NCBI GenBank assembly: GCA_902570425.1
Contig: CACFYB010000001.1
Span: 62,001 to 126,000, forward strand
Source of the DNA: an uncultured Pelagibacteraceae bacterium
Lineage (GTDB): Bacteria; Pseudomonadota; Alphaproteobacteria; Pelagibacterales; Pelagibacteraceae
DNA: 64,000 nucleotides
Direction: 5' to 3'
The notes beneath the pieces were generated by a model. The model was given only the letters and a program-made list of their open reading frames with translations. It made no database searches and was not told the DNA's origin. The position numbers were made by a program, and so were the translations under genes. Shown piece after piece: positions 1-64,000 of the stretch (position 1 is the first letter of the stretch; each line of letters begins with the position of its first letter).

Positions 1-273
1 AACAAAATCATTTTTAAAAAGAATATCTAATAAACCACCCTGCCCATGTTCTAGCAAGTTAAGATTATGATTAATTACAGAAATATTTTTAGTATTAAGA
101 TCTATTAATTTAAATTTTCCACTTTTTTCTGTAATTAATAATTCTTTATCATTAATAAAAGTAGATCCCCAGGGACCTTCTAAATCTACAATCTTTTTAA
201 ATTTTAAATTTTCTGCAAAAGAATAATTTACATAAAATAAAAATAAAAAAAATGTAACAACTATTCTTATCAC
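1..273 (-). CDS. PQQ-dependent sugar dehydrogenase (glucose/sorbosone dehydrogenase family), N-terminal part, truncated by window edge
   Basis: Reverse-strand translation from GTG at 273: MIRIVVTFFLFLFYVNYSFAENLKFKKIVDLEGPWGSTFINDKELLITEKSGKFKLIDL...GQGGLLDILFKNDFV; signal peptide plus PWG / LLITE.G / GQGGLLD motifs. Confidence 0.75.
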   Translation of the reverse strand, partial: MIRIVVTFFLFLFYVNYSFAENLKFKKIVDLEGPWGSTFINDKELLITEKSGKFKLIDLNTKNISVINHNLNLLEHGQGGLLDILFKNDFV

Positions 274-274
274 T

Positions 275-985
275 TTAAGAAAGTTTTGACCTGCCGCCAT
301 CAACAGCAATAATTTGACCTGTAACCCAGGAGCTATCATCAGTAATAAGAAATTTTGCAAGAGAGGCGGAGTCTTTCCCTTCTCCTAATCTTTTTAAAGG
401 ATGTGCTTTGGCTATCCCGTCAGCTAACGCTTTATTTTTTAACATTGGCTCAGCAATTTTGGAGTTAGTCAAACTAGGTGCAATACAATTAACTCTAATG
501 TTAGGGGCAAATTCTGCAGCTAGAGAAACTGTTAAACCTTCAACAGCAGCTTTTGTAGAAGCAATAATTGCATGATTTGTGAAGCCTCTTTGAGCAGCAA
601 CTGTAGAAAATAAAACAACTGACCCTTTATTCTTTTTTAAACTATCTTGGTAGCCTTTAATAACTTCGACTGCTGAATATAGATTTAATTTCATACACTT
701 ATTAAAGTCTTGTTCATTAACCATTCTTAGAGGTTTCAAATCTATTGAACCAACACAATAAGCAATACCTTTAATATCCGAAATATCATTTTTAACTTTC
801 TCTATAAATCCGTTCTCTAACACATCAGCTACTGTAAAAGGACAACCTAATTTTTCCGAAATACTTTTTGTTTCATTTTCATTTCTACCAACTAAATGAA
901 CGTTATTTCCTGAATTCACTAATTGTTCAGCTAAGCTAGATCCGATTGAACCTGTCGCACCAAAGATTAAATATTTTTCTGACAT
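275..985 (-). CDS. SDR family NAD(P)-dependent oxidoreductase
   Basis: GATGSIG nucleotide motif, C-terminal VTGQIIAVDGG. Confidence 0.9.
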   Translation of the reverse strand: MSEKYLIFGATGSIGSSLAEQLVNSGNNVHLVGRNENETKSISEKLGCPFTVADVLENGFIEKVKNDISDIKGIAYCVGSIDLKPLRMVNEQDFNKCMKLNLYSAVEVIKGYQDSLKKNKGSVVLFSTVAAQRGFTNHAIIASTKAAVEGLTVSLAAEFAPNIRVNCIAPSLTNSKIAEPMLKNKALADGIAKAHPLKRLGEGKDSASLAKFLITDDSSWVTGQIIAVDGGRSKLS

Positions 986-1012
986 AAAAAAATTTATTAG
1001 TTATATTTAACT

Positions 1013-2503
1013 ATGAAGTTATTTTTTATACTGGGTAATCAATTATTTCCATCAAAATACTTGGACCGCTTCAAAAAAGACCACCTCTTTTTTATGGCTG
1101 AAGATTACCAATTATGTACTTATGAAAAACATCATAAACAAAAAATACTTCTTTTTTTGTCATCAATGCGTTCTCATGCAGATAGCCTTAAACGAGGTAA
1201 ATTTAAAATAGAGTATATCAAAATAGAGGATAAAGCATTTAAAGATGATTATTTAAAAAAATTAAAAAAAATAATTATCTCAAAAAAAATAGATGAAATT
1301 TCAAGTTTTGAAGTCGAGGATAAATTTTTTGAGAAAAAAATTAATCAATTTGTGAAAAAAGAAAAGATCAAATGGAATATTATTCAAACTCCGATGTTTT
1401 TGAACTCAAGAGACGAATTTAAACAATATCTATCTAAATCAAAAAAACCTTTCATGGCAACTTTTTATAAGGAAGTAAGAAAAAAATCTGGAATATTAAT
1501 GGGTTCTGATGGAAATCCTATTGGAGGCAAATGGAGTTTTGATGAAGATAATAGAAATAAGTTACCAAAAAATATTTCTATTCCAAAGTTTCCTAAAATT
1601 AATGAAACAAATCATACTAAAAAATTAAAACCCATTATTGAAAAAATATTTAAAGATCATCCAGGAACAACCAAAAATTTTTGGTTTGCTACAGAGTATA
1701 ATGATGTGGTCAAATTATTGAATTTTTTTATTAAAGAAAAATCTAATTTATTTGGTGATTATGAAGACGCTGTAGATCAAAAAGATAATATCTTATTTCA
1801 CAGCGCTTTAAGTCCTTATATCAACTTAGGTTTAATCACACCTGAATTTATTATCAAAAAAGTTTTAGATTTTCATAAGAGTAAAAAAATCAGATTAAAT
1901 TCTCTAGAAGGTTATGTTCGTCAGGTTATAGGGTGGAGAGAATTTATGAGAGGAATTTATCAAAGTTACTCAAATGAGATGGAAACTGGAAATTTTTTCA
2001 AACAAAATCGTAAAATGAAAAAGTCATGGTATGATGGAACGACAGGTTTAGCTCCATTAGATTACGCAATTAAAAATGCATTAAATTTTGGATGGTCTCA
2101 TCACATTGAAAGATTAATGATTTTATCAAACATAATGAACCTTTGTGAAATAAAACCTAATATTGTTTACAAATGGTTCATGGAGATGTTTGTAGACTCC
2201 TCAGATTGGGTAATGGTACCTAATGTTTATGGTATGGGGTTATTTAGTGATGGGGGAATTTTTGCAACCAAACCATACATTTGTGGATCAAGTTATTTTA
2301 TGAAAATGATGGATTTTAAAAAAGGAGAGTGGTGTAATACGATGGACGGACTTTACTGGAGATTTATAGATCGTAATAGAAAGTTTTTTTTAAAAAATCC
2401 AAGACTTTCAATGATGGTAAGAATATTTGATAAAATGAAAGTGGATAGAAGAAAATTAATTTTGTTGGCTGCAGATAAATTCATTAAAGAAAACACAATT
2501 TAG
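1013..2503 (+). CDS. Cryptochrome/photolyase-related protein of the FeS-BCP/CryB (DPRP) family
   Basis: N-terminal FILGNQL..., C-terminal GWREFMRG, WSHHIERLMILSN, DWVMVPNVYGMGLFSDGG, TKPYICGSSY. Confidence 0.88.
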   Translation: MKLFFILGNQLFPSKYLDRFKKDHLFFMAEDYQLCTYEKHHKQKILLFLSSMRSHADSLKRGKFKIEYIKIEDKAFKDDYLKKLKKIIISKKIDEISSFEVEDKFFEKKINQFVKKEKIKWNIIQTPMFLNSRDEFKQYLSKSKKPFMATFYKEVRKKSGILMGSDGNPIGGKWSFDEDNRNKLPKNISIPKFPKINETNHTKKLKPIIEKIFKDHPGTTKNFWFATEYNDVVKLLNFFIKEKSNLFGDYEDAVDQKDNILFHSALSPYINLGLITPEFIIKKVLDFHKSKKIRLNSLEGYVRQVIGWREFMRGIYQSYSNEMETGNFFKQNRKMKKSWYDGTTGLAPLDYAIKNALNFGWSHHIERLMILSNIMNLCEIKPNIVYKWFMEMFVDSSDWVMVPNVYGMGLFSDGGIFATKPYICGSSYFMKMMDFKKGEWCNTMDGLYWRFIDRNRKFFLKNPRLSMMVRIFDKMKVDRRKLILLAADKFIKENTI

Positions 2504-2631
2504 TGAAAAAAGAAAATTTACCAATTAAGGTTTGTCCAATATGTCAAAGACAATTTAAATGGAGAAGAAAATGGAGACTTAATTGGGAAAAGGTTAAGTA
2601 TTGTTCAAAAAAATGTTCATCAAAAAAATGA
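2503..2631 (+). CDS. DUF2256-type zinc-ribbon microprotein (42 aa), not in the ORF track
   Basis: GTG overlapping the upstream TAG; MKKENLPIKVCPICQRQFKWRRKWRLNWEKVKYCSKKCSSKK; CPxC...WRxKW...W..VKYCSxxC pattern. Confidence 0.85.
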   Translation: MKKENLPIKVCPICQRQFKWRRKWRLNWEKVKYCSKKCSSKK

Positions 2632-4058
2632 AAAATCTTACTCAATATTTGATTTTAATTTTTTTTGTAATTCTTACAAATAATACTCGTGCAGAATTTT
2701 TTGAAGATCTATCAAAAATTATTGAAAATAATGAAAAAAGGCTCAGCTATGGTATTTCAGTATCAGATTTTAATAGGGATGGAAATTATGAGTTTTTAGT
2801 AACAGGATTTGGTTATCCTAATTTAGCTTTATCTTTTCAGGATGGAAAATTAAAGAATCTAAATCAGCAAAAAATTTTTTCAGATACTTTAAAAAGAACT
2901 ATAGGAGTTGCTGCGTGTGATATCGATAAAGATGGCTTTGAAGAAATTTACTTTCTAAATACAGATACATATAGTGGGGATAAAAAATATTCAGATAGAT
3001 TATTAGATATAGAAGTTAATAATTATTTTGATTTATTCGAATTAGAAAAAAATAAAGAAAACCTAAATTTAACAGCAGGAAGATCTGTAGTTTGTGTGGA
3101 TAGAAAGGGAGATGGTGAATATGGAATTTATGTAGCAAATTACGGAGGCCCAACCAGATTTTATGAGATTGAAGATGAATTGATTAAAGATAAGGCTCAG
3201 AGTTTAAATCTTGATAATATCACCGGTGGAAGAGCAGTGGTATCAGGACATATCTTGTCAGATAGAGCAGATATTTTTGCAGCAAATGAGAGGGGAGCAA
3301 ATTTTCTTTATAAAAATAATAATGGAAATTTTGAAGATGTAGCATTTGATTATAGAGTAGATGATGCAATCCAAAATGGGAGAGGTACAGCTTTATCAGA
3401 CATATATTATCGTGGAAGATTAGATATTTTGAGTGGCAATTGGCTTGGATACCATAGAGCCTGGGTTCTGAAAAAAAATGAATTTAAAGATGTAGGAAAT
3501 AAAGATTTTGATAAACCTTCTAGAATAAGAACAATTATTTCTGCAGATTTTGATAACGATGGTTTTGATGAAGTTTTTATGAACAATATAGCAGAACCAA
3601 ATAAATTATTTCGTATTAAAGATAACGGAAAATTTGAACAGATAACTTTTCAAGTTGGTCTCGAAGCAAATGGTTATGGAACTGGTGCAGCAGTTGCAGA
3701 TATTGATAATGACGGAGTTTTAGAATTATTAATTGCTCGTGGTGAAAGTAAAGAACAACCATTAACTTTGTATAAAGCAAAAGTAAACAAAGAAAATAAA
3801 TACCTAAGAATTAAACCATTAAATAAATATGGTGCCCCAGCGAGAGGAGCTACGGTAACATTGATAACTAATAAAAGAAAGCATTCCAAAACTATTGATG
3901 CAGGATCTGGTTACTTATGTCAAATGGAACCTGTGGCACATTATGGAATTAGAAAAAATGAAAAAAATTTTAAAGTAGAGATTAAATGGACCAATGGAAC
4001 AAAAAAATTATTCAATGTAAGTGAGTTAAATCAAACAATTACTATAAAGCAAAAATGA
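2628..4058 (+). CDS. FG-GAP/VCBS repeat protein with C-terminal ASPIC/UnbV (CRTAC1-like) domain, secreted
   Basis: Signal peptide from ATG 2628 (the track starts at TTG 2601); repeated DFNRDGNYEFL/DIDKDGFEEIYF/DFDNDGFDEVF; C-terminal ARGATVTLITN...IDAGSGYL...KWTNGTKK. Confidence 0.85.
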   Translation: MKNLTQYLILIFFVILTNNTRAEFFEDLSKIIENNEKRLSYGISVSDFNRDGNYEFLVTGFGYPNLALSFQDGKLKNLNQQKIFSDTLKRTIGVAACDIDKDGFEEIYFLNTDTYSGDKKYSDRLLDIEVNNYFDLFELEKNKENLNLTAGRSVVCVDRKGDGEYGIYVANYGGPTRFYEIEDELIKDKAQSLNLDNITGGRAVVSGHILSDRADIFAANERGANFLYKNNNGNFEDVAFDYRVDDAIQNGRGTALSDIYYRGRLDILSGNWLGYHRAWVLKKNEFKDVGNKDFDKPSRIRTIISADFDNDGFDEVFMNNIAEPNKLFRIKDNGKFEQITFQVGLEANGYGTGAAVADIDNDGVLELLIARGESKEQPLTLYKAKVNKENKYLRIKPLNKYGAPARGATVTLITNKRKHSKTIDAGSGYLCQMEPVAHYGIRKNEKNFKVEIKWTNGTKKLFNVSELNQTITIKQK

Positions 4059-4744
4059 AAAAATTTTTAAATTTATCTGTGATTATATTTTTAATATTTT
4101 TTCAGCTGAAATCATTTGCTGAAGAAAAAAACTATCACAAGGAGATTATTACAGATTGGTCAAGAATATTTCCTGATCAAAATAGAAACGCGGCCGGACC
4201 CAAGTTTTTTAAATATATTATAGATAAAAAAATTACTTATGAAGATTTTATTGAATTTAATAAATTATATTGTGCAGTTTCTGGATCTTTGATAGATCCA
4301 AATAGCGACTCAGAATTTTTATTTATTGAAGAAACTAAAACTAAAAAAAAAATTTGTGGAAATTATTATAGATGTTGTGTTCCATGTTCATGTGATCTCA
4401 TGAAGTACTCTGAAACTCAAAAAATGAAATATGAATTTAAAGATGGCTTGAAGGAATTTTATGTTTTAACAATCAAAAATCCTTGTGATAAACAGGATTT
4501 CCCAAACAGAGTAAATAAAGATTATTTTTGTGATGGTAAAAAAATTAATAAATCAGAGGTGTATAGTCTTGATGATCGAATAGTTATAGGTTTGTTGCAT
4601 AATGGAAAAAGTTGTGAAAAAGATGAAATAGATTTTGTTAAAAGCCACCAAGTTACTGGTAGGTATTGTGATTTAAGAAACAATACACCTTTAGAAAATT
4701 TAGATGCTGGAATGGGTGATATTTTCATTAAATTGGCAAGATAA
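4055..4744 (+). CDS. Hypothetical secreted cysteine-rich protein
   Basis: ATGA overlap with upstream gene, signal peptide, 10 Cys in the mature part including CGNYYRCCVPCSCD. Confidence 0.7.
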   Translation: MKKFLNLSVIIFLIFFQLKSFAEEKNYHKEIITDWSRIFPDQNRNAAGPKFFKYIIDKKITYEDFIEFNKLYCAVSGSLIDPNSDSEFLFIEETKTKKKICGNYYRCCVPCSCDLMKYSETQKMKYEFKDGLKEFYVLTIKNPCDKQDFPNRVNKDYFCDGKKINKSEVYSLDDRIVIGLLHNGKSCEKDEIDFVKSHQVTGRYCDLRNNTPLENLDAGMGDIFIKLAR

Positions 4745-4772
4745 ATTTTATATACTAATTTTAAAAATTCAT

Positions 4773-4910
4773 ATGAGCAAAAAAAGAAAAAAATTAAAAA
4801 AGAAAAATCCAATGGCCAAATTATTAAGTTCACCAATGCTCAGAAATAAAATAGTAAAAAACAAAAAAAAAATTTATAATAGAAAAAAATTCAAGTTGGA
4901 AAACGAATAA
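4773..4910 (+). CDS. Small basic protein (45 aa), possibly ArfA-like
   Basis: ATG at 4773 inside track ORF 4704..4910: MSKKRKKLKKKNPMAKLLSSPMLRNKIVKNKKKIYNRKKFKLENE. Confidence 0.65.
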   Translation: MSKKRKKLKKKNPMAKLLSSPMLRNKIVKNKKKIYNRKKFKLENE

Positions 4911-4915
4911 AAAGT

Positions 4916-5137
4916 ATGAATAATAAAATTTTTGAATGGGCAGGAGTTATAACTGCAATACTATATTCATTATTTGTAGCTATGAATATTGGAATAGAAT
5001 TTTTTGGTTTTTGTTTGTTGCTTATTTCCGCAATTTTAATTGGAATTTGGGCCTATAGGGGTGGTCACAGAGGAATATTATTTTTACAATTTTTTTATGC
5101 TACAGCAGGAATTATCGGGATGTTTAGGTGGTTTTAA
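4916..5137 (+). CDS. Small integral membrane protein (73 aa)
   Basis: Two to three hydrophobic segments, conserved-looking RGGHRGI...FYATAGIIGMFRWF. Confidence 0.7.
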   Translation: MNNKIFEWAGVITAILYSLFVAMNIGIEFFGFCLLLISAILIGIWAYRGGHRGILFLQFFYATAGIIGMFRWF

Positions 5138-6273
5138 TTAAAAGTTGTAATTATTTTAGGAATATAATTTTTAAAATTAAAAAAACCTTTATTACAATAT
5201 TGCCATGAATATTGATCAAGTTTTCTAAATAAAAAATCTATTTTTAAATTATTTGAATTTAAATAATCCAGGTTTTCACCTACAGTTGGATATAACGCTA
5301 TAACTTTTTCGTTTATATTTTTAATCTCACTTATATCTACCACTTCACAATTGATAGAATTATTTTCTAATCTTTGTTTTTGATCATTTACTAAAAGAGT
5401 TTTAAATTTAATAACTCTTTCACTTAGTTTGATAGATCTATTTTCATTTTTATTTGAAATTATATAAATCTTTTTAAATTTATTATTTTGAAAATCTGTA
5501 GTTTCAAATGATAAACTATTTTCAAAAATAAAAAGATTTTCATTATCTATATTTTTATTATTAAAATCTTGTTTAACTATTGAGTAAGTTTTTTCAGAAA
5601 CTTTTGGAGGAGCGTTTTCGTTTAATTTGATATTATTAAATCTATTATTAGTGAATTTTTTAATATTCCACTCGTTTGCTAGATAGTGTTTTCCCTGTGT
5701 TTGGACTCCGGCTACCCATCTCCAACCAAGAGTGTTAGATGCAGAGTCACCATCGTAGAGATGTTGCATAAAAAACTCTGCTCCTAATTGCCAGGGTAAT
5801 TCTAATGTAAAAATCCAAATACTAGCAAACCACATTCTAGTATGATTATGTAAATAATTATTTTCTTTAAGTTCTGTTACCCAGTAATTAAAGCATTCAA
5901 TATTAGTTTTTCCATCTATTGCATTTTTGTAATTTTGGTTATCTTTATATTCTTCTCGAATTTTATTTAACTCCACTAAGTAATCTTTCCAAACGTTTGG
6001 TCGTAATTCTAACCAACCTTTCCAATATGTTCGCCATAAAACTTCTTGAATAAATTTCTCATTTTTTGAAAAAGAAAATTTGCTTAGTGATTTTTCTATC
6101 ACCTCTTTTTCATTGATTATTCCATGGGTTATATATGGTGATAAACCAGATATATTTGTTCTGTTTTGTGGTCCAAAATCAAAATTCCTTAATTTGGAAT
6201 ATTCAGAAAGATTTTTTTCAACAAAATTATTTAATTTATTTAAGGCCGCAGCCTTAGAGGCTTCAAATTTCAT
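5134..6273 (-). CDS. Photolyase/cryptochrome FAD-binding domain protein lacking the N-terminal alpha/beta domain
   Basis: SGLSPYITHG, FIQEVLWRTYWKGWLE, YLHNHTRMWFASIWIF, DGDSASNTLGWRWVAGVQTQGK motifs start at the N terminus. Confidence 0.88.
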   Translation of the reverse strand: MKFEASKAAALNKLNNFVEKNLSEYSKLRNFDFGPQNRTNISGLSPYITHGIINEKEVIEKSLSKFSFSKNEKFIQEVLWRTYWKGWLELRPNVWKDYLVELNKIREEYKDNQNYKNAIDGKTNIECFNYWVTELKENNYLHNHTRMWFASIWIFTLELPWQLGAEFFMQHLYDGDSASNTLGWRWVAGVQTQGKHYLANEWNIKKFTNNRFNNIKLNENAPPKVSEKTYSIVKQDFNNKNIDNENLFIFENSLSFETTDFQNNKFKKIYIISNKNENRSIKLSERVIKFKTLLVNDQKQRLENNSINCEVVDISEIKNINEKVIALYPTVGENLDYLNSNNLKIDFLFRKLDQYSWQYCNKGFFNFKNYIPKIITTFN

Positions 6274-6280
6274 TTTTTGT

Positions 6281-6661
6281 TTATTTTGATTTTTTTTTCT
6301 TTAGACCGAGCTTATCACTATGTCTTAATCTTAAAATAACAATTGCACCAGCAATGAGAACTATAGCAATAGCTTCATAAACTAATGCGGTTGGGTCCAT
6401 TTCTTTACCTTGAAGAATAATAAATCTTGCTAAAGCAGTAATTGCTATTAATAAAGGGAGCGTAATACTAATTGATTGTTGGTTCCAAAAAACCCTTACC
6501 ATTGCCAGCACTTCTAAGTAAAGAAACATCAATAACAAATCTGCAAGAGTAACAGATCTATTTTGAAACATTTTGTACATTTCTATACCAACTGCAATAA
6601 CTGTACTTATCAATATGATAACCATTAAAATAAGTTGTAAATTTTTTGCTATTTTTTCCAT
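6281..6661 (-). CDS. PsiE family (phosphate-starvation-inducible) membrane protein
   Basis: PsiE-like four-helix pattern: LLLMFLYLEVLAMV...ITALARFIIL. Confidence 0.75.
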   Translation of the reverse strand: MEKIAKNLQLILMVIILISTVIAVGIEMYKMFQNRSVTLADLLLMFLYLEVLAMVRVFWNQQSISITLPLLIAITALARFIILQGKEMDPTALVYEAIAIVLIAGAIVILRLRHSDKLGLKKKKSK

Positions 6662-7119
6662 TACTTATCTTTACTAAAAGGTAGCCATTTTTCAAATACT
6701 GATTTTGAGGAACCATCATATGGAATTGAATAAGAGTATGGGTTTGGACTAGTTAATACTTCAATTCCTTTTGAAAAGACAAATATAAATACAATTACAA
6801 AAACAAGCACCATTATTTTGAATGGATCAAAATTTTTTGTTTTAAATACGCTAGCTGAATTTTCTTCAGCTCTATGAAAATGCTTGAAGGTCATATACAC
6901 AGCAAATATCAAACCTATATGAGCTAAAAAGAGTCCAGTCCAACCAAATACAAATGTAGTATATGAAAATACATATAAACTAAAAACAGTTGTCCAAATA
7001 AAACTTAAGACTAATAAGATTTGTAATCTTACGGTTTTAGGAAGAGAGCGCAGATCATTTTTGCTGTCGTCAAACAAAATATTTGCTGTATCTTTCATCC
7101 AATTTTTAAGTGATTCCAT
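6661..7119 (-). CDS. Hypothetical membrane protein
   Basis: Several TM segments; in operon with the PsiE-like gene. Confidence 0.6.
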   Translation of the reverse strand: MESLKNWMKDTANILFDDSKNDLRSLPKTVRLQILLVLSFIWTTVFSLYVFSYTTFVFGWTGLFLAHIGLIFAVYMTFKHFHRAEENSASVFKTKNFDPFKIMVLVFVIVFIFVFSKGIEVLTSPNPYSYSIPYDGSSKSVFEKWLPFSKDK

Positions 7120-7180
7120 GGAAATTAAGTTATGTTTTTTTTAAAAATAAACAATCTCTAAATTGTCCTCAAATAAACTG

Positions 7181-8368
7181 CTAGTTTCTTAACTTTTTTT
7201 TATGAGAATTTATAAATTTCTCTACATTTGATTTATTAAAAGATTTATTTTCCTCAAAAGAAACTTTTTTAATTGAGTACGCATTACTTTTTGTAATTCT
7301 AGATTGAATAGTTATATTTCCTTTATAAAGTTTAAGTTTAACAGATCCGTTTACTTTATTTTTTTTAAGATCAACAATCTTTTGAAGTTTAAATCTTTCT
7401 TTTGAGTACCAATAACCATTATAAATTAGTTCTGCATATCTGGGCATAATCGAGTCTTTCTTGTGCATTGTTTCTCTATCAAGTGTTACTGACTCAATAG
7501 CTCTATGAGCTTTAATTAAAAGTGTTCCACCAGGTGTTTCATATACTCCTCTTGACTTTATTCCTAAAAATCTATTTTCAACTAAATCAACTCTTCCAAT
7601 ACCATTTTTTCCAGCAACAAGATTAAGTTTAGTTAGAATTTTTTCAGGACTAAATTTTTTACCATTGATACCTATTGGATCCCCATTTTTAAAATTAATA
7701 GTTATAAATGTTTCTTTATTAGGTGCTTTTTTAGGTGAAGTTGTTCTTTGAAAGATAAATTCCGGAGCAAAATTTCTTGGATTTTCGAGAATTTTACCCT
7801 CAGTAGATGTGTGAAATATATTATCATCAACAGAGAAAGGTGATGCACCTTTTTTATCTTTTGGAATAGGAATGTCATGTCTCTTTGCATAATTAATTAA
7901 GTCTGTTCTAGATTTTAAATTCCAAATTCTCCAAGGTGCAATAACTTTTATTTTTGGACCAAAATAATGATACCCAAGTTCAAATCTAACTTGATCATTC
8001 CCCTTTCCAGTTGCTCCATGGGCTACAGCGAAAGCTTTATATTTTTTTGCGATTCTAATTTGATCTTTTGCAATCAATGGTCTTGCAATTGAAGTCCCCA
8101 ACAAATAAACACCTTCATAAATTGCATGACCACGCATCATTGGAAAAACATAATTTTTTATAAACATGTTTTTTAAATTATTAATTATTACTTTTTTTAC
8201 TCCAAACTTTTTTGCGTTAGAAACAATTCTTTTTTTATTAATTTCTTGACCTATATCAGCAGTATAACAAATTATTTCAGCATTATATCTTTGTTGTAAC
8301 CATTTAAGTATAATAGAGGTATCCAAACCACCAGAATAAGCTAAAACAATTCTTTTTTTTGATTTCAT
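7181..8368 (-). CDS. argG: Argininosuccinate synthase
   Basis: AYSGGLDTSIILKWL, GATGKGNDQVRFE. Confidence 0.97.
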   Translation of the reverse strand: MKSKKRIVLAYSGGLDTSIILKWLQQRYNAEIICYTADIGQEINKKRIVSNAKKFGVKKVIINNLKNMFIKNYVFPMMRGHAIYEGVYLLGTSIARPLIAKDQIRIAKKYKAFAVAHGATGKGNDQVRFELGYHYFGPKIKVIAPWRIWNLKSRTDLINYAKRHDIPIPKDKKGASPFSVDDNIFHTSTEGKILENPRNFAPEFIFQRTTSPKKAPNKETFITINFKNGDPIGINGKKFSPEKILTKLNLVAGKNGIGRVDLVENRFLGIKSRGVYETPGGTLLIKAHRAIESVTLDRETMHKKDSIMPRYAELIYNGYWYSKERFKLQKIVDLKKNKVNGSVKLKLYKGNITIQSRITKSNAYSIKKVSFEENKSFNKSNVEKFINSHKKKLRN

Positions 8369-8371
8369 TTA

Positions 8372-8884
8372 TTAACTGCAAGCTTTTTTTGCAGTACCGT
8401 ATGCTTTTGTAAATCCAAGCAATGAGTAATGATCTATAGTTTGTGATCCTTTTTCATTATATCCAGTGATCATTATTCTCGATCCTTTTTTCATGACTTT
8501 GACCATAATATTCTCTTTTTTATTACTAGTCATCCAAGCAAAGCCTTGTTGTTTTATATCAAATTTAAATTTATTATTTCCAGAAGTTGCTAATACCGAA
8601 TTGTTTTTATTAAATTTATAACCAGCAGTTGTGCTGATTTCATCTGAAATTTTTTCACCAGGTCTAAAAGTTACAAATAATCTAGCATCTCTCTTATCTT
8701 TTTTTGGAGCCTGTAAAACAGGAATTGATTGAGCAAAACATACTTTTCCCGATGTCTCCGACACAACCATTACTTCCCAATCTTTAAATTTACCAATTTT
8801 TTTTAAATTTTCAGCAAACGTTTGAGATATAAAAGATATCAAAATAATTATTGATAAAGATATAGTTTTTTTAATTATGGACAT
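8372..8884 (-). CDS. Invasion-associated locus B (IalB) family protein
   Basis: Signal peptide; FKDWEVMVV...GKVCFAQS and C-terminal LGFTKAYGTAKKAC. Confidence 0.8.
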   Translation of the reverse strand: MSIIKKTISLSIIILISFISQTFAENLKKIGKFKDWEVMVVSETSGKVCFAQSIPVLQAPKKDKRDARLFVTFRPGEKISDEISTTAGYKFNKNNSVLATSGNNKFKFDIKQQGFAWMTSNKKENIMVKVMKKGSRIMITGYNEKGSQTIDHYSLLGFTKAYGTAKKACS

Positions 8885-9912
8885 GGATTTGGATAAATTT
8901 TTTGTATTTCATTAATTTTATTAATTATTTCGTTAGTTAAATTTATATTTACACTTTCTATATTAGTTTTCAACTGCTCCATAGTAGTCGCTCCAATAAT
9001 AACAGATGTTACAAAAGGTTGAATTTCTAAAAATTTTAATGACATTTGTGCCAAATCTAAATTATGTTTCATCGCTATTTCATAGTATGCATCGATTGCC
9101 TTACCAGCGTTAGGTTTATTATATCTGGTCCAGAAATCTTTATGCAGAGCTATTCTTGATTTTTTTGGTAATTGATTATTTCTATATTTTCCAGAAAGAT
9201 ACCCACAAGCAAGTGGCGAATAGGCAAGCAATCCAGCTTGTTCTCTTACAGACATTTCTGCAAGACCAACTTCATAAGTTCTATTTAAAAGGTTATATGG
9301 ATTTTGGACCGAAAGCATTCTTGGTAGATTATTTTTTTTTGATATTTCGAGAAATTTAGATAGACCCCAAGGAGTTTCATTTGATAGTCCAATGTATCTT
9401 ATTTTTCCTTGCTCTATAAATTTTTTTAGGTTTTCTAAAATGTCTTCAAACTTAGTCCACTCATCATTATCGTTATGTTCATAGCCTAATTTACCAAAAA
9501 AATTTGTATTTCTTTCTGGCCAGTGAAGTTGATATAAATCAATGTAATCAGTTTTTAATCTTTTTAAACTTCCCTCTAAAGCTTCTGTAATATTCTTTTT
9601 ACCAAATTGGTTGCCACCACCTCTAACGTATTCTCTCATTGGTCCACAAACTTTGGAAGCAAGAATTACTTTGTCTCTTTTTTTTGTTTTTTCAAACCAA
9701 TTACCTATGATTTTTTCTGTGTTACCAAATGTTTCTTTTCTTGGAGGTATAGAATATATCTCGGCGGTATCCCAAAAGTTTACACCTTGATCTAAAGCAA
9801 AATCCATTTGTTCAAATCCTTCGGCTTGAGTATTTTGCTCACCCCAAGTCATTGTACCGAGACAAATTGTACTTACTTTAAGATCAGTATTTCCTAATTT
9901 TTTGTAATTCAT
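8875..9912 (-). CDS. Aldo/keto reductase (Tas-like)
   Basis: MNYKKLGNTDLKVSTICLGTMTWGEQN; YIDLYQLHWPERNTNFFGKLGY. Confidence 0.93.
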   Translation of the reverse strand: MNYKKLGNTDLKVSTICLGTMTWGEQNTQAEGFEQMDFALDQGVNFWDTAEIYSIPPRKETFGNTEKIIGNWFEKTKKRDKVILASKVCGPMREYVRGGGNQFGKKNITEALEGSLKRLKTDYIDLYQLHWPERNTNFFGKLGYEHNDNDEWTKFEDILENLKKFIEQGKIRYIGLSNETPWGLSKFLEISKKNNLPRMLSVQNPYNLLNRTYEVGLAEMSVREQAGLLAYSPLACGYLSGKYRNNQLPKKSRIALHKDFWTRYNKPNAGKAIDAYYEIAMKHNLDLAQMSLKFLEIQPFVTSVIIGATTMEQLKTNIESVNINLTNEIINKINEIQKIYPNPCP

Positions 9913-9993
9913 TCAGGTTTTTTGTATTAATTTTTTTTTAAATCTTTTAAGGCATCTTGAATAATTAGTAAAAGACTATATATTATTGTAATT

Positions 9994-10755
9994 ATGGAAT
10001 TTGACAAAAAAGGAATACTTGCAAGAGCTAAAGCTGCAGCCCAAGAAACTATAGTAACAGATGAAGGCTTAAGAGCCTATATGCTTAAAGTTTATAATTA
10101 TATGGCGACAGGTATTTTACTAACTGGAATAATTGCACTTTTAACATTTAAGATGTCAGTTGTAACTGATGCTTCAGGATCTATAGTGGGATTGACGCAA
10201 ATGGGTAATGCAATTTATTTATCAGGTTTAAAATGGTTAGTGATGTTAGCTCCACTTGGTATTGTTTTTTATATGAGTTTTGGAATTAATAAGATGAGTG
10301 CATCAAAAGCACAAACAACATTTTGGATTTTTGCCGCATTAATGGGATTATCTTTATCCTCAATATTATTAGTCTACACAGGTATGAGTGTAACGAGAGT
10401 ATTCTTCATTACATCCGCAACATTTGGTGCAATGAGTATATATGGATATACAACTAAAAGAGACCTTACAAAACTTGGATCTTTTTTAATGATGGGATTA
10501 ATTGGAATCATAATTGCCTCAATAGTCAATATTTTTATGAAATCTTCAATGATGTATTTTGTGATTTCAATTTTAGGAGTTTTAATATTCGTAGGCTTAA
10601 CTGCATATGACACTCAAAAAATTAAAAATATGTATACAGCTTCAGACTCTGGTGAATTGATGGGAAAAAAGGCTGTAATGGGTGCTTTAACTCTATATTT
10701 AGATTTTATTAATTTGTTTATTATGCTCTTAAGACTTTTTGGTCAAAGAAGATAA
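9994..10755 (+). CDS. Bax inhibitor-1/YccA family membrane protein
   Basis: Seven TM-like protein, LTAYDTQKIKNMY and C-terminal LYLDFINLFIMLLRLFG. Confidence 0.93.
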   Translation: MEFDKKGILARAKAAAQETIVTDEGLRAYMLKVYNYMATGILLTGIIALLTFKMSVVTDASGSIVGLTQMGNAIYLSGLKWLVMLAPLGIVFYMSFGINKMSASKAQTTFWIFAALMGLSLSSILLVYTGMSVTRVFFITSATFGAMSIYGYTTKRDLTKLGSFLMMGLIGIIIASIVNIFMKSSMMYFVISILGVLIFVGLTAYDTQKIKNMYTASDSGELMGKKAVMGALTLYLDFINLFIMLLRLFGQRR

Positions 10756-10757
10756 TT

Positions 10758-11105
10758 TTAATCTGTAAGTTTTTTCCAGTTTGTATTTTTAAGCAATAAG
10801 TTTAAATCGTTTGAATTTTTTAAAATTTTACCATTTGTATCAGTTATTAAATATTTAAGATTTTTATTCTTGGGTTTAAAATTTTTACAGATTTTATAAA
10901 GAGCGTTTTCTGCTGCATTTTTGAATACACTAAATCCCACCTGCCTACTTGATATACTTAAACCATAGTCTTTCCAGGATCCTTCAGAAACCATTTTAGC
11001 ATATAAGTCCAAGATTATTTTCAATTCATCTTTTTCAAAAAAATATTTTTCGTCAATATTTTTGTTGTTAACATTATTAATTACTAATCTTAAGTTATTA
11101 TTCAT
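10758..11105 (-). CDS. DUF2794 domain protein
   Basis: GSWKDYGLSISSRQVGFSVFKNAAENALYKICK. Confidence 0.8.
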   Translation of the reverse strand: MNNNLRLVINNVNNKNIDEKYFFEKDELKIILDLYAKMVSEGSWKDYGLSISSRQVGFSVFKNAAENALYKICKNFKPKNKNLKYLITDTNGKILKNSNDLNLLLKNTNWKKLTD

Positions 11106-11673
11106 CTGTTTTGTATTTATTAATTAACCCAATTTGAAATGCAGTAAAAATAAAAGTAATTGGCAATAAACCCCAAACTTTAAAATTTACCCAAAATTCT
11201 TCTGATTGAGTTCTCCATACTAATTCGTTTAAAATTGCCAGACCAAAAAAAAAATAAATCCATCTTTTATTTAAAATTTTCCACCCTTCATTTGACAATG
11301 AAACTGAATTACCCATTAATTTTTTTAGGACAGGCTCTTTGGTAAAAAAATTTCCAAATATTAATCCAAGACCAAACAAAATATTAATAATTGTTGGTTT
11401 AATATAAATAAAAACTGGATTATTAAAATAAATTGTAAGTCCACCAAATAGAGTTATTAATATTCCACTAATCAGTGGTACCTTGGGAATTTTTCTTTCT
11501 AAAATCCACATTATAAGTAGAGCTATTATTGTCGCAATTATAAATGGAGGGATTGCAACTCTTAAATCTTTACCACTATCGTAATAGTAGTAAAAAAAAA
11601 TTATTAGAGGTCCAAAATCTGTAAGAAATTTAATAAGAGATTTGTTCACTAAGGAGATATTAACATAAATCAA
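11098..11673 (-). CDS. Septation protein A / inner membrane protein YciB family
   Basis: KFLTDFGPLIIFFYYYY, GLIFGNFF, ILNELVWRTQSEEFWVNFKVWGLLPITFIFTAFQ. Confidence 0.9.
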   Translation of the reverse strand: MIYVNISLVNKSLIKFLTDFGPLIIFFYYYYDSGKDLRVAIPPFIIATIIALLIMWILERKIPKVPLISGILITLFGGLTIYFNNPVFIYIKPTIINILFGLGLIFGNFFTKEPVLKKLMGNSVSLSNEGWKILNKRWIYFFFGLAILNELVWRTQSEEFWVNFKVWGLLPITFIFTAFQIGLINKYKTDE

Positions 11674-11738
11674 AATTTAATAAAAACTTTATATTTTTTC
11701 CTATTGATTTTTTTTTTTAAATACCCATACTCAATCAT

Positions 11739-12059
11739 ATGGCAATCCAAAAAGCAAAATTTTCAATCGGAGATATAGTCAAGCATAAACATTTCGAATT
11801 TAGAGGAGTAATTTATGATGTTGACTTTGAATTCAATAATTCCGAGGAATGGTATCAATCTATTCCAAAAAATGTAAGACCAAGAAAAGATCAGCCTTTT
11901 TATCATTTACTTGCAGAAAATGATGAGATTACTTATGAAGCTTATGTATCTGAACAAAATTTACTTTTTGATGACTCTGATGAGCCGATTAAGCACCCTT
12001 TAATTGAAGAAATTTTTTCTGGGAAAAAAGGGTCAGCTTATTTCAAGCAATCTAATTAG
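11739..12059 (+). CDS. hspQ: Heat shock protein HspQ
   Basis: KFSIGDIVKHKHFEFRGVIYDVDFEF...QPFYHLLAENDE...YVSEQNL. Confidence 0.93.
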   Translation: MAIQKAKFSIGDIVKHKHFEFRGVIYDVDFEFNNSEEWYQSIPKNVRPRKDQPFYHLLAENDEITYEAYVSEQNLLFDDSDEPIKHPLIEEIFSGKKGSAYFKQSN

Positions 12060-12095
12060 TAAAAATCATTTTTTTACCATAATTGGCGCAAATAT

Positions 12096-12123
12096 TTGAC
12101 ATAACAAATTTCTATATTCTAAT
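12096..12123 (+). promoter_or_regulatory. Sigma70-like promoter
   Basis: TTGACA (12096-12101), 16-bp spacer, TCTAAT (12118-12123); predicted start near 12130. Confidence 0.6.
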
Positions 12124-12127
12124 TATT

Positions 12128-12186
12128 CTGATCAAGAGTGTATATTATTACCCTTCGTTATTATCTCCCTCTACATTCTTGATCAG
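12128..12186 (+). ncRNA. Candidate hairpin sRNA or ccm leader element
   Basis: 15-bp inverted repeat CTGATCAAGAGTGTA / TACATTCTTGATCAG (one G-U in RNA) around a 29-nt pyrimidine-rich loop, starting at the predicted transcription start. Confidence 0.5.
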
Positions 12187-12238
12187 TTAATTTTCCGCAT
12201 TAAATTTATAAATTTTTTATTTAATATATAATACTCAT

Positions 12239-12946
12239 ATGTTTAAATATTTAGAGCCAAATAAAATTTTTTCTATTACATCAAAAGCACCAAAGTATGT
12301 TTTCATAGTATTTATTGTTGTTCTGACTATTGGTTTATTAGAGTCGTTGGTATTATCACCGGAGGATTATAAACAAAGTCATTCAGTTAGAATTATGTAT
12401 GTTCATGTACCTGCTGCATGGATTACTCTTGGAATTTTTTCCACAATTACTTTGTTATCTATTATTGGATATATTTTTAAATTTAAAAATTTTTTTTTAA
12501 TTTCTAAAAGTCTCGCTCCATCGGGATTTATTTTTAATATTATTGCGTTAGTGACAGGTTCAATTTGGGGAAAACCTACTTGGGGAACTTGGTGGGCATG
12601 GGATGCTAGAATTACTTCCATGTTGATTCTATTAATGTTTTATGGATTGTATTTATTAGCTTGGCGAATCTATCAGGATCGAGAACAAGTATTTAAGATA
12701 ACTTCTATGATAACAATTTTAGGAATTATAAATGTTCCAATTATAAAGTACTCTGTTGATTGGTGGAATACACTTCATCAGCCTGCTTCAATTAATATTT
12801 TATCGAAATCATCAATTCATTCATCAATGCTTTTCCCTTTATTGATAATGACTGCGGCATTTGCTCTTTTTTCATTACTAATTTTTTTAATGAAATATAA
12901 TACAGAACTGATAAAGATAAAAAATAAAGGCTTAGATAGATTATGA
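12239..12946 (+). CDS. ccmC: Heme ABC transporter permease CcmC
   Basis: MYVHVPAAW, WGKPTWGTWWAWDARITSMLIL, VKWWNTLHQ-like segment. Confidence 0.96.
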   Translation: MFKYLEPNKIFSITSKAPKYVFIVFIVVLTIGLLESLVLSPEDYKQSHSVRIMYVHVPAAWITLGIFSTITLLSIIGYIFKFKNFFLISKSLAPSGFIFNIIALVTGSIWGKPTWGTWWAWDARITSMLILLMFYGLYLLAWRIYQDREQVFKITSMITILGIINVPIIKYSVDWWNTLHQPASINILSKSSIHSSMLFPLLIMTAAFALFSLLIFLMKYNTELIKIKNKGLDRL

Positions 12947-13170
12947 TTAATGAATTAATAAATATGAATGGATATGGAATTTACGTTTGGTCAGCGTTTA
13001 TATTTACTCTTTTAAATTTTATATTGTTATATGCTGTAATAAAGATCCAATACGCAAAAGAGAAAAAAAAGTTTATTACGAAGTTTGGATCTCTTACATC
13101 AGAAAAAGCTTCTTTTGCGAAATCACAAAGTATTAATAGAGAGATATTATCTAATATTTCTAACATTTAA
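12943..13170 (+). CDS. ccmD: Heme exporter protein CcmD
   Basis: Small one-TM protein [10 protein letters not shown] between ccmC and ccmE. Confidence 0.8.
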
Positions 13171-13181
13171 TCTTTAAAGTC

Positions 13182-13601
13182 ATGTATGGTCGAAAAGTTA
13201 AACTAAGATTTTTTTATATATTACTGATTTTAACTACTTTAGTTTTAACAATTTTTTTAATTTTAAAATCACTTGAACAGAATGTTATATATTTCCAATC
13301 TCCATCAGAAATTAAGAATATTTCAGAAATTGATAATAAAAAATTGAGAGTTGGTGGGATGGTAAAAAAAGACTCTATTTTAATTAATTCTGAGGAAATA
13401 AATTTCATTATTACTGATTTGAAGAATGAAATAAATGTTATTTATTCGGGAGTAGTCCCAAATCTATTTGAGGAAGGTAAAGGAGTTGTTGCTGAAGGAT
13501 ATTTAAAAGATAGAAATTTTTTTATGGCTATAAAGATTTTAGCTAAACATGATGAAAATTATATGCCCCCGGAAGTTAAGGCGGCATTAGAGGAGAAATA
13601 A
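13182..13601 (+). CDS. ccmE: Cytochrome c maturation protein CcmE
   Basis: [42 protein letters not shown] (heme-binding His). Confidence 0.95.
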
Positions 13602-13604
13602 GTT

Positions 13605-15479
13605 TTGGCAAGTTTGATTGGCTTTTATTCTTTGGTTTTTGGTATTTGTTCGTCTGTTGCAATAATTATTTTTTCTATTCAAAATTTTAGAAATCCTAAA
13701 AAATTAAATGAAAAAATTTTAATTTTAACTTTCTTACAATTTTTTTTAGTCACAATCAGTTTTTTAGGTCTAATAATTTCTTTTGTAAATTCAGATTTTA
13801 GTAATGAGACTGTTTTTAACCATTCTCATACAACAAAACCATTATTTTATAAAATTTCTGGATCTTGGGGAAATCATGAGGGAAGCTTATTACTTTGGCT
13901 ACTTGTGCTTACTTTATTTATTTTTTTATTCATTTTAAAGTCTGGAAAACAACCTACACAATATAGGATATTAACTTTATTATTTCAGGAAATAATTATT
14001 ATAGGTTTTTTTATTTTTTTATTAAAGACTTCAAGTCCATTTAATTACATATACCCAATTCCGGAGGAGGGTCTAGGTCTAAATCCAATTTTACAAGATC
14101 CATCCTTAGCAATTCATCCACCAATTCTTTATTTTGGATATGTTGGAACATCAATAATTTTTTCTTCTTCACTTTCTGCAATGGTTGTAAATTATATCTC
14201 AAAAGAGTGGGCCAAGCATATCAAAGTATGGGTTTTAATATCTTGGATTTTTTTAACCTTGGGAATTTTGCTAGGTTCTATTTGGGCATACTATGAATTA
14301 GGTTGGGGTGGTTTTTGGTTTTGGGATCCTGTTGAAAACGTATCTTTAATGCCTTGGTTTGCTTTAACAACATTAATTCATTGTATTTTAGTTTTAGAAA
14401 AAAGATTAGAATTAACTTCTTGGGTAATAATTTTATCTATCACAACTTTTACATTAAGTATGTCAGGTACTTTTCTAGTTAGATCAGGAATTTTAAATTC
14501 AGTACATACATTTGCAAATGATCCGGAAAGAGGCCTTTTTATTTTGATTTTTCTATTCACTTTAATTTTTTTATCACTTTTCGTTTTTTTCTTTTTTCAT
14601 AAAAAAGAGACTAATAATAAAAGTTCCTTTTTTTTAGTAAGTAAAGAAACATCAATAATATTAAATAATTGGTTCATGATGTATTTTCTTTCAGTTGTTT
14701 TGGTTGGAACAACTTACCCGATTTTTTTAGATGTAATTTCATCTGATAAAATATCAATAGGACCACCTTTTTATCATAAATTGATTATTCCTTTTTTAAT
14801 TCCATTTTTACTTGCAATGACCATTGGCCCTAGGCTGAAATGGATTAAATCTGATTTATCTGATAAATTCATCCTAATTATATTTTTTATAATTTCCTTA
14901 TTACTTTCATTATATATAGTTAAGACTCTTAAGATCGATTTTCTAATAAATTCTATTTTAATATCTTTCGTTTTTTATTTATTTTTCATTACTTTAAGAG
15001 ATTTTTTTAACAAAAAGTATAATAATCTATCACAGAACATTGCACATTTTGGTTTCAGTTTATTTTTGTTGAGTATTATATTTAATAATATTCTTTCAAG
15101 TGAAGTGATAACAAATTTGAAAGTAGGAGATACTTTTAAATCAGAAAAATTAAAGATTTATTTTGAAAATATCACTCAAAAAAATGAGAAAAACTTTGAG
15201 TCTTTTGTTGGAGAATTTGTTGTAGAAAATTCTCAAGGTGATGTTTTTATTATGAAACCAGAACTTAGAATTTATAATCAACCAAATATTGCGACTAGCG
15301 AAGCATATATTAGAACAAGTTTATTTTCTGATAAATTTATGACAATGAATTTAGTTCAAAATCAAGAATATTTTAATGTAAGATATCAAATTAAACCATT
15401 AATGATTTGGATTTGGATTTCAGTGTTGATGATCACGCTAGGTGGATTAATGAGTATAATTAAAAAAAATGAAAATTAG
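13605..15479 (+). CDS. ccmF: Heme lyase CcmF/NrfE family
   Basis: KISGSWGNHEGSLLLW, GWGGFWFWDPVENVSLMPW; TTG start. Confidence 0.96.
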   Translation: MASLIGFYSLVFGICSSVAIIIFSIQNFRNPKKLNEKILILTFLQFFLVTISFLGLIISFVNSDFSNETVFNHSHTTKPLFYKISGSWGNHEGSLLLWLLVLTLFIFLFILKSGKQPTQYRILTLLFQEIIIIGFFIFLLKTSSPFNYIYPIPEEGLGLNPILQDPSLAIHPPILYFGYVGTSIIFSSSLSAMVVNYISKEWAKHIKVWVLISWIFLTLGILLGSIWAYYELGWGGFWFWDPVENVSLMPWFALTTLIHCILVLEKRLELTSWVIILSITTFTLSMSGTFLVRSGILNSVHTFANDPERGLFILIFLFTLIFLSLFVFFFFHKKETNNKSSFFLVSKETSIILNNWFMMYFLSVVLVGTTYPIFLDVISSDKISIGPPFYHKLIIPFLIPFLLAMTIGPRLKWIKSDLSDKFILIIFFIISLLLSLYIVKTLKIDFLINSILISFVFYLFFITLRDFFNKKYNNLSQNIAHFGFSLFLLSIIFNNILSSEVITNLKVGDTFKSEKLKIYFENITQKNEKNFESFVGEFVVENSQGDVFIMKPELRIYNQPNIATSEAYIRTSLFSDKFMTMNLVQNQEYFNVRYQIKPLMIWIWISVLMITLGGLMSIIKKNEN

Positions 15480-15987
15480 AGTCATACCGATAATTACAAC
15501 TATATTTTTTATTATCATTTTTATTTTATTCTATAGAGGTCTAGAAAATTCAAATATTTATGTTCCTAAAACTAATATTAATAAACAAATTCCAACATTT
15601 AACGCAAAATTATATAATAGTTCTGAAGAGGTAAGCTCTAGTAAAATTTTCAAAGATAATCAATTTTATCTAATGAATATTTGGTCATCATGGTGTGTTC
15701 CATGTAGAGATGAACATGGCTTTTTAAAAGAATTATCAGATGAAAAAAATTTAAAATTAATTGGTTTAAATTATAAAGATAATAAAGAAAGTGCCAACAA
15801 ATTTCTAAATGAGTTAGGTAATCCATACGATATTATTTTTTCAGATCCAAAAGGAATTATAGCTATTGATTGGGGTGCATATGGTGTACCCGAAACATAT
15901 TTGATAAAAAACAAAATGATTATAAAAAAAACTATTGGACCATTGGACAAAAATTCAATTATGGAAATTAAAGAAATTATTAAATGA
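15469..15987 (+). CDS. ccmG: Thiol:disulfide interchange protein CcmG/DsbE
   Basis: NIWSSWCVPCRDEH thioredoxin-like motif, GVPETYLI. Confidence 0.93.
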   Translation: MKIRVIPIITTIFFIIIFILFYRGLENSNIYVPKTNINKQIPTFNAKLYNSSEEVSSSKIFKDNQFYLMNIWSSWCVPCRDEHGFLKELSDEKNLKLIGLNYKDNKESANKFLNELGNPYDIIFSDPKGIIAIDWGAYGVPETYLIKNKMIIKKTIGPLDKNSIMEIKEIIK

Positions 15988-16349
15988 AAATTTTTAAACT
16001 TTTGACGCTGTTTTTATTTCTATTTAGTTTTTGTTCAAGTTATGCTGAACAAGAAAAATTAGAACAAAAAATCACAAAAAATTTAAGATGTTTAGTATGT
16101 CAAGGACAATCTGTACATGACTCAGATACTGAATTTGCTAATAGTGTAAAATTATTAGTGAAAAAAAAATTAAATGAGGGCTTAACGGAAAAAAAGATCT
16201 ATGATTATCTCAAAGATAAATATGGTGAATGGATATTATTTGATCCTAAATTTAATAAAAAAACCTATTTTCTTTGGTTATTGCCTATTTTATTATTTGT
16301 AATTGGTGGATTGTTAATATTTAAGTTATTTATTATTAGAAAAAACTAA
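15984..16349 (+). CDS. ccmH: Cytochrome c maturation protein CcmH/CycL
   Basis: LRCLVCQGQSVHDSDTEFA motif, C-terminal TM. Confidence 0.95.
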   Translation: MKIFKLLTLFLFLFSFCSSYAEQEKLEQKITKNLRCLVCQGQSVHDSDTEFANSVKLLVKKKLNEGLTEKKIYDYLKDKYGEWILFDPKFNKKTYFLWLLPILLFVIGGLLIFKLFIIRKN

Positions 16350-16362
16350 GTATATTTCAAAT

Positions 16363-16875
16363 ATGAAATATTTAAGACAAGGTTTAATTATTATATTATT
16401 GTTTTTTAGCTTTTCCGTATTTGCTGATGAAGTAAATCGTGATGATAAAAATACTGAGTTTAATATTTATACAGGTATGTTTGATTTCAGTGATGATGGT
16501 AAAAGATCTACACTAATTGGTCTTCAACATCAAAATGAGGAATTAAATAGAAACACTTTTTTAGGCAAGCTTTCTCCAATAACAGGAGCCATGATAACTG
16601 CAGATAATGCATCATATTTTTATACTGGTGTCCAAGCACAATATAAACTCGGAGTTTTAAATCTGACACCAAGTTTTGCGCCCGGATATTATAACAAAGG
16701 TAATGGTAAAGATTTAGGTCATGCATTAGAATTCAAAAGTGAAATACAACTATCTTTAGAACTACCAATGGAAAGTCAATTCGGATTGTCTTATAATCAT
16801 TTATCTAACGCTAGTTTAGGAGACAAAAATCCTGGGGCAAATAGTTATATGTTTAATTTTCTTAAAAAATTTTAA
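16363..16875 (+). CDS. Acyloxyacyl hydrolase (PagL-like lipid A deacylase)
   Basis: Signal peptide, short beta-barrel pattern, NHLSNASLGDKNPGANSY. Confidence 0.75.
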   Translation: MKYLRQGLIIILLFFSFSVFADEVNRDDKNTEFNIYTGMFDFSDDGKRSTLIGLQHQNEELNRNTFLGKLSPITGAMITADNASYFYTGVQAQYKLGVLNLTPSFAPGYYNKGNGKDLGHALEFKSEIQLSLELPMESQFGLSYNHLSNASLGDKNPGANSYMFNFLKKF

Positions 16876-16884
16876 GATTTACTT

Positions 16885-18036
16885 ATGAGATTAAAAGATT
16901 GTCACAATTTTAGTGATTTTAGAAAACTTGCGAAGAAAAAATTACCATCACCAATTTTTCATTACATTGATGGAGCAGCAGATGATGAAATAACATATGC
17001 GAGAAATACAAGTGCTTTTGACGATGTAGATTTAGTTCCAAACGTTTTAAGAGGGGTAGAAAATGTCGATTTATCTACTACCATTTTTGGTAAGAAATTA
17101 GATTTACCTTTTTATCTTTCTCCCACAGCACTTCAAAGACTTTTTCATTACGATGGCGAGAGGGCTGTTGGAAAAGCAGCTAAAAAGTTTAACACAATGT
17201 TTGGTGTTTCTGCCTTAGCAACAGTCAGTGTTGAAGAAATTTCGTCAATGATCGATACACCTAAAATGTTTCAATTCTATTTTCACAAAGATAGAGGTCT
17301 TAATGACTCTTGCTTAGAAAGAGCTAAAGCGGCTAAATTTGATGTAATGGCTTTAACCGTTGATACTATCACGGGAGGAAATCGTGAAAGAGACTTGAGA
17401 ACTGGCTTTACATCTCCGCCAAAGTTAACCTTGTCTAGTTTATTTAGTTTTGCAACGAAACCAATGTGGGGAATAAATTATTTAACAAAAGGTAAATTTG
17501 AATTACCGCATCTTCAAGATTTTGTAAAAGAAGGTACAAGTACCAATTCTTCCATAGGAAATTATTTTTCTACTATGTTAGACCAGTCAATGAATTGGAA
17601 AGATGCTGAAAAACTCTGTTCTCAATGGGGAGGTCATTTTGCGCTAAAAGGTGTAATGAGTGTTGAAGATGCAAAAAAAGCAGTAGACATAGGATGTACT
17701 GGTATTATGGTCTCAAATCATGGTGGACGTCAACTAGATGGATCAAGATCACCTTTTGATCAGCTTGCAGAAATAGTGGATGCTGTTGGAGATAAACTTG
17801 ATATTATATGTGAGGGTGGAATTCATAGAGGAACTCACATGCTTAAAGCATTATCTCTAGGAGCAAAAGCATGTTCAGGTGGAAGACTTTACCTCTATGC
17901 ATTAGCGGCCGCAGGTCAACCAGGTGTTGAGAGAGCTCTTGAATTATACAAATCCGAATTAGTAAGAGATATGAAATTAATGGGTTGTACAAAAATATCA
18001 GATCTAAATAGAAATAATTTAAGATTTAGACGATAG
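16885..18036 (+). CDS. FMN-dependent alpha-hydroxy-acid oxidase/dehydrogenase (LldD family), copy 1
   Basis: FHYIDGAADDEIT, SPTALQRLFH, VSNHGGRQLDG. Confidence 0.94.
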   Translation: MRLKDCHNFSDFRKLAKKKLPSPIFHYIDGAADDEITYARNTSAFDDVDLVPNVLRGVENVDLSTTIFGKKLDLPFYLSPTALQRLFHYDGERAVGKAAKKFNTMFGVSALATVSVEEISSMIDTPKMFQFYFHKDRGLNDSCLERAKAAKFDVMALTVDTITGGNRERDLRTGFTSPPKLTLSSLFSFATKPMWGINYLTKGKFELPHLQDFVKEGTSTNSSIGNYFSTMLDQSMNWKDAEKLCSQWGGHFALKGVMSVEDAKKAVDIGCTGIMVSNHGGRQLDGSRSPFDQLAEIVDAVGDKLDIICEGGIHRGTHMLKALSLGAKACSGGRLYLYALAAAGQPGVERALELYKSELVRDMKLMGCTKISDLNRNNLRFRR

Positions 18037-19187
18037 TGAGTTTAAAAAATTGTTACAACTTCGATGATTTTAGGAGACTGGCAAAAAAAAAATTACCCTC
18101 CCCAATATTCCATTATATTGATGGTGGCGCAGATGATGAAATAACTCTTAAAAGAAATACAAATTCTTTTGATGATTGTGATTTAGTTCCTAATGTTTTA
18201 GCAAGTGTTGGAAAACCTGATTTATCAACAACAATTTTTGGAAAAAAAATAGATATGCCAATATTTTTGTCTCCATGTGCAATGCAAAGACTTTATCACC
18301 ATGATGGTGATAAAGCTTCAGCTAGAGCAGCTGATAAATTTGGGACATTCTATAGTATGTCTACAATGGCAAATAATACAATAGAAGAGATCTCAAATGT
18401 TTCAGGTGGCCCAAAACTATTTCAACTTTATGTTCATAAAGATCAATCTATTACAAATGATTTGATTGATCGTTGCAGAAGATCAGGATTTGATGGAATG
18501 TGTTTAACGGTTGATACTTTAGTTGCAGGCAATAGAGAAAGAGATCATCGAACAGGTTTTACAACTCCACCAAAATTGACCTTACAAAGTTTAATGAGTT
18601 TTGCACTTCATCCAAGTTGGGTGTTAAATTATTTTACCCATGGTAAATTTAAATTAGCAAATGTAGCTACTAAAACTGACAAAGGGACTAATATTGCTAA
18701 ATCAGTTATAGAATATATTAATGAACAATACGATCCAGCCATGAACTGGAAAGATGCAGAGTATTGTGTAAAAAAATGGGGTGGTCCTTTTGCATTAAAA
18801 GGAGTTATGTCAGTTGAAGATGCAAAAAGAGCTATTGATATTGGGTGTACGGCTATAATGATTTCAAACCATGGTGGTAGACAACTTGATGGATCTAGAT
18901 CTCCCTTTGATCAAGTTAAAGCTATTTCTGATGCTGTAGGAGATAAGCTTGAAATTATTCTTGATGGAGGTGTTAGAAGAGGGTCACATGTATTAAAAGC
19001 TATTGCTGCTGGTGCGAAAGCATGTAGTTTTGGTAAAATGTTTTTGTTCTCTTTGGCCGCAGGAGGTCAACAAGGTGTTGAACATTTGCTTAAAAATATG
19101 CACGATGAAATCAATAGAAATATGATTTTAATGGGGTGTAAAAGTTTAAAAGAGTTGAATAGTTCAAAATTAATCTATAGAAAATAG
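18036..19187 (+). CDS. FMN-dependent alpha-hydroxy-acid oxidase/dehydrogenase (LldD family), copy 2
   Basis: GTG start overlapping upstream TAG; FHYIDGGADDEIT, ISNHGGRQLDG. Confidence 0.94.
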   Translation: MSLKNCYNFDDFRRLAKKKLPSPIFHYIDGGADDEITLKRNTNSFDDCDLVPNVLASVGKPDLSTTIFGKKIDMPIFLSPCAMQRLYHHDGDKASARAADKFGTFYSMSTMANNTIEEISNVSGGPKLFQLYVHKDQSITNDLIDRCRRSGFDGMCLTVDTLVAGNRERDHRTGFTTPPKLTLQSLMSFALHPSWVLNYFTHGKFKLANVATKTDKGTNIAKSVIEYINEQYDPAMNWKDAEYCVKKWGGPFALKGVMSVEDAKRAIDIGCTAIMISNHGGRQLDGSRSPFDQVKAISDAVGDKLEIILDGGVRRGSHVLKAIAAGAKACSFGKMFLFSLAAGGQQGVEHLLKNMHDEINRNMILMGCKSLKELNSSKLIYRK

Positions 19188-19198
19188 ATGTTAAAAAT

Positions 19199-20365
19199 AT
19201 GAAATTAGCTAAGAGCTTAGAAAGATTAGGAACAGAGTCCGCATTTACAGTTCTTGCGGAGGCAAAGAAATTGGAAGCTCAAGGAAAACCTATGATTCAT
19301 TTAGGATTAGGTCAACCAGATTTTAAAACTCCAAAACATGTCGTTGAAGCAGCTAAAAAAGCACTAGATGACGGACATCATGGATATGTAATGTCAAATG
19401 GTATTCCTGAATGCCGACAAGCAGTAACTAGATGGATAAAAAAACGTTACAGTGTTGATGTTGATTCTGAAAGAATAATTATCATGCCTGGTGGAAAACC
19501 AACAATGCATTACGCCATACAATGTTTTGGTGAGCCAGGTGCAGAAATAATACATCCTACACCAGCTTTTCCAATTTATGAGTCAATGATAAATTATACA
19601 GGTTCCAAAGCCGTTCCTTATGATTTAACAGAAGATAAAGATCTTAAATTTAACCCTGATAAAATTTTATCTTTGATTACAGATAAAACTCGATTGTTAA
19701 TTTTAATAAATCCTAACAATCCAACAGGAAGTTTTGTTGAGAAAAGAGATATTGATTTTTTAGCTGATGGATTAAAAAAATATCCTCATGTAACAATCTT
19801 AAGTGATGAAATTTATAGTAGACAAATTTTTGATAATAAAGAAATGCCATCTTTTTTTCATTATCCGGAATTGAGAGAAAGGCTGATAGTATTAGAGGGG
19901 TGGAGCAAAGCTTATTCAATGACAGGGTGGAGACTTGGTTGGAGTTTTTGGCCACAACACTTAATTGAACATGTAAATAAATTATTAATTAATAGTGTTT
20001 CTTGTGTGAACGCAGCAGCTCAATTTGCTGGAATAGCTGCACTAGACGGTCCAGATGATTCTATTAACGAAATGATGGAAAAATTTACTCAAAGAAGAGA
20101 TTTAATTCATAAAGGATTAAACGATTTACCTGGTGTAGAGTGTAGTTTGCCTGGAGGAGCTTTTTATGCTTTTCCAAAAGTTATAGGTACTGGAATGAAT
20201 GGTGCAGAGTTTGCTAGAAAGGCGATGCATGAAGCTGGAGTAGCGATTGTACCTGGTTCAGCTTTTGGTGAAACTTGCCAAAATTATGTAAGATTTAGTT
20301 TTGCGGCTTCTAGGGATAATATTTCTCAAGCACTAGAAAATGTAAAGAAAATGCTAACTAAATAA
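19199..20365 (+). CDS. PLP-dependent class I/II aminotransferase
   Basis: LGLGQPDFKTP, INPNNPTGS, GWSKAYSMTGWRLGW (catalytic Lys). Confidence 0.94.
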   Translation: MKLAKSLERLGTESAFTVLAEAKKLEAQGKPMIHLGLGQPDFKTPKHVVEAAKKALDDGHHGYVMSNGIPECRQAVTRWIKKRYSVDVDSERIIIMPGGKPTMHYAIQCFGEPGAEIIHPTPAFPIYESMINYTGSKAVPYDLTEDKDLKFNPDKILSLITDKTRLLILINPNNPTGSFVEKRDIDFLADGLKKYPHVTILSDEIYSRQIFDNKEMPSFFHYPELRERLIVLEGWSKAYSMTGWRLGWSFWPQHLIEHVNKLLINSVSCVNAAAQFAGIAALDGPDDSINEMMEKFTQRRDLIHKGLNDLPGVECSLPGGAFYAFPKVIGTGMNGAEFARKAMHEAGVAIVPGSAFGETCQNYVRFSFAASRDNISQALENVKKMLTK

Positions 20366-20405
20366 GATTTATTTTTTTCAAATTCTTTCTATAATATTCT
20401 AAAAT

Positions 20406-21779
20406 ATGAATGAACAAGTCCAAGCAGAATTAAAAAAAATGTTAAATGGGAGGTTTTCTACCTCTGAGTCTGCTAGAGCTAATTATGCTAGAGGAGAGGA
20501 TACCTATGATCCAATTTTATCTCAGGCAGTAGTTTTTCCAGAAACTAATGAAGAAGTTTCAAAAATACTTAAATTATGCAATGAGCATAAAATCCCTGTC
20601 GTTCCATTTGGAACAGGAACTTCTTTAGAGGGGAATGTAGTAGGTAATGAGAATGGTATTACCATTTGTTTGGAGAAAATGAATAAAATTTTAAGTGTCA
20701 ATGTTGAAGATTTTGATTGCAGAGTTCAAGCTTGTGTCACTAGAGAACAATTAAATGAATATTTAAGAGAGGATGGAGTTTTCTTTCCAATTGACCCAGG
20801 AGCAAATGCTGCTCTAGGTGGAATGGCCTCAACCTCTGCGTCTGGTACAATGGCAGTAAAGTATGGAACCATGAAAACAGTTATTTCTGGTCTAACAGTA
20901 GTTTTACCTAACGGTGATATTATAAAAACTGGTGGTAGAACTAAAAAAACATCTGCAGGCTATAACCTAACAAATCTATTTATTGGATCAGAGGGAACTT
21001 TAGGTGTTATCACTGAGGTTCATTTAAGGTTATCTCCAATACCCGAGAGTATAATGAGTGCAATTTGTCATTTTCCATCGTTAGAGGATGCTGTAATGAC
21101 AGCTCAACAAGTTATTCAGTATGGTGTCCCAATAGCAAGGATAGAGATGCTTAACAAAGAACAAATGGGGATTAGCATAAATTATTCTAAACTAAAAGAT
21201 ATTCAGGCAGTACCAACTTTATTTTTTGAATTTCATGGATCTGAAACTTCTAATAATGAAAATATAAAAATTGTAGAGGAAATATCAAAAGATAATAAAG
21301 GTAGCTCATTTAAGTGGGCCAAAGATTTAGAGGAAAGAAATAAAATTTGGAAGGCAAGGTGGGATGTGTATTATTCAGTTAAAGCCCTAATCGATAATGG
21401 CAGAGTTTATTCAACTGATGTATGTGTTCCTATTTCAAAGATTACAGAATGTGTAAAATTTGCAGAACAACAAGCAGAAAAATTTGGAGTTAGAGCTCCA
21501 ATGGTAGGCCACATGGGAGATGGCAATTTCCATGTGATTTTACCTTTCGATCCAAAAAAAAAAGAAAGTTACAAAAAAATTAGGTCTTTTAATGACACTC
21601 TTATAAAAAAATCATTAGAACTTAACGGAACTATTACGGGCGAACATGGAGTAGGACTTCATAAAAAAGAGTATTTATTAGAACAACATCCTGATAATAT
21701 CCCGGTAATGAAATCAATCAAAAGAACGTTAGACCCAAATAATATAATGAATCCAGGTAAGATATTCGATCTTAACTAA
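20406..21779 (+). CDS. FAD-binding oxidase, GlcD/D-lactate dehydrogenase family
   Basis: VVPFGTGTSLEGN, GSEGTLGVITE, HMGDGNFHV, TGEHGVGLHKK. Confidence 0.94.
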   Translation: MNEQVQAELKKMLNGRFSTSESARANYARGEDTYDPILSQAVVFPETNEEVSKILKLCNEHKIPVVPFGTGTSLEGNVVGNENGITICLEKMNKILSVNVEDFDCRVQACVTREQLNEYLREDGVFFPIDPGANAALGGMASTSASGTMAVKYGTMKTVISGLTVVLPNGDIIKTGGRTKKTSAGYNLTNLFIGSEGTLGVITEVHLRLSPIPESIMSAICHFPSLEDAVMTAQQVIQYGVPIARIEMLNKEQMGISINYSKLKDIQAVPTLFFEFHGSETSNNENIKIVEEISKDNKGSSFKWAKDLEERNKIWKARWDVYYSVKALIDNGRVYSTDVCVPISKITECVKFAEQQAEKFGVRAPMVGHMGDGNFHVILPFDPKKKESYKKIRSFNDTLIKKSLELNGTITGEHGVGLHKKEYLLEQHPDNIPVMKSIKRTLDPNNIMNPGKIFDLN

Positions 21780-21797
21780 CAATCTAAAAAAATTTTT

Positions 21798-22751
21798 ATG
21801 AAAAAAATTTTGATTACAAGAAAATTGATTAAAGATAGCGAGGATAAAGCTTCAAAAACTTTTGAGTCAATATTCAATTCTAACGATGAGCTGTATTCTC
21901 AGCCAAAAGTAATAGAAATGAGTAAGGGTTGCGATGGAATATTAACATCACTTACAGACAAGATGGACAAGGAAACAATTGAAAAATTACCAAATACAAT
22001 TAAGATTATTTCAAACTTTGCAGTCGGTTTTGGTAACATAGATTTAGAAGCTGCTAAAAAAAGAGGAATTGCTGTAACAAACACTCCTGAAGTTTTATCG
22101 GACGCAACAGCTGAAATAGGAATATTATTAATATTAGGTGCTTGTAGAAGAGCAGCTGAAGGGATCGAGTCTGCCAGAGAGGGTGGTTGGAAATGGTCAG
22201 CAGACTATTTAATTGGAAAACAATTGACTGGAACAAGACTAGGAATTTTAGGAATGGGAAGAATTGGTCAAAAGATTGCAAGAATAGCAAGGTCACTTGG
22301 GATGATAATTCACTACCATAATCGATCAAAATTAAGTGATGAGAAAGAACTCGGAGCAATTTACCATAAAGATGTAAAGAGTCTCTTTTCTGTTTCTGAT
22401 GTTTTATCTATTTGTTGTCCGGCTACAAAAGAGACTGAAAACATGATAAACAAAGAAACAGTTGAATTTTTTCCAAAAGGAGCAGTTATTACCAATGTTG
22501 CAAGAGGTGATATTGTTGATGATGATGCTTTAATAGATGCGTTAAATAGAAGAAAGATTTATGCAGTTGGATTAGATGTTTATAAAAATGAACCAAATTT
22601 AAATCCAGGATATCTTAAAATTAAATCCGCATTTATTTTACCTCATCTAGGAAGTGCAACCAAAGATACCAGAATTGCTATGGCTAACTTAGCAATTGAT
22701 AATATTGATGAGTTTTTTAAAACTGGAAATTGCAAAAATAAAGTAAACTAA
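21798..22751 (+). CDS. D-2-hydroxyacid dehydrogenase (glyoxylate/hydroxypyruvate reductase-like)
   Basis: LGILGMGRIGQKIARIARSLGM, NVARGDIVDDDALIDAL, LPHLGSAT. Confidence 0.92.
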   Translation: MKKILITRKLIKDSEDKASKTFESIFNSNDELYSQPKVIEMSKGCDGILTSLTDKMDKETIEKLPNTIKIISNFAVGFGNIDLEAAKKRGIAVTNTPEVLSDATAEIGILLILGACRRAAEGIESAREGGWKWSADYLIGKQLTGTRLGILGMGRIGQKIARIARSLGMIIHYHNRSKLSDEKELGAIYHKDVKSLFSVSDVLSICCPATKETENMINKETVEFFPKGAVITNVARGDIVDDDALIDALNRRKIYAVGLDVYKNEPNLNPGYLKIKSAFILPHLGSATKDTRIAMANLAIDNIDEFFKTGNCKNKVN

Positions 22752-22869
22752 TTCTACTGTAGATTGTAAAAAATTATATCTCTGCGACATATCAGTCCCT
22801 TTTTAGAAAGACTCCAATGAAATTCTGTGTTTTAATTATGAGAGTTAATTAACTTTAATAGGAGAAATA

Positions 22870-24024
22870 ATGACTAAAGAAAATAAATCATTGAAGATGA
22901 AAACATCTTCAAGACGTAAGTTCTTTAAAACTGCCGCTAAGACTGGTGCTTTAGCTGCAGCCGCTGTTGCAATGCCTTATGTTAAGGCAAATGCTGCAAC
23001 AACATTAAAGATGCAAGCTGCATGGCCTAGTGGAGCTAACATCTTTTTTGAAATGGCTGGTGACTATTGTAACATGGTTAAAGAAATGTCTGGAGGTTCA
23101 CTTCAGATTGATCTTCAACCAGTTGGAGCAGTTGTTAAGACTTCAGAAATCGGACAAGCAGTTAGTTCTGGTGTAGTTGATATGGGTCACTGGGTGACAG
23201 CATATTGGTATGGTAAAAATCCTGCTGCATCATTATTTGGAACTGGTCCTTCGTACGGAATGTCATCTCAAGAAGTTATGGGATGGATGGAGTATGGTGG
23301 AGGAAGAAAATTATATGATGAAACTCTTGCAAAAGTAGGTTTTGATTATATTGGATTCTTTCATATGCCTATGCCAGCTCAGCCCTTTGGTTGGTTCAAA
23401 AAGAATGTAACTAAAGTATCTGATGTTAAAGGTATGAAGTACAGAACAGTTGGTCTTGCGACTAACGTTTTAACTGCAATGGGAATGGTAGTTAGACAAT
23501 TGCCAGGTGGTGAAATTCAGCCAGCTATGAAAACTGGTTTGATTGAAGCTGCTGAGTTTAATAACCCTACTTCAGACTCTCAATTTGGTATGCAAGATGT
23601 TTCTAAGCACTATCACTTAGGAAGCTTCCACCAATCACAAGAGATGTTTGAAATACCAGTAAACAAAAAAACATACAATAGTTTATCACCTGCACACCAA
23701 GCAATATTGAAAAATGCTGCTTATGCTGCAAACAGTGATAACTACTTTAAAGCTTTAGTAAGATACTCAGCTGATTTAGCTAAGTTAATGAATGAGCATA
23801 AAGTTAATGTGTATCAAACTTCTGATGAAATTTTAGCTCAACAATTAAAAGGTTGGGATAAAGTGATTGGTGATTTTAATAAGAAAGATCCTTTCTTTAA
23901 GAAAATCGTTGATTCTCAGAAATCATATGCGAAGAGAGTAATGAAATACTTGCTGATGAATCAGCCGAATTACAAACTTGCTTATGAAAATGAGTTTGGT
24001 CCAATTGGAAAAGTTAAGATATAA
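22870..24024 (+). CDS. dctP: TRAP transporter substrate-binding protein DctP (TakP-like), Tat signal
   Basis: SSRRKFFKTAAKTGALAAAAVA signal; VKGMKYRTVGLATNVLTAMG, LPGGEIQPAMKTGLIEAAEF. Confidence 0.93.
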   Translation: MTKENKSLKMKTSSRRKFFKTAAKTGALAAAAVAMPYVKANAATTLKMQAAWPSGANIFFEMAGDYCNMVKEMSGGSLQIDLQPVGAVVKTSEIGQAVSSGVVDMGHWVTAYWYGKNPAASLFGTGPSYGMSSQEVMGWMEYGGGRKLYDETLAKVGFDYIGFFHMPMPAQPFGWFKKNVTKVSDVKGMKYRTVGLATNVLTAMGMVVRQLPGGEIQPAMKTGLIEAAEFNNPTSDSQFGMQDVSKHYHLGSFHQSQEMFEIPVNKKTYNSLSPAHQAILKNAAYAANSDNYFKALVRYSADLAKLMNEHKVNVYQTSDEILAQQLKGWDKVIGDFNKKDPFFKKIVDSQKSYAKRVMKYLLMNQPNYKLAYENEFGPIGKVKI

Positions 24025-24044
24025 TTAACTTTTGATAAATTTTT

Positions 24045-24070
24045 AAAAGGGGGCCTCGGCCCCCTTTTTT
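24045..24070 (+). terminator. Intrinsic-terminator-like hairpin between dctP and dctQM
   Basis: AAAAGGGGGCCTCGGCCCCCTTTTTT perfect GC stem with T tract. Confidence 0.85.
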
Positions 24071-24110
24071 ATTTGATTAATTAAGAACAATTCAATAAAA
24101 GTTTATATCT

Positions 24111-24704
24111 ATGATGAGATCTTACATAAAATTTGCTGATCGTTTAAGTGTCTCGATGGGAAAAGCTTTCTCATGGTGCATAGTAATCTTAATGGGTGGA
24201 ACATGTTATGAAGTTTTTATGGCATATGCTTTAAATGCCCCAACTCTGTGGAATTTTGATTTTAGTCTTCAAATGTATGGAGCAATCTTTATGATGGCCG
24301 GAGCATATACTTTATGTACTGAAGCACATGTTAGAGGAGATGTGATTTACAGATTATTTTCTCAAAGAACTCAAGCATGGATAGATATAGTATTATATTT
24401 TATTTTCTTTTTTCCTGGTGTTCTTGCATTAGCATTTTATGGTTATGAGTATGCTGCACTAGCATGGAAAATTAAAGAGACAAGTTGGAATAGTCCTGCA
24501 CAAATTCAAATATATATGGCAAAATCGTTAATACCTTTATCGGGTAGTCTTTTAACTATACAAGGTGTTAGTGAGGTCTTTAGATGTATTATATGTATAC
24601 AAACTGGAAGTTGGCCAGAAAGAGGAACTGAGCGTGACGCTGAGGAAACTGAAAAAGTATTAATGAGAACATCACAAGAAGGAAATAAAGAAGATGTTAT
24701 TTAG
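24111..24704 (+). CDS. dctQ: TRAP transporter small permease DctQ
   Basis: Four TM pattern, EAHVRGDVIYRLFSQRTQAW. Confidence 0.9.
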   Translation: MMRSYIKFADRLSVSMGKAFSWCIVILMGGTCYEVFMAYALNAPTLWNFDFSLQMYGAIFMMAGAYTLCTEAHVRGDVIYRLFSQRTQAWIDIVLYFIFFFPGVLALAFYGYEYAALAWKIKETSWNSPAQIQIYMAKSLIPLSGSLLTIQGVSEVFRCIICIQTGSWPERGTERDAEETEKVLMRTSQEGNKEDVI

Positions 24705-26055
24705 TCTAACTAATCCTGAAGTAGCAATTATGATGATGGGAATATTTTTATTCGCAGTGTTATTAGGCTTCCCAATTGCTTTCACTTTAATGGCAATGGG
24801 ATTAGGTTTTGGATATTACGCTTATTTTGATCCAACAAAAATGGAACATCTTTTTGACAATAGGATATTTCAACTCTTTGTTCAAAACACTTATACAGTA
24901 ATGGATAACAACGTTTTAACCGCAGTCCCACTCTTTTTGTTCATGGGATATCTTGTTGAAAGAGCTGGGATCGTAGCAAAATTATTTTTTGCAATAAGAC
25001 TAGCTTCTCATAGACTTCCAGCTTCAATGGCTGTGGCTGCATTAATTACATGTGCTTTATTTTCAACAGCCACAGGTATAATTGGTGCAGTAGTAACATT
25101 AATGGGCCTTCTTGCTTGGCCAGCAATGATTAAAGCAGGATATGATAAGAAATTTGCATCTGGGATAATATGTTCGGGAGGGTGTTTAGGTATTTTAATT
25201 CCACCAAGTATTATGCTGATCGTGTACTCCGTGATTGCTCAATTATCACCATTAAGATTATTTGCTGCTGCAATTTTTCCAGGATTAATGTTAGCAGGTC
25301 TTTATATAGCTTATGCAGTATTTAGAGCTTGGTTAAATCCATCGATAGCCCCAAAACCTGCTGCAGAAGAAATTCCTCCTACAGCTGTTATCTTAAAAGA
25401 AGTTCTTGTTTCTTTTTTACCTTTATTTTCTCTGATAATTTTAGTTTTAGGTACTATTCTTGCTGGAATTGCCACTCCTGCAGAGGCTGCTGCAGTTGGA
25501 GCATTTGGATCATTAGTGCTTTCTTATTTCTACAAAACGCTTAAGTGGAAAAATTTTAAAGAGTCAGTATTTCTTACTGCGAAAACAACCGCAATGATAA
25601 TGTGGTTGTTTATTGGTTCTTGGACTTTTGCATCCGTTTTTTCTTATCTCGGAGGACACGAAGTTTTTGAACATTTTTTTAAATCATTAAATTTACAACC
25701 ATGGCAATTCTTGGTTATTACACAATTAATTATCTTTTTACTAGGATGGCCTCTAGAATGGACAGAAATTTTAATTATTTTTGTTCCAATCTTTTTACCA
25801 TTAGTCGAGTTTTTTGGAGTAAACCCATATTTCTTTGCAATGTTAATAGCCTTAAATTTACAAACCTCGTTTTTGACACCACCTATGGCAATGTCAGCTT
25901 ATTATTTAAAAGGAGTTCAATCGAAGAATGTTGAATTAATGCAGATCTTCAGTGGAATAATGCCTTTCTTAGCTATTGTAATTTTAGCGATGGTTTTAAT
26001 GTATTTATTTCCAGGAATAGCACTTTGGTTACCTGAGACATTATTTGCAAATTAA
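24694..26055 (+). CDS. dctM: TRAP transporter large permease DctM
   Basis: GCLGILIPPSIMLIVYSVIAQ, ATPAEAAAVGAFG. Confidence 0.95.
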   Translation: MLFSLTNPEVAIMMMGIFLFAVLLGFPIAFTLMAMGLGFGYYAYFDPTKMEHLFDNRIFQLFVQNTYTVMDNNVLTAVPLFLFMGYLVERAGIVAKLFFAIRLASHRLPASMAVAALITCALFSTATGIIGAVVTLMGLLAWPAMIKAGYDKKFASGIICSGGCLGILIPPSIMLIVYSVIAQLSPLRLFAAAIFPGLMLAGLYIAYAVFRAWLNPSIAPKPAAEEIPPTAVILKEVLVSFLPLFSLIILVLGTILAGIATPAEAAAVGAFGSLVLSYFYKTLKWKNFKESVFLTAKTTAMIMWLFIGSWTFASVFSYLGGHEVFEHFFKSLNLQPWQFLVITQLIIFLLGWPLEWTEILIIFVPIFLPLVEFFGVNPYFFAMLIALNLQTSFLTPPMAMSAYYLKGVQSKNVELMQIFSGIMPFLAIVILAMVLMYLFPGIALWLPETLFAN

Positions 26056-26062
26056 TTTTTAA

Positions 26063-27391
26063 ATGACAGATATATTTTCTTTAAGACTTGAAGAACTGGC
26101 ATCAAAAATAAAAGATGCTCAACTTTCTTCAGTAGAAGTATGTGAAAAGTATATTGAAAGAATAAATAAGTTTGAAAAAGATGTTAAAGCCTGGGCACAT
26201 TTTGATAAGAAAGTATTATTAGAAAAAGCAGCTGAAGCAGATGAACATAGAAAATCAGGTATACCAGTAGGACCTCTTCATGGAGTTCCTATAGCCGTTA
26301 AAGATATAATCGGTACCGTCGATATGCCGACAGAATGCGGAACAATTATAAGAAAAGGAAAATCATATTCTCAAAATGCAGAAATAATTGATTTACTTCA
26401 TGCCTCTGGAGCAATTGTTATGGGTAAGACAGCTACTTCAGAGCTTGCTTATTTAGGACCACCTCCAACTACAAACCCTCATGACAAAACTAGAACACCT
26501 GGTGGGTCCTCAAGTGGGTCTGCAGCAGCAGTTGCATCTTTTATGGCACCTGCTTCAATCGGATCTCAGACAGGAGGTTCAATAATTAGACCAGCATCTT
26601 ACTGTGGGGTTGTGGGATACAAACCTACCTACGGTTTAATTTCTAGAAATGGTGTCTTGAGAACTTCATATAACCTAGATCATATTGGAATGTTTGCCAG
26701 AAAAGTGGAAGATGTGGCTACGTTAGCAAAAGTGTTAATTAAAAAAGATAAATACGATCCCGCTACAATTCATTATTCAACTGAAAATATTTTATCAGAG
26801 ACAAAAAAAGGACCTATGTTTGAACCAAAGTTTATTTTTTATAAAACTGATTATTGGAAAATCATTGATAAAAAATCAAGAGAGTCCTTTGAATATTTTA
26901 TAAAGTCTTTCAAAAAAAATATTGAGATTTTTGATACTCCCTCATATTTTAAAGATATACACAAATACCATCAGATAATTCATGAGACAGATTTAGCAAA
27001 TAATTTTTCATTATATTTTAAAAAATTTAAAAAAAAACTTTCTAAATATATGCAAGATGCAATTACAAAAGGAAACAAACACTCAGCTAAAGAATATGCT
27101 GAAGCAATAGATTTTATGAAAAGAAGTTATGAATCTTACCAAGAAGTATTTGAAGATTATCATGGAGTCTTATCTCCTTCTAGTCCAGGGGTGGCACCAA
27201 AAGGTTTAAAAAGCACTGGCACAGCAGAGTTTAATAAGGTTTGGTCTTATCTTGGAACACCATGTATTTCACTCCCTTTACTTGAGGGCGAAAATAATTT
27301 ACCATTAGGAGTTCAATTAATTGGTGACAAGTATGATGACCACAGATTTTTAGGTGTTGCCAGATGGTTTGAAAAAGAGTGTGAGGAATAA
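26063..27391 (+). CDS. Amidase (amidase signature family)
   Basis: VAVKDIIG-type Lys motif and GGSSSGSAAAVASFMAPASIGSQTGGSIIRPA. Confidence 0.94.
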   Translation: MTDIFSLRLEELASKIKDAQLSSVEVCEKYIERINKFEKDVKAWAHFDKKVLLEKAAEADEHRKSGIPVGPLHGVPIAVKDIIGTVDMPTECGTIIRKGKSYSQNAEIIDLLHASGAIVMGKTATSELAYLGPPPTTNPHDKTRTPGGSSSGSAAAVASFMAPASIGSQTGGSIIRPASYCGVVGYKPTYGLISRNGVLRTSYNLDHIGMFARKVEDVATLAKVLIKKDKYDPATIHYSTENILSETKKGPMFEPKFIFYKTDYWKIIDKKSRESFEYFIKSFKKNIEIFDTPSYFKDIHKYHQIIHETDLANNFSLYFKKFKKKLSKYMQDAITKGNKHSAKEYAEAIDFMKRSYESYQEVFEDYHGVLSPSSPGVAPKGLKSTGTAEFNKVWSYLGTPCISLPLLEGENNLPLGVQLIGDKYDDHRFLGVARWFEKECEE

Positions 27392-27396
27392 ATTAG

Positions 27397-27573
27397 ATGA
27401 ATAAAATTACTACTATAATAGGACTATCATTCGCAGTATTTTTTCTAATAGGTTTAGCGACTACTTTAACAAGATCAATGATGATCGGTTTTTTAGATGT
27501 TCTTCCAGTTTACTTTTTAATGGGTGCAGCTATCATAATGATGATTTATGAAGCCTTCTTTGATAAAAGTTAG
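27397..27573 (+). CDS. Small two-TM membrane protein (58 aa), not in the ORF track
   Basis: MNKITTIIGLSFAVFFLIGLATTLTRSMMIGFLDVLPVYFLMGAAIIMMIYEAFFDKS, directly after the amidase. Confidence 0.6.
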   Translation: MNKITTIIGLSFAVFFLIGLATTLTRSMMIGFLDVLPVYFLMGAAIIMMIYEAFFDKS

Positions 27574-27584
27574 TTTTAGCTAAA

Positions 27585-28490
27585 TTGAAAAATTTCAAAA
27601 TTAATATCTTTCCATTATCATTATTATTTATTCAACCAATTTTTATGGCTAGTAATTTAGTAGTAGCAAGAGGTGGTGTAGAATTTGTTCCTCCTATTTC
27701 GCTTGCTTTTTGGAGATGGACCGCTGTTTTTTTAATATTATTACCTTTTACATATATGGCATTAAAAAAAAATTTTAATATCATTAAAAAAGAATATAAA
27801 AGATTATTTTTTTTAGGTTCAATGGGATGTGGTGTATGCGGGGCTTTTCCGTTTTTAGCAGGCGAAACTACAACAGTTACAAATATGGGAATTATTTATA
27901 CATCATCACCTGTGTTTATAATATTGATTTCATATTTTTTTTTTAAAGAGAAGATTAATTTAACCAAAATTATTGGATTAGTTGCATGTTTAATAGGTGT
28001 TTTTGTAATTATAATAAAGGGAGATTTAGATTTATTGATTAATTTACAATTCACTATTGGAGATCTATGGATGCTGGCTGCTGCAATTGGATGGGCTTTA
28101 TATTCTATATATTTATTTTACTGGAATTCTAGATTAAAGATTTTTGAGAGATTTACTTTAATATCATTTTTTGGTGCATTGAGTTTATTACCTTTTTATA
28201 TTGGGGAAGAGATATTTTACAAACAGACAATTTTTATACCTGAATTTTATTTATGGGTAATTTTTGCAGCTATTTCACCAGGGATAATTGCTTTTACACT
28301 TTATACTCTGGCTCAAAAAAAATTAGGTGCATCTTTAACAGGATTTACACTTTATGTTTTTACAGTTTATGGAGCAATTTACGGGTATTTTTTATTTGAT
28401 GAGAAATTTGAAAATTATCATTTCATAGGAACAATTTTAGTATTTATTGGCATATACTTAGCAAAGAAAAACAATGTTAAAAAAGCTTAA
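27585..28490 (+). CDS. DMT family (EamA) transporter
   Basis: Ten TM-like protein, VVARGGVEFVPPISLAFWRW. Confidence 0.9.
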   Translation: MKNFKINIFPLSLLFIQPIFMASNLVVARGGVEFVPPISLAFWRWTAVFLILLPFTYMALKKNFNIIKKEYKRLFFLGSMGCGVCGAFPFLAGETTTVTNMGIIYTSSPVFIILISYFFFKEKINLTKIIGLVACLIGVFVIIIKGDLDLLINLQFTIGDLWMLAAAIGWALYSIYLFYWNSRLKIFERFTLISFFGALSLLPFYIGEEIFYKQTIFIPEFYLWVIFAAISPGIIAFTLYTLAQKKLGASLTGFTLYVFTVYGAIYGYFLFDEKFENYHFIGTILVFIGIYLAKKNNVKKA

Positions 28491-29292
28491 GAATAATTTG
28501 ATGTTATTTTTTCAAATAGTAATTTTAATTTATTTCTTAATCTTAATCTTTCTGTATTTTTATCAAAGAAACTTAATGTACCATCCTAATGAAAATAATT
28601 ATTCCGATGATCAATTATCTGTTTATATTGAAAAAGTTAAAATTAATACCAGTGACAATATTGAGTTATTAGGCTGGTATCATGAAAAAGACTTAAAAAA
28701 AAATATAACAATTGTTTTTTTTCATGGAAATGCAGGATCATTAGAAAATAGGATCCATAAATTAAACTATTTTCGTGATATGGATGTTAATTTTTTAATT
28801 ATTGCATGGAGAGGTTTTAGTGGTAATAAAGGAAAACCTTCTGAAAAAGGTTTATACGAGGATGGCAAAAGTGCAATAAATTGGTTACTTGATAAAGGTG
28901 TTGAGGAAAAAGATCTTGTTATTTATGGTGAGTCATTAGGGACTGGTGTAGCTAGTCACTTATCACAAAATAAAAATTTTGGTGGTCTCATTTTGGAAAC
29001 TCCTTTTACATCCATGATTGATGCAGCAAAAAACTTTTATCCATACATACCTGTAGGCTTGTTATTGAAAGATAAGTTTGACAATAAAAGTAAGATTAAA
29101 AATGTAAGTATTCCAGTTTTAATAATGCATGGTGAAGCTGATCAGATAGTGCCATTTTCTATGGGAAAAAAAATGTATGAAATTGCAAATGAACCAAAAT
29201 ATTCCTATTTTACAAAACATGACAATCATATGATGGAATATGATGAAAATCTTGTAAAAGCTCTGAAATCTTTTCTTAAAAGTATAAATTAA
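28474..29292 (+). CDS. Alpha/beta hydrolase (BEM46/YfhR-like)
   Basis: NLMYHPNE, FFHGNAGS, YGESLGTGVA, LIMHGEADQIVP. Confidence 0.9.
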   Translation: MLKKLKNNLMLFFQIVILIYFLILIFLYFYQRNLMYHPNENNYSDDQLSVYIEKVKINTSDNIELLGWYHEKDLKKNITIVFFHGNAGSLENRIHKLNYFRDMDVNFLIIAWRGFSGNKGKPSEKGLYEDGKSAINWLLDKGVEEKDLVIYGESLGTGVASHLSQNKNFGGLILETPFTSMIDAAKNFYPYIPVGLLLKDKFDNKSKIKNVSIPVLIMHGEADQIVPFSMGKKMYEIANEPKYSYFTKHDNHMMEYDENLVKALKSFLKSIN

Positions 29293-29340
29293 GCCACAAT
29301 CCAAACAAAGATATTTCAAATTTTTTTTTTAATTAGAATA

Positions 29341-29904
29341 ATGAAAAAAATTTTTATAATTTTCGTTTTTCATCTTTTTTTAGCAAATTTTTCTCATTCT
29401 CAAGATAAGTTTTTTCAACCTGATGATCTATTTCATATTGATCATATGGACTCACACAACAAAGAGTTTACACTATATTTCAAGGGTAGAGAAAAATCTA
29501 TTTTAGCTAAAGGTGAAGAAAATAATTATATAAACGATTATCCAAAAGATCTTTATATCTATAATCATTCAACTAAATCATCTTCTCCTCTTATCTCTCA
29601 TGATTGGTTTCCTTCACAAGCTAAATATTTTTTACAAGAATACGACTTTCCTGTATTTCCTGATGATTTTGCATACTATTTATTAAAGGACGATAAAACT
29701 TTAGTAATGATTAGTGCAGTAAAAAGTTTAAATGCGAATTTCAAATATGACATAATAAATAAAAAATTAGAACTTTATCCAACCACTGGTAAATTTGATT
29801 TTATTATTTCATCTTTTTCTAAAGATTGTGGATATTATAAATTTAAAGATAATTATAAGTGCAATATCTATAAACCTTTAATTTCAAGTAATTTAATCAA
29901 TTAA
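29341..29904 (+). CDS. Hypothetical secreted protein
   Basis: Signal peptide, no recognised domain. Confidence 0.55.
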   Translation: MKKIFIIFVFHLFLANFSHSQDKFFQPDDLFHIDHMDSHNKEFTLYFKGREKSILAKGEENNYINDYPKDLYIYNHSTKSSSPLISHDWFPSQAKYFLQEYDFPVFPDDFAYYLLKDDKTLVMISAVKSLNANFKYDIINKKLELYPTTGKFDFIISSFSKDCGYYKFKDNYKCNIYKPLISSNLIN

Positions 29905-30814
29905 TTTGAGTAAAAGCTTCAGCAAATTTTTCAGCATCGAATAATTGTAAATCATCTTCTTTTTCACCTAGGCCTAATGCAATAATAGGGAGTTTATATT
30001 TTTTTGCTAAAGCTAAAAGAATACCACCTTTTGCTGTTCCATCTAATTTTGTCATTATTACACCTGTTATGGGAATAATTTTATTAAATTCTTCAACTTG
30101 ATTGATTACATTTTGACCTGAAGTTGCATCTAAAACTAAAATTACATTATGTGGTGCATCTGGGTCTATTTTCTTTGTTACATTAGCTATCTTTTTATAT
30201 TCCTCCATTAAATTTTTTTTATTTTGAAGTCTTCCAGCTGTATCAATCAAAACTTGGTTAAAATTATTTTTCATAGCTTCATCAACTGCTTTATAAGCAA
30301 CAGATGCTGGATCAGATCCTTGTGATGATTTAGTTATTTGAACATTCACTTTATCAGCCCAATTTTCTAATTGTTCAATTGCGGCAGCTCGAAAAGTATC
30401 TGAAGCCGCAAACATAACCTTATTTCCATTAATTTTTAAAATTTTACCAATTTTTCCAATAGTGGTTGTTTTGCCGACACCATTTACACCTGAAATTAAA
30501 GTGGCACTAAGTTTATCCTTCTTTTCAAAAAAAGAATTATTTTCCAAAGGTTTCATTAAAGAAACAATGTAATCTTTTAAAATCAAATTTATTTCAGTCG
30601 ATAAATTTTTTTTCGGATCAATTTTTTTAGATGAAATAATTTCTTTAATTTCAGATGCTGCTTCTACACCCACATCTGACTTAATCAAAAATTCCTCTAT
30701 TTTGTCTAAGTTTTCATCATCTATCTCTTTTTTTATTATAATTTCCTTTAAACCTGACGAAAACGCAGAAGCACTTTTTTTAAAACCAATTTTAAATTTA
30801 TCAAAAATTCCCAT
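29897..30814 (-). CDS. ftsY: Signal recognition particle receptor FtsY
   Basis: SGVNGVGKTTTIGKI, DTFRAAAIEQL, DTAGRLQNKKNLMEE, TKLDGTAKGG. Confidence 0.97.
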   Translation of the reverse strand: MGIFDKFKIGFKKSASAFSSGLKEIIIKKEIDDENLDKIEEFLIKSDVGVEAASEIKEIISSKKIDPKKNLSTEINLILKDYIVSLMKPLENNSFFEKKDKLSATLISGVNGVGKTTTIGKIGKILKINGNKVMFAASDTFRAAAIEQLENWADKVNVQITKSSQGSDPASVAYKAVDEAMKNNFNQVLIDTAGRLQNKKNLMEEYKKIANVTKKIDPDAPHNVILVLDATSGQNVINQVEEFNKIIPITGVIMTKLDGTAKGGILLALAKKYKLPIIALGLGEKEDDLQLFDAEKFAEAFTQIN

Positions 30815-31638
30815 TAGATTTTTAATATTATCTCTTTAATATCAGACACTGGTCCAGTCATATACACATTACCATTACCTATATCAAATGTAATATCTAA
30901 AGATCCTTCTTTGAAATGAACTTTACAAATTTTCTCAGTTAATTGATTTAGATATCCTGCAACAACAGTCGCGCACGCAGCAGTTCCACAAGCTTTAGTT
31001 TGGCCTGCTCCTCTCTCCCAAACATTTACTTTTATATTTTCACAATCATCCGCTACTTCTGCAAAAGTTACATTTATTCTTTCGGGAAAATAATAGTGGT
31101 TTTCAATTTTAGGACCAATCTTTTTTATATCTATTTTTTCGCAGTCATTGACAAAAAAAACAATATGTGGATTACCTACATTAACACATATTCCATCTCC
31201 ATATTCTTCTTTCATGAAATCAATCGAGACTTTTCTAGGATCTAATCCTTCTTTGATAGGGATACTTTTATCATATTTAAATTCTGGAAGACCCATATTT
31301 ATTCTTACTAATTTTTCACTTAAAATTTCCGCTTCCAAAATTTTTTTTTCGGCCTCTAATTTTATGATTTTTTGATTATTCTCTTTTGAGATTAAATAAG
31401 CTATGCATCTACTTCCATTTCCGCAAGCACCAACTTCTATTCCATCAGGATTATAAATTTTAATTGGAAAAACATTTTCAACTTTTTTTTCAATAAATAT
31501 TATTTGATCAAATCCAACATTATTCCTATCACCTATATTTATTATTTGTTCTTTAGTAAGATTTATTTCACTTTTTCTTCTATCAATAATAACAAAGTTG
31601 TTTCCTAGGCCATCCATTTTAAAAGCTTTTATGTTCAT
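30814..31638 (-). CDS. dapF: Diaminopimelate epimerase
   Basis: KMDGLGNNFVIID, ACGNGSRC, GQTKACGTAACA. Confidence 0.96.
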   Translation of the reverse strand: MNIKAFKMDGLGNNFVIIDRRKSEINLTKEQIINIGDRNNVGFDQIIFIEKKVENVFPIKIYNPDGIEVGACGNGSRCIAYLISKENNQKIIKLEAEKKILEAEILSEKLVRINMGLPEFKYDKSIPIKEGLDPRKVSIDFMKEEYGDGICVNVGNPHIVFFVNDCEKIDIKKIGPKIENHYYFPERINVTFAEVADDCENIKVNVWERGAGQTKACGTAACATVVAGYLNQLTEKICKVHFKEGSLDITFDIGNGNVYMTGPVSDIKEIILKI

Positions 31639-31698
31639 ATATACTTATTTAACTTATTTATTGACTTTTTGAACCTCTATTATAGTTTGTGCCTGTTT

Positions 31699-31779
31699 CC
31701 GCAAAAACGTTAAATTTGCGGTGTCTTTGGAAACAAAGAGATCGACACTAGTCAGCGAGGGTTCGCCCACTAGTGCGAT
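31699..31779 (+). ncRNA. Structured RNA leader of ffh (three consecutive hairpins)
   Basis: P1 CCGCAAA/TTTGCGG (31699-31721); P2 TCTTTG-GAAA-CAAAGA (31724-31739); P3 ATCG-A-CACTAGT-cagcga-GGG-TTCG-CCC-ACTAGTG-CGAT (31741-31779). Confidence 0.8.
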
Positions 31780-31799
31780 TACTAATGCGTGTGATAAAT

Positions 31800-33158
31800 A
31801 TGTTTGAAAATTTGACAAATAAATTTGAGGAAGTTTTTTCCTCCCTGAAAAAAGCACCATCACTTGACGAAAATCAAGTTGATGAGGGGTTGAGAGGTAT
31901 AAGGCAAGCTTTATTAGAGGCAGATGTATCTCTTGATGTAGCAAAAGATTTTATTGAAAAAGTTAAACCAAAAGCTCTAGGTCAAGAAATAATTAGATCT
32001 ACATCCCCCGGAGATATGGTCGTTAAGATTGTTTATGATGAATTGGTTAATTTGTTAGGTGAAAAAAATAATGATGTAAATTTGAATGCAGTACCACCAG
32101 TACCTATGATGCTAGTTGGATTACAAGGATCTGGCAAAACTACTACAACTGCAAAATTAGCGAAATATTTAGAAAATATAAAAAAAAAGAAAGTAATGAT
32201 GGTAAGTTTAGATATCTATAGACCAGCAGCTCAAGAACAATTGAGATCTTTAGGTGAACAAAATAATATTTTAACTCTACCAATCATAGATGGACAACAA
32301 CCAACTGATATTTGTCAAAGAGCAATAAGTGCTGCAAATTTAAATGGAGCCGAAATAATACTATTTGATACAGCCGGAAGAACTCAAATTGACTTGCAAA
32401 TGATGAGTGAGATTAAGCAAATTGAAAATACTATTAAGCCAGCAGAAACCTTACTTGTTGCAGATTCTCTTACAGGGCAAGTTGCAGCTTCCGTCGCAAA
32501 AGAATTTAAAAATACAGTTAATCTTTCAGGAATAATTCTAACAAGAGCAGATGGTGATGCAAGAGGTGGAGCTGCTGTTAGTATGAAATTTGTTTCACAA
32601 GTTCCAATAAAATTTTTAGGTATTGGTGAAAAAATTGAAAATCTTGAGGCATTTCATCCAGACAGAATTGCAAATAGAATTCTTGGTATGGGAGATATTG
32701 TATCTCTTGTTGAAAAAGCAGCACAAGACTTAGGTGAAGAAAACATAAAAAAAACGGAAGAAAATTTAAGAAAAGGACAATTCTCAATGCAAGATTATTT
32801 AACTCAACTTAGACAAATGAAGAAAATGGGCGGTGTAGAGGGCATCATGTCTTTCATGCCGGGGGTTTCAAAAGTCAAGTCGCAAATGGATTCTGCTGGA
32901 ATTGATGAAAGTGTTATCACTAAAAATGAGGCTATAATTCTATCAATGACAAAAAAGGAAAGAGAGAACCCAAAAATAATTGATGGTTCAAGGAAAAAAA
33001 GAATTGCTAATGGCTCTGGAACAGATCCGGCCACTATCAATAAATTGTTAAAGCAATTTAAAATGATGTCTGAAATGATGAAAAAGATGTCAAAAGGAAA
33101 TCTGAAAGGTTTGTCTGATAAAGGTATACCTCCAGAATTATTTAATCAACTAAAATAA
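31800..33158 (+). CDS. ffh: Signal recognition particle protein Ffh
   Basis: MFENLTNKFEEVFSSLKK from ATG 31800 (track start 31773 lies in the leader); GLQGSGKTTTTAKLA, DTAGRTQ, M-domain GMGDIVSLVEKA. Confidence 0.97.
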   Translation: MFENLTNKFEEVFSSLKKAPSLDENQVDEGLRGIRQALLEADVSLDVAKDFIEKVKPKALGQEIIRSTSPGDMVVKIVYDELVNLLGEKNNDVNLNAVPPVPMMLVGLQGSGKTTTTAKLAKYLENIKKKKVMMVSLDIYRPAAQEQLRSLGEQNNILTLPIIDGQQPTDICQRAISAANLNGAEIILFDTAGRTQIDLQMMSEIKQIENTIKPAETLLVADSLTGQVAASVAKEFKNTVNLSGIILTRADGDARGGAAVSMKFVSQVPIKFLGIGEKIENLEAFHPDRIANRILGMGDIVSLVEKAAQDLGEENIKKTEENLRKGQFSMQDYLTQLRQMKKMGGVEGIMSFMPGVSKVKSQMDSAGIDESVITKNEAIILSMTKKERENPKIIDGSRKKRIANGSGTDPATINKLLKQFKMMSEMMKKMSKGNLKGLSDKGIPPELFNQLK

Positions 33159-33171
33159 AAAAGGAGAGTAA

Positions 33172-33639
33172 ATGTTAAAACTTAGATTATCAAGAGGTGG
33201 CACAAAGAAGAGACCGGTTTATAAGGTCGTAGTTGCTGACAGTCGTTTTGCAAGAGATGGAAGATTTATTGAGAAAGTAGGTTTTTTTAATCCATTATTG
33301 CCAAAAGAAAAAAAGGAGAGAATTGGATTAGAAGCCGAAAGAATTAAATATTGGTTGGGTCAAGGTGCACAACCAACAACAAGAGTTGCCAGGATTTTAG
33401 GTGAAAATGAACTGATGCCTATGCCCGCTAACGGGAATAACCCTCAAAAAGCAATTCCAAAAAAGGATAGAAAAAAAGAGAGCTCTCAAGATGCTAAAAA
33501 GGATGAAACTGCAAAATCAGATGCAGTTCCAGCAGCAGAAGCTAAAAAAGAAGAAGCTCCTAAGGCAGAAGCTAAAAAGGAAGAAGCTCCTAAGGCAGAA
33601 GCTAAAAAGGAAGAAGCTCCTAAGGAGGAAAAAAAATAA
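33172..33639 (+). CDS. rpsP: 30S ribosomal protein S16 with repetitive charged C-terminal tail
   Basis: [24 protein letters not shown]; tail ([10 protein letters not shown])n. Confidence 0.96.
33541..33630 (+). repeat. Three tandem 30-nt units in the rpsP tail
   Basis: gctaaaaaRgaagaagctcctaaggcagaa x3 (third copy ends gaggaa). Confidence 0.95.
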
Positions 33640-33653
33640 TCTAAGTTTTATTT

Positions 33654-34340
33654 ATGTTGCAAGCTCAAGTATTTACACTTTATCCAGAAATTTTTCCTGG
33701 GCCTTTAGATAAAGGTCTTTATGGCAGAGCAATGGTCAAAAAATTGTGGAGTTTGAATGTAATTAATATTAGAGATGCAGCAACAGATAAACACAAGACA
33801 GTAGATGATGCACCATATGGTGGTGGTACAGGAATGTTACTTAAACCTGACGTTTTAGCAAAATCTATCGATCAGAATATAAATAAAGGGGAAAGAATTT
33901 TTTATCTTTCACCTAAAGGTAAAAAATTTGATCAAAATCTTGCTACAGAATTGTCCAAAGAAAAGTCATTTTCTTTAATTTGTGGACATTTTGAAGGTGT
34001 TGATGAGAGGGTTTTAACTACAAGAAATATAGAGGAAATAAGTATTGGAGATTATGTGTTGTCAGGCGGTGAAACAGCTGCACTTGTGGTTCTTGATAGT
34101 GTGCTAAGACTTTTGCCTGGAGTTTTAGGGAATGAAAAATCAGCCTCTGAGGAAACTTTTGAAAATGGTCTTTTGGAATATCCTCAATATACAAAACCAC
34201 AGATTTGGGAGGAAAAATCGGTACCAGATGTGTTATTATCAGGGGATCACGCTAAAATTAAAGACTGGCGTTTATCTCAATCTGAGGCTATAACACGCGA
34301 CCGAAGACCAGATTTGTGGCAAAAATATAAGAAAAACTGA
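33654..34340 (+). CDS. trmD: tRNA (guanine-N1)-methyltransferase
   Basis: [50 protein letters not shown]. Confidence 0.97.
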
Positions 34341-34356
34341 ATTGTTAAATAGTAAT

Positions 34357-34893
34357 ATGAAAACAATAGAAGAAATAAATCAACAAAATGTAAAGAAAAT
34401 TCTTTCTGAAAAGAAAATTCCAGAGTTTTTTCCAGGAGATGTAGTTAAAGTTGGTGTGAGAATTACAGAAGGTAAAAAAGAAAGAATTCAATATTTCGAA
34501 GGTGTTTGTATCGCTAAAAAAAGTAGAGATTTAAACTCTTCATTTACTGTAAGAAAAATTTCTTTTGGAGAAGGTGTTGAAAGAACGTTTCCATTATTTG
34601 GTACAGTTATTGATTCTATTAAAGTTATTCGTTCAGGAAAAGTAAGAAGAGCAAAATTATATTATTTAAGGGACAGAACAGGTAAATCAGCGAGAATTGC
34701 TGAAAAAATTAGGAAAAAAATTGGTATCGATGTTGATGTAAAACCCGAGACAGTAACAGAGGAAAATTTAGCTCCAGTTACTTCAGAAAAAACAAATACA
34801 ATAGAGGAAGCTCCTAAAGCAGAAGCTAAAAAAGATGAAGCTCCTAAAGCAGAAGCTGAAAAGAAAACAGAAAGCTCACCAGAAAAAAAATAA
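34357..34893 (+). CDS. rplS: 50S ribosomal protein L19 with repetitive charged C-terminal tail
   Basis: [45 protein letters not shown]; more likely start ATG 34357 than 34342. Confidence 0.96.
34807..34866 (+). repeat. Two imperfect 30-nt units in the rplS tail, same unit as in rpsP
   Basis: gaagctcctaaagcagaagctaaaaaagat / gaagctcctaaagcagaagctgaaaagaaa. Confidence 0.9.
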
Positions 34894-34904
34894 TTTTTTT
34901 TTCA

Positions 34905-36308
34905 ATGCCTAATACTCTTTATGATAAAATCTGGAACGATCACTTAGTTGATCAACAATCTGATGGTACAGCTTTACTATTTGTTGATAGACATCTTGTT
35001 CATGAAGTAACTAGTCCACAGGCATTTGAAGGTCTTAGAAATTCAAATAGAAAAGTAAGGCATCCAAAATTAACTTTGGCAGTTGCAGATCACAATGTTC
35101 CAACTACAGATAGAACCAATGGTATTGCGGATCAAGAATCCAAAATTCAAGTTGATACTTTAGAAAAAAACTGCAAAGAATTCGGTGTACAACTTTTTGG
35201 TATGGACGATAAAAGACAAGGAATAGTTCATATAATTGGACCAGAACAAGGATTTACTCAACCTGGAACAGTAATTGTTTGTGGAGATAGCCATACTGCT
35301 ACGCATGGTGCGTTTGGTGCTTTAGCGTTTGGGATTGGTACATCAGAAGTAGAACATGTTTTAGCAACTCAAACATTAGTTCAAAAAAAAGCAAATAACT
35401 TTAGAATTAATGTAAATGGAAAACTCCCACTAGGGGTAACATCTAAAGATGTAATTTTACAAATAATTGGGAAAATTGGAACAGCTGGAGGTACAGGCTG
35501 TGTTGTGGAGTATGCAGGTGATTTAATCAGATCACTTAGTGTTGAGCAACGTATGACCATATGTAATATGACTATAGAAGGTGGAGCTAGAGCAGGGTTA
35601 ATTGCACCTGATGAAAAGATATTTGAATATTTAAAAGGAAAACCAATGTCACCAAATGGTGAAAAATGGGAAAAAGCTCTAGAATACTGGAAAAGTTTAA
35701 AATCAGATGATAATGCAAATTTTGATAAAGAAATTACATTGCAAGCCAATGAAATTTTACCCATGATAACTTGGGGAACATCACCTCAAGATGTAATTAC
35801 AATTGATGGCAAAGTTCCAAACCCAAATAAAGAAAAAGATGAAGATAAAAAAAATTCGTTAGAAAGGGCTCTTAAATATATGGGTTTAAAACCAGATATG
35901 GCAGCAAAAGATATTAAAATAGATAAAGTTTTTATTGGTAGTTGCACTAATGGAAGAATTGAGGATTTAAGAGAGGCAGCAAAAATTTTAAAAGATAAAA
36001 AAATAGCTTCACATGTTCATGCAATGGTAGTACCAGGATCTGGCTTAGTCAAAGAACAAGCAGAGCAAGAGGGTTTAGATAAGATATTTGTTAGTTCTGG
36101 TTTCGAATGGAGAGAACCAGGATGTTCAATGTGTTTAGCTATGAACGCTGATAAACTAAAGCCTGAGGAAAGATGTGCATCTACGTCTAATAGAAATTTT
36201 GAGGGAAGACAAGGAAGAGGTGGTAGAACTCATTTAGTAAGTCCAGGAATGGCAGCTGCTGCTGCAATTTCAGGTAACTTAGATGATGTTAGAAAGTATC
36301 AAAATTAA
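34905..36308 (+). CDS. leuC: 3-isopropylmalate dehydratase large subunit
   Basis: [53 protein letters not shown]. Confidence 0.97.
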
Positions 36309-36913
36309 TGCAAAAATTTACTAAATTAAAAAGTATTCCAGCATATTTACCAATAGTAAATATTGATACAGATATGATTATTCCAAAACAATTTTTAAAA
36401 ACTATTAAAAGAACGGGACTTGGTAAAAATTTATTTTATGAGATGAGATATGATGGAAATGGAATGAAAATAGATGATTTTATTTTAAACCAAAATCCTT
36501 TCAATAATTCAAAAATATTAATTTCAGGAAAAAATTTTGGTTGTGGATCATCTAGAGAACATGCTCCATGGGCATTACTAGATTTTGGTATTACTTGTGT
36601 AATAAGTTCTAGTTTTGCTGATATATTTTTTAGTAATTGTTTTAAAAACGGAATTTTACCAATTATTCTTGAAGAGGAAAAAATTAAAGAATTGTCGGAA
36701 TATGCAAATAGAAAAGAAGAAATTTCAGTTGATTTAAATGAAGAAAAAGTAACATATGGAAATAATGAAATTTCATTTAAAATTGACTCTTTTAAGAAAA
36801 AGTGTCTTTTAGAGGGTTTAGATGACATAGCTTTATCTTTAAAAAAATCTGACAAAATTGAAAAATTCGAAAAAAACTTAAAAAACCAAAAGCCTTGGAT
36901 TATAAATGATTAA
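36308..36913 (+). CDS. leuD: 3-isopropylmalate dehydratase small subunit
   Basis: [45 protein letters not shown]. Confidence 0.97.
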
Positions 36914-38012
36914 AGTAAAAAAAAGAAAAATATTATTACTTCCTGGAGATGGCATAGGGCCAGAAGTTATTGGTGAGGCTAAAAAGATTATTAATTGGTT
37001 TAATAATAAAAAATCTTTAGATTTTGAAATAGATGAAGATTTAGCAGGTGGTTGCTCTTATGATAAACACGGTACTCCAATTACTGATGAAGTTTTTTAT
37101 AAAGCATTAGAAAGTGCAGTTGTTATGTTGGGTGCTGTAGGTGGACCTAAATGGGATAATGTTGAATTCTCAAAAAAACCTGAAAGAGCACTTTTAAAGC
37201 TAAGAAAAGAATTAAAACTTTTTGCAAATTTAAGACCGGCAATATGTTTTAAACAATTAGTTGATGCATCAACTCTTAAACCAGAAATTGTTTCTGGTTT
37301 GGATATAATGATTGTAAGAGAATTGACAGGAGGGATATATTTTGGTGAACCAAGAGGAATAAAGCCAATTGAAAATGGTGAAAGAAAGGGAATAAATACT
37401 CATACTTATACAAGCAGTGAAATAATAAGAGTAGCTAAGATTGCTTTTGATTTGGCGAAAAAAAGATCTAATAAAGTTACCTCATGTGAAAAATCAAATG
37501 TAATGGAAGCAGGTCAACTTTGGAAAGAAGAAGTGCAAGCAGTCCATGATAAAGAATATAAAGACGTAGAATTAAGTCACATGCTTGCTGATAACTGTGC
37601 TATGCAATTACTTAGAAATCCAAAACAATTTGATGTGATTGTAACAGATAATTTATTTGGTGATATGTTATCTGATCAAGCGTCTATGTTAACAGGATCG
37701 TTAGGTCTTTTGCCTTCTGCATCATTAGGAGCTAAAAATAAGGACGGAGAGATGAGAGCAATGTATGAACCCATTCATGGATCTGCTCCAGATATCGCTG
37801 GGAAAGGAGTTGCTAATCCTATTGCAACAATATTAAGTTTTGCAATGGCATTAAGGTATTCTCTAGATTTAGATAAAGAGGCCGAAGTGCTAGAAAAAGC
37901 AGTACAAGCCGTACTAAATGATGGATTAAGAACAAAAGACATTTTATCTAGTGGAATGAAGGAAGTATCCACATCTCAAATGGGTGATGCGATAATTTCA
38001 AAATTGCAATAA
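36906..38012 (+). CDS. leuB: 3-isopropylmalate dehydrogenase
   Basis: [43 protein letters not shown]. Confidence 0.97.
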
Positions 38013-38038
38013 TCAATTAATTATTTTAAACTAATTTT

Positions 38039-39802
38039 ATGCCAAGCTATACTGCACCAGTCGATGATATGATGTTTCTTTTTGAAAAATTAAGAAACAA
38101 TAAGAATTATAATGAATTAGAAAAATATAAAGATGTAACTTCAGATCTTGTTAAAGACATTTTACAAGAGGCAGCTAAAATAAATCAAAACCTTATATTG
38201 CCACTTGCAAAAGCTGGTGATGAAAATCCAGCAGTTCTAGAAAACGGAGTTGTACGAACACCTCCTGGATATAAAGAAGCATATCAAAAATATATTGAGG
38301 ATGGCTGGACATCTCTATCTTGTGATCCAAAGTACGGTGGACAGGGAATGCCCAAAACAGTAAGTGCATTTTTTGATGAAATGTTATCTTCAGCTAGCTT
38401 ATCTTTCAAACTTTACAGTGAACTTAGTATTGGGGCTTATAATTGCATAAATCATCATGCTACAGACGATATTAAGAATAAATATTTACCAAAAATAGTT
38501 GAAGGAAAATGGAGTGGTACAATGTGCTTAACTGAACCAGTTTGTGGCACTGATTTAGGTTTACTTAAAACAAAAGCAAAAAAACAATCTGATGGGACTT
38601 ATAAATTAGTTGGACAAAAAATCTTTATTACTTCTGGAGATCATGATTTAACTGAAAATATTATCCATTTAGTTTTAGCAAGAGTTGATGATTCTCCTGC
38701 TGGAACCAAAGGAATAAGTTTGTTTTTAGTGCCAAAATTTATTGTTAAAGATGATGGTACTATAGGACCTAGAAATGGAATATCAACAGGATCTATAGAA
38801 ACAAAGATGGGTATAAAAGGATCAGCCACTTGCGTTTTAAACTTTGATGATGCAACTGGATATATGATTGGCGCCAAAGAAAAAGGTCTGAGTGCAATGT
38901 TTACGATGATGAATCTTGAGAGAATAGTTGTTGGTATTCAAGGTTTAGGCATTTCAGAAATTGCTTATCAAAACTCTCTATCCTATGCGAAAGAAAGAAA
39001 ACAAGGAAAAACAAATAATTCAAAATCAAATAATGGAGCTGATTTAATTATTGAACATGCTGATATTAGAAGAACATTATTAAATATGAAATCAATTATT
39101 GAAGGCGAAAGAGCTTTGTGTTTCTGGTTATCTCAACAGACTGAAGTTAGTTTAAATCATCCAGATGAAAAAGTTCGTCAAGAAGCATCAGATTATGTTT
39201 CTCTGATGACACCAGTAGTGAAATCATTATTTACAGATCTAGCTATGGAAATAACTAGTGATGCGATGCAAATCCATGGAGGTTACGGATATACAAAAGA
39301 TCAAGGAATTGAGCAGCTATATAGAGATAACAGAATTACACCTATATATGAAGGAACTAATTCAGTACAAGCTGCTGACTTAGTTTTTAGAAAATTATCA
39401 AATAAAAATGGGAGTGTAATTAATAAATTTTTAGACCAGGTAAAATCTGAATGTAAACCTAATAATGAAAAAATTAAACCGTTTGTATCGGAATTTAACA
39501 ATCATCTAAGTATATTAAAAAAATTCAGTGATTGGATGCTGGAAAGATCGCAAAAAGAAAAGAATGATGTAAGTGCAGCTGCAAATGACTATTTAAAAAC
39601 TTTAGGATATGTATCTATTGCCTATGCATGGATTAAGGTTTTAGAGGTAAGCTTCAAAGATTATAACGAAAATAAGAATTTTTATGATGATAAAATAGAT
39701 ACAGCAAGATTTTATTTTGATAAGGTGTTACCTAGAGTTGAACAACATTACAAATCAGGTATCTCTGGTAGTTCAAATTTAATGAATTTCAAATTTAATT
39801 AA
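38039..39802 (+). CDS. dmdC: Acyl-CoA dehydrogenase, DmdC-like (methylmercaptopropionyl-CoA dehydrogenase candidate)
   Basis: MPSYTAPVDDMMFLFEKL, SGTMCLTEPVCGTDLGLLKTKA, GQKIFITSGDHDLTENIIHLVLAR, MQIHGGYGYT; next to dmdA. Confidence 0.8.
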   Translation: MPSYTAPVDDMMFLFEKLRNNKNYNELEKYKDVTSDLVKDILQEAAKINQNLILPLAKAGDENPAVLENGVVRTPPGYKEAYQKYIEDGWTSLSCDPKYGGQGMPKTVSAFFDEMLSSASLSFKLYSELSIGAYNCINHHATDDIKNKYLPKIVEGKWSGTMCLTEPVCGTDLGLLKTKAKKQSDGTYKLVGQKIFITSGDHDLTENIIHLVLARVDDSPAGTKGISLFLVPKFIVKDDGTIGPRNGISTGSIETKMGIKGSATCVLNFDDATGYMIGAKEKGLSAMFTMMNLERIVVGIQGLGISEIAYQNSLSYAKERKQGKTNNSKSNNGADLIIEHADIRRTLLNMKSIIEGERALCFWLSQQTEVSLNHPDEKVRQEASDYVSLMTPVVKSLFTDLAMEITSDAMQIHGGYGYTKDQGIEQLYRDNRITPIYEGTNSVQAADLVFRKLSNKNGSVINKFLDQVKSECKPNNEKIKPFVSEFNNHLSILKKFSDWMLERSQKEKNDVSAAANDYLKTLGYVSIAYAWIKVLEVSFKDYNENKNFYDDKIDTARFYFDKVLPRVEQHYKSGISGSSNLMNFKFN

Positions 39803-39803
39803 G

Positions 39804-41420
39804 ATGGGTCATTACGATACTAATTTGGACAAAAACAATGCGAATTATGTTCCATTGACACCATTAACTTTTTTAACAAGAGCTAAAGAAATTTATCCAA
39901 ATTATGAAGCAGTTATTTATGAAGACCGAAAATATACATGGGATCAGGTTTATAAAAGAACAGTTAAATTTGCTAGTGCGCTCAATAAAATTGGTATTGG
40001 AAAAGGTGATACAGTTTCTTTTTTAGCTTTTAATACCCCAGAAATTTTTGAAGGTCATTATTCAGTACCAATGATCGGCGCAGTATTAAATACTATCAAT
40101 ATAAGATTAGATGCTAAGACAATTGCTTATATTTTAGATCATAGTGAAGCAAAAGTATTAGTTGTTGATAGACAACTTCATGCAGAAACAAAAAAGGCTT
40201 TAAGCACTTTAAAAAGAAAAATTACAATAATTGATATTAATGATAAATTTGCAGATCAATCCAAATGTGAAAAAATTGGTGAACTAGAATATGAAAGTTT
40301 TTTAAATACTGGTGACGAAAATTATGACTGGAAAATGCCAGAGGATGAATGGCAAGCAATATCATTGAGTTATACATCTGGCACTACAGGAAATCCAAAA
40401 GGTGTTGTTTACCATCACAGAGGATCATATTTAATGTCTACTGGAAGTGCAGTTGCGTGGAATATGCAAAATAGATTAAATTTTTTAACCATTGTTCCCA
40501 TGTTTCATTGCAATGGTTGGGGGTACCCGTGGACTATACCCATGTTAAATGGAAGGACTATATGTCTTAGAAATATTGATGTTAAAAAGATATTTGAATT
40601 AATTAATGAGTATAATGTAACCCACTTTGGTGGAGCACCAATAGTACTGAATATGATTACCGGCGCACCAGAGACTGATAGAAAAAAATTAAAACAAAAA
40701 GTTTATGTCCTCACTGCTGGAGCACCACCACCAAGTATTATATTTAAAAAAATGAAGGAGTTAGGTTTTGAAGTGATGCATGTTTATGGATTAACAGAAA
40801 CTTATGGCCATGTTACTCAATGTGCTTGGAATGATGCTTGGAATAAATTTGATGAAGAGAAACAAAACGAAATTAAAGCGAGACAAGGAGTAAGGTATCC
40901 AAACACTGAGGGTATAGCGGTTATGAACCCAGAAACAATGACCGAAGTGCCTAAAGATGGAAAAACAATCGGAGAAATTATGATCAAAGGAAATATTGTG
41001 ATGAAGGGATATTTTAAAGATAAAGATGCAACATCCAAAGCTATGCATGGAGGGTGGTTTCATACTGGAGATTTAGCTGTTATGCATCCTGATGGATATG
41101 TTAAGATTCAAGACAGGTCAAAAGACATTATAATCTCAGGAGGAGAAAATATATCCTCGATTGAAATAGAAAATACTTTAGCAAAACATCCATCAGTATC
41201 TATTGCAGCAGTAGTGGCTAAACCAGACGATAAATGGGGGGAAGTACCTTGTGCTTTTATTGAAATGGTTAAAGACAAACCTATAACAGAAAAAGAGCTT
41301 ATTAGTTTTTGTAAAGAAACTCTTGCTGGATTTAAGGTACCAAAACAAGTAATTTTTTGTGATTTGCCTAAAACTTCAACTGGTAAAATTCAAAAGTTTG
41401 AGCTTAGAAAAAAATTTTAG
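39804..41420 (+). CDS. AMP-binding acyl-CoA ligase (possible DmdB-type MMPA-CoA ligase)
   Basis: SLSYTSGTTGNPKGVVYHHRG, YGLTETYG, GWFHTGDLAVMHPDGYVKIQDRSKDIIISGGENIS. Confidence 0.9.
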   Translation: MGHYDTNLDKNNANYVPLTPLTFLTRAKEIYPNYEAVIYEDRKYTWDQVYKRTVKFASALNKIGIGKGDTVSFLAFNTPEIFEGHYSVPMIGAVLNTINIRLDAKTIAYILDHSEAKVLVVDRQLHAETKKALSTLKRKITIIDINDKFADQSKCEKIGELEYESFLNTGDENYDWKMPEDEWQAISLSYTSGTTGNPKGVVYHHRGSYLMSTGSAVAWNMQNRLNFLTIVPMFHCNGWGYPWTIPMLNGRTICLRNIDVKKIFELINEYNVTHFGGAPIVLNMITGAPETDRKKLKQKVYVLTAGAPPPSIIFKKMKELGFEVMHVYGLTETYGHVTQCAWNDAWNKFDEEKQNEIKARQGVRYPNTEGIAVMNPETMTEVPKDGKTIGEIMIKGNIVMKGYFKDKDATSKAMHGGWFHTGDLAVMHPDGYVKIQDRSKDIIISGGENISSIEIENTLAKHPSVSIAAVVAKPDDKWGEVPCAFIEMVKDKPITEKELISFCKETLAGFKVPKQVIFCDLPKTSTGKIQKFELRKKF

Positions 41421-41428
41421 GTAAATAA

Positions 41429-42205
41429 TTGATATTTCAAATAGAAAATAAAAATGTTCATGCATCTGATGCAGGCCAAGGAATAGATCCTCAGAAAGAA
41501 ACTATTGTATTTTTGCATGGTAGTGGACTTTCACATATAGTTTGGTCTCTTACTGAACAATTTTTTTCAAATAAAAATTTTAATGTATTATCAGTAGATT
41601 TACCTGGACATGGAAATTCAGATGGGCCTTGTTTAGAAAGTATTGAAAAAATTGCTGATTGGTTAGAAGAAGTATTCAAAAAATTAAATTTAACAAACCT
41701 AATTTTAGTTGGTCATTCTCAAGGTTGCTTAGAGATACTTGAGTATGCTTTCAAATACAAAGAAAGATTAAAGAAATTAGTTTTCGTTGGAGGATCAAAC
41801 AAAATGCCTGTTCATCCTGATTTAATAGACTTAGCACAAAATGGAGACTCTGATGCTGTTAAATTGATGATGAAATGGGGTTATGAGGGTTCAAAAAAAT
41901 TTATAGGGGGAAATCCGGTAGAAAAAATAATTCAGTCACCAAGAGATATAAGTAAAATATTAGCAGTCGATTTAAATGCATGTAATAATTATTCTAATGG
42001 TTCTGAGGCTGCAAAAACAATTAAATTGCCTACGTTATTGATTTTAGGAGAATTAGATAAAATGGTTAACTTAGAAGTAGGAAAAAAATTTTCAAATTTG
42101 CTAGAAAATTCTAAGACACATGTAATTAATGGATGTGGACATATGATTATGATTGAAAAAGCATTTGAAATGAGAGAAAAGGTCTTAGAATTTTTAAAAA
42201 AATGA
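41429..42205 (+). CDS. Alpha/beta hydrolase
   Basis: [32 protein letters not shown] nucleophile elbow, GCGHMIMIE; non-ATG start. Confidence 0.9.
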
Positions 42206-43311
42206 AAAACTTTCCAATTGTAAAATCGAGAAGACTGAGAAGTACCCCTTATACAGACAGAATAGAGTCTGGTGGAGTAACCAGTTATACAGTTTATAAT
42301 CATATGCTTTTACCAGCATCATTTAAATCTTTAGAGTCTGATTATCAACATTTGAAAAAATTTGTTCAAGTTTGGGATGTTGCTGCGGAAAGACAAGTGG
42401 AAATCTCAGGAAAGGACTCTGCAAAATTAGTCCAATTAATGACTTGTAGAGATCTTTCTAAATCAAAAGTTGGAAAATGTTATTATGCACCACTAATTGA
42501 TGATCAAGGTTTACTAGTTAATGATCCAATTATAAATAAACTAGCAGAAGATAGATGGTGGTTATCAATTGCGGACTCTGATGTAATTTTTTTTGCAAAA
42601 GGATTAGCAGCAGGAAATAAATTTGAAGTTGAAATTAAGGAGCCAAACGTAAATATTTTAGCAGTTCAAGGACCTCTTTCAGATGATTTGATGGCAAAGA
42701 TATTTGGAGAGGAAATAAGGCAACTAAAATTTTTTAATTTTAAGTATTATGAATTTAAAGGTAAAAAATATTTTATCGCTAGGTCAGGTTGGTCAAAACA
42801 ATCTGGCTTTGAAATTTATGTAGAAGATAATCTTGCTGGTCAAGATTTATATGATTATCTTTTTGAATATGGAGCAAAATTCAATGTAAAGCCAGGATGC
42901 CCTAATTTGATTGAAAGAATTGAGTCAGCATTATTATCTTATGGGAATGATTTTGATAATAGAGATAATCCTTTTGAGGCAAACTTTGACAAATTTATTA
43001 ATCTTGATAGTGAAGTTAATTTTTTAGGTAAGGAGAGATTAAAAAAAATTAGACAAGAAGGTATTACTAGAAAATTGATGGGTGTAAAAATTAATCATAA
43101 TAAAATTGACATGTATTGTGAAAAGACGTTACTTGACGATAATAACGACATTGTAGGTTATGTTAGATCGGCAGCGTATTCTCCAACATTTAAAAAGGTT
43201 ATTGGTATTGCAATGATTAATAAACCTTACTGGGATGCTAAAACTCAATTTAAAATAGATATTAATGAAAAAATATTTGTAGGAACAATTTGCGATTTGC
43301 CTTTCATCTAG
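42202..43311 (+). CDS. dmdA: Dimethylsulfoniopropionate demethylase DmdA (GcvT family)
   Basis: [74 protein letters not shown]; 369 aa. Confidence 0.9.
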
Positions 43312-43326
43312 TATAAAACTTACATC

Positions 43327-44334
43327 ATGAATATTGCAATTGTAGGAGCAACAGGAAATGTTGGAAGAAAAACTTTAGAAGTTCTTGAAAAAAAGGAGCT
43401 ATCTATTGATAATCTGTATTTAGTTGCCTCGTCCAAGAGTGCTGGTAAAAAGATTAGTTTTAAGGATAAAGAATATGAGGTTTTTGATTTGGAAAATTTT
43501 GATTTTTCTAAAGTAAAAATAGCTTTTTTTGCAGCTGGTGGAAAAATCTCAGAAAAATTTGCAGAGAAAGCTGCAAAGCATTGTCTAGTGATTGATAATT
43601 CAAGCTTTTATAGAATGGATCCAGATGTTCCTTTAATTGTTCCACAAGTTAACCCAAATCATTTAGATCAAATAAAAAAAAATATTATAGCTAATCCAAA
43701 TTGTTCAACAGCACAATTAGTGATTGCTTTAAAACCTTTGCACGATCTTTTTGTAATTAAAAGAATAGTAGTTTCCACATATCAATCAGTATCAGGAGGT
43801 GGTAAAGCACCCATGGATGAATTGATCGAACAAACTAAATTAGTTTTAGATGGTAAAGATGTAAAATCTAAAAATTTTACAAAACAGATAGCTTTTAATG
43901 CTATTCCGCATATAGATGTATTTTCAGATGATGGTTATACAAAAGAAGAATTAAAAATGACTAATGAAACAAAAAAAATTTTAGATAGTAAAATTGACCT
44001 AACAGCAACATGCGTAAGGCTACCTATTTCTGTTTCACATTCAGAGTCGGTAAATTTACAATTTGAAAAACCATTTTCTCTTGAAAAAGTTAGAGAAGCG
44101 CTAAATAATTTTGATGGTTGTAAAGTAATTGATGAAAGAGCTGATGGCGGATATTCAACTCCATTAGAAGCAGAAGGTAAAGATGAGACATTTATATCAA
44201 GAATTCGGGAGGACAAGACAATTGAGAATGGATTAAATTTGTGGATTGTTTCTGATAATCTTTTAAGAGGCGCAGCTTTGAACGCTGTAGAAATTGCTGA
44301 AACATTAATTAAAAATAATTTTTATGGAAAATAA
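43327..44334 (+). CDS. asd: Aspartate-semialdehyde dehydrogenase
   Basis: AIVGATGNVGRKTLEVLE, NPNCSTAQLV, SVSGGGKAPMDEL. Confidence 0.96.
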   Translation: MNIAIVGATGNVGRKTLEVLEKKELSIDNLYLVASSKSAGKKISFKDKEYEVFDLENFDFSKVKIAFFAAGGKISEKFAEKAAKHCLVIDNSSFYRMDPDVPLIVPQVNPNHLDQIKKNIIANPNCSTAQLVIALKPLHDLFVIKRIVVSTYQSVSGGGKAPMDELIEQTKLVLDGKDVKSKNFTKQIAFNAIPHIDVFSDDGYTKEELKMTNETKKILDSKIDLTATCVRLPISVSHSESVNLQFEKPFSLEKVREALNNFDGCKVIDERADGGYSTPLEAEGKDETFISRIREDKTIENGLNLWIVSDNLLRGAALNAVEIAETLIKNNFYGK

Positions 44335-44707
44335 AGCACCGTTATCTCCACATATTCAAATTTACAAATGGCACATTTCATCGTTAGTATCTATATCTCA
44401 TAGAATTACAGGAATTATAAATATAATTGCAATTACATTTATTTGCTTATTAGCTTCACTACTTGTTTTTGGTGAAAGCAATTATGAAATCATAAATTTA
44501 TTTTTAAGTTCATTAATTGGTAAATTTTTAATTTTAGGACTCACATGGTCTTTTTCTTTTCAAATTTTAAGTGAGATAAGACATTTGATCATGGATTTAG
44601 GCTATGGTTTTGAACTTAGAACGACAAAGATAACTGGATTGATTGTAATATTTGGATCGATAATTTTAACAGTAGCTTTTTATTTAATTGGAAAAAATTT
44701 TTTTTAA
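44324..44707 (+). CDS. sdhC: Succinate dehydrogenase cytochrome b556 subunit
   Basis: PLSPHIQIYKWHISSLVSISHRITGI, IRHLIMDLG. Confidence 0.95.
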   Translation: MENKAPLSPHIQIYKWHISSLVSISHRITGIINIIAITFICLLASLLVFGESNYEIINLFLSSLIGKFLILGLTWSFSFQILSEIRHLIMDLGYGFELRTTKITGLIVIFGSIILTVAFYLIGKNFF

Positions 44708-44708
44708 G

Positions 44709-45032
44709 ATGATAAATGCAACTAAAAAATGGATTTTTCTTAAAATTAGTGGGGCAACATTAGTTCCGTTGATGATATGGTTTATTTTAAATTTTATTAC
44801 AATTTATGATCAAGCCTACTTTGTGGTTATAAATTTTTTTACAAGCCCATTATCAAAGTTTTTATTTAGTTTATTCATTATAAATGCTTATTTTTTTTCA
44901 GCACTGAGTATTAGCGAGGTTTTTGAGGATTATATTAAAAATAATCAAATCAAAAATGTCGCAAACAGACTTTTGTATACATCGGCAGTGGTAATTCCAC
45001 TAATTACAATTATATTAATATCAAAGTTATGA
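44709..45032 (+). CDS. sdhD: Succinate dehydrogenase membrane anchor subunit
   Basis: Small three-TM protein between sdhC and sdhA; ATG 44709 preferred over 44688. Confidence 0.85.
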
Positions 45033-46804
45033 ATTCTTATAAAATTATAGATCATGAATATGACGTGGTAGTTTTAGGCGCTGGCGGTTCAGGTTTAAGA
45101 GCTGCGGTTGGATTGAGCGAGGCAGGACTAAAGACAGCATGTATTTCAAAAGTTTTTCCTACCAGAAGTCATACTTCTGCTGCGCAAGGTGGTATCTCAG
45201 CTGCCCTTGGTAACATGGGTGAGGATGATTGGCGTTGGCACATGTATGATACAGTCAAAGGTGCAGATTGGTTAGGAGATCAAGATAGTATTGAATATCT
45301 TTGTAAAGAAGCACCTAAAGCAGTTATAGAACTAGAAAAATATGGTGTACCTTTTAGCAGAACAGATGATGGAAAAATTTATCAAAGGCCATTTGGTGGC
45401 ATGACTAAAAATTATGGAAATGAGATTGTGCAAAGAACTTGTGCTGCTGCTGATAGAACTGGTCATGCGATTTTACATACTTTGTATGGACAAGCACTGA
45501 AGCATAAAACAGAATTTTTTATTGAATATTTTGCGTTGGATTTATTAATGAAAGATGGGGCCTGCAAGGGATTAATTGCTTGGAATTTAAATGATGGAAC
45601 TATTCATAGGTTTAGAGCTCATAGTGTAATTATAGCAACAGGTGGATATGGTAAAGTTTATTATTCAGCAACATCTGCTCATACTTGTACTGGAGACGGG
45701 AATGCAATGGTTCTAAGAGCAGGATTGCCTTTACAAGATATGGAGTTTGTTCAATTTCATCCAACAGGAATTTACGGACATGGGACATTAATAACGGAAG
45801 GTGCAAGAGGTGAAGGAGGATATTTAACAAACTCTAAAGGTGAAAGGTTTATGGAAAGGTATGCACCAAAGGCTAAAGACTTAGCATCAAGAGACGTAGT
45901 AAGTAGATCGATGTCTATTGAAATTAATGAAGGAAGAGGTGTTGGAAAAGATCAAGATCACGTTCACTTAAATTTAAGTCATTTAGATAAAGATATAATT
46001 GAGAGTAGATTACCAGGCATAACTGATGCTGCAAGATTATTTGCAAATGTAGATGTTACTAAAGAACCAATTCCAGTCGTGCCAACTGTTCATTATAATA
46101 TGGGTGGTATTCCAACAAACTATAAAGCAGAAGTGTTGACTGTAAATGGCTCAGAAAAAACTGTACCAGGATTAATGGCAATTGGAGAAGCAGCGTGCGT
46201 TTCAGTTCATGGTGCAAATAGACTTGGTTCAAATTCATTGATTGATCTAGTTGTCTTTGGAAGAGCAGCAGCCAAAAGAGCTGCAGAACTTATTAAACCA
46301 GGAACACCACATGAAGAAATAAGTGAGACAGAAACTCAAAAATGTTTAGATCGTTTCGATAAAATTAGAAATTCCAATGGTGACACGGGAACTGCTGACC
46401 TAAGACTATCTATGCAAAAAACGATGCAATCTAAATGTGCAGTTTTTAGAACTGAAAAATTACTTAAAGAAGGGGTGGATGAGATCAGAAAAACATATGA
46501 CGGTTTAAATAATTTATCTGTAAAAGATAAATCATTAATATTTAATACTGATTTAGTAGAGACTTTAGAATTTGACAATTTAATTAGACAAGCAGTTGTT
46601 ACTGTTGACTCTGCTTATAATAGAAAAGAAAGTCGAGGAGCACATGCAAGAGAGGATTTTCCTAAGAGAGATGATGAAAAATTTATGCAACATACACTTG
46701 CTTGGTATGATGGCCAAAATACAAAAATAAGCTATAGAGAGGTTCATAAATCTACTTTAACTAACGAAGTTCAATATTTTCCACCACAGGAAAGAGTTTA
46801 TTAA
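45029..46804 (+). CDS. sdhA: Succinate dehydrogenase flavoprotein subunit
   Basis: [53 protein letters not shown]. Confidence 0.98.
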
Positions 46805-47583
46805 TGGCTCAAATTAATTTACCTGAAAATTCTAAATTAAAAAAAGGTAAATATTTTAAAGACCTGACTGGTTCAAAAAATTTAAAAAAAATAAATGTAT
46901 ACAGATGGGATCCATCTTCTGGAGAAAATCCTAGAATAGATACATATGAAGTCGATATGGACAATTGTCCTTCTAAAGTTTTAGATATTTTAAATAAAAT
47001 TAAAAATGAAATAGATCCAACGTTAGCTTACAGAAGGTCTTGTGCTCATGGCGTTTGTGGTTCATGTGCAATGAATATAGATGGAAAAAATGGTTTAGCT
47101 TGCACAACGCCGCATGCTGAAATTAATGGAGATATTGATATTTATCCACTACCACATCTAAAAGTTAAAAAAGATCTAATTGGTGACTTAGATGGTCTAT
47201 ATAAGCAATATCAATCAATAGAACCTTGGTTAAAATCTAATTCTAAGTCAGAAACTAAAGAAATTATTCAATCAAAAGAGGATAGAGCAAAGTTAGATGG
47301 TGCTTATGAATGTATTATGTGTGCATGTTGTTCAACTTCATGTCCTAGTTATTGGTGGAATGGTGATAAATATTTAGGTCCAGCAGTCTTATTACAAGCA
47401 TATAGATGGATTGTAGATAGTAGAGATGAGGAAAGAGAAGCTAGATTAAAAAAAGTTGCTGACGAGCTTAAGTTGTATCGTTGTCACACGATTCTTAATT
47501 GTACAAGCGCATGTCCTAAAGGATTAAATCCAGCAAAAGCTATAGCTGAAATAAAAAAAATGTTAGCAACATCTAGTCTTTAA
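46804..47583 (+). CDS. sdhB: Succinate dehydrogenase iron-sulfur subunit
   Basis: [35 protein letters not shown]. Confidence 0.98.
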
Positions 47584-48334
47584 GAAGAACTTTTTTTAAA
47601 TTTGTTGCTGCAACTTGCATAGAAGGTAAGATTTTTTTTAGATCTTCAATATTTTTTCTACTTTTTGCTGTGTGAGTAGATAAACAAAAACATAACTCAT
47701 TTTTTTTATTAAAAATTGGAACTGAAACACCAACCATTCCATTAAACCATTCTTCATCATCAAAAGCATATTTTTGAGAATTTATTTTTTTTAATTCCTT
47801 TTTGAATTGACTGATTTCAATAATAGTATTTTTAGCAGTTTTGGGTGTTTTTATATTTTTAAAAATATCAGTTGCATCTTGTTCTTCTAAAAATGACAGA
47901 TATAACTTACCTGAAGCAGAGGCATGTAAAGGAAGATGATCTCCAGCCTCTAAATTTAATTGCATTGGCCAATGAAATTCAATTCTATCAAAGTAAACAA
48001 GTTTTGTACCAACAGGTACTGATAAACTTACTGTTTCTTGAATATCATTGGTAAGTTTTCTTAAATGAGATCTTCTTAAAGTAAAATTTGGTTCATAAGG
48101 CAGGCTGTTTAAAATTATATTTCTAATTTTTGGGCCGGGAATATATTTTTTTGCTCCAGCAGGAACTATATATTTTTCCTCACACAAGGTATCAATATGT
48201 CTATAGATAGTTGCTAAAGGAATATCTAATTTATGTGCAATTTTTTTTGCAGTAAAATTATCAGGGTCGATTAAAATTTCTTCTAGAATATTAAGTATTC
48301 TTTTCGGAGATGTTCTTGTATTTGTTTCTCTCAT
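47573..48334 (-). CDS. IclR family transcriptional regulator
   Basis: N-terminal winged HTH ([19 protein letters not shown]), [29 protein letters not shown]. Confidence 0.9.
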
Positions 48335-48354
48335 TTAACTTAACTTTAAGTTAA
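48335..48354. promoter_or_regulatory. 20-bp inverted repeat filling the mmsA-iclR gap (candidate operator)
   Basis: TTAACTTAA-CT-TTAAGTTAA; 9-bp arms, 2-nt centre. Confidence 0.5.
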
Positions 48355-49848
48355 TTAAGATAAAACTGGAATTGTAAATTCTGGCCCAGCGTTATCTTCT
48401 ACCCAAGTAACAGTGGCTGTTTTTAATTTAGTGTAAAATCGCACACCTTCTGGACCGTGCATTGAATGGTCTCCAAACAATGAGCGTTTCCATCCACCAA
48501 AACTATGATAAGCAACTGGAACTGGAATTGGAACATTAACCCCGATCATTCCAATTTTTGCGTTTTCAGTAAAATGTTTTGCAATGTTTCCACTTTTTGT
48601 AAAAACAGCAGCACCATTTCCTAATTCATGATCATTAACTAGTTTTAAAGCATCTTCATAGGTTTCAGTTGTCATCATGCTTAAAACCGGACCAAAAATT
48701 TCTTCTTTATAAATTTTCATATCTGGTTTTACATCATCAAAAATTGTAGGACCTACAAAGTACCCATTCTCATAACCTTGCTTTTTAAAACTTCTTCCAT
48801 CAGCTAATAGCTTAGCACCTTCCTTTTCACCAGTATCGATATAACCTAAAACTTTTTCAAAATGTGCCTTATTGTTTAAAGGACCAAAATCACTTTTTTC
48901 ATCAGTATAAGGACCAACATTCAATTTAGAAGCTTCCTTTAAAAGTTTTGCTTTAATCTTTTCATTAGTTTGTTTTCCAACACAAACTGCGACTGATATT
49001 GCCATACATCTTTCTCCTGCAGATCCAAAAGCAGATCCAATTAGAGCATCAGTTGTTTTATCGACGTCTGCATCTGGCATTATAACCATATGGTTTTTTG
49101 CACCACCTAAAGCTTGGACTCTTTTATTATTTTTTGTTCCTGTATGATAAACATATTCAGCAATTGGTGTTGATCCAACAAAACTTATTGCTTGAACTGT
49201 TTTATTTTCTAATAAAGTATCTACTGCCTCTTTATCTCCGTTTACACAATTTAAAACACCAGGAGGCAAACCCGCTTCGATTGCTAATTCTGCCAATTTC
49301 ATTGGACAACTTGGGTCTTTCTCAGAAGGTTTTAATACGAAAGAGTTTCCACATGCAATAGCGACAGGAAACATCCACATTGGAACCATCGCAGGAAAAT
49401 TAAAAGGCGTTATTCCCGCACAAACTCCTAACGGTTGTCTTAAAGTATGTGAGTCTACATTAGTGCCAACATTTGAGGAGTGATCGCCTTTAAGAGAGTC
49501 AGTTATCCCAGTTGCATATTCAACTACTTCAATACCTCTTTGTACTGACCCTTTTGCATCCGCAATAGTTTTACCATGTTGTTCTGATACCATTACCGCA
49601 AGATCATTCATATTTTTTATTAAAAGATCTTTAAATTTTGCTAAAACTCTTGCTCTGTTTATTGGTGTCGTTTTGGACCATTTTTGGAAAGCTTTTGACG
49701 AACTTTCTATAGCCATCTCAACAGTAGATTTACTCGCTAACTCAACTTCTGCTATTTGTTCTCCTATTGCAGGATTAAATATTGGACCTATTCTTGATTT
49801 GCTACTACTATAAATCTTTCCATCTATAAAGTGACTAATTTTTTTCAT
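48355..49848 (-). CDS. mmsA: CoA-acylating methylmalonate-semialdehyde dehydrogenase (MmsA/DddC family)
   Basis: GVCAGITPFNFPAMVPMWMFPVAIACGNSFVLKPSEKDP, GSAFGSAGERCMA. Confidence 0.95.
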   Translation of the reverse strand: MKKISHFIDGKIYSSSKSRIGPIFNPAIGEQIAEVELASKSTVEMAIESSSKAFQKWSKTTPINRARVLAKFKDLLIKNMNDLAVMVSEQHGKTIADAKGSVQRGIEVVEYATGITDSLKGDHSSNVGTNVDSHTLRQPLGVCAGITPFNFPAMVPMWMFPVAIACGNSFVLKPSEKDPSCPMKLAELAIEAGLPPGVLNCVNGDKEAVDTLLENKTVQAISFVGSTPIAEYVYHTGTKNNKRVQALGGAKNHMVIMPDADVDKTTDALIGSAFGSAGERCMAISVAVCVGKQTNEKIKAKLLKEASKLNVGPYTDEKSDFGPLNNKAHFEKVLGYIDTGEKEGAKLLADGRSFKKQGYENGYFVGPTIFDDVKPDMKIYKEEIFGPVLSMMTTETYEDALKLVNDHELGNGAAVFTKSGNIAKHFTENAKIGMIGVNVPIPVPVAYHSFGGWKRSLFGDHSMHGPEGVRFYTKLKTATVTWVEDNAGPEFTIPVLS

Positions 49849-49935
49849 TGTTTTTATTTATATTTTAAGTCTATCGCAGCTTTTTTTCTATTGCAAATAG
49901 TATTCCTTAAATGAGAAAAATATTATCAATTAAAG

Positions 49936-49964
49936 TTGACTCCTCTTTTTAGGTACGATTAGAT
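49936..49964 (+). promoter_or_regulatory. Sigma70-like promoter for the Fe-ADH/TRAP operon
   Basis: TTGACT - 17 bp - TTAGAT in the divergent intergenic region. Confidence 0.5.
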
Positions 49965-49991
49965 TAAACTAATTAAATTTGGGGGGGATGC

Positions 49992-51179
49992 TTGGTTAAA
50001 AGAGATAATGTCCGAATTTGCGTGCCAAGGTATATGCAGATTGGCAAAGGTAGTCTTAATCAACTTCCAGAAATAATAAGTGTTATTGGATCAATCAAAT
50101 CTCTATTAATAGTAACTGATAAGCAAATGGTAAAGTTTGGTTATGTAAAAAAGCTTCAAGAATTACTTACAAAAGAAGGTTTTAAATCTAATGTTTTTGA
50201 TGAAACAATACCAGATCCAACAGACACAGTTGTTCTTAATGGGATAAAAATACTAAATAAAAACAAAAATGATGCTGTTATTGGATTTGGCGGAGGTAGC
50301 CCAATCGATACAGCAAAGGCTATCGCCGTTCTGTCTCAACATAGTAAAAATATTCAGGACTATAAACCACCGGGAACTTTTGATAAGAAAAGCTTACCAA
50401 TTATAGCAATCCCAACTACCGCTGGAACTGGATCAGAAGTTACTCATCATTCAGTTATTATTGATACAAAGAGCAACAATCATGAAAAAATCTCGTGTAG
50501 AGGTGAAGCATTTGTTCCTATAGTTTCAATTGTTGATTACGAATTAACTTTGTCTAAACCAAAAAGGCTAACAATTGATAGTGCAATAGATACTTTAACA
50601 CATGGAATTGAGGCTTATGTAAGTAAGAAAGCAACGCTATTTTCAGATCGTATGGCGTTAGATACAATTAGGCTAGTAACTAAAAATATTTACAAAGTAG
50701 AAAAGAATCCTAAAGATACAGAAGCAAGAGAGGGCCTTATGTTAGCGGCTACACTAGGCGGTCTAGCTTTTTCTAATTCCTCTATATGTTTAGTGCATGG
50801 AATGAGCAGACCCTTAGGTAGTAATTTTAAAGTTCCTCATGGTTTAAGTAACGCAATGTTATTGCCAACCATAACCGAATTTTCAATTGAGCATGCAAAA
50901 AATAGATACGCAGATTGTAGTAGAGCTGGAAATTTTGCCTTGCCAAACGATGATGATGTAACTGCTTGTAATAAATTAATTAAAGGACTCTATAAAATTA
51001 ATAAAGATTTTGAAGTTCCATCAATGGAAAATTTTGGAATAAATCAAAAAAATTTTGAGGCTGAGTTAGAAAATATGGCATCTGATGCTGAAATTTCAGG
51101 TGCCCCAGGTCTCAATCCAAGAGTGCCTTCTGTAAATGAAATGGTTGATCTTTATGGAAAAGCATGGAGAGCATTTTAA
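49992..51179 (+). CDS. Iron-containing alcohol dehydrogenase
   Basis: IGFGGGSPIDTAKAIA, PTTAGTGSEVTHHSVI, DTLTHGIEAYVS, VHGMSRPLGSNFKVPHG; TTG start. Confidence 0.94.
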   Translation: MVKRDNVRICVPRYMQIGKGSLNQLPEIISVIGSIKSLLIVTDKQMVKFGYVKKLQELLTKEGFKSNVFDETIPDPTDTVVLNGIKILNKNKNDAVIGFGGGSPIDTAKAIAVLSQHSKNIQDYKPPGTFDKKSLPIIAIPTTAGTGSEVTHHSVIIDTKSNNHEKISCRGEAFVPIVSIVDYELTLSKPKRLTIDSAIDTLTHGIEAYVSKKATLFSDRMALDTIRLVTKNIYKVEKNPKDTEAREGLMLAATLGGLAFSNSSICLVHGMSRPLGSNFKVPHGLSNAMLLPTITEFSIEHAKNRYADCSRAGNFALPNDDDVTACNKLIKGLYKINKDFEVPSMENFGINQKNFEAELENMASDAEISGAPGLNPRVPSVNEMVDLYGKAWRAF

Positions 51180-51236
51180 AATGAGTTGGGAATGTTCTCT
51201 AATTTTAAAACAACTCAAAAAAGGAAAGAGGGGAAA

Positions 51237-52301
51237 ATGAAAAAACTAATAAAAACATCTGTTAGTTTTTTTGCTGTATTTGCTTTAATGATTACTTTTT
51301 CATTACAACAAGTTACTGCAGCAGAAAAAATAAGATGGAAAGTACAATCTACTTTTAATACTGGTTGGCCTGCATTAGGAGATCCTGTTGCTCGTTTATC
51401 AGATACATTAGATAAGGCGACTGATGGTAGAATCAAATTAAAGGTCTATGAACCTGGAAAAATACTTCCACCATTAGAAATTTCACCTTCAATTAGTAAG
51501 GGAGACTTGCCTGCAGCATACAACTACATGGCTTATGACCAAGGAAGAATACCAGCAGCTGTTTTATTTGCAGCGGTGCCATTTGGCATGGAACCATGGG
51601 AGTATGCAGCTTGGTGGTTTGAAGGAGATGGTGCTAAATTAGCAAATGAAATATACAACAAACAAAACATACAAGTTTTGTTATGTAGTACTATTGGACC
51701 TGAAACAGCAGGTTGGTACAGAAACCCTATAACTAGTCTAGCAGACTTAAAAGGTTTAAAAATTCGTTTCTCGGGTTTAGGAGGAATGGTTTTAAATGAA
51801 ATTGGTGCTTCTGCTACATTAATGGCTGGTGGAGAAATTTTTGCAGCTTTAGAAAAAGGAACTTTAGATGCAACTGAATATTCAATGCCTGCTATTGATG
51901 AAGTTTTAGGTTTTCATAAAATTACGAAGTTCAACCTTTTCCCAGGTTGGCATCAAGTATCAACCTCAACTCATTTCATGATCAATTTAGATTTATGGAA
52001 AAAAATGGGTGCAGCTGACCAAGCATTATTTGAAATGGCTTGTACAGCAGCAGCTATGAGAGCAATTACAACTGGTGAATTTTTACAAGGTAAGCAAATT
52101 CAAAGTTTCCCGGGTAAAGGTGTAACAGCTGCTAGATTGCCTGATAGTGTATTGAGAGAACTACAAAAAGTTAGTGCTAGAGTAATGAAAGAAGAATCTG
52201 CTAAAGACGCTGACTTTGCTAAAGTATGGGCTTCTCAACAAGCATTCATGAAAGAGTATGATGTTTGGCAAAAATGGGGATATTTACCTCGAAACTTTTA
52301 G
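51237..52301 (+). CDS. dctP: TRAP transporter substrate-binding protein DctP (TakP-like)
   Basis: MKKLIKTSVSFFAVF signal peptide from ATG 51237; LADLKGLKIRFSGLGGMVLNEIG, GGEIFAALEKGTLDATEY, NLFPGWHQ. Confidence 0.93.
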   Translation: MKKLIKTSVSFFAVFALMITFSLQQVTAAEKIRWKVQSTFNTGWPALGDPVARLSDTLDKATDGRIKLKVYEPGKILPPLEISPSISKGDLPAAYNYMAYDQGRIPAAVLFAAVPFGMEPWEYAAWWFEGDGAKLANEIYNKQNIQVLLCSTIGPETAGWYRNPITSLADLKGLKIRFSGLGGMVLNEIGASATLMAGGEIFAALEKGTLDATEYSMPAIDEVLGFHKITKFNLFPGWHQVSTSTHFMINLDLWKKMGAADQALFEMACTAAAMRAITTGEFLQGKQIQSFPGKGVTAARLPDSVLRELQKVSARVMKEESAKDADFAKVWASQQAFMKEYDVWQKWGYLPRNF

Positions 52302-52335
52302 TATTTAATACTAGAAAAGTTGATTATAATAATAG

Positions 52336-52365
52336 AAGCGGCCGGTTTACCGGCTGCTTTTGTTT
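52336..52365 (+). terminator. Terminator-like hairpin between dctP and dctQM
   Basis: AAGCGGCCGG-TTTA-CCGGCTGCTT (one G-U) then TTGTTTTT. Confidence 0.8.
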
Positions 52366-52380
52366 TTAAGGAAAAAAATT

Positions 52381-52950
52381 ATGTCTAAAGATTTTACATC
52401 TGTTGGAAGTTCTCTTGATAAAAAACTTCAGCTTAGACACACATCTTTAACAAAAAAAATTGATGATTTTGTTTTGAAAATTGGTGAAGTTTTTAATTGG
52501 TTATGGGTATTCCTAGTAATAGTTATCATTCTGAATGTAGTTTTGAGATATGTCTTTAAAAATGGAATGATTGAACTGGAGGAACTGCAATGGCACCTTT
52601 ATTGTATTGGTTGGTTAGTTGGTTTGTCTTCAACATATATAGTTGATGCTCATGTAAGAGTAGATGTTTTAAGTGAGAAATTGTCTTATAGAAAAAAATT
52701 ATGGTTTGAATTGTTTGGTATTTTAATTTTATTTTTACCATTTGTAATTCTTGTACTTTATTATGCAGTTCCTTTTTTTGAATTATCATGGACTACAAGC
52801 GAAAGATCAACATCAGCAAACGGTTTACCTGCAAGATGGTTTGTAAAAGGTTTTTTAGTAATTAGTTTTTTCTTGTTATTAATTTCAGGCATTTCAAGAA
52901 TAACAAGAATAATAACTACACTTAGATTTGGATTAGAGAATAAAAAATGA
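52381..52950 (+). CDS. dctQ: TRAP transporter small permease DctQ
   Basis: ELEELQWHLYCIGWLVGLSSTYIVDAHVRVDVLSEKLSYRKKLW; ATG 52381. Confidence 0.92.
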   Translation: MSKDFTSVGSSLDKKLQLRHTSLTKKIDDFVLKIGEVFNWLWVFLVIVIILNVVLRYVFKNGMIELEELQWHLYCIGWLVGLSSTYIVDAHVRVDVLSEKLSYRKKLWFELFGILILFLPFVILVLYYAVPFFELSWTTSERSTSANGLPARWFVKGFLVISFFLLLISGISRITRIITTLRFGLENKK

Positions 52951-54311
52951 TTTCATTAGTAACAGAATATTTTTTAGCTATTGCGCTCTTTTTTAGTTTT
53001 ATAACTTTAATCTTTTATGGATTTCCTGTAGCTTGGACTATGGGTGGTTTGGGAGTTCTATTTATATTTATTTCAATGATTTCTGATAATTTATTTGACA
53101 CTTTTTATGGAGTAGATTTTGGATTTGCATCCATGGTTGTTTATCGACTTTATGGTGTTATGGCTAACTGGGTTTTAGTGGCTTTACCGATGTTTATTTT
53201 TATGGGAATCATGATGGATAAGTCAGGTATTGCTGAGGATTTAATGACTGATCTGTCTAAATTGTTTGGTAAAACAAGAGGTGGACTTGCAATCTCAATT
53301 GTATTTATTGGAGTTTTGCTTGCTGCTTCAACAGGAATTATTGGTGCTGCAGTTGTATTGTTAACAATTTTAGGTGTCCCATTAATGTTGAAGAATAAAT
53401 ATAACCCAAATTTAGCATGTGGAGTAGTTTGTGCCACTGGAACTTTGGGAATTTTAATTCCTCCTAGCATTATGCTTGTAATTATGGGTGATCAAGTAAG
53501 AATATCAGTTGGTGACTTGTTTATGGGAGCGGTCTTTCCTGGACTATTGCTTGGCTTACTTTACACAATTTTTATTATTGTTTATGCTTACATGAACCCA
53601 AAAGCAGCTCCATTACCTCAAGATGCTGAACCTGTAGATTTTAAGATAGTCTTAAGAGTGTTAAAATCAATCATTCCACCAGCTTTATTAATTGTTGCGG
53701 TTTTAGGAAGTATATTTATGGGGATAGCGACTCCAACAGAAGCTTCAGGAGTTGGAGCTTTAGGTGCATCTCTGCTTGCATTGATTAGAGGACGATTATC
53801 ATTTTCTGATTTAAAAATAGTAATTAGAAAAACAACTCATACTACAGCTTATATTTTTGCACTTTTTGTTGGTGCAACAATGTTTGCATTAATTTTAAGA
53901 GGCTTGGGAGGCGATGAATTGATTGAAGGGGCTCTTAAAGCCTTACCTTTCGGAACTAGTGGGGTTGTCATTGTAGTTTTGTTTGTTGCCTTTTTATTAG
54001 GTTTCTTTTTAGATTGGATTGAAATTACCCTAATTATTTTGCCTTTCCTTGCGCCAGTAATGGTAGATTTAGGAGTAGATCTAGTATGGTTTATTGTGAT
54101 GTTTGCAGTGGTTTTACAAACTTCATTTATAACACCACCCGTTGGTTTTGCTTTATTCTATATGAAAGGTGTTGCTCCTCAAGGTATTTCAATAACAAAT
54201 ATTTATAAGGGAATAATTCCGTTTGTAATTCTTCAATTGATTGCAGTAGCAATAGTATTTAACTTTCCAGAAATAGTCACCTGGCTTCCCAAAGCTGCAT
54301 ACGGCCCATAA
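52947..54311 (+). CDS. dctM: TRAP transporter large permease DctM
   Basis: GTLGILIPPSIMLVIMGDQ, GIATPTEASGVGALGA. Confidence 0.95.
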   Translation: MISLVTEYFLAIALFFSFITLIFYGFPVAWTMGGLGVLFIFISMISDNLFDTFYGVDFGFASMVVYRLYGVMANWVLVALPMFIFMGIMMDKSGIAEDLMTDLSKLFGKTRGGLAISIVFIGVLLAASTGIIGAAVVLLTILGVPLMLKNKYNPNLACGVVCATGTLGILIPPSIMLVIMGDQVRISVGDLFMGAVFPGLLLGLLYTIFIIVYAYMNPKAAPLPQDAEPVDFKIVLRVLKSIIPPALLIVAVLGSIFMGIATPTEASGVGALGASLLALIRGRLSFSDLKIVIRKTTHTTAYIFALFVGATMFALILRGLGGDELIEGALKALPFGTSGVVIVVLFVAFLLGFFLDWIEITLIILPFLAPVMVDLGVDLVWFIVMFAVVLQTSFITPPVGFALFYMKGVAPQGISITNIYKGIIPFVILQLIAVAIVFNFPEIVTWLPKAAYGP

Positions 54312-54328
54312 GATAATATTTGACTAAT

Positions 54329-54772
54329 ATGAAAAAAATAAAATTAACTATAATTGTTTTTTTTATATTAAGTTTTACAAATTTTGTTAAAGCTGACTTA
54401 AATATATCCCTTAAAAAATATTTAGATGGCAAAGATATTGAGAAAGGCTCAACACAGATATATTTACTTAAAAGATGTAGTTCAGTATATGCATATGCCT
54501 CAGGAGTAATTCTAAAATCAGATGCAATAACTTCAAAAAACTTTATAGAAATCTCAAATAACTTACTGTTTAAGTCAGTTGAATTGATGGTTATTGATGA
54601 AAACAAAAAGTTGGAACAAGCACAAACAGAGGCTGAAACAAACAGAAAAGAATTATTTAATAATTATATAGTCGATGGTAAAAAAAATTGGGAAAAGAAT
54701 AAATCTCACTTCAAAGGGTCATATATATCTGAAGATATGGCAATTTGCTCAAAGTTAGTTGAGGATCAATAA
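54329..54772 (+). CDS. Hypothetical secreted protein
   Basis: Signal peptide MKKIKLTIIVFFILSFTNFVKA. Confidence 0.6.
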   Translation: MKKIKLTIIVFFILSFTNFVKADLNISLKKYLDGKDIEKGSTQIYLLKRCSSVYAYASGVILKSDAITSKNFIEISNNLLFKSVELMVIDENKKLEQAQTEAETNRKELFNNYIVDGKKNWEKNKSHFKGSYISEDMAICSKLVEDQ

Positions 54773-54817
54773 ATTTAAATGAAAAATTTTTATTGAATAA
54801 TCATTAGTAATCAATAA

Positions 54818-55797
<980 letters not shown>

Positions 55798-55798
<1 letters not shown>

Positions 55799-56958
55799 TG
55801 AATATTCACGAGCATCAAGCTAAACAAATTTTAAAAAAATTCGGTGCAGCAGTTCCCGAGGGAGTTTATGGTTTTACAGTTGAAGAACTTTTAGAGAAAT
55901 GTAAATCTTTAAAAACAAATAAATACGTGCTAAAAGCACAAATTCATGCTGGTGGAAGAGGAAAAGCAGGTGGTGTCAAAATTTTAGATAATTTAAATGA
56001 TCTTGAAAAATCTGCAAAAGAATTGTTTGGAAAAAAATTAGTTACACATCAAACGGGCCCAGAGGGAAGAGAAGTAAAAAGACTTTATGTTGAGGTTTCG
56101 TCAAATATTGAAAAAGAATTTTATTTATCATGTTTAGTAGATAGAGCTTCTTCGAAAATAGCATTTATTTCAAGTAATCAGGGTGGAATGGATATTGAAG
56201 AGGTAGCGATTAAATCTCCTGATAAAATTTTAACAAATAAAATTGAGTTAATTGATGAAATTTCAGATGAGGAGTGTGAGAAGATTATAGAGATATTTCA
56301 CTTAGAAGGAAATCCTAAGATCGAAGCAATTTCTTTAATAAAATCAATTTATAAAATGTTTATAAAAACTGATGCGAATATGGTTGAGATTAATCCATTG
56401 ATACTTACCAAAGAGAAAAAGATTATTTGTTTAGATGCAAAAGTCAATTTTGATAGCAATGCTTTATTTAGACAGCCAAAAATTTTAGAACTTAGAGATT
56501 TAAATGAAGAGGAACCAGCTGAAATAGAAGCTAGTAAATATGAGTTAGCTTATATTAAGTTAGATGGAAGTATTGGATGTATGGTTAATGGTGCTGGTTT
56601 GGCAATGGCAACAATGGATATAATTAAGTTGTACGGCGAAGAGCCAGCTAATTTTTTAGATGTTGGTGGAGGTGCCTCGAAAGAGAAAGTTTCAGCAGCT
56701 TTTAAAATAATTTTATCAGACAAGAATGTTAAAGGAATATTAATAAATATTTTTGGGGGGATTATGAGATGTGATGTTCTTGCTCAAGGAGTTGTAGACG
56801 CTGCAAAAGAGATGAATATTAATGTTCCTTTAGTAGTAAGATTAGCTGGAACAAATTTTAGAGAAGGAAAAGAGATATTAGATAATTCAGGCTTAAAATT
56901 AATTTCTGCAGAAAATCTTGATGATGCTGCAAAAAAAATAGTTGAGGCAATTAAATAG
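55798..56958 (+). CDS. sucC: Succinyl-CoA synthetase beta subunit
   Basis: [46 protein letters not shown]. Confidence 0.98.
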
Positions 56959-57834
56959 ATGTCAGTTTTAGTAAATAAAGAAACCAGATTAATTTGCCAA
57001 GGTTTTACAGGTTCACATGGTACTTTTCACTCTGAACAATCATTAAAGTATGGAACAAAATTAGTTGGAGGTGTTACCCCAAAGAAAGGTGGTCAAAAAC
57101 ATTTAGGGCTCCCAGTTTTCAATAGTGTAAAGGAAGCTAAAGAGTCTGAGGGTGCTAATGCAACAATGATTTATGTTCCCGCAAAATTTGCTGCAGCCGC
57201 AATTATTGAGGCAATTAATGAGTCTATTGAACTAATTGTTTGTATAACTGAAGGTATTCCTATTCAGGACATGTTGAAAGTAAAACAAAAACTATCAAAG
57301 TCCAAGTCGAGATTAATAGGTCCAAACTGTCCGGGCATTATAACTCCAGAAGAATGTAAGATTGGTATCATGCCAGGAAATATTCACAAGAAAGGGTCAG
57401 TAGGTATAGTTTCAAGATCAGGGACATTAACTTACGAAGCCGTTGCACAAACTACTGAAAATGGACTGGGACAATCAACTTGTATAGGTATTGGCGGAGA
57501 CCCTATTAACGGTACTAATTTCATTGATTGTTTGGATTTATTTTTGAATGACAAAGATACAGAGTCAATTTTAATGATTGGCGAAATAGGGGGTACTGCA
57601 GAAGAGGAAGCTGCAGAATTTATTAAAAACCATAAAATAAAAAAACCAATAGTTGGTTTCATAGCAGGAGTGACAGCCCCTCCTGGAAGGCGTATGGGTC
57701 ATGCAGGAGCAATTATTTCTGGAGGAAAAGGTGGTGCACAAGATAAGATAAAAAAAATGCAAGATTGTGGCATAACTATCGCAAACTCACCATCGAAAAT
57801 TGGAAAAACTCTTTTTGATAAATTGACTAATTGA
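56959..57834 (+). CDS. sucD: Succinyl-CoA synthetase alpha subunit
   Basis: [51 protein letters not shown]. Confidence 0.98.
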
Positions 57835-57865
57835 AAAATTCTTTTCTAGGTTTATATTAAAAAAA

Positions 57866-60739
57866 ATGTCTTCTTCTAAAAATTTAGAATTCGAAAAAAC
57901 TGGATTTCTTAATAAAAACAATAGTGCATTTATTGAACAGATGTATTTACTGTACATTAATCAAGATCCCAACTTACCAAGTAGTTGGAAAAATTATTTT
58001 GAGGAAATTGGAGAAGAAATAGATACTATTGTTAATGAAATAAATGGACCTTCTTGGAGTCCAAAAAAAAATAAAATTTCTATTAAAAATGTTCAAGAAA
58101 CATTCAAAGATAATAATCAGACAAATGAGTTAGAAGTAGTTAAATCTAATGCTAATTCAATTAAAGCAGTAGCGATGATAAGGTCTTATAGACAAAGAGG
58201 TCATTTAATTGCAAAACTCGATCCTTTGGAAATGATGAAATCTGAATATTTGGATGAATTGCATCCTGAGTCTTATGGTTTTGAAAAAGATGATTATGAT
58301 AAAAAAATTTTTTTAGATGGAATAATTAACAAAGAATATTCAAGTATAAGGGAAATTCTTAAATTTCTAAAAGACAAATATTGTGAGTCTATTGGATATG
58401 AGTATATGCATATTGCCAATCCTACAGAGAGAAAATGGTTTAGAGATAGAGTCGAAAAAACAGATGATTTCAAATTTACTCAAAATGGTAAAGAAGCAAT
58501 TTTGAATAAACTTATTCAAGCAGAGGGATTTGAAAAATTTTTGCACACTAAGTATGTTGGAACTAAAAGGTTTGGACTTGATGGTGGTGAAAGTTTAATT
58601 CCAGCACTTGAACAAATAATAAAAATCGGAGGTCAATCTCAAGTAAAAGAGGTCAAAATAGGAATGTCTCACAGAGGTAGACTTAATGTTTTAGCTAACG
58701 TGCTTCAAAAGTCTTATAAAAAAATTTTTAATGAATTTGCTGGAGAAATAAGTGGCTCAGCGGATGGAGCTGGTGATGTAAAATATCATTTAGGAGCTTC
58801 ATCAAATAGGGAATTTGATGGAAATTCTGTCCATGTTAGTTTAACTGATAATCCATCTCATTTGGAGGCTGTAAATCCAGTTGTTCTTGGACAAACAAGA
58901 GCTAAACAATTTTTTCATAAAGATAAAGAGAGAAAAAAAGTTATTCCAATTTTAATTCATGGTGATGCTGCTTTTGCTGGACAAGGTGTAGTTGCCGAAT
59001 GTTTTGCAATGTCGGGATTGCCGGGGCATAATACCGGTGGAACAATACATATTATTATTAACAATCAAATAGGATTTACTACAAGTCCGAGATTTGCAAG
59101 ATCTTCACCATATCCCTCAGATATAGCAAAAATGGTTGAAGCTCCTATAATTCATGTAAATGGTGATGATCCTGAAGCAGTTGTGTACGCTGCAAGAATA
59201 GCAACAGATTTTAGATTAAAATTTAATAGAGATGTAGTAATAGATTTGATCTGTTATAGAAGGTTTGGACACAATGAGGGCGATGAACCTTCTTTTACTC
59301 AACCATTAATGTATAAAAAGATTAGATCTCACCCTTCTCCTGTAAAAGTTTATGGAGAAAGACTTGTGGAGAGTCATTCGATTTCCAAAGATTTTTTAAA
59401 TTTATCAATTAAAAAATTTAAAGACTTATTGGACGATCAGTTTAAAAATGCGAAAGATTATAAACCAAAAATTGAATGGTTTGAGGGAACTTGGTCCAGA
59501 TATAAACCTGAAAAAGGAAAAGATAAAAGAGGCATTACTGGTGCTGATACTAAAAGATTAGTAGAAATCTCTAACAGAATTAATACTGTTCCAAACGAAA
59601 TAAATATTCATAAAACAATTTCAAAAATTTTTGAAAATAGAAAACTAAATGTAAAAAAAGGTTCTCAAATTGATTGGTCAACAGCAGAAGCACTTGCATT
59701 TGGCTCACTCTTAGAGGAAGGATATCCTGTTAGGTTAGTTGGTCAGGACTCAGGCAGAGGTACTTTTAGTCAAAGACACTCTGTTTTAAGAAATCAAATT
59801 GATAATTCAAGATACATTCCTTTAAACAATATTTCAAAGAATCAAAAAAATTTTGAAATTGTAGATAGTTTTTTATCTGAATTAGCTGTTTTAGGATTTG
59901 AGTATGGATATAGCTTAGTTGAACCTAACACACTTACTATATGGGAGGCTCAATTTGGAGATTTTGCAAATGGTGCACAAGTTGTAATTGATCAATTTAT
60001 AGCCTCTGGAGAAAGAAAATGGTCTAGGGCTTCTGGCTTAGTGATGTTGTTACCGCATGGCTATGAGGGTCAAGGACCAGAACATTCTTCAGCAAGATTA
60101 GAAAGATTTTTACAATTGTGTTCAAATGACAATATGCAAGTGATGAACTGTACTACTCCAGCGAATTACTTTCATGCACTGAGAAGACAAATGCATAGAG
60201 ATTTTAGAAAACCATTGATCATAATGACACCAAAGTCTTTGTTGCGTCACAAACATTGTGTGTCAAACCTAGATGATTTTGGTAAAAAAAATTCTTTTCA
60301 TAGAGTTTTGTGGGACCACGCAATTGATCCTAAAACCAAAGGGTTTATTAAGTTAAAAAAACCAGGAAAAATAAAAAAAGTGATATTATGTTCAGGAAAA
60401 ATATACTTTGATCTACTTGAGGCAAGAGAAAAATTAAAAAGGGATGATTTGGTATTTTATAGAATAGAACAGCTTTATCCATTTCCAGCAAAAGCTTTAG
60501 CAAATGAGCTTAAATCTTATGCAAAAAATGCTAAATTTTATTGGTGTCAAGAAGAGCCTAAAAATATGGGTGCTTGGTTTTCAGTAAGAGATTATATCCA
60601 ATGGACATTAGATAATATAAAGGCTAATAATAAAAATGTTTCTTATATTGGAAGAAGTCCAGATGCATCACCGGCTACAGGTTATGCTAAAAGACATATT
60701 TCTCAACAGCAAGAAATTATAAAAAAAGTTTTTGAATAA
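57866..60739 (+). CDS. sucA: 2-oxoglutarate dehydrogenase E1
   Basis: GMSHRGRLNVLANVL, HGDAAFAGQGVVAE, GQDSGRGTFSQRH, EAQFGDFANGAQ. Confidence 0.98.
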   Translation: MSSSKNLEFEKTGFLNKNNSAFIEQMYLLYINQDPNLPSSWKNYFEEIGEEIDTIVNEINGPSWSPKKNKISIKNVQETFKDNNQTNELEVVKSNANSIKAVAMIRSYRQRGHLIAKLDPLEMMKSEYLDELHPESYGFEKDDYDKKIFLDGIINKEYSSIREILKFLKDKYCESIGYEYMHIANPTERKWFRDRVEKTDDFKFTQNGKEAILNKLIQAEGFEKFLHTKYVGTKRFGLDGGESLIPALEQIIKIGGQSQVKEVKIGMSHRGRLNVLANVLQKSYKKIFNEFAGEISGSADGAGDVKYHLGASSNREFDGNSVHVSLTDNPSHLEAVNPVVLGQTRAKQFFHKDKERKKVIPILIHGDAAFAGQGVVAECFAMSGLPGHNTGGTIHIIINNQIGFTTSPRFARSSPYPSDIAKMVEAPIIHVNGDDPEAVVYAARIATDFRLKFNRDVVIDLICYRRFGHNEGDEPSFTQPLMYKKIRSHPSPVKVYGERLVESHSISKDFLNLSIKKFKDLLDDQFKNAKDYKPKIEWFEGTWSRYKPEKGKDKRGITGADTKRLVEISNRINTVPNEINIHKTISKIFENRKLNVKKGSQIDWSTAEALAFGSLLEEGYPVRLVGQDSGRGTFSQRHSVLRNQIDNSRYIPLNNISKNQKNFEIVDSFLSELAVLGFEYGYSLVEPNTLTIWEAQFGDFANGAQVVIDQFIASGERKWSRASGLVMLLPHGYEGQGPEHSSARLERFLQLCSNDNMQVMNCTTPANYFHALRRQMHRDFRKPLIIMTPKSLLRHKHCVSNLDDFGKKNSFHRVLWDHAIDPKTKGFIKLKKPGKIKKVILCSGKIYFDLLEAREKLKRDDLVFYRIEQLYPFPAKALANELKSYAKNAKFYWCQEEPKNMGAWFSVRDYIQWTLDNIKANNKNVSYIGRSPDASPATGYAKRHISQQQEIIKKVFE

Positions 60740-60745
60740 CATATA

Positions 60746-62044
60746 ATGAGTGAAAAAATTTTAGTGCCTGTGCTTGGAGAAAGTATCAACGAGGCCACTG
60801 TATCAAAATGGTTGAAAAAAGAAGGTGATGTAGTTGAAGCTGATGAACCAGTTGTAGAATTGGAAACTGATAAAGTAAACTTAGAAGTACCCTCACCTGT
60901 ATCTGGAACTTTGACAGAAATAAACTCAAAAGATGGCTCTACAGTAGAAGTTGGTGCTCTATTAGGCTCTGTATCAGAGAATGGTTCTGCTACAAAAAAA
61001 AAAGAGAAAATTGAAAAAATTAAGCCAACAGTAGAAAAAGATAACGTAATTAAATTGGAAACACAAAATAATGGAGAAGAAACACAAATTTTTGATAAGA
61101 AAATTGAAGTTGAAGATGAGGAGGAAACGCCGTTAGTTCTTACAAAGGAAATAGAGAAAGAACCATCTAAAATGAAATCAAGAGATGATCAAAGTTTGTC
61201 TCCAGCAGTCAGAAAAATAGTTGCTGAAAATAAAATTGATATTTCATCAGTTGAAGGATCTGGAAAAAATGGGAGAATTTTAAAAGGAGACTTAATAGAT
61301 TTAATGGGAGTCAATCCACCTCCTTCAGAGAGGAAAATTAAGTATGGACAAGAAGAAAAAATTAAGATGACAAGATTAAGACAAACCATTGCTAAAAGAT
61401 TAAAGCAAGCTCAAGAAAATGCAGCTTTATTAACTACATTTAATGAAGTTGATATGTCAAATATTATGGATATGAGAAAAGAAAATCAGGAAGATTTTCA
61501 AAATAGATATGGTGTAAAACTAGGCTTTATGTCTTTTTTTGTAAAAGCTTGTGTAGTTGCATTGAAAAATTTCCCTGCAGTCAATGCTGAAATAGAAGGA
61601 GATACGATAGTTTACAAAAATTATTATAATATAAGTTTTGCAGTTGGGACTGATAAAGGTCTTGTAGTACCTGTATTGAAAAATGCTGATGAATTATCTT
61701 TTGCAGATATTGAAAAAAATATTAAACAAATTTCTGAAAAGGCCAAAGAGGGCAAACTTACAATAGAAGATTTACAAGGGGGAACATTTACTATTAGCAA
61801 TGGTGGTGTTTATGGTTCAATGTTATCTACACCAATACTTAACTTACCACAATCAGGTGTGTTGGGTATGCACAATATTGTTGATAGGCCAATAGTTGTT
61901 GATGGTGAAATTAAAATCAGACCAGTAATGTATTTGGCATTATCTTACGATCATAGAATAATTGATGGTAAAGAATCGGTCTCATTTCTAAAGATGATTA
62001 AAGAAAATTTAGAAGATCCAAGAAGGTTATTTTTAGATATTTAA
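60746..62044 (+). CDS. sucB: Dihydrolipoamide succinyltransferase (E2)
   Basis: Lipoyl [15 protein letters not shown]3-binding [11 protein letters not shown], catalytic [11 protein letters not shown]. Confidence 0.97.
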
Positions 62045-63445
62045 ATGGCAGAAAAATTTCAAGCAGTTGTAATTGGTGGTGGTCCAGGAGGTTATGTGTG
62101 TGCAATTAGATTAGCGCAGTTAGGATTAAAAACAGCATGCATTGAGTCTAGAGGAACACTTGGTGGAACTTGTTTGAACGTTGGATGCATTCCCTCAAAA
62201 AGTTTACTAAATTTATCAGAAGAATTTCATAAAGTTCAAAATTTATCAAATAAGGGAATTGAGATAGGAGAAGTAAAATTAAATTTATCGAAAATGATGA
62301 AAAGTAAAGATAAAGCCGTCACGATACTAACAAAAGGTGTTGAATTCCTATTAAAAAAAAACAAGGTAACTTATTTTAAAGGGACCGGGAGTTTTAAATC
62401 GAAAAATGAAGTTTTAATCAAAGACGAGAAAAATAAAGAAACAATAATAAGTTCTGAAAAAACAATTATCGCCACAGGTTCTGTCCCAGTTTCATTACCT
62501 GGGATTGATTTTGATGAAAAAACAATAGTCTCTTCTACTGGAGCTTTAAAATTGGAAAAAGTTCCAAAAAAAATGGTTGTTGTGGGTGGAGGATATATCG
62601 GTCTTGAAATGGGGTCTGTTTGGTCAAGATTAGGTTCAGAAGTGCATGTAATTGAATTTTTGGATCATATTACACCTGGAATGGACAAAGAAATTTCGCA
62701 GGAATTTATGAAGATTTTAAAAAAACAAGGTATTAATTTTCATATGCAACATAAAGTGGAAGCAGTGAAAACAAATGTTTCTGGAGCTATAGTTTCAACA
62801 AAAGATAAAGATGGAAATAAAAAAGATTTTAACACTGATGTAGTTTTAGTTTCTGTGGGGAGAAAACCTAATACAAACAATTTAAATTTAGAAAAAATAG
62901 GTGTCGAATTAGATGATAAAAAAAGAGTAAAAACTAATAAAGATTTTCAAACAAGCGTTAATAACATATATGCCATTGGTGATGTAATAGTTGGACCTAT
63001 GCTTGCTCACAAAGCTGAGGACGAGGGTATTGCTGTAGCAGAAAACATCGCAGGCCAATCAGGTCATGTAAATTACAATACTATTCCAGGAGTTATTTAT
63101 ACAACCCCCGAAGTTGCATCTATTGGACAAACAGAAGAGCAATTAAAAGAAAAAAATATTAAATATAGAATAGGTAAGTTTTCATTCATGGCGAATTCAA
63201 GAGCTAAAGCAATTGACGACTCTGAGGGTTTTGTAAAAATTTTAGCTGATGAAAAAACTGACAAAGTTTTAGGGGCACACTTGATAGGACCTCATGCTGG
63301 AGAATTAATAGCAGAAATTGGAATTGCGATGGAATTTGGAGCTAGTTCAGAGGACATAGCCAGAACTTGTCATGCACACCCAACATTTTCAGAGGCAGTT
63401 AAGGAGGCAGCATTATCTGTGGATAAAAGAGCAATACACTCTTAA
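62045..63445 (+). CDS. lpdA: Dihydrolipoyl dehydrogenase (E3)
   Basis: GGTCLNVGCIPSKSLL, VVGGGYIGLEMGSVW, HAHPTFSEAVKEAAL. Confidence 0.97.
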   Translation: MAEKFQAVVIGGGPGGYVCAIRLAQLGLKTACIESRGTLGGTCLNVGCIPSKSLLNLSEEFHKVQNLSNKGIEIGEVKLNLSKMMKSKDKAVTILTKGVEFLLKKNKVTYFKGTGSFKSKNEVLIKDEKNKETIISSEKTIIATGSVPVSLPGIDFDEKTIVSSTGALKLEKVPKKMVVVGGGYIGLEMGSVWSRLGSEVHVIEFLDHITPGMDKEISQEFMKILKKQGINFHMQHKVEAVKTNVSGAIVSTKDKDGNKKDFNTDVVLVSVGRKPNTNNLNLEKIGVELDDKKRVKTNKDFQTSVNNIYAIGDVIVGPMLAHKAEDEGIAVAENIAGQSGHVNYNTIPGVIYTTPEVASIGQTEEQLKEKNIKYRIGKFSFMANSRAKAIDDSEGFVKILADEKTDKVLGAHLIGPHAGELIAEIGIAMEFGASSEDIARTCHAHPTFSEAVKEAALSVDKRAIHS

Positions 63446-63467
63446 TATATTTTCATATTATCAAAAT

Positions 63468-64000
63468 ATGAATTTTCCGATTCTTTTACCAAATATATTT
63501 AATCATCCATTTACGTATGAAAGTGATATTGAACTAAAAATTGGCGATTTTGTTGAGGTGCCTTTTGGTAAATCTAAAATAATAGGTGTCGTTTGGGATA
63601 ATTTTGAAAAGAAAAATAATAAAAGTTATAAAATTAAAAAAATAATTAGAAGATTAAAAATACCTAGATTAAAAAAAAAAACATTAGAATTTTTAAACTG
63701 GTTTTCAGAATATAATATTGTGCCAAAAGGCATGGCTTTAAAACTTGTCCTGTTAAGTGGAAAGCCTATCGAAAAATCTGATAAAAAATTTTATCAGGAA
63801 TTTAACAATAAGATTAAAAAAAATTTATACAAATTGACTAACGAACAAAAAAAAACTTTAAATGAAATTAATATTTCAAACCAAAAATTTAATGTTCATG
63901 TATTACAAGGTACAACAGGATCAGGGAAAACAATTGTCTATTTTGAAGCTTTAAAAAAAATCTTAAACAAGGGTTTGCAAGGATTAATAATGTTGCCAGA
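63468..64000 (+). CDS. priA: Primosomal protein N' (PriA helicase), N-terminal part, truncated by window edge
   Basis: MNFPILLPNIFNHPFTYESDIELKIGDFVEVPFGKSKIIGVVW ... VLQGTTGSGKTIVYFEAL; not in ORF track because it runs off the end. Confidence 0.9.
   Translation, partial: MNFPILLPNIFNHPFTYESDIELKIGDFVEVPFGKSKIIGVVWDNFEKKNNKSYKIKKIIRRLKIPRLKKKTLEFLNWFSEYNIVPKGMALKLVLLSGKPIEKSDKKFYQEFNNKIKKNLYKLTNEQKKTLNEINISNQKFNVHVLQGTTGSGKTIVYFEALKKILNKGLQGLIMLP

Follow-up and report, generated by a model that had tools for sequence, protein, structure and literature searches.

The structured RNA preceding ffh in an uncultured Pelagibacteraceae bacterium is, as judged by comparative sequence analysis, very probably the leader of the rpsP operon, a role for which SRP would not be needed. 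Ribosomal protein S16 (bS16, the product of rpsP) may be the ligand that this leader binds, a tentative assignment whose chance is put a little below even. The ffh-leader RNA does exist and had been catalogued before, so its existence is itself no news. What is apparently new is that the element is present in most of the sampled Alphaproteobacteria and that bacteria which have lost Ffh and FtsY still keep it, with compensatory changes in its stems. An RNA that took its name from ffh, and to which no function had been assigned, is thereby turned into a concrete and testable candidate for the control of the rpsP-trmD operon.

The window, that is, the whole stretch of 64,000 nucleotides that was analysed, gave a single match when it was scanned with Rfam as had been proposed: RF01793 "ffh" at 31731-31783 on the + strand, with 54.1 bits against a gathering cut-off of 35. 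The match lies in the 161-nt gap between dapF and ffh, which carries a structured segment, and the window has the bulged hairpin, the two conserved C residues (C31753.C31768) and the downstream ffh ATG (at 31800) of that family. The original prediction had referred to an ffh-associated motif in Pelagibacter, and correctly so: Meyer et al. (2009, PMC2704228) described in 'Ca. Pelagibacter ubique' a conserved bulged hairpin of unknown function preceding ffh, which is now RF01793. In a literature search, the accession RF01793 turned up only in a Mesorhizobium sRNA list and the term 'ffh motif' in the 2009 paper alone. The sequence also bears out the three hairpin-forming segments that had been pointed out in the gap, the end of the lower stem 20 nt upstream of the ffh ATG and an ffh start without a visible Shine-Dalgarno sequence. 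The features of the leader and of its neighbours are as follows.

30814-31638, - strand: dapF, the divergent upstream neighbour, an ORF kept beside the element in the SRP-less family.
31661-31666, + strand: putative -35-like box, TTGACT, of which TTGAC is invariant in 31 distinct Pelagibacterales leaders.
31683-31688, + strand: putative -10-like box, TAGTTT, after a 16-nt spacer; TA (31683-31684) is invariant in the alignment.
31699-31721, + strand: hairpin 1, CCGCAAA...TTTGCGG, with a 3' arm CGG common to hairpin 2; seen in Pelagibacterales and several other families.
31719-31744, + strand: hairpin 2, extended form, CGGU.G.UCUUUG-GAAA-CAAAGA.G.AUCG, the RNAalifold consensus of 31 Pelagibacterales leaders.
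31724-31739, + strand: hairpin 2, short form, TCTTTG-GAAA-CAAAGA in the window sequence.
31731-31783, + strand: match to the RF01793 covariance model (54.1 bits, gathering 35).
31746-31775, + strand: hairpin 3, the RF01793 core, with 7 bp, C31753.C31768, A31754.C31767, 4 bp GCGA/UCGC and the loop GGGU.
31776-31789, + strand: 3' single-stranded tail with the class consensus CNNUUNNNGUU[GU]G, obtained by counting alignment columns in 119 hairpins and 141 loci; the window's CGATTACTAATGCG fits it only partly.
31800-33158, + strand: ffh, the SRP54 GTPase (PF00448, PF02978, PF02881).
33172-33639, + strand: rpsP, ribosomal protein S16 (PF00886), the proposed ligand and regulated product.
33654-34340, + strand: trmD, an ORF with gene order conserved in related loci.
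34342-34893, + strand: rplS, ribosomal protein L19 (PF01245).

Hairpin 3 is composed of the ACTAGT stem and, above an A.C wobble and a conserved C.C mismatch, of the apical part GCGA-GGGU-UCGC. Folded alone it has z = -4.2, none of 200 shuffles being equally good, and the whole leader is less exceptional in folding (z = -1.8). An alignment of 120 distinct sequences was made up of class-wide motif loci, the order of one SRP-less genome and 80 named genomes. In it, 99.9% of the cells are paired under the hairpin 3 model (7 bp / C.C / A.C / 4 bp, with GCGA-UCGC closing the GGGU loop), a figure somewhat inflated because some rows were chosen by means of a pairing filter, which does not, however, explain the counts of double changes; the GGG-UUCG-CCC tetraloop helix of the original prediction is paired in only 52.8% of the cells and is without real covariation. 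On this ground the UUCG tetraloop helix was rejected; RNA folding also favours the GGGU-loop fold. Covariation, which had been named as a check on the structure, was found: changes on both sides occur in 10 of the 11 hairpin 3 pairs, and the covariation score including the N.N' pair is 0.497, against 0.174 for shuffled and at most 0.090 for slid alignments. In addition, the stem cells of the aligned hairpins hold 50 G.U and one A.C, which indicates that the + strand is the functional RNA strand. The alignment shows the element as a + strand RNA structure evidently under strong pairing selection.

The C31753.C31768 position is C.C in 139 of 141 loci. At the adjoining position 71 of 119 hairpins have A.C, as the window does, and others have C-G, G.U, G-C or U-A; part of the SRP-less family has A.A there. 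The tail is conserved at a fixed spacing from hairpin 3, with U at +4 (92%), UU at +10/+11 (about 88%) and mostly G at +12 or +13. From these columns the core of the element is seen to consist of hairpin 3, with its almost invariant C.C mismatch, and of the tail at fixed spacing. Two further helices did not hold. In a lower ATCG/CGAT stem, formerly drawn beneath hairpin 3, three of the four pairs each fail in 5-13 of the 31 Pelagibacterales, and about half of the class-wide cells pair; it was therefore rejected as a conserved lower part of hairpin 3, and the consensus fold has its AUCG paired instead with the CGGU of the extended hairpin 2. A closing helix between the 5' end of the leader and the tail is tempting in single SAR11 sequences and was likewise rejected, as cognate against swapped pairs were barely above chance in 141 loci.

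Hairpin 1 and the extended hairpin 2 would be mutually exclusive helices, and three-way covariation across Pelagibacterales suggests a toggle between them. The pair closing the extended hairpin 2 is C-G in 22 and U-A in nine of the 31 distinct Pelagibacterales leaders (RNAalifold), and the Y of this pair is also paired in hairpin 1 (CCRC/GYGG). The triples around the base shared by hairpins 1 and 2 (31701, 31719 and 31744 in the window) comprise, over 55 loci, 39 G-C-G, 10 A-U-A and six others, a count in which the hairpin 1 pairing with the shared base was required, so that only the hairpin 2 coupling is independent. No intermediate triple between G-C-G and A-U-A was seen in Pelagibacterales, and one locus (L152), otherwise nearly identical to the window, has all three changes. 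Of 141 loci, 29 have an overlapping hairpin 1 that is better than shuffles (p<0.05), where seven would be expected. Because the sequences are related, the independent events behind the triple covariation are few (at least two), and the toggle is not universal. At its boldest, the reading would make the SAR11 leader a bistable switch, in which CGG(U) pairs either in hairpin 1 or at the foot of hairpin 2 and bound S16 sets the balance, and would make the 'ffh motif' an ancient class-wide S16 sensor whose link with SRP is incidental; this is a rather doubtful proposal.

The promoter-like pair noticed earlier just upstream stands in part. Its TTGAC is invariant in the 31 Pelagibacterales leaders, whereas the second conserved box, in our own reading of the alignment, is TAGTTT with a 16-nt spacer and not TATAGT (31681-31686) with 14 nt. 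The putative transcription start would lie at about 31694-31697. An intrinsic terminator, that is, a GC-rich hairpin directly followed by a T tract, was not found in the window, and a hairpin with a T tract (at least 6 T in 8) occurs at 16 of 141 loci; being absent from the window and not conserved across the 141 loci, it was rejected. These signals bear on the main rival to the S16 leader, namely a protein-free role in pausing or stability, in which hairpin 3 and the tail would act as an RNA polymerase pause, a weak attenuator or a stabilising 5' hairpin, whatever gene follows. The U-rich stretch and U-G step at a fixed 11-13 nt past the stem, the 16 loci with a T tract and the variable distance to the start codon are all consistent with it. 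It is, however, unlikely, because the window has no terminator signal, most loci have no T tract and a plain stability hairpin or terminator needs no near-invariant C.C mismatch.

Of 385 alphaproteobacterial genomes, a refined covariance model built from the alignment of the element matched 236 and the RF01793 model 106; the element is present in 175 of 197 genomes of the Pelagibacterales. In 399 Pseudomonadota genomes the refined model matched 107, every one of them alphaproteobacterial, and no element was found outside the Alphaproteobacteria. The gene context offers an independent check, as all 40 of the 40 matches unique to the refined model precede ffh-rpsP. The element heads ffh-rpsP-(rimM)-trmD-rplS and lies directly upstream of that operon in every locus read, and this position supports a cis-regulatory role. 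It also speaks against an independent trans-acting small RNA, transcribed from a separate promoter in the space between dapF and the operon, since a mobile sRNA gene would not be expected to keep the same operon directly downstream, and no terminator follows hairpin 3. Such an sRNA is quite improbable, although Rfam types RF01793 as sRNA, Meyer et al. (PMC2704228) detected a transcript of the motif in metatranscriptomes and MH_s5 of Mesorhizobium huakuii, for which an RNA-seq range is given, is annotated as RF01793.

For 121 loci the downstream sequence extends to 4.5 kb or more; the element is followed first by ffh in 120 of them and S16 comes after it in 119, while in G252 S16 lies at about 5.06 kb. 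The distance from stem to start codon ranges from 18 to 535 nt across loci, and direct masking of the ribosome site can therefore not apply to all of them. In several loci of Mesorhizobium and Xanthobacter the element is present, yet neither TrmD nor L19 was found in the 10 kb after S16; the one product encoded downstream almost everywhere is thus S16. It is therefore improbable that one of the other operon products, L19, TrmD or RimM, binds the leader, even though these genes are usually downstream and L19 leaders are known in Firmicutes and Flavobacteria (PMC7247131); in the case of RimM, the window has no room for it between rpsP and trmD.

Several features of the operon itself may be recorded here. 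No reading frame for RimM fits at 33639-33654 of the window, and in a sister family (f174) the rpsP-trmD gap is ~730 nt, big enough for RimM. Two Rhodobacteraceae-like loci, L062 and L067 (in G331 and G252, respectively), have tandem co-directional GNAT-like acetyltransferase genes inserted between ffh and rpsP, three in G331 and about six in G252, one of which was confirmed as PF13302. The tails of S16 (33172-33639) and L19 (34342-34893) are similar K/E/A/P repeats. Many Pelagibacterales contigs end ~1.7-1.9 kb past the motif, that is, in the rpsP tail, for which the repeat is probably responsible.

Family f50 (18 genomes of three genera; loci L162-L175 and L176-L180) has small genomes of 0.9-1.4 Mb, some of which are marine single-cell records. 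Ffh and FtsY were not found in any of the 18 genomes, the positive control being supplied by a separate search, and in the four members tested for the SRP54 domain and SRP RNA neither was found, while the positive controls G252 and G153 matched. The element is kept in 14 of the 18 genomes, in all 14 directly ahead of rpsP, and dapF lies upstream wherever the contig extends that far; five named records of the same type (L176-L180, deposited under the labels OCS116, PS1 clade or Hyphomicrobiales) have the same dapF-element-rpsP junction. The ffh gene appears to have been cleanly deleted between dapF and rpsP, and the common junction suggests a single ancestral deletion, in which case the compensatory changes in the hairpin would postdate the loss of ffh. 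The nine distinct hairpins of the family retain 11 of 11 pairs and the C.C mismatch and include the double changes A-U/G-C and C-G/U-A. This comparison shows that the element has outlasted Ffh and FtsY and, by all appearances, goes on acquiring compensatory changes in their absence. The loss of SRP in a family which includes marine single-cell genomes is surprising in itself.

This family bears directly on the autoregulation put forward in the original prediction, according to which Ffh would bind the leader as an SRP-RNA mimic and repress its own gene. The comparisons give no support to such mimicry, with Ffh as the sensor, as the function for which the element is conserved, and this reading is highly improbable. 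As described above, ffh nearly always heads the operon, and the element and SRP RNA have a GUCAG strand in common, both of which would suit a mimic. However, a mimic should depend on Ffh in the genome, whereas the element and its pairing selection persist in the family without Ffh or FtsY. Moreover, the likeness to helix 8 is limited to that one strand: the GGAA/AGCAG strand is missing, the symmetric and asymmetric loops of helix 8 were not found in the element, and the supposed A.C/C.C step covaries as an ordinary pair beside a C.C mismatch. Meyer et al. (PMC2704228) had already denied any resemblance of the ffh motif to 4.5S RNA. Because the element is kept before rpsP in the SRP-less family, it is probably a control element of a ribosomal-protein operon rather than an SRP-RNA mimic sensed by Ffh. 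It was also rejected as the SRP RNA itself: RF00169 has no match in the 64-kb window, and the same genome has a separate SRP-RNA candidate (RF00169, 33.6 bits). This candidate (G000:C3:134321-134411, L002) precedes a dnaX-like reading frame, and its score is under the curated cut-off of 40, so automatic annotation would miss it.

The preferred reading, a ribosomal-protein leader, agrees with two features by which such leaders are recognised: a covarying structure lies on the coding strand upstream of a ribosomal-protein operon, and it stays with the ribosomal-protein gene when genes for other products are lost. S16 binds 16S rRNA after other proteins and is in this respect less typical of autoregulators. 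When E. coli 16S and 23S rRNA were searched with a simple pattern for the C.C-flanked helix, the matches were scattered and looked like chance, and no mimicry of an S16 site was found by this pattern. On the other side, Eckert and Weinberg (2020, PMC7247131) proposed an S16 leader (rpsP-rimM) in Flavobacteria and remarked that the gene for the ligand frequently does not come first; a 2024 review (PMC10931766) names rpsP/trmD as a rare ribosomal-protein operon for which, it states, no regulatory information exists. S16 is favoured as the ligand because it is downstream in nearly all loci, because TrmD and L19 are not near it in some and because of the precedent in Flavobacteria. In the proposed mechanism, the element would be a cis-acting 5' leader of (ffh-)rpsP-(rimM)-trmD-rplS in Alphaproteobacteria; free S16 would bind hairpin 3 and the tail, and S16 in excess of its rRNA sites would lower the expression of the operon. 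The state of the RNA may be passed on to expression by hairpin 1 and the extended hairpin 2, as alternatives to each other, in Pelagibacterales and several further families.

Among known systems, the window element is a member of the RF01793 ffh motif, with which it agrees in sequence, structure and place ahead of ffh; compared with the motif as reported, however, its range is wider, its core comprises the C.C mismatch, the covarying N.N' pair and the 3' tail, and it is found also ahead of rpsP without ffh. The bacterial small SRP RNA (RF00169) is similar in the GUCAG strand and in an A.C step within a helix, whereas the conserved features differ. The L19 leader of Firmicutes and Flavobacteria is likewise a ribosomal-protein leader, and its gene, rplS, is part of the operon considered here, but it has no Rfam match in the window, and rplS is the last of the ribosomal-protein set. 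The Flavobacteria S16 leader (PMC7247131), likened here by description, is also structured, precedes rpsP(-rimM) and has S16 as its proposed ligand; it belongs to another phylum, and in Alphaproteobacteria ffh usually intervenes between the element and rpsP.
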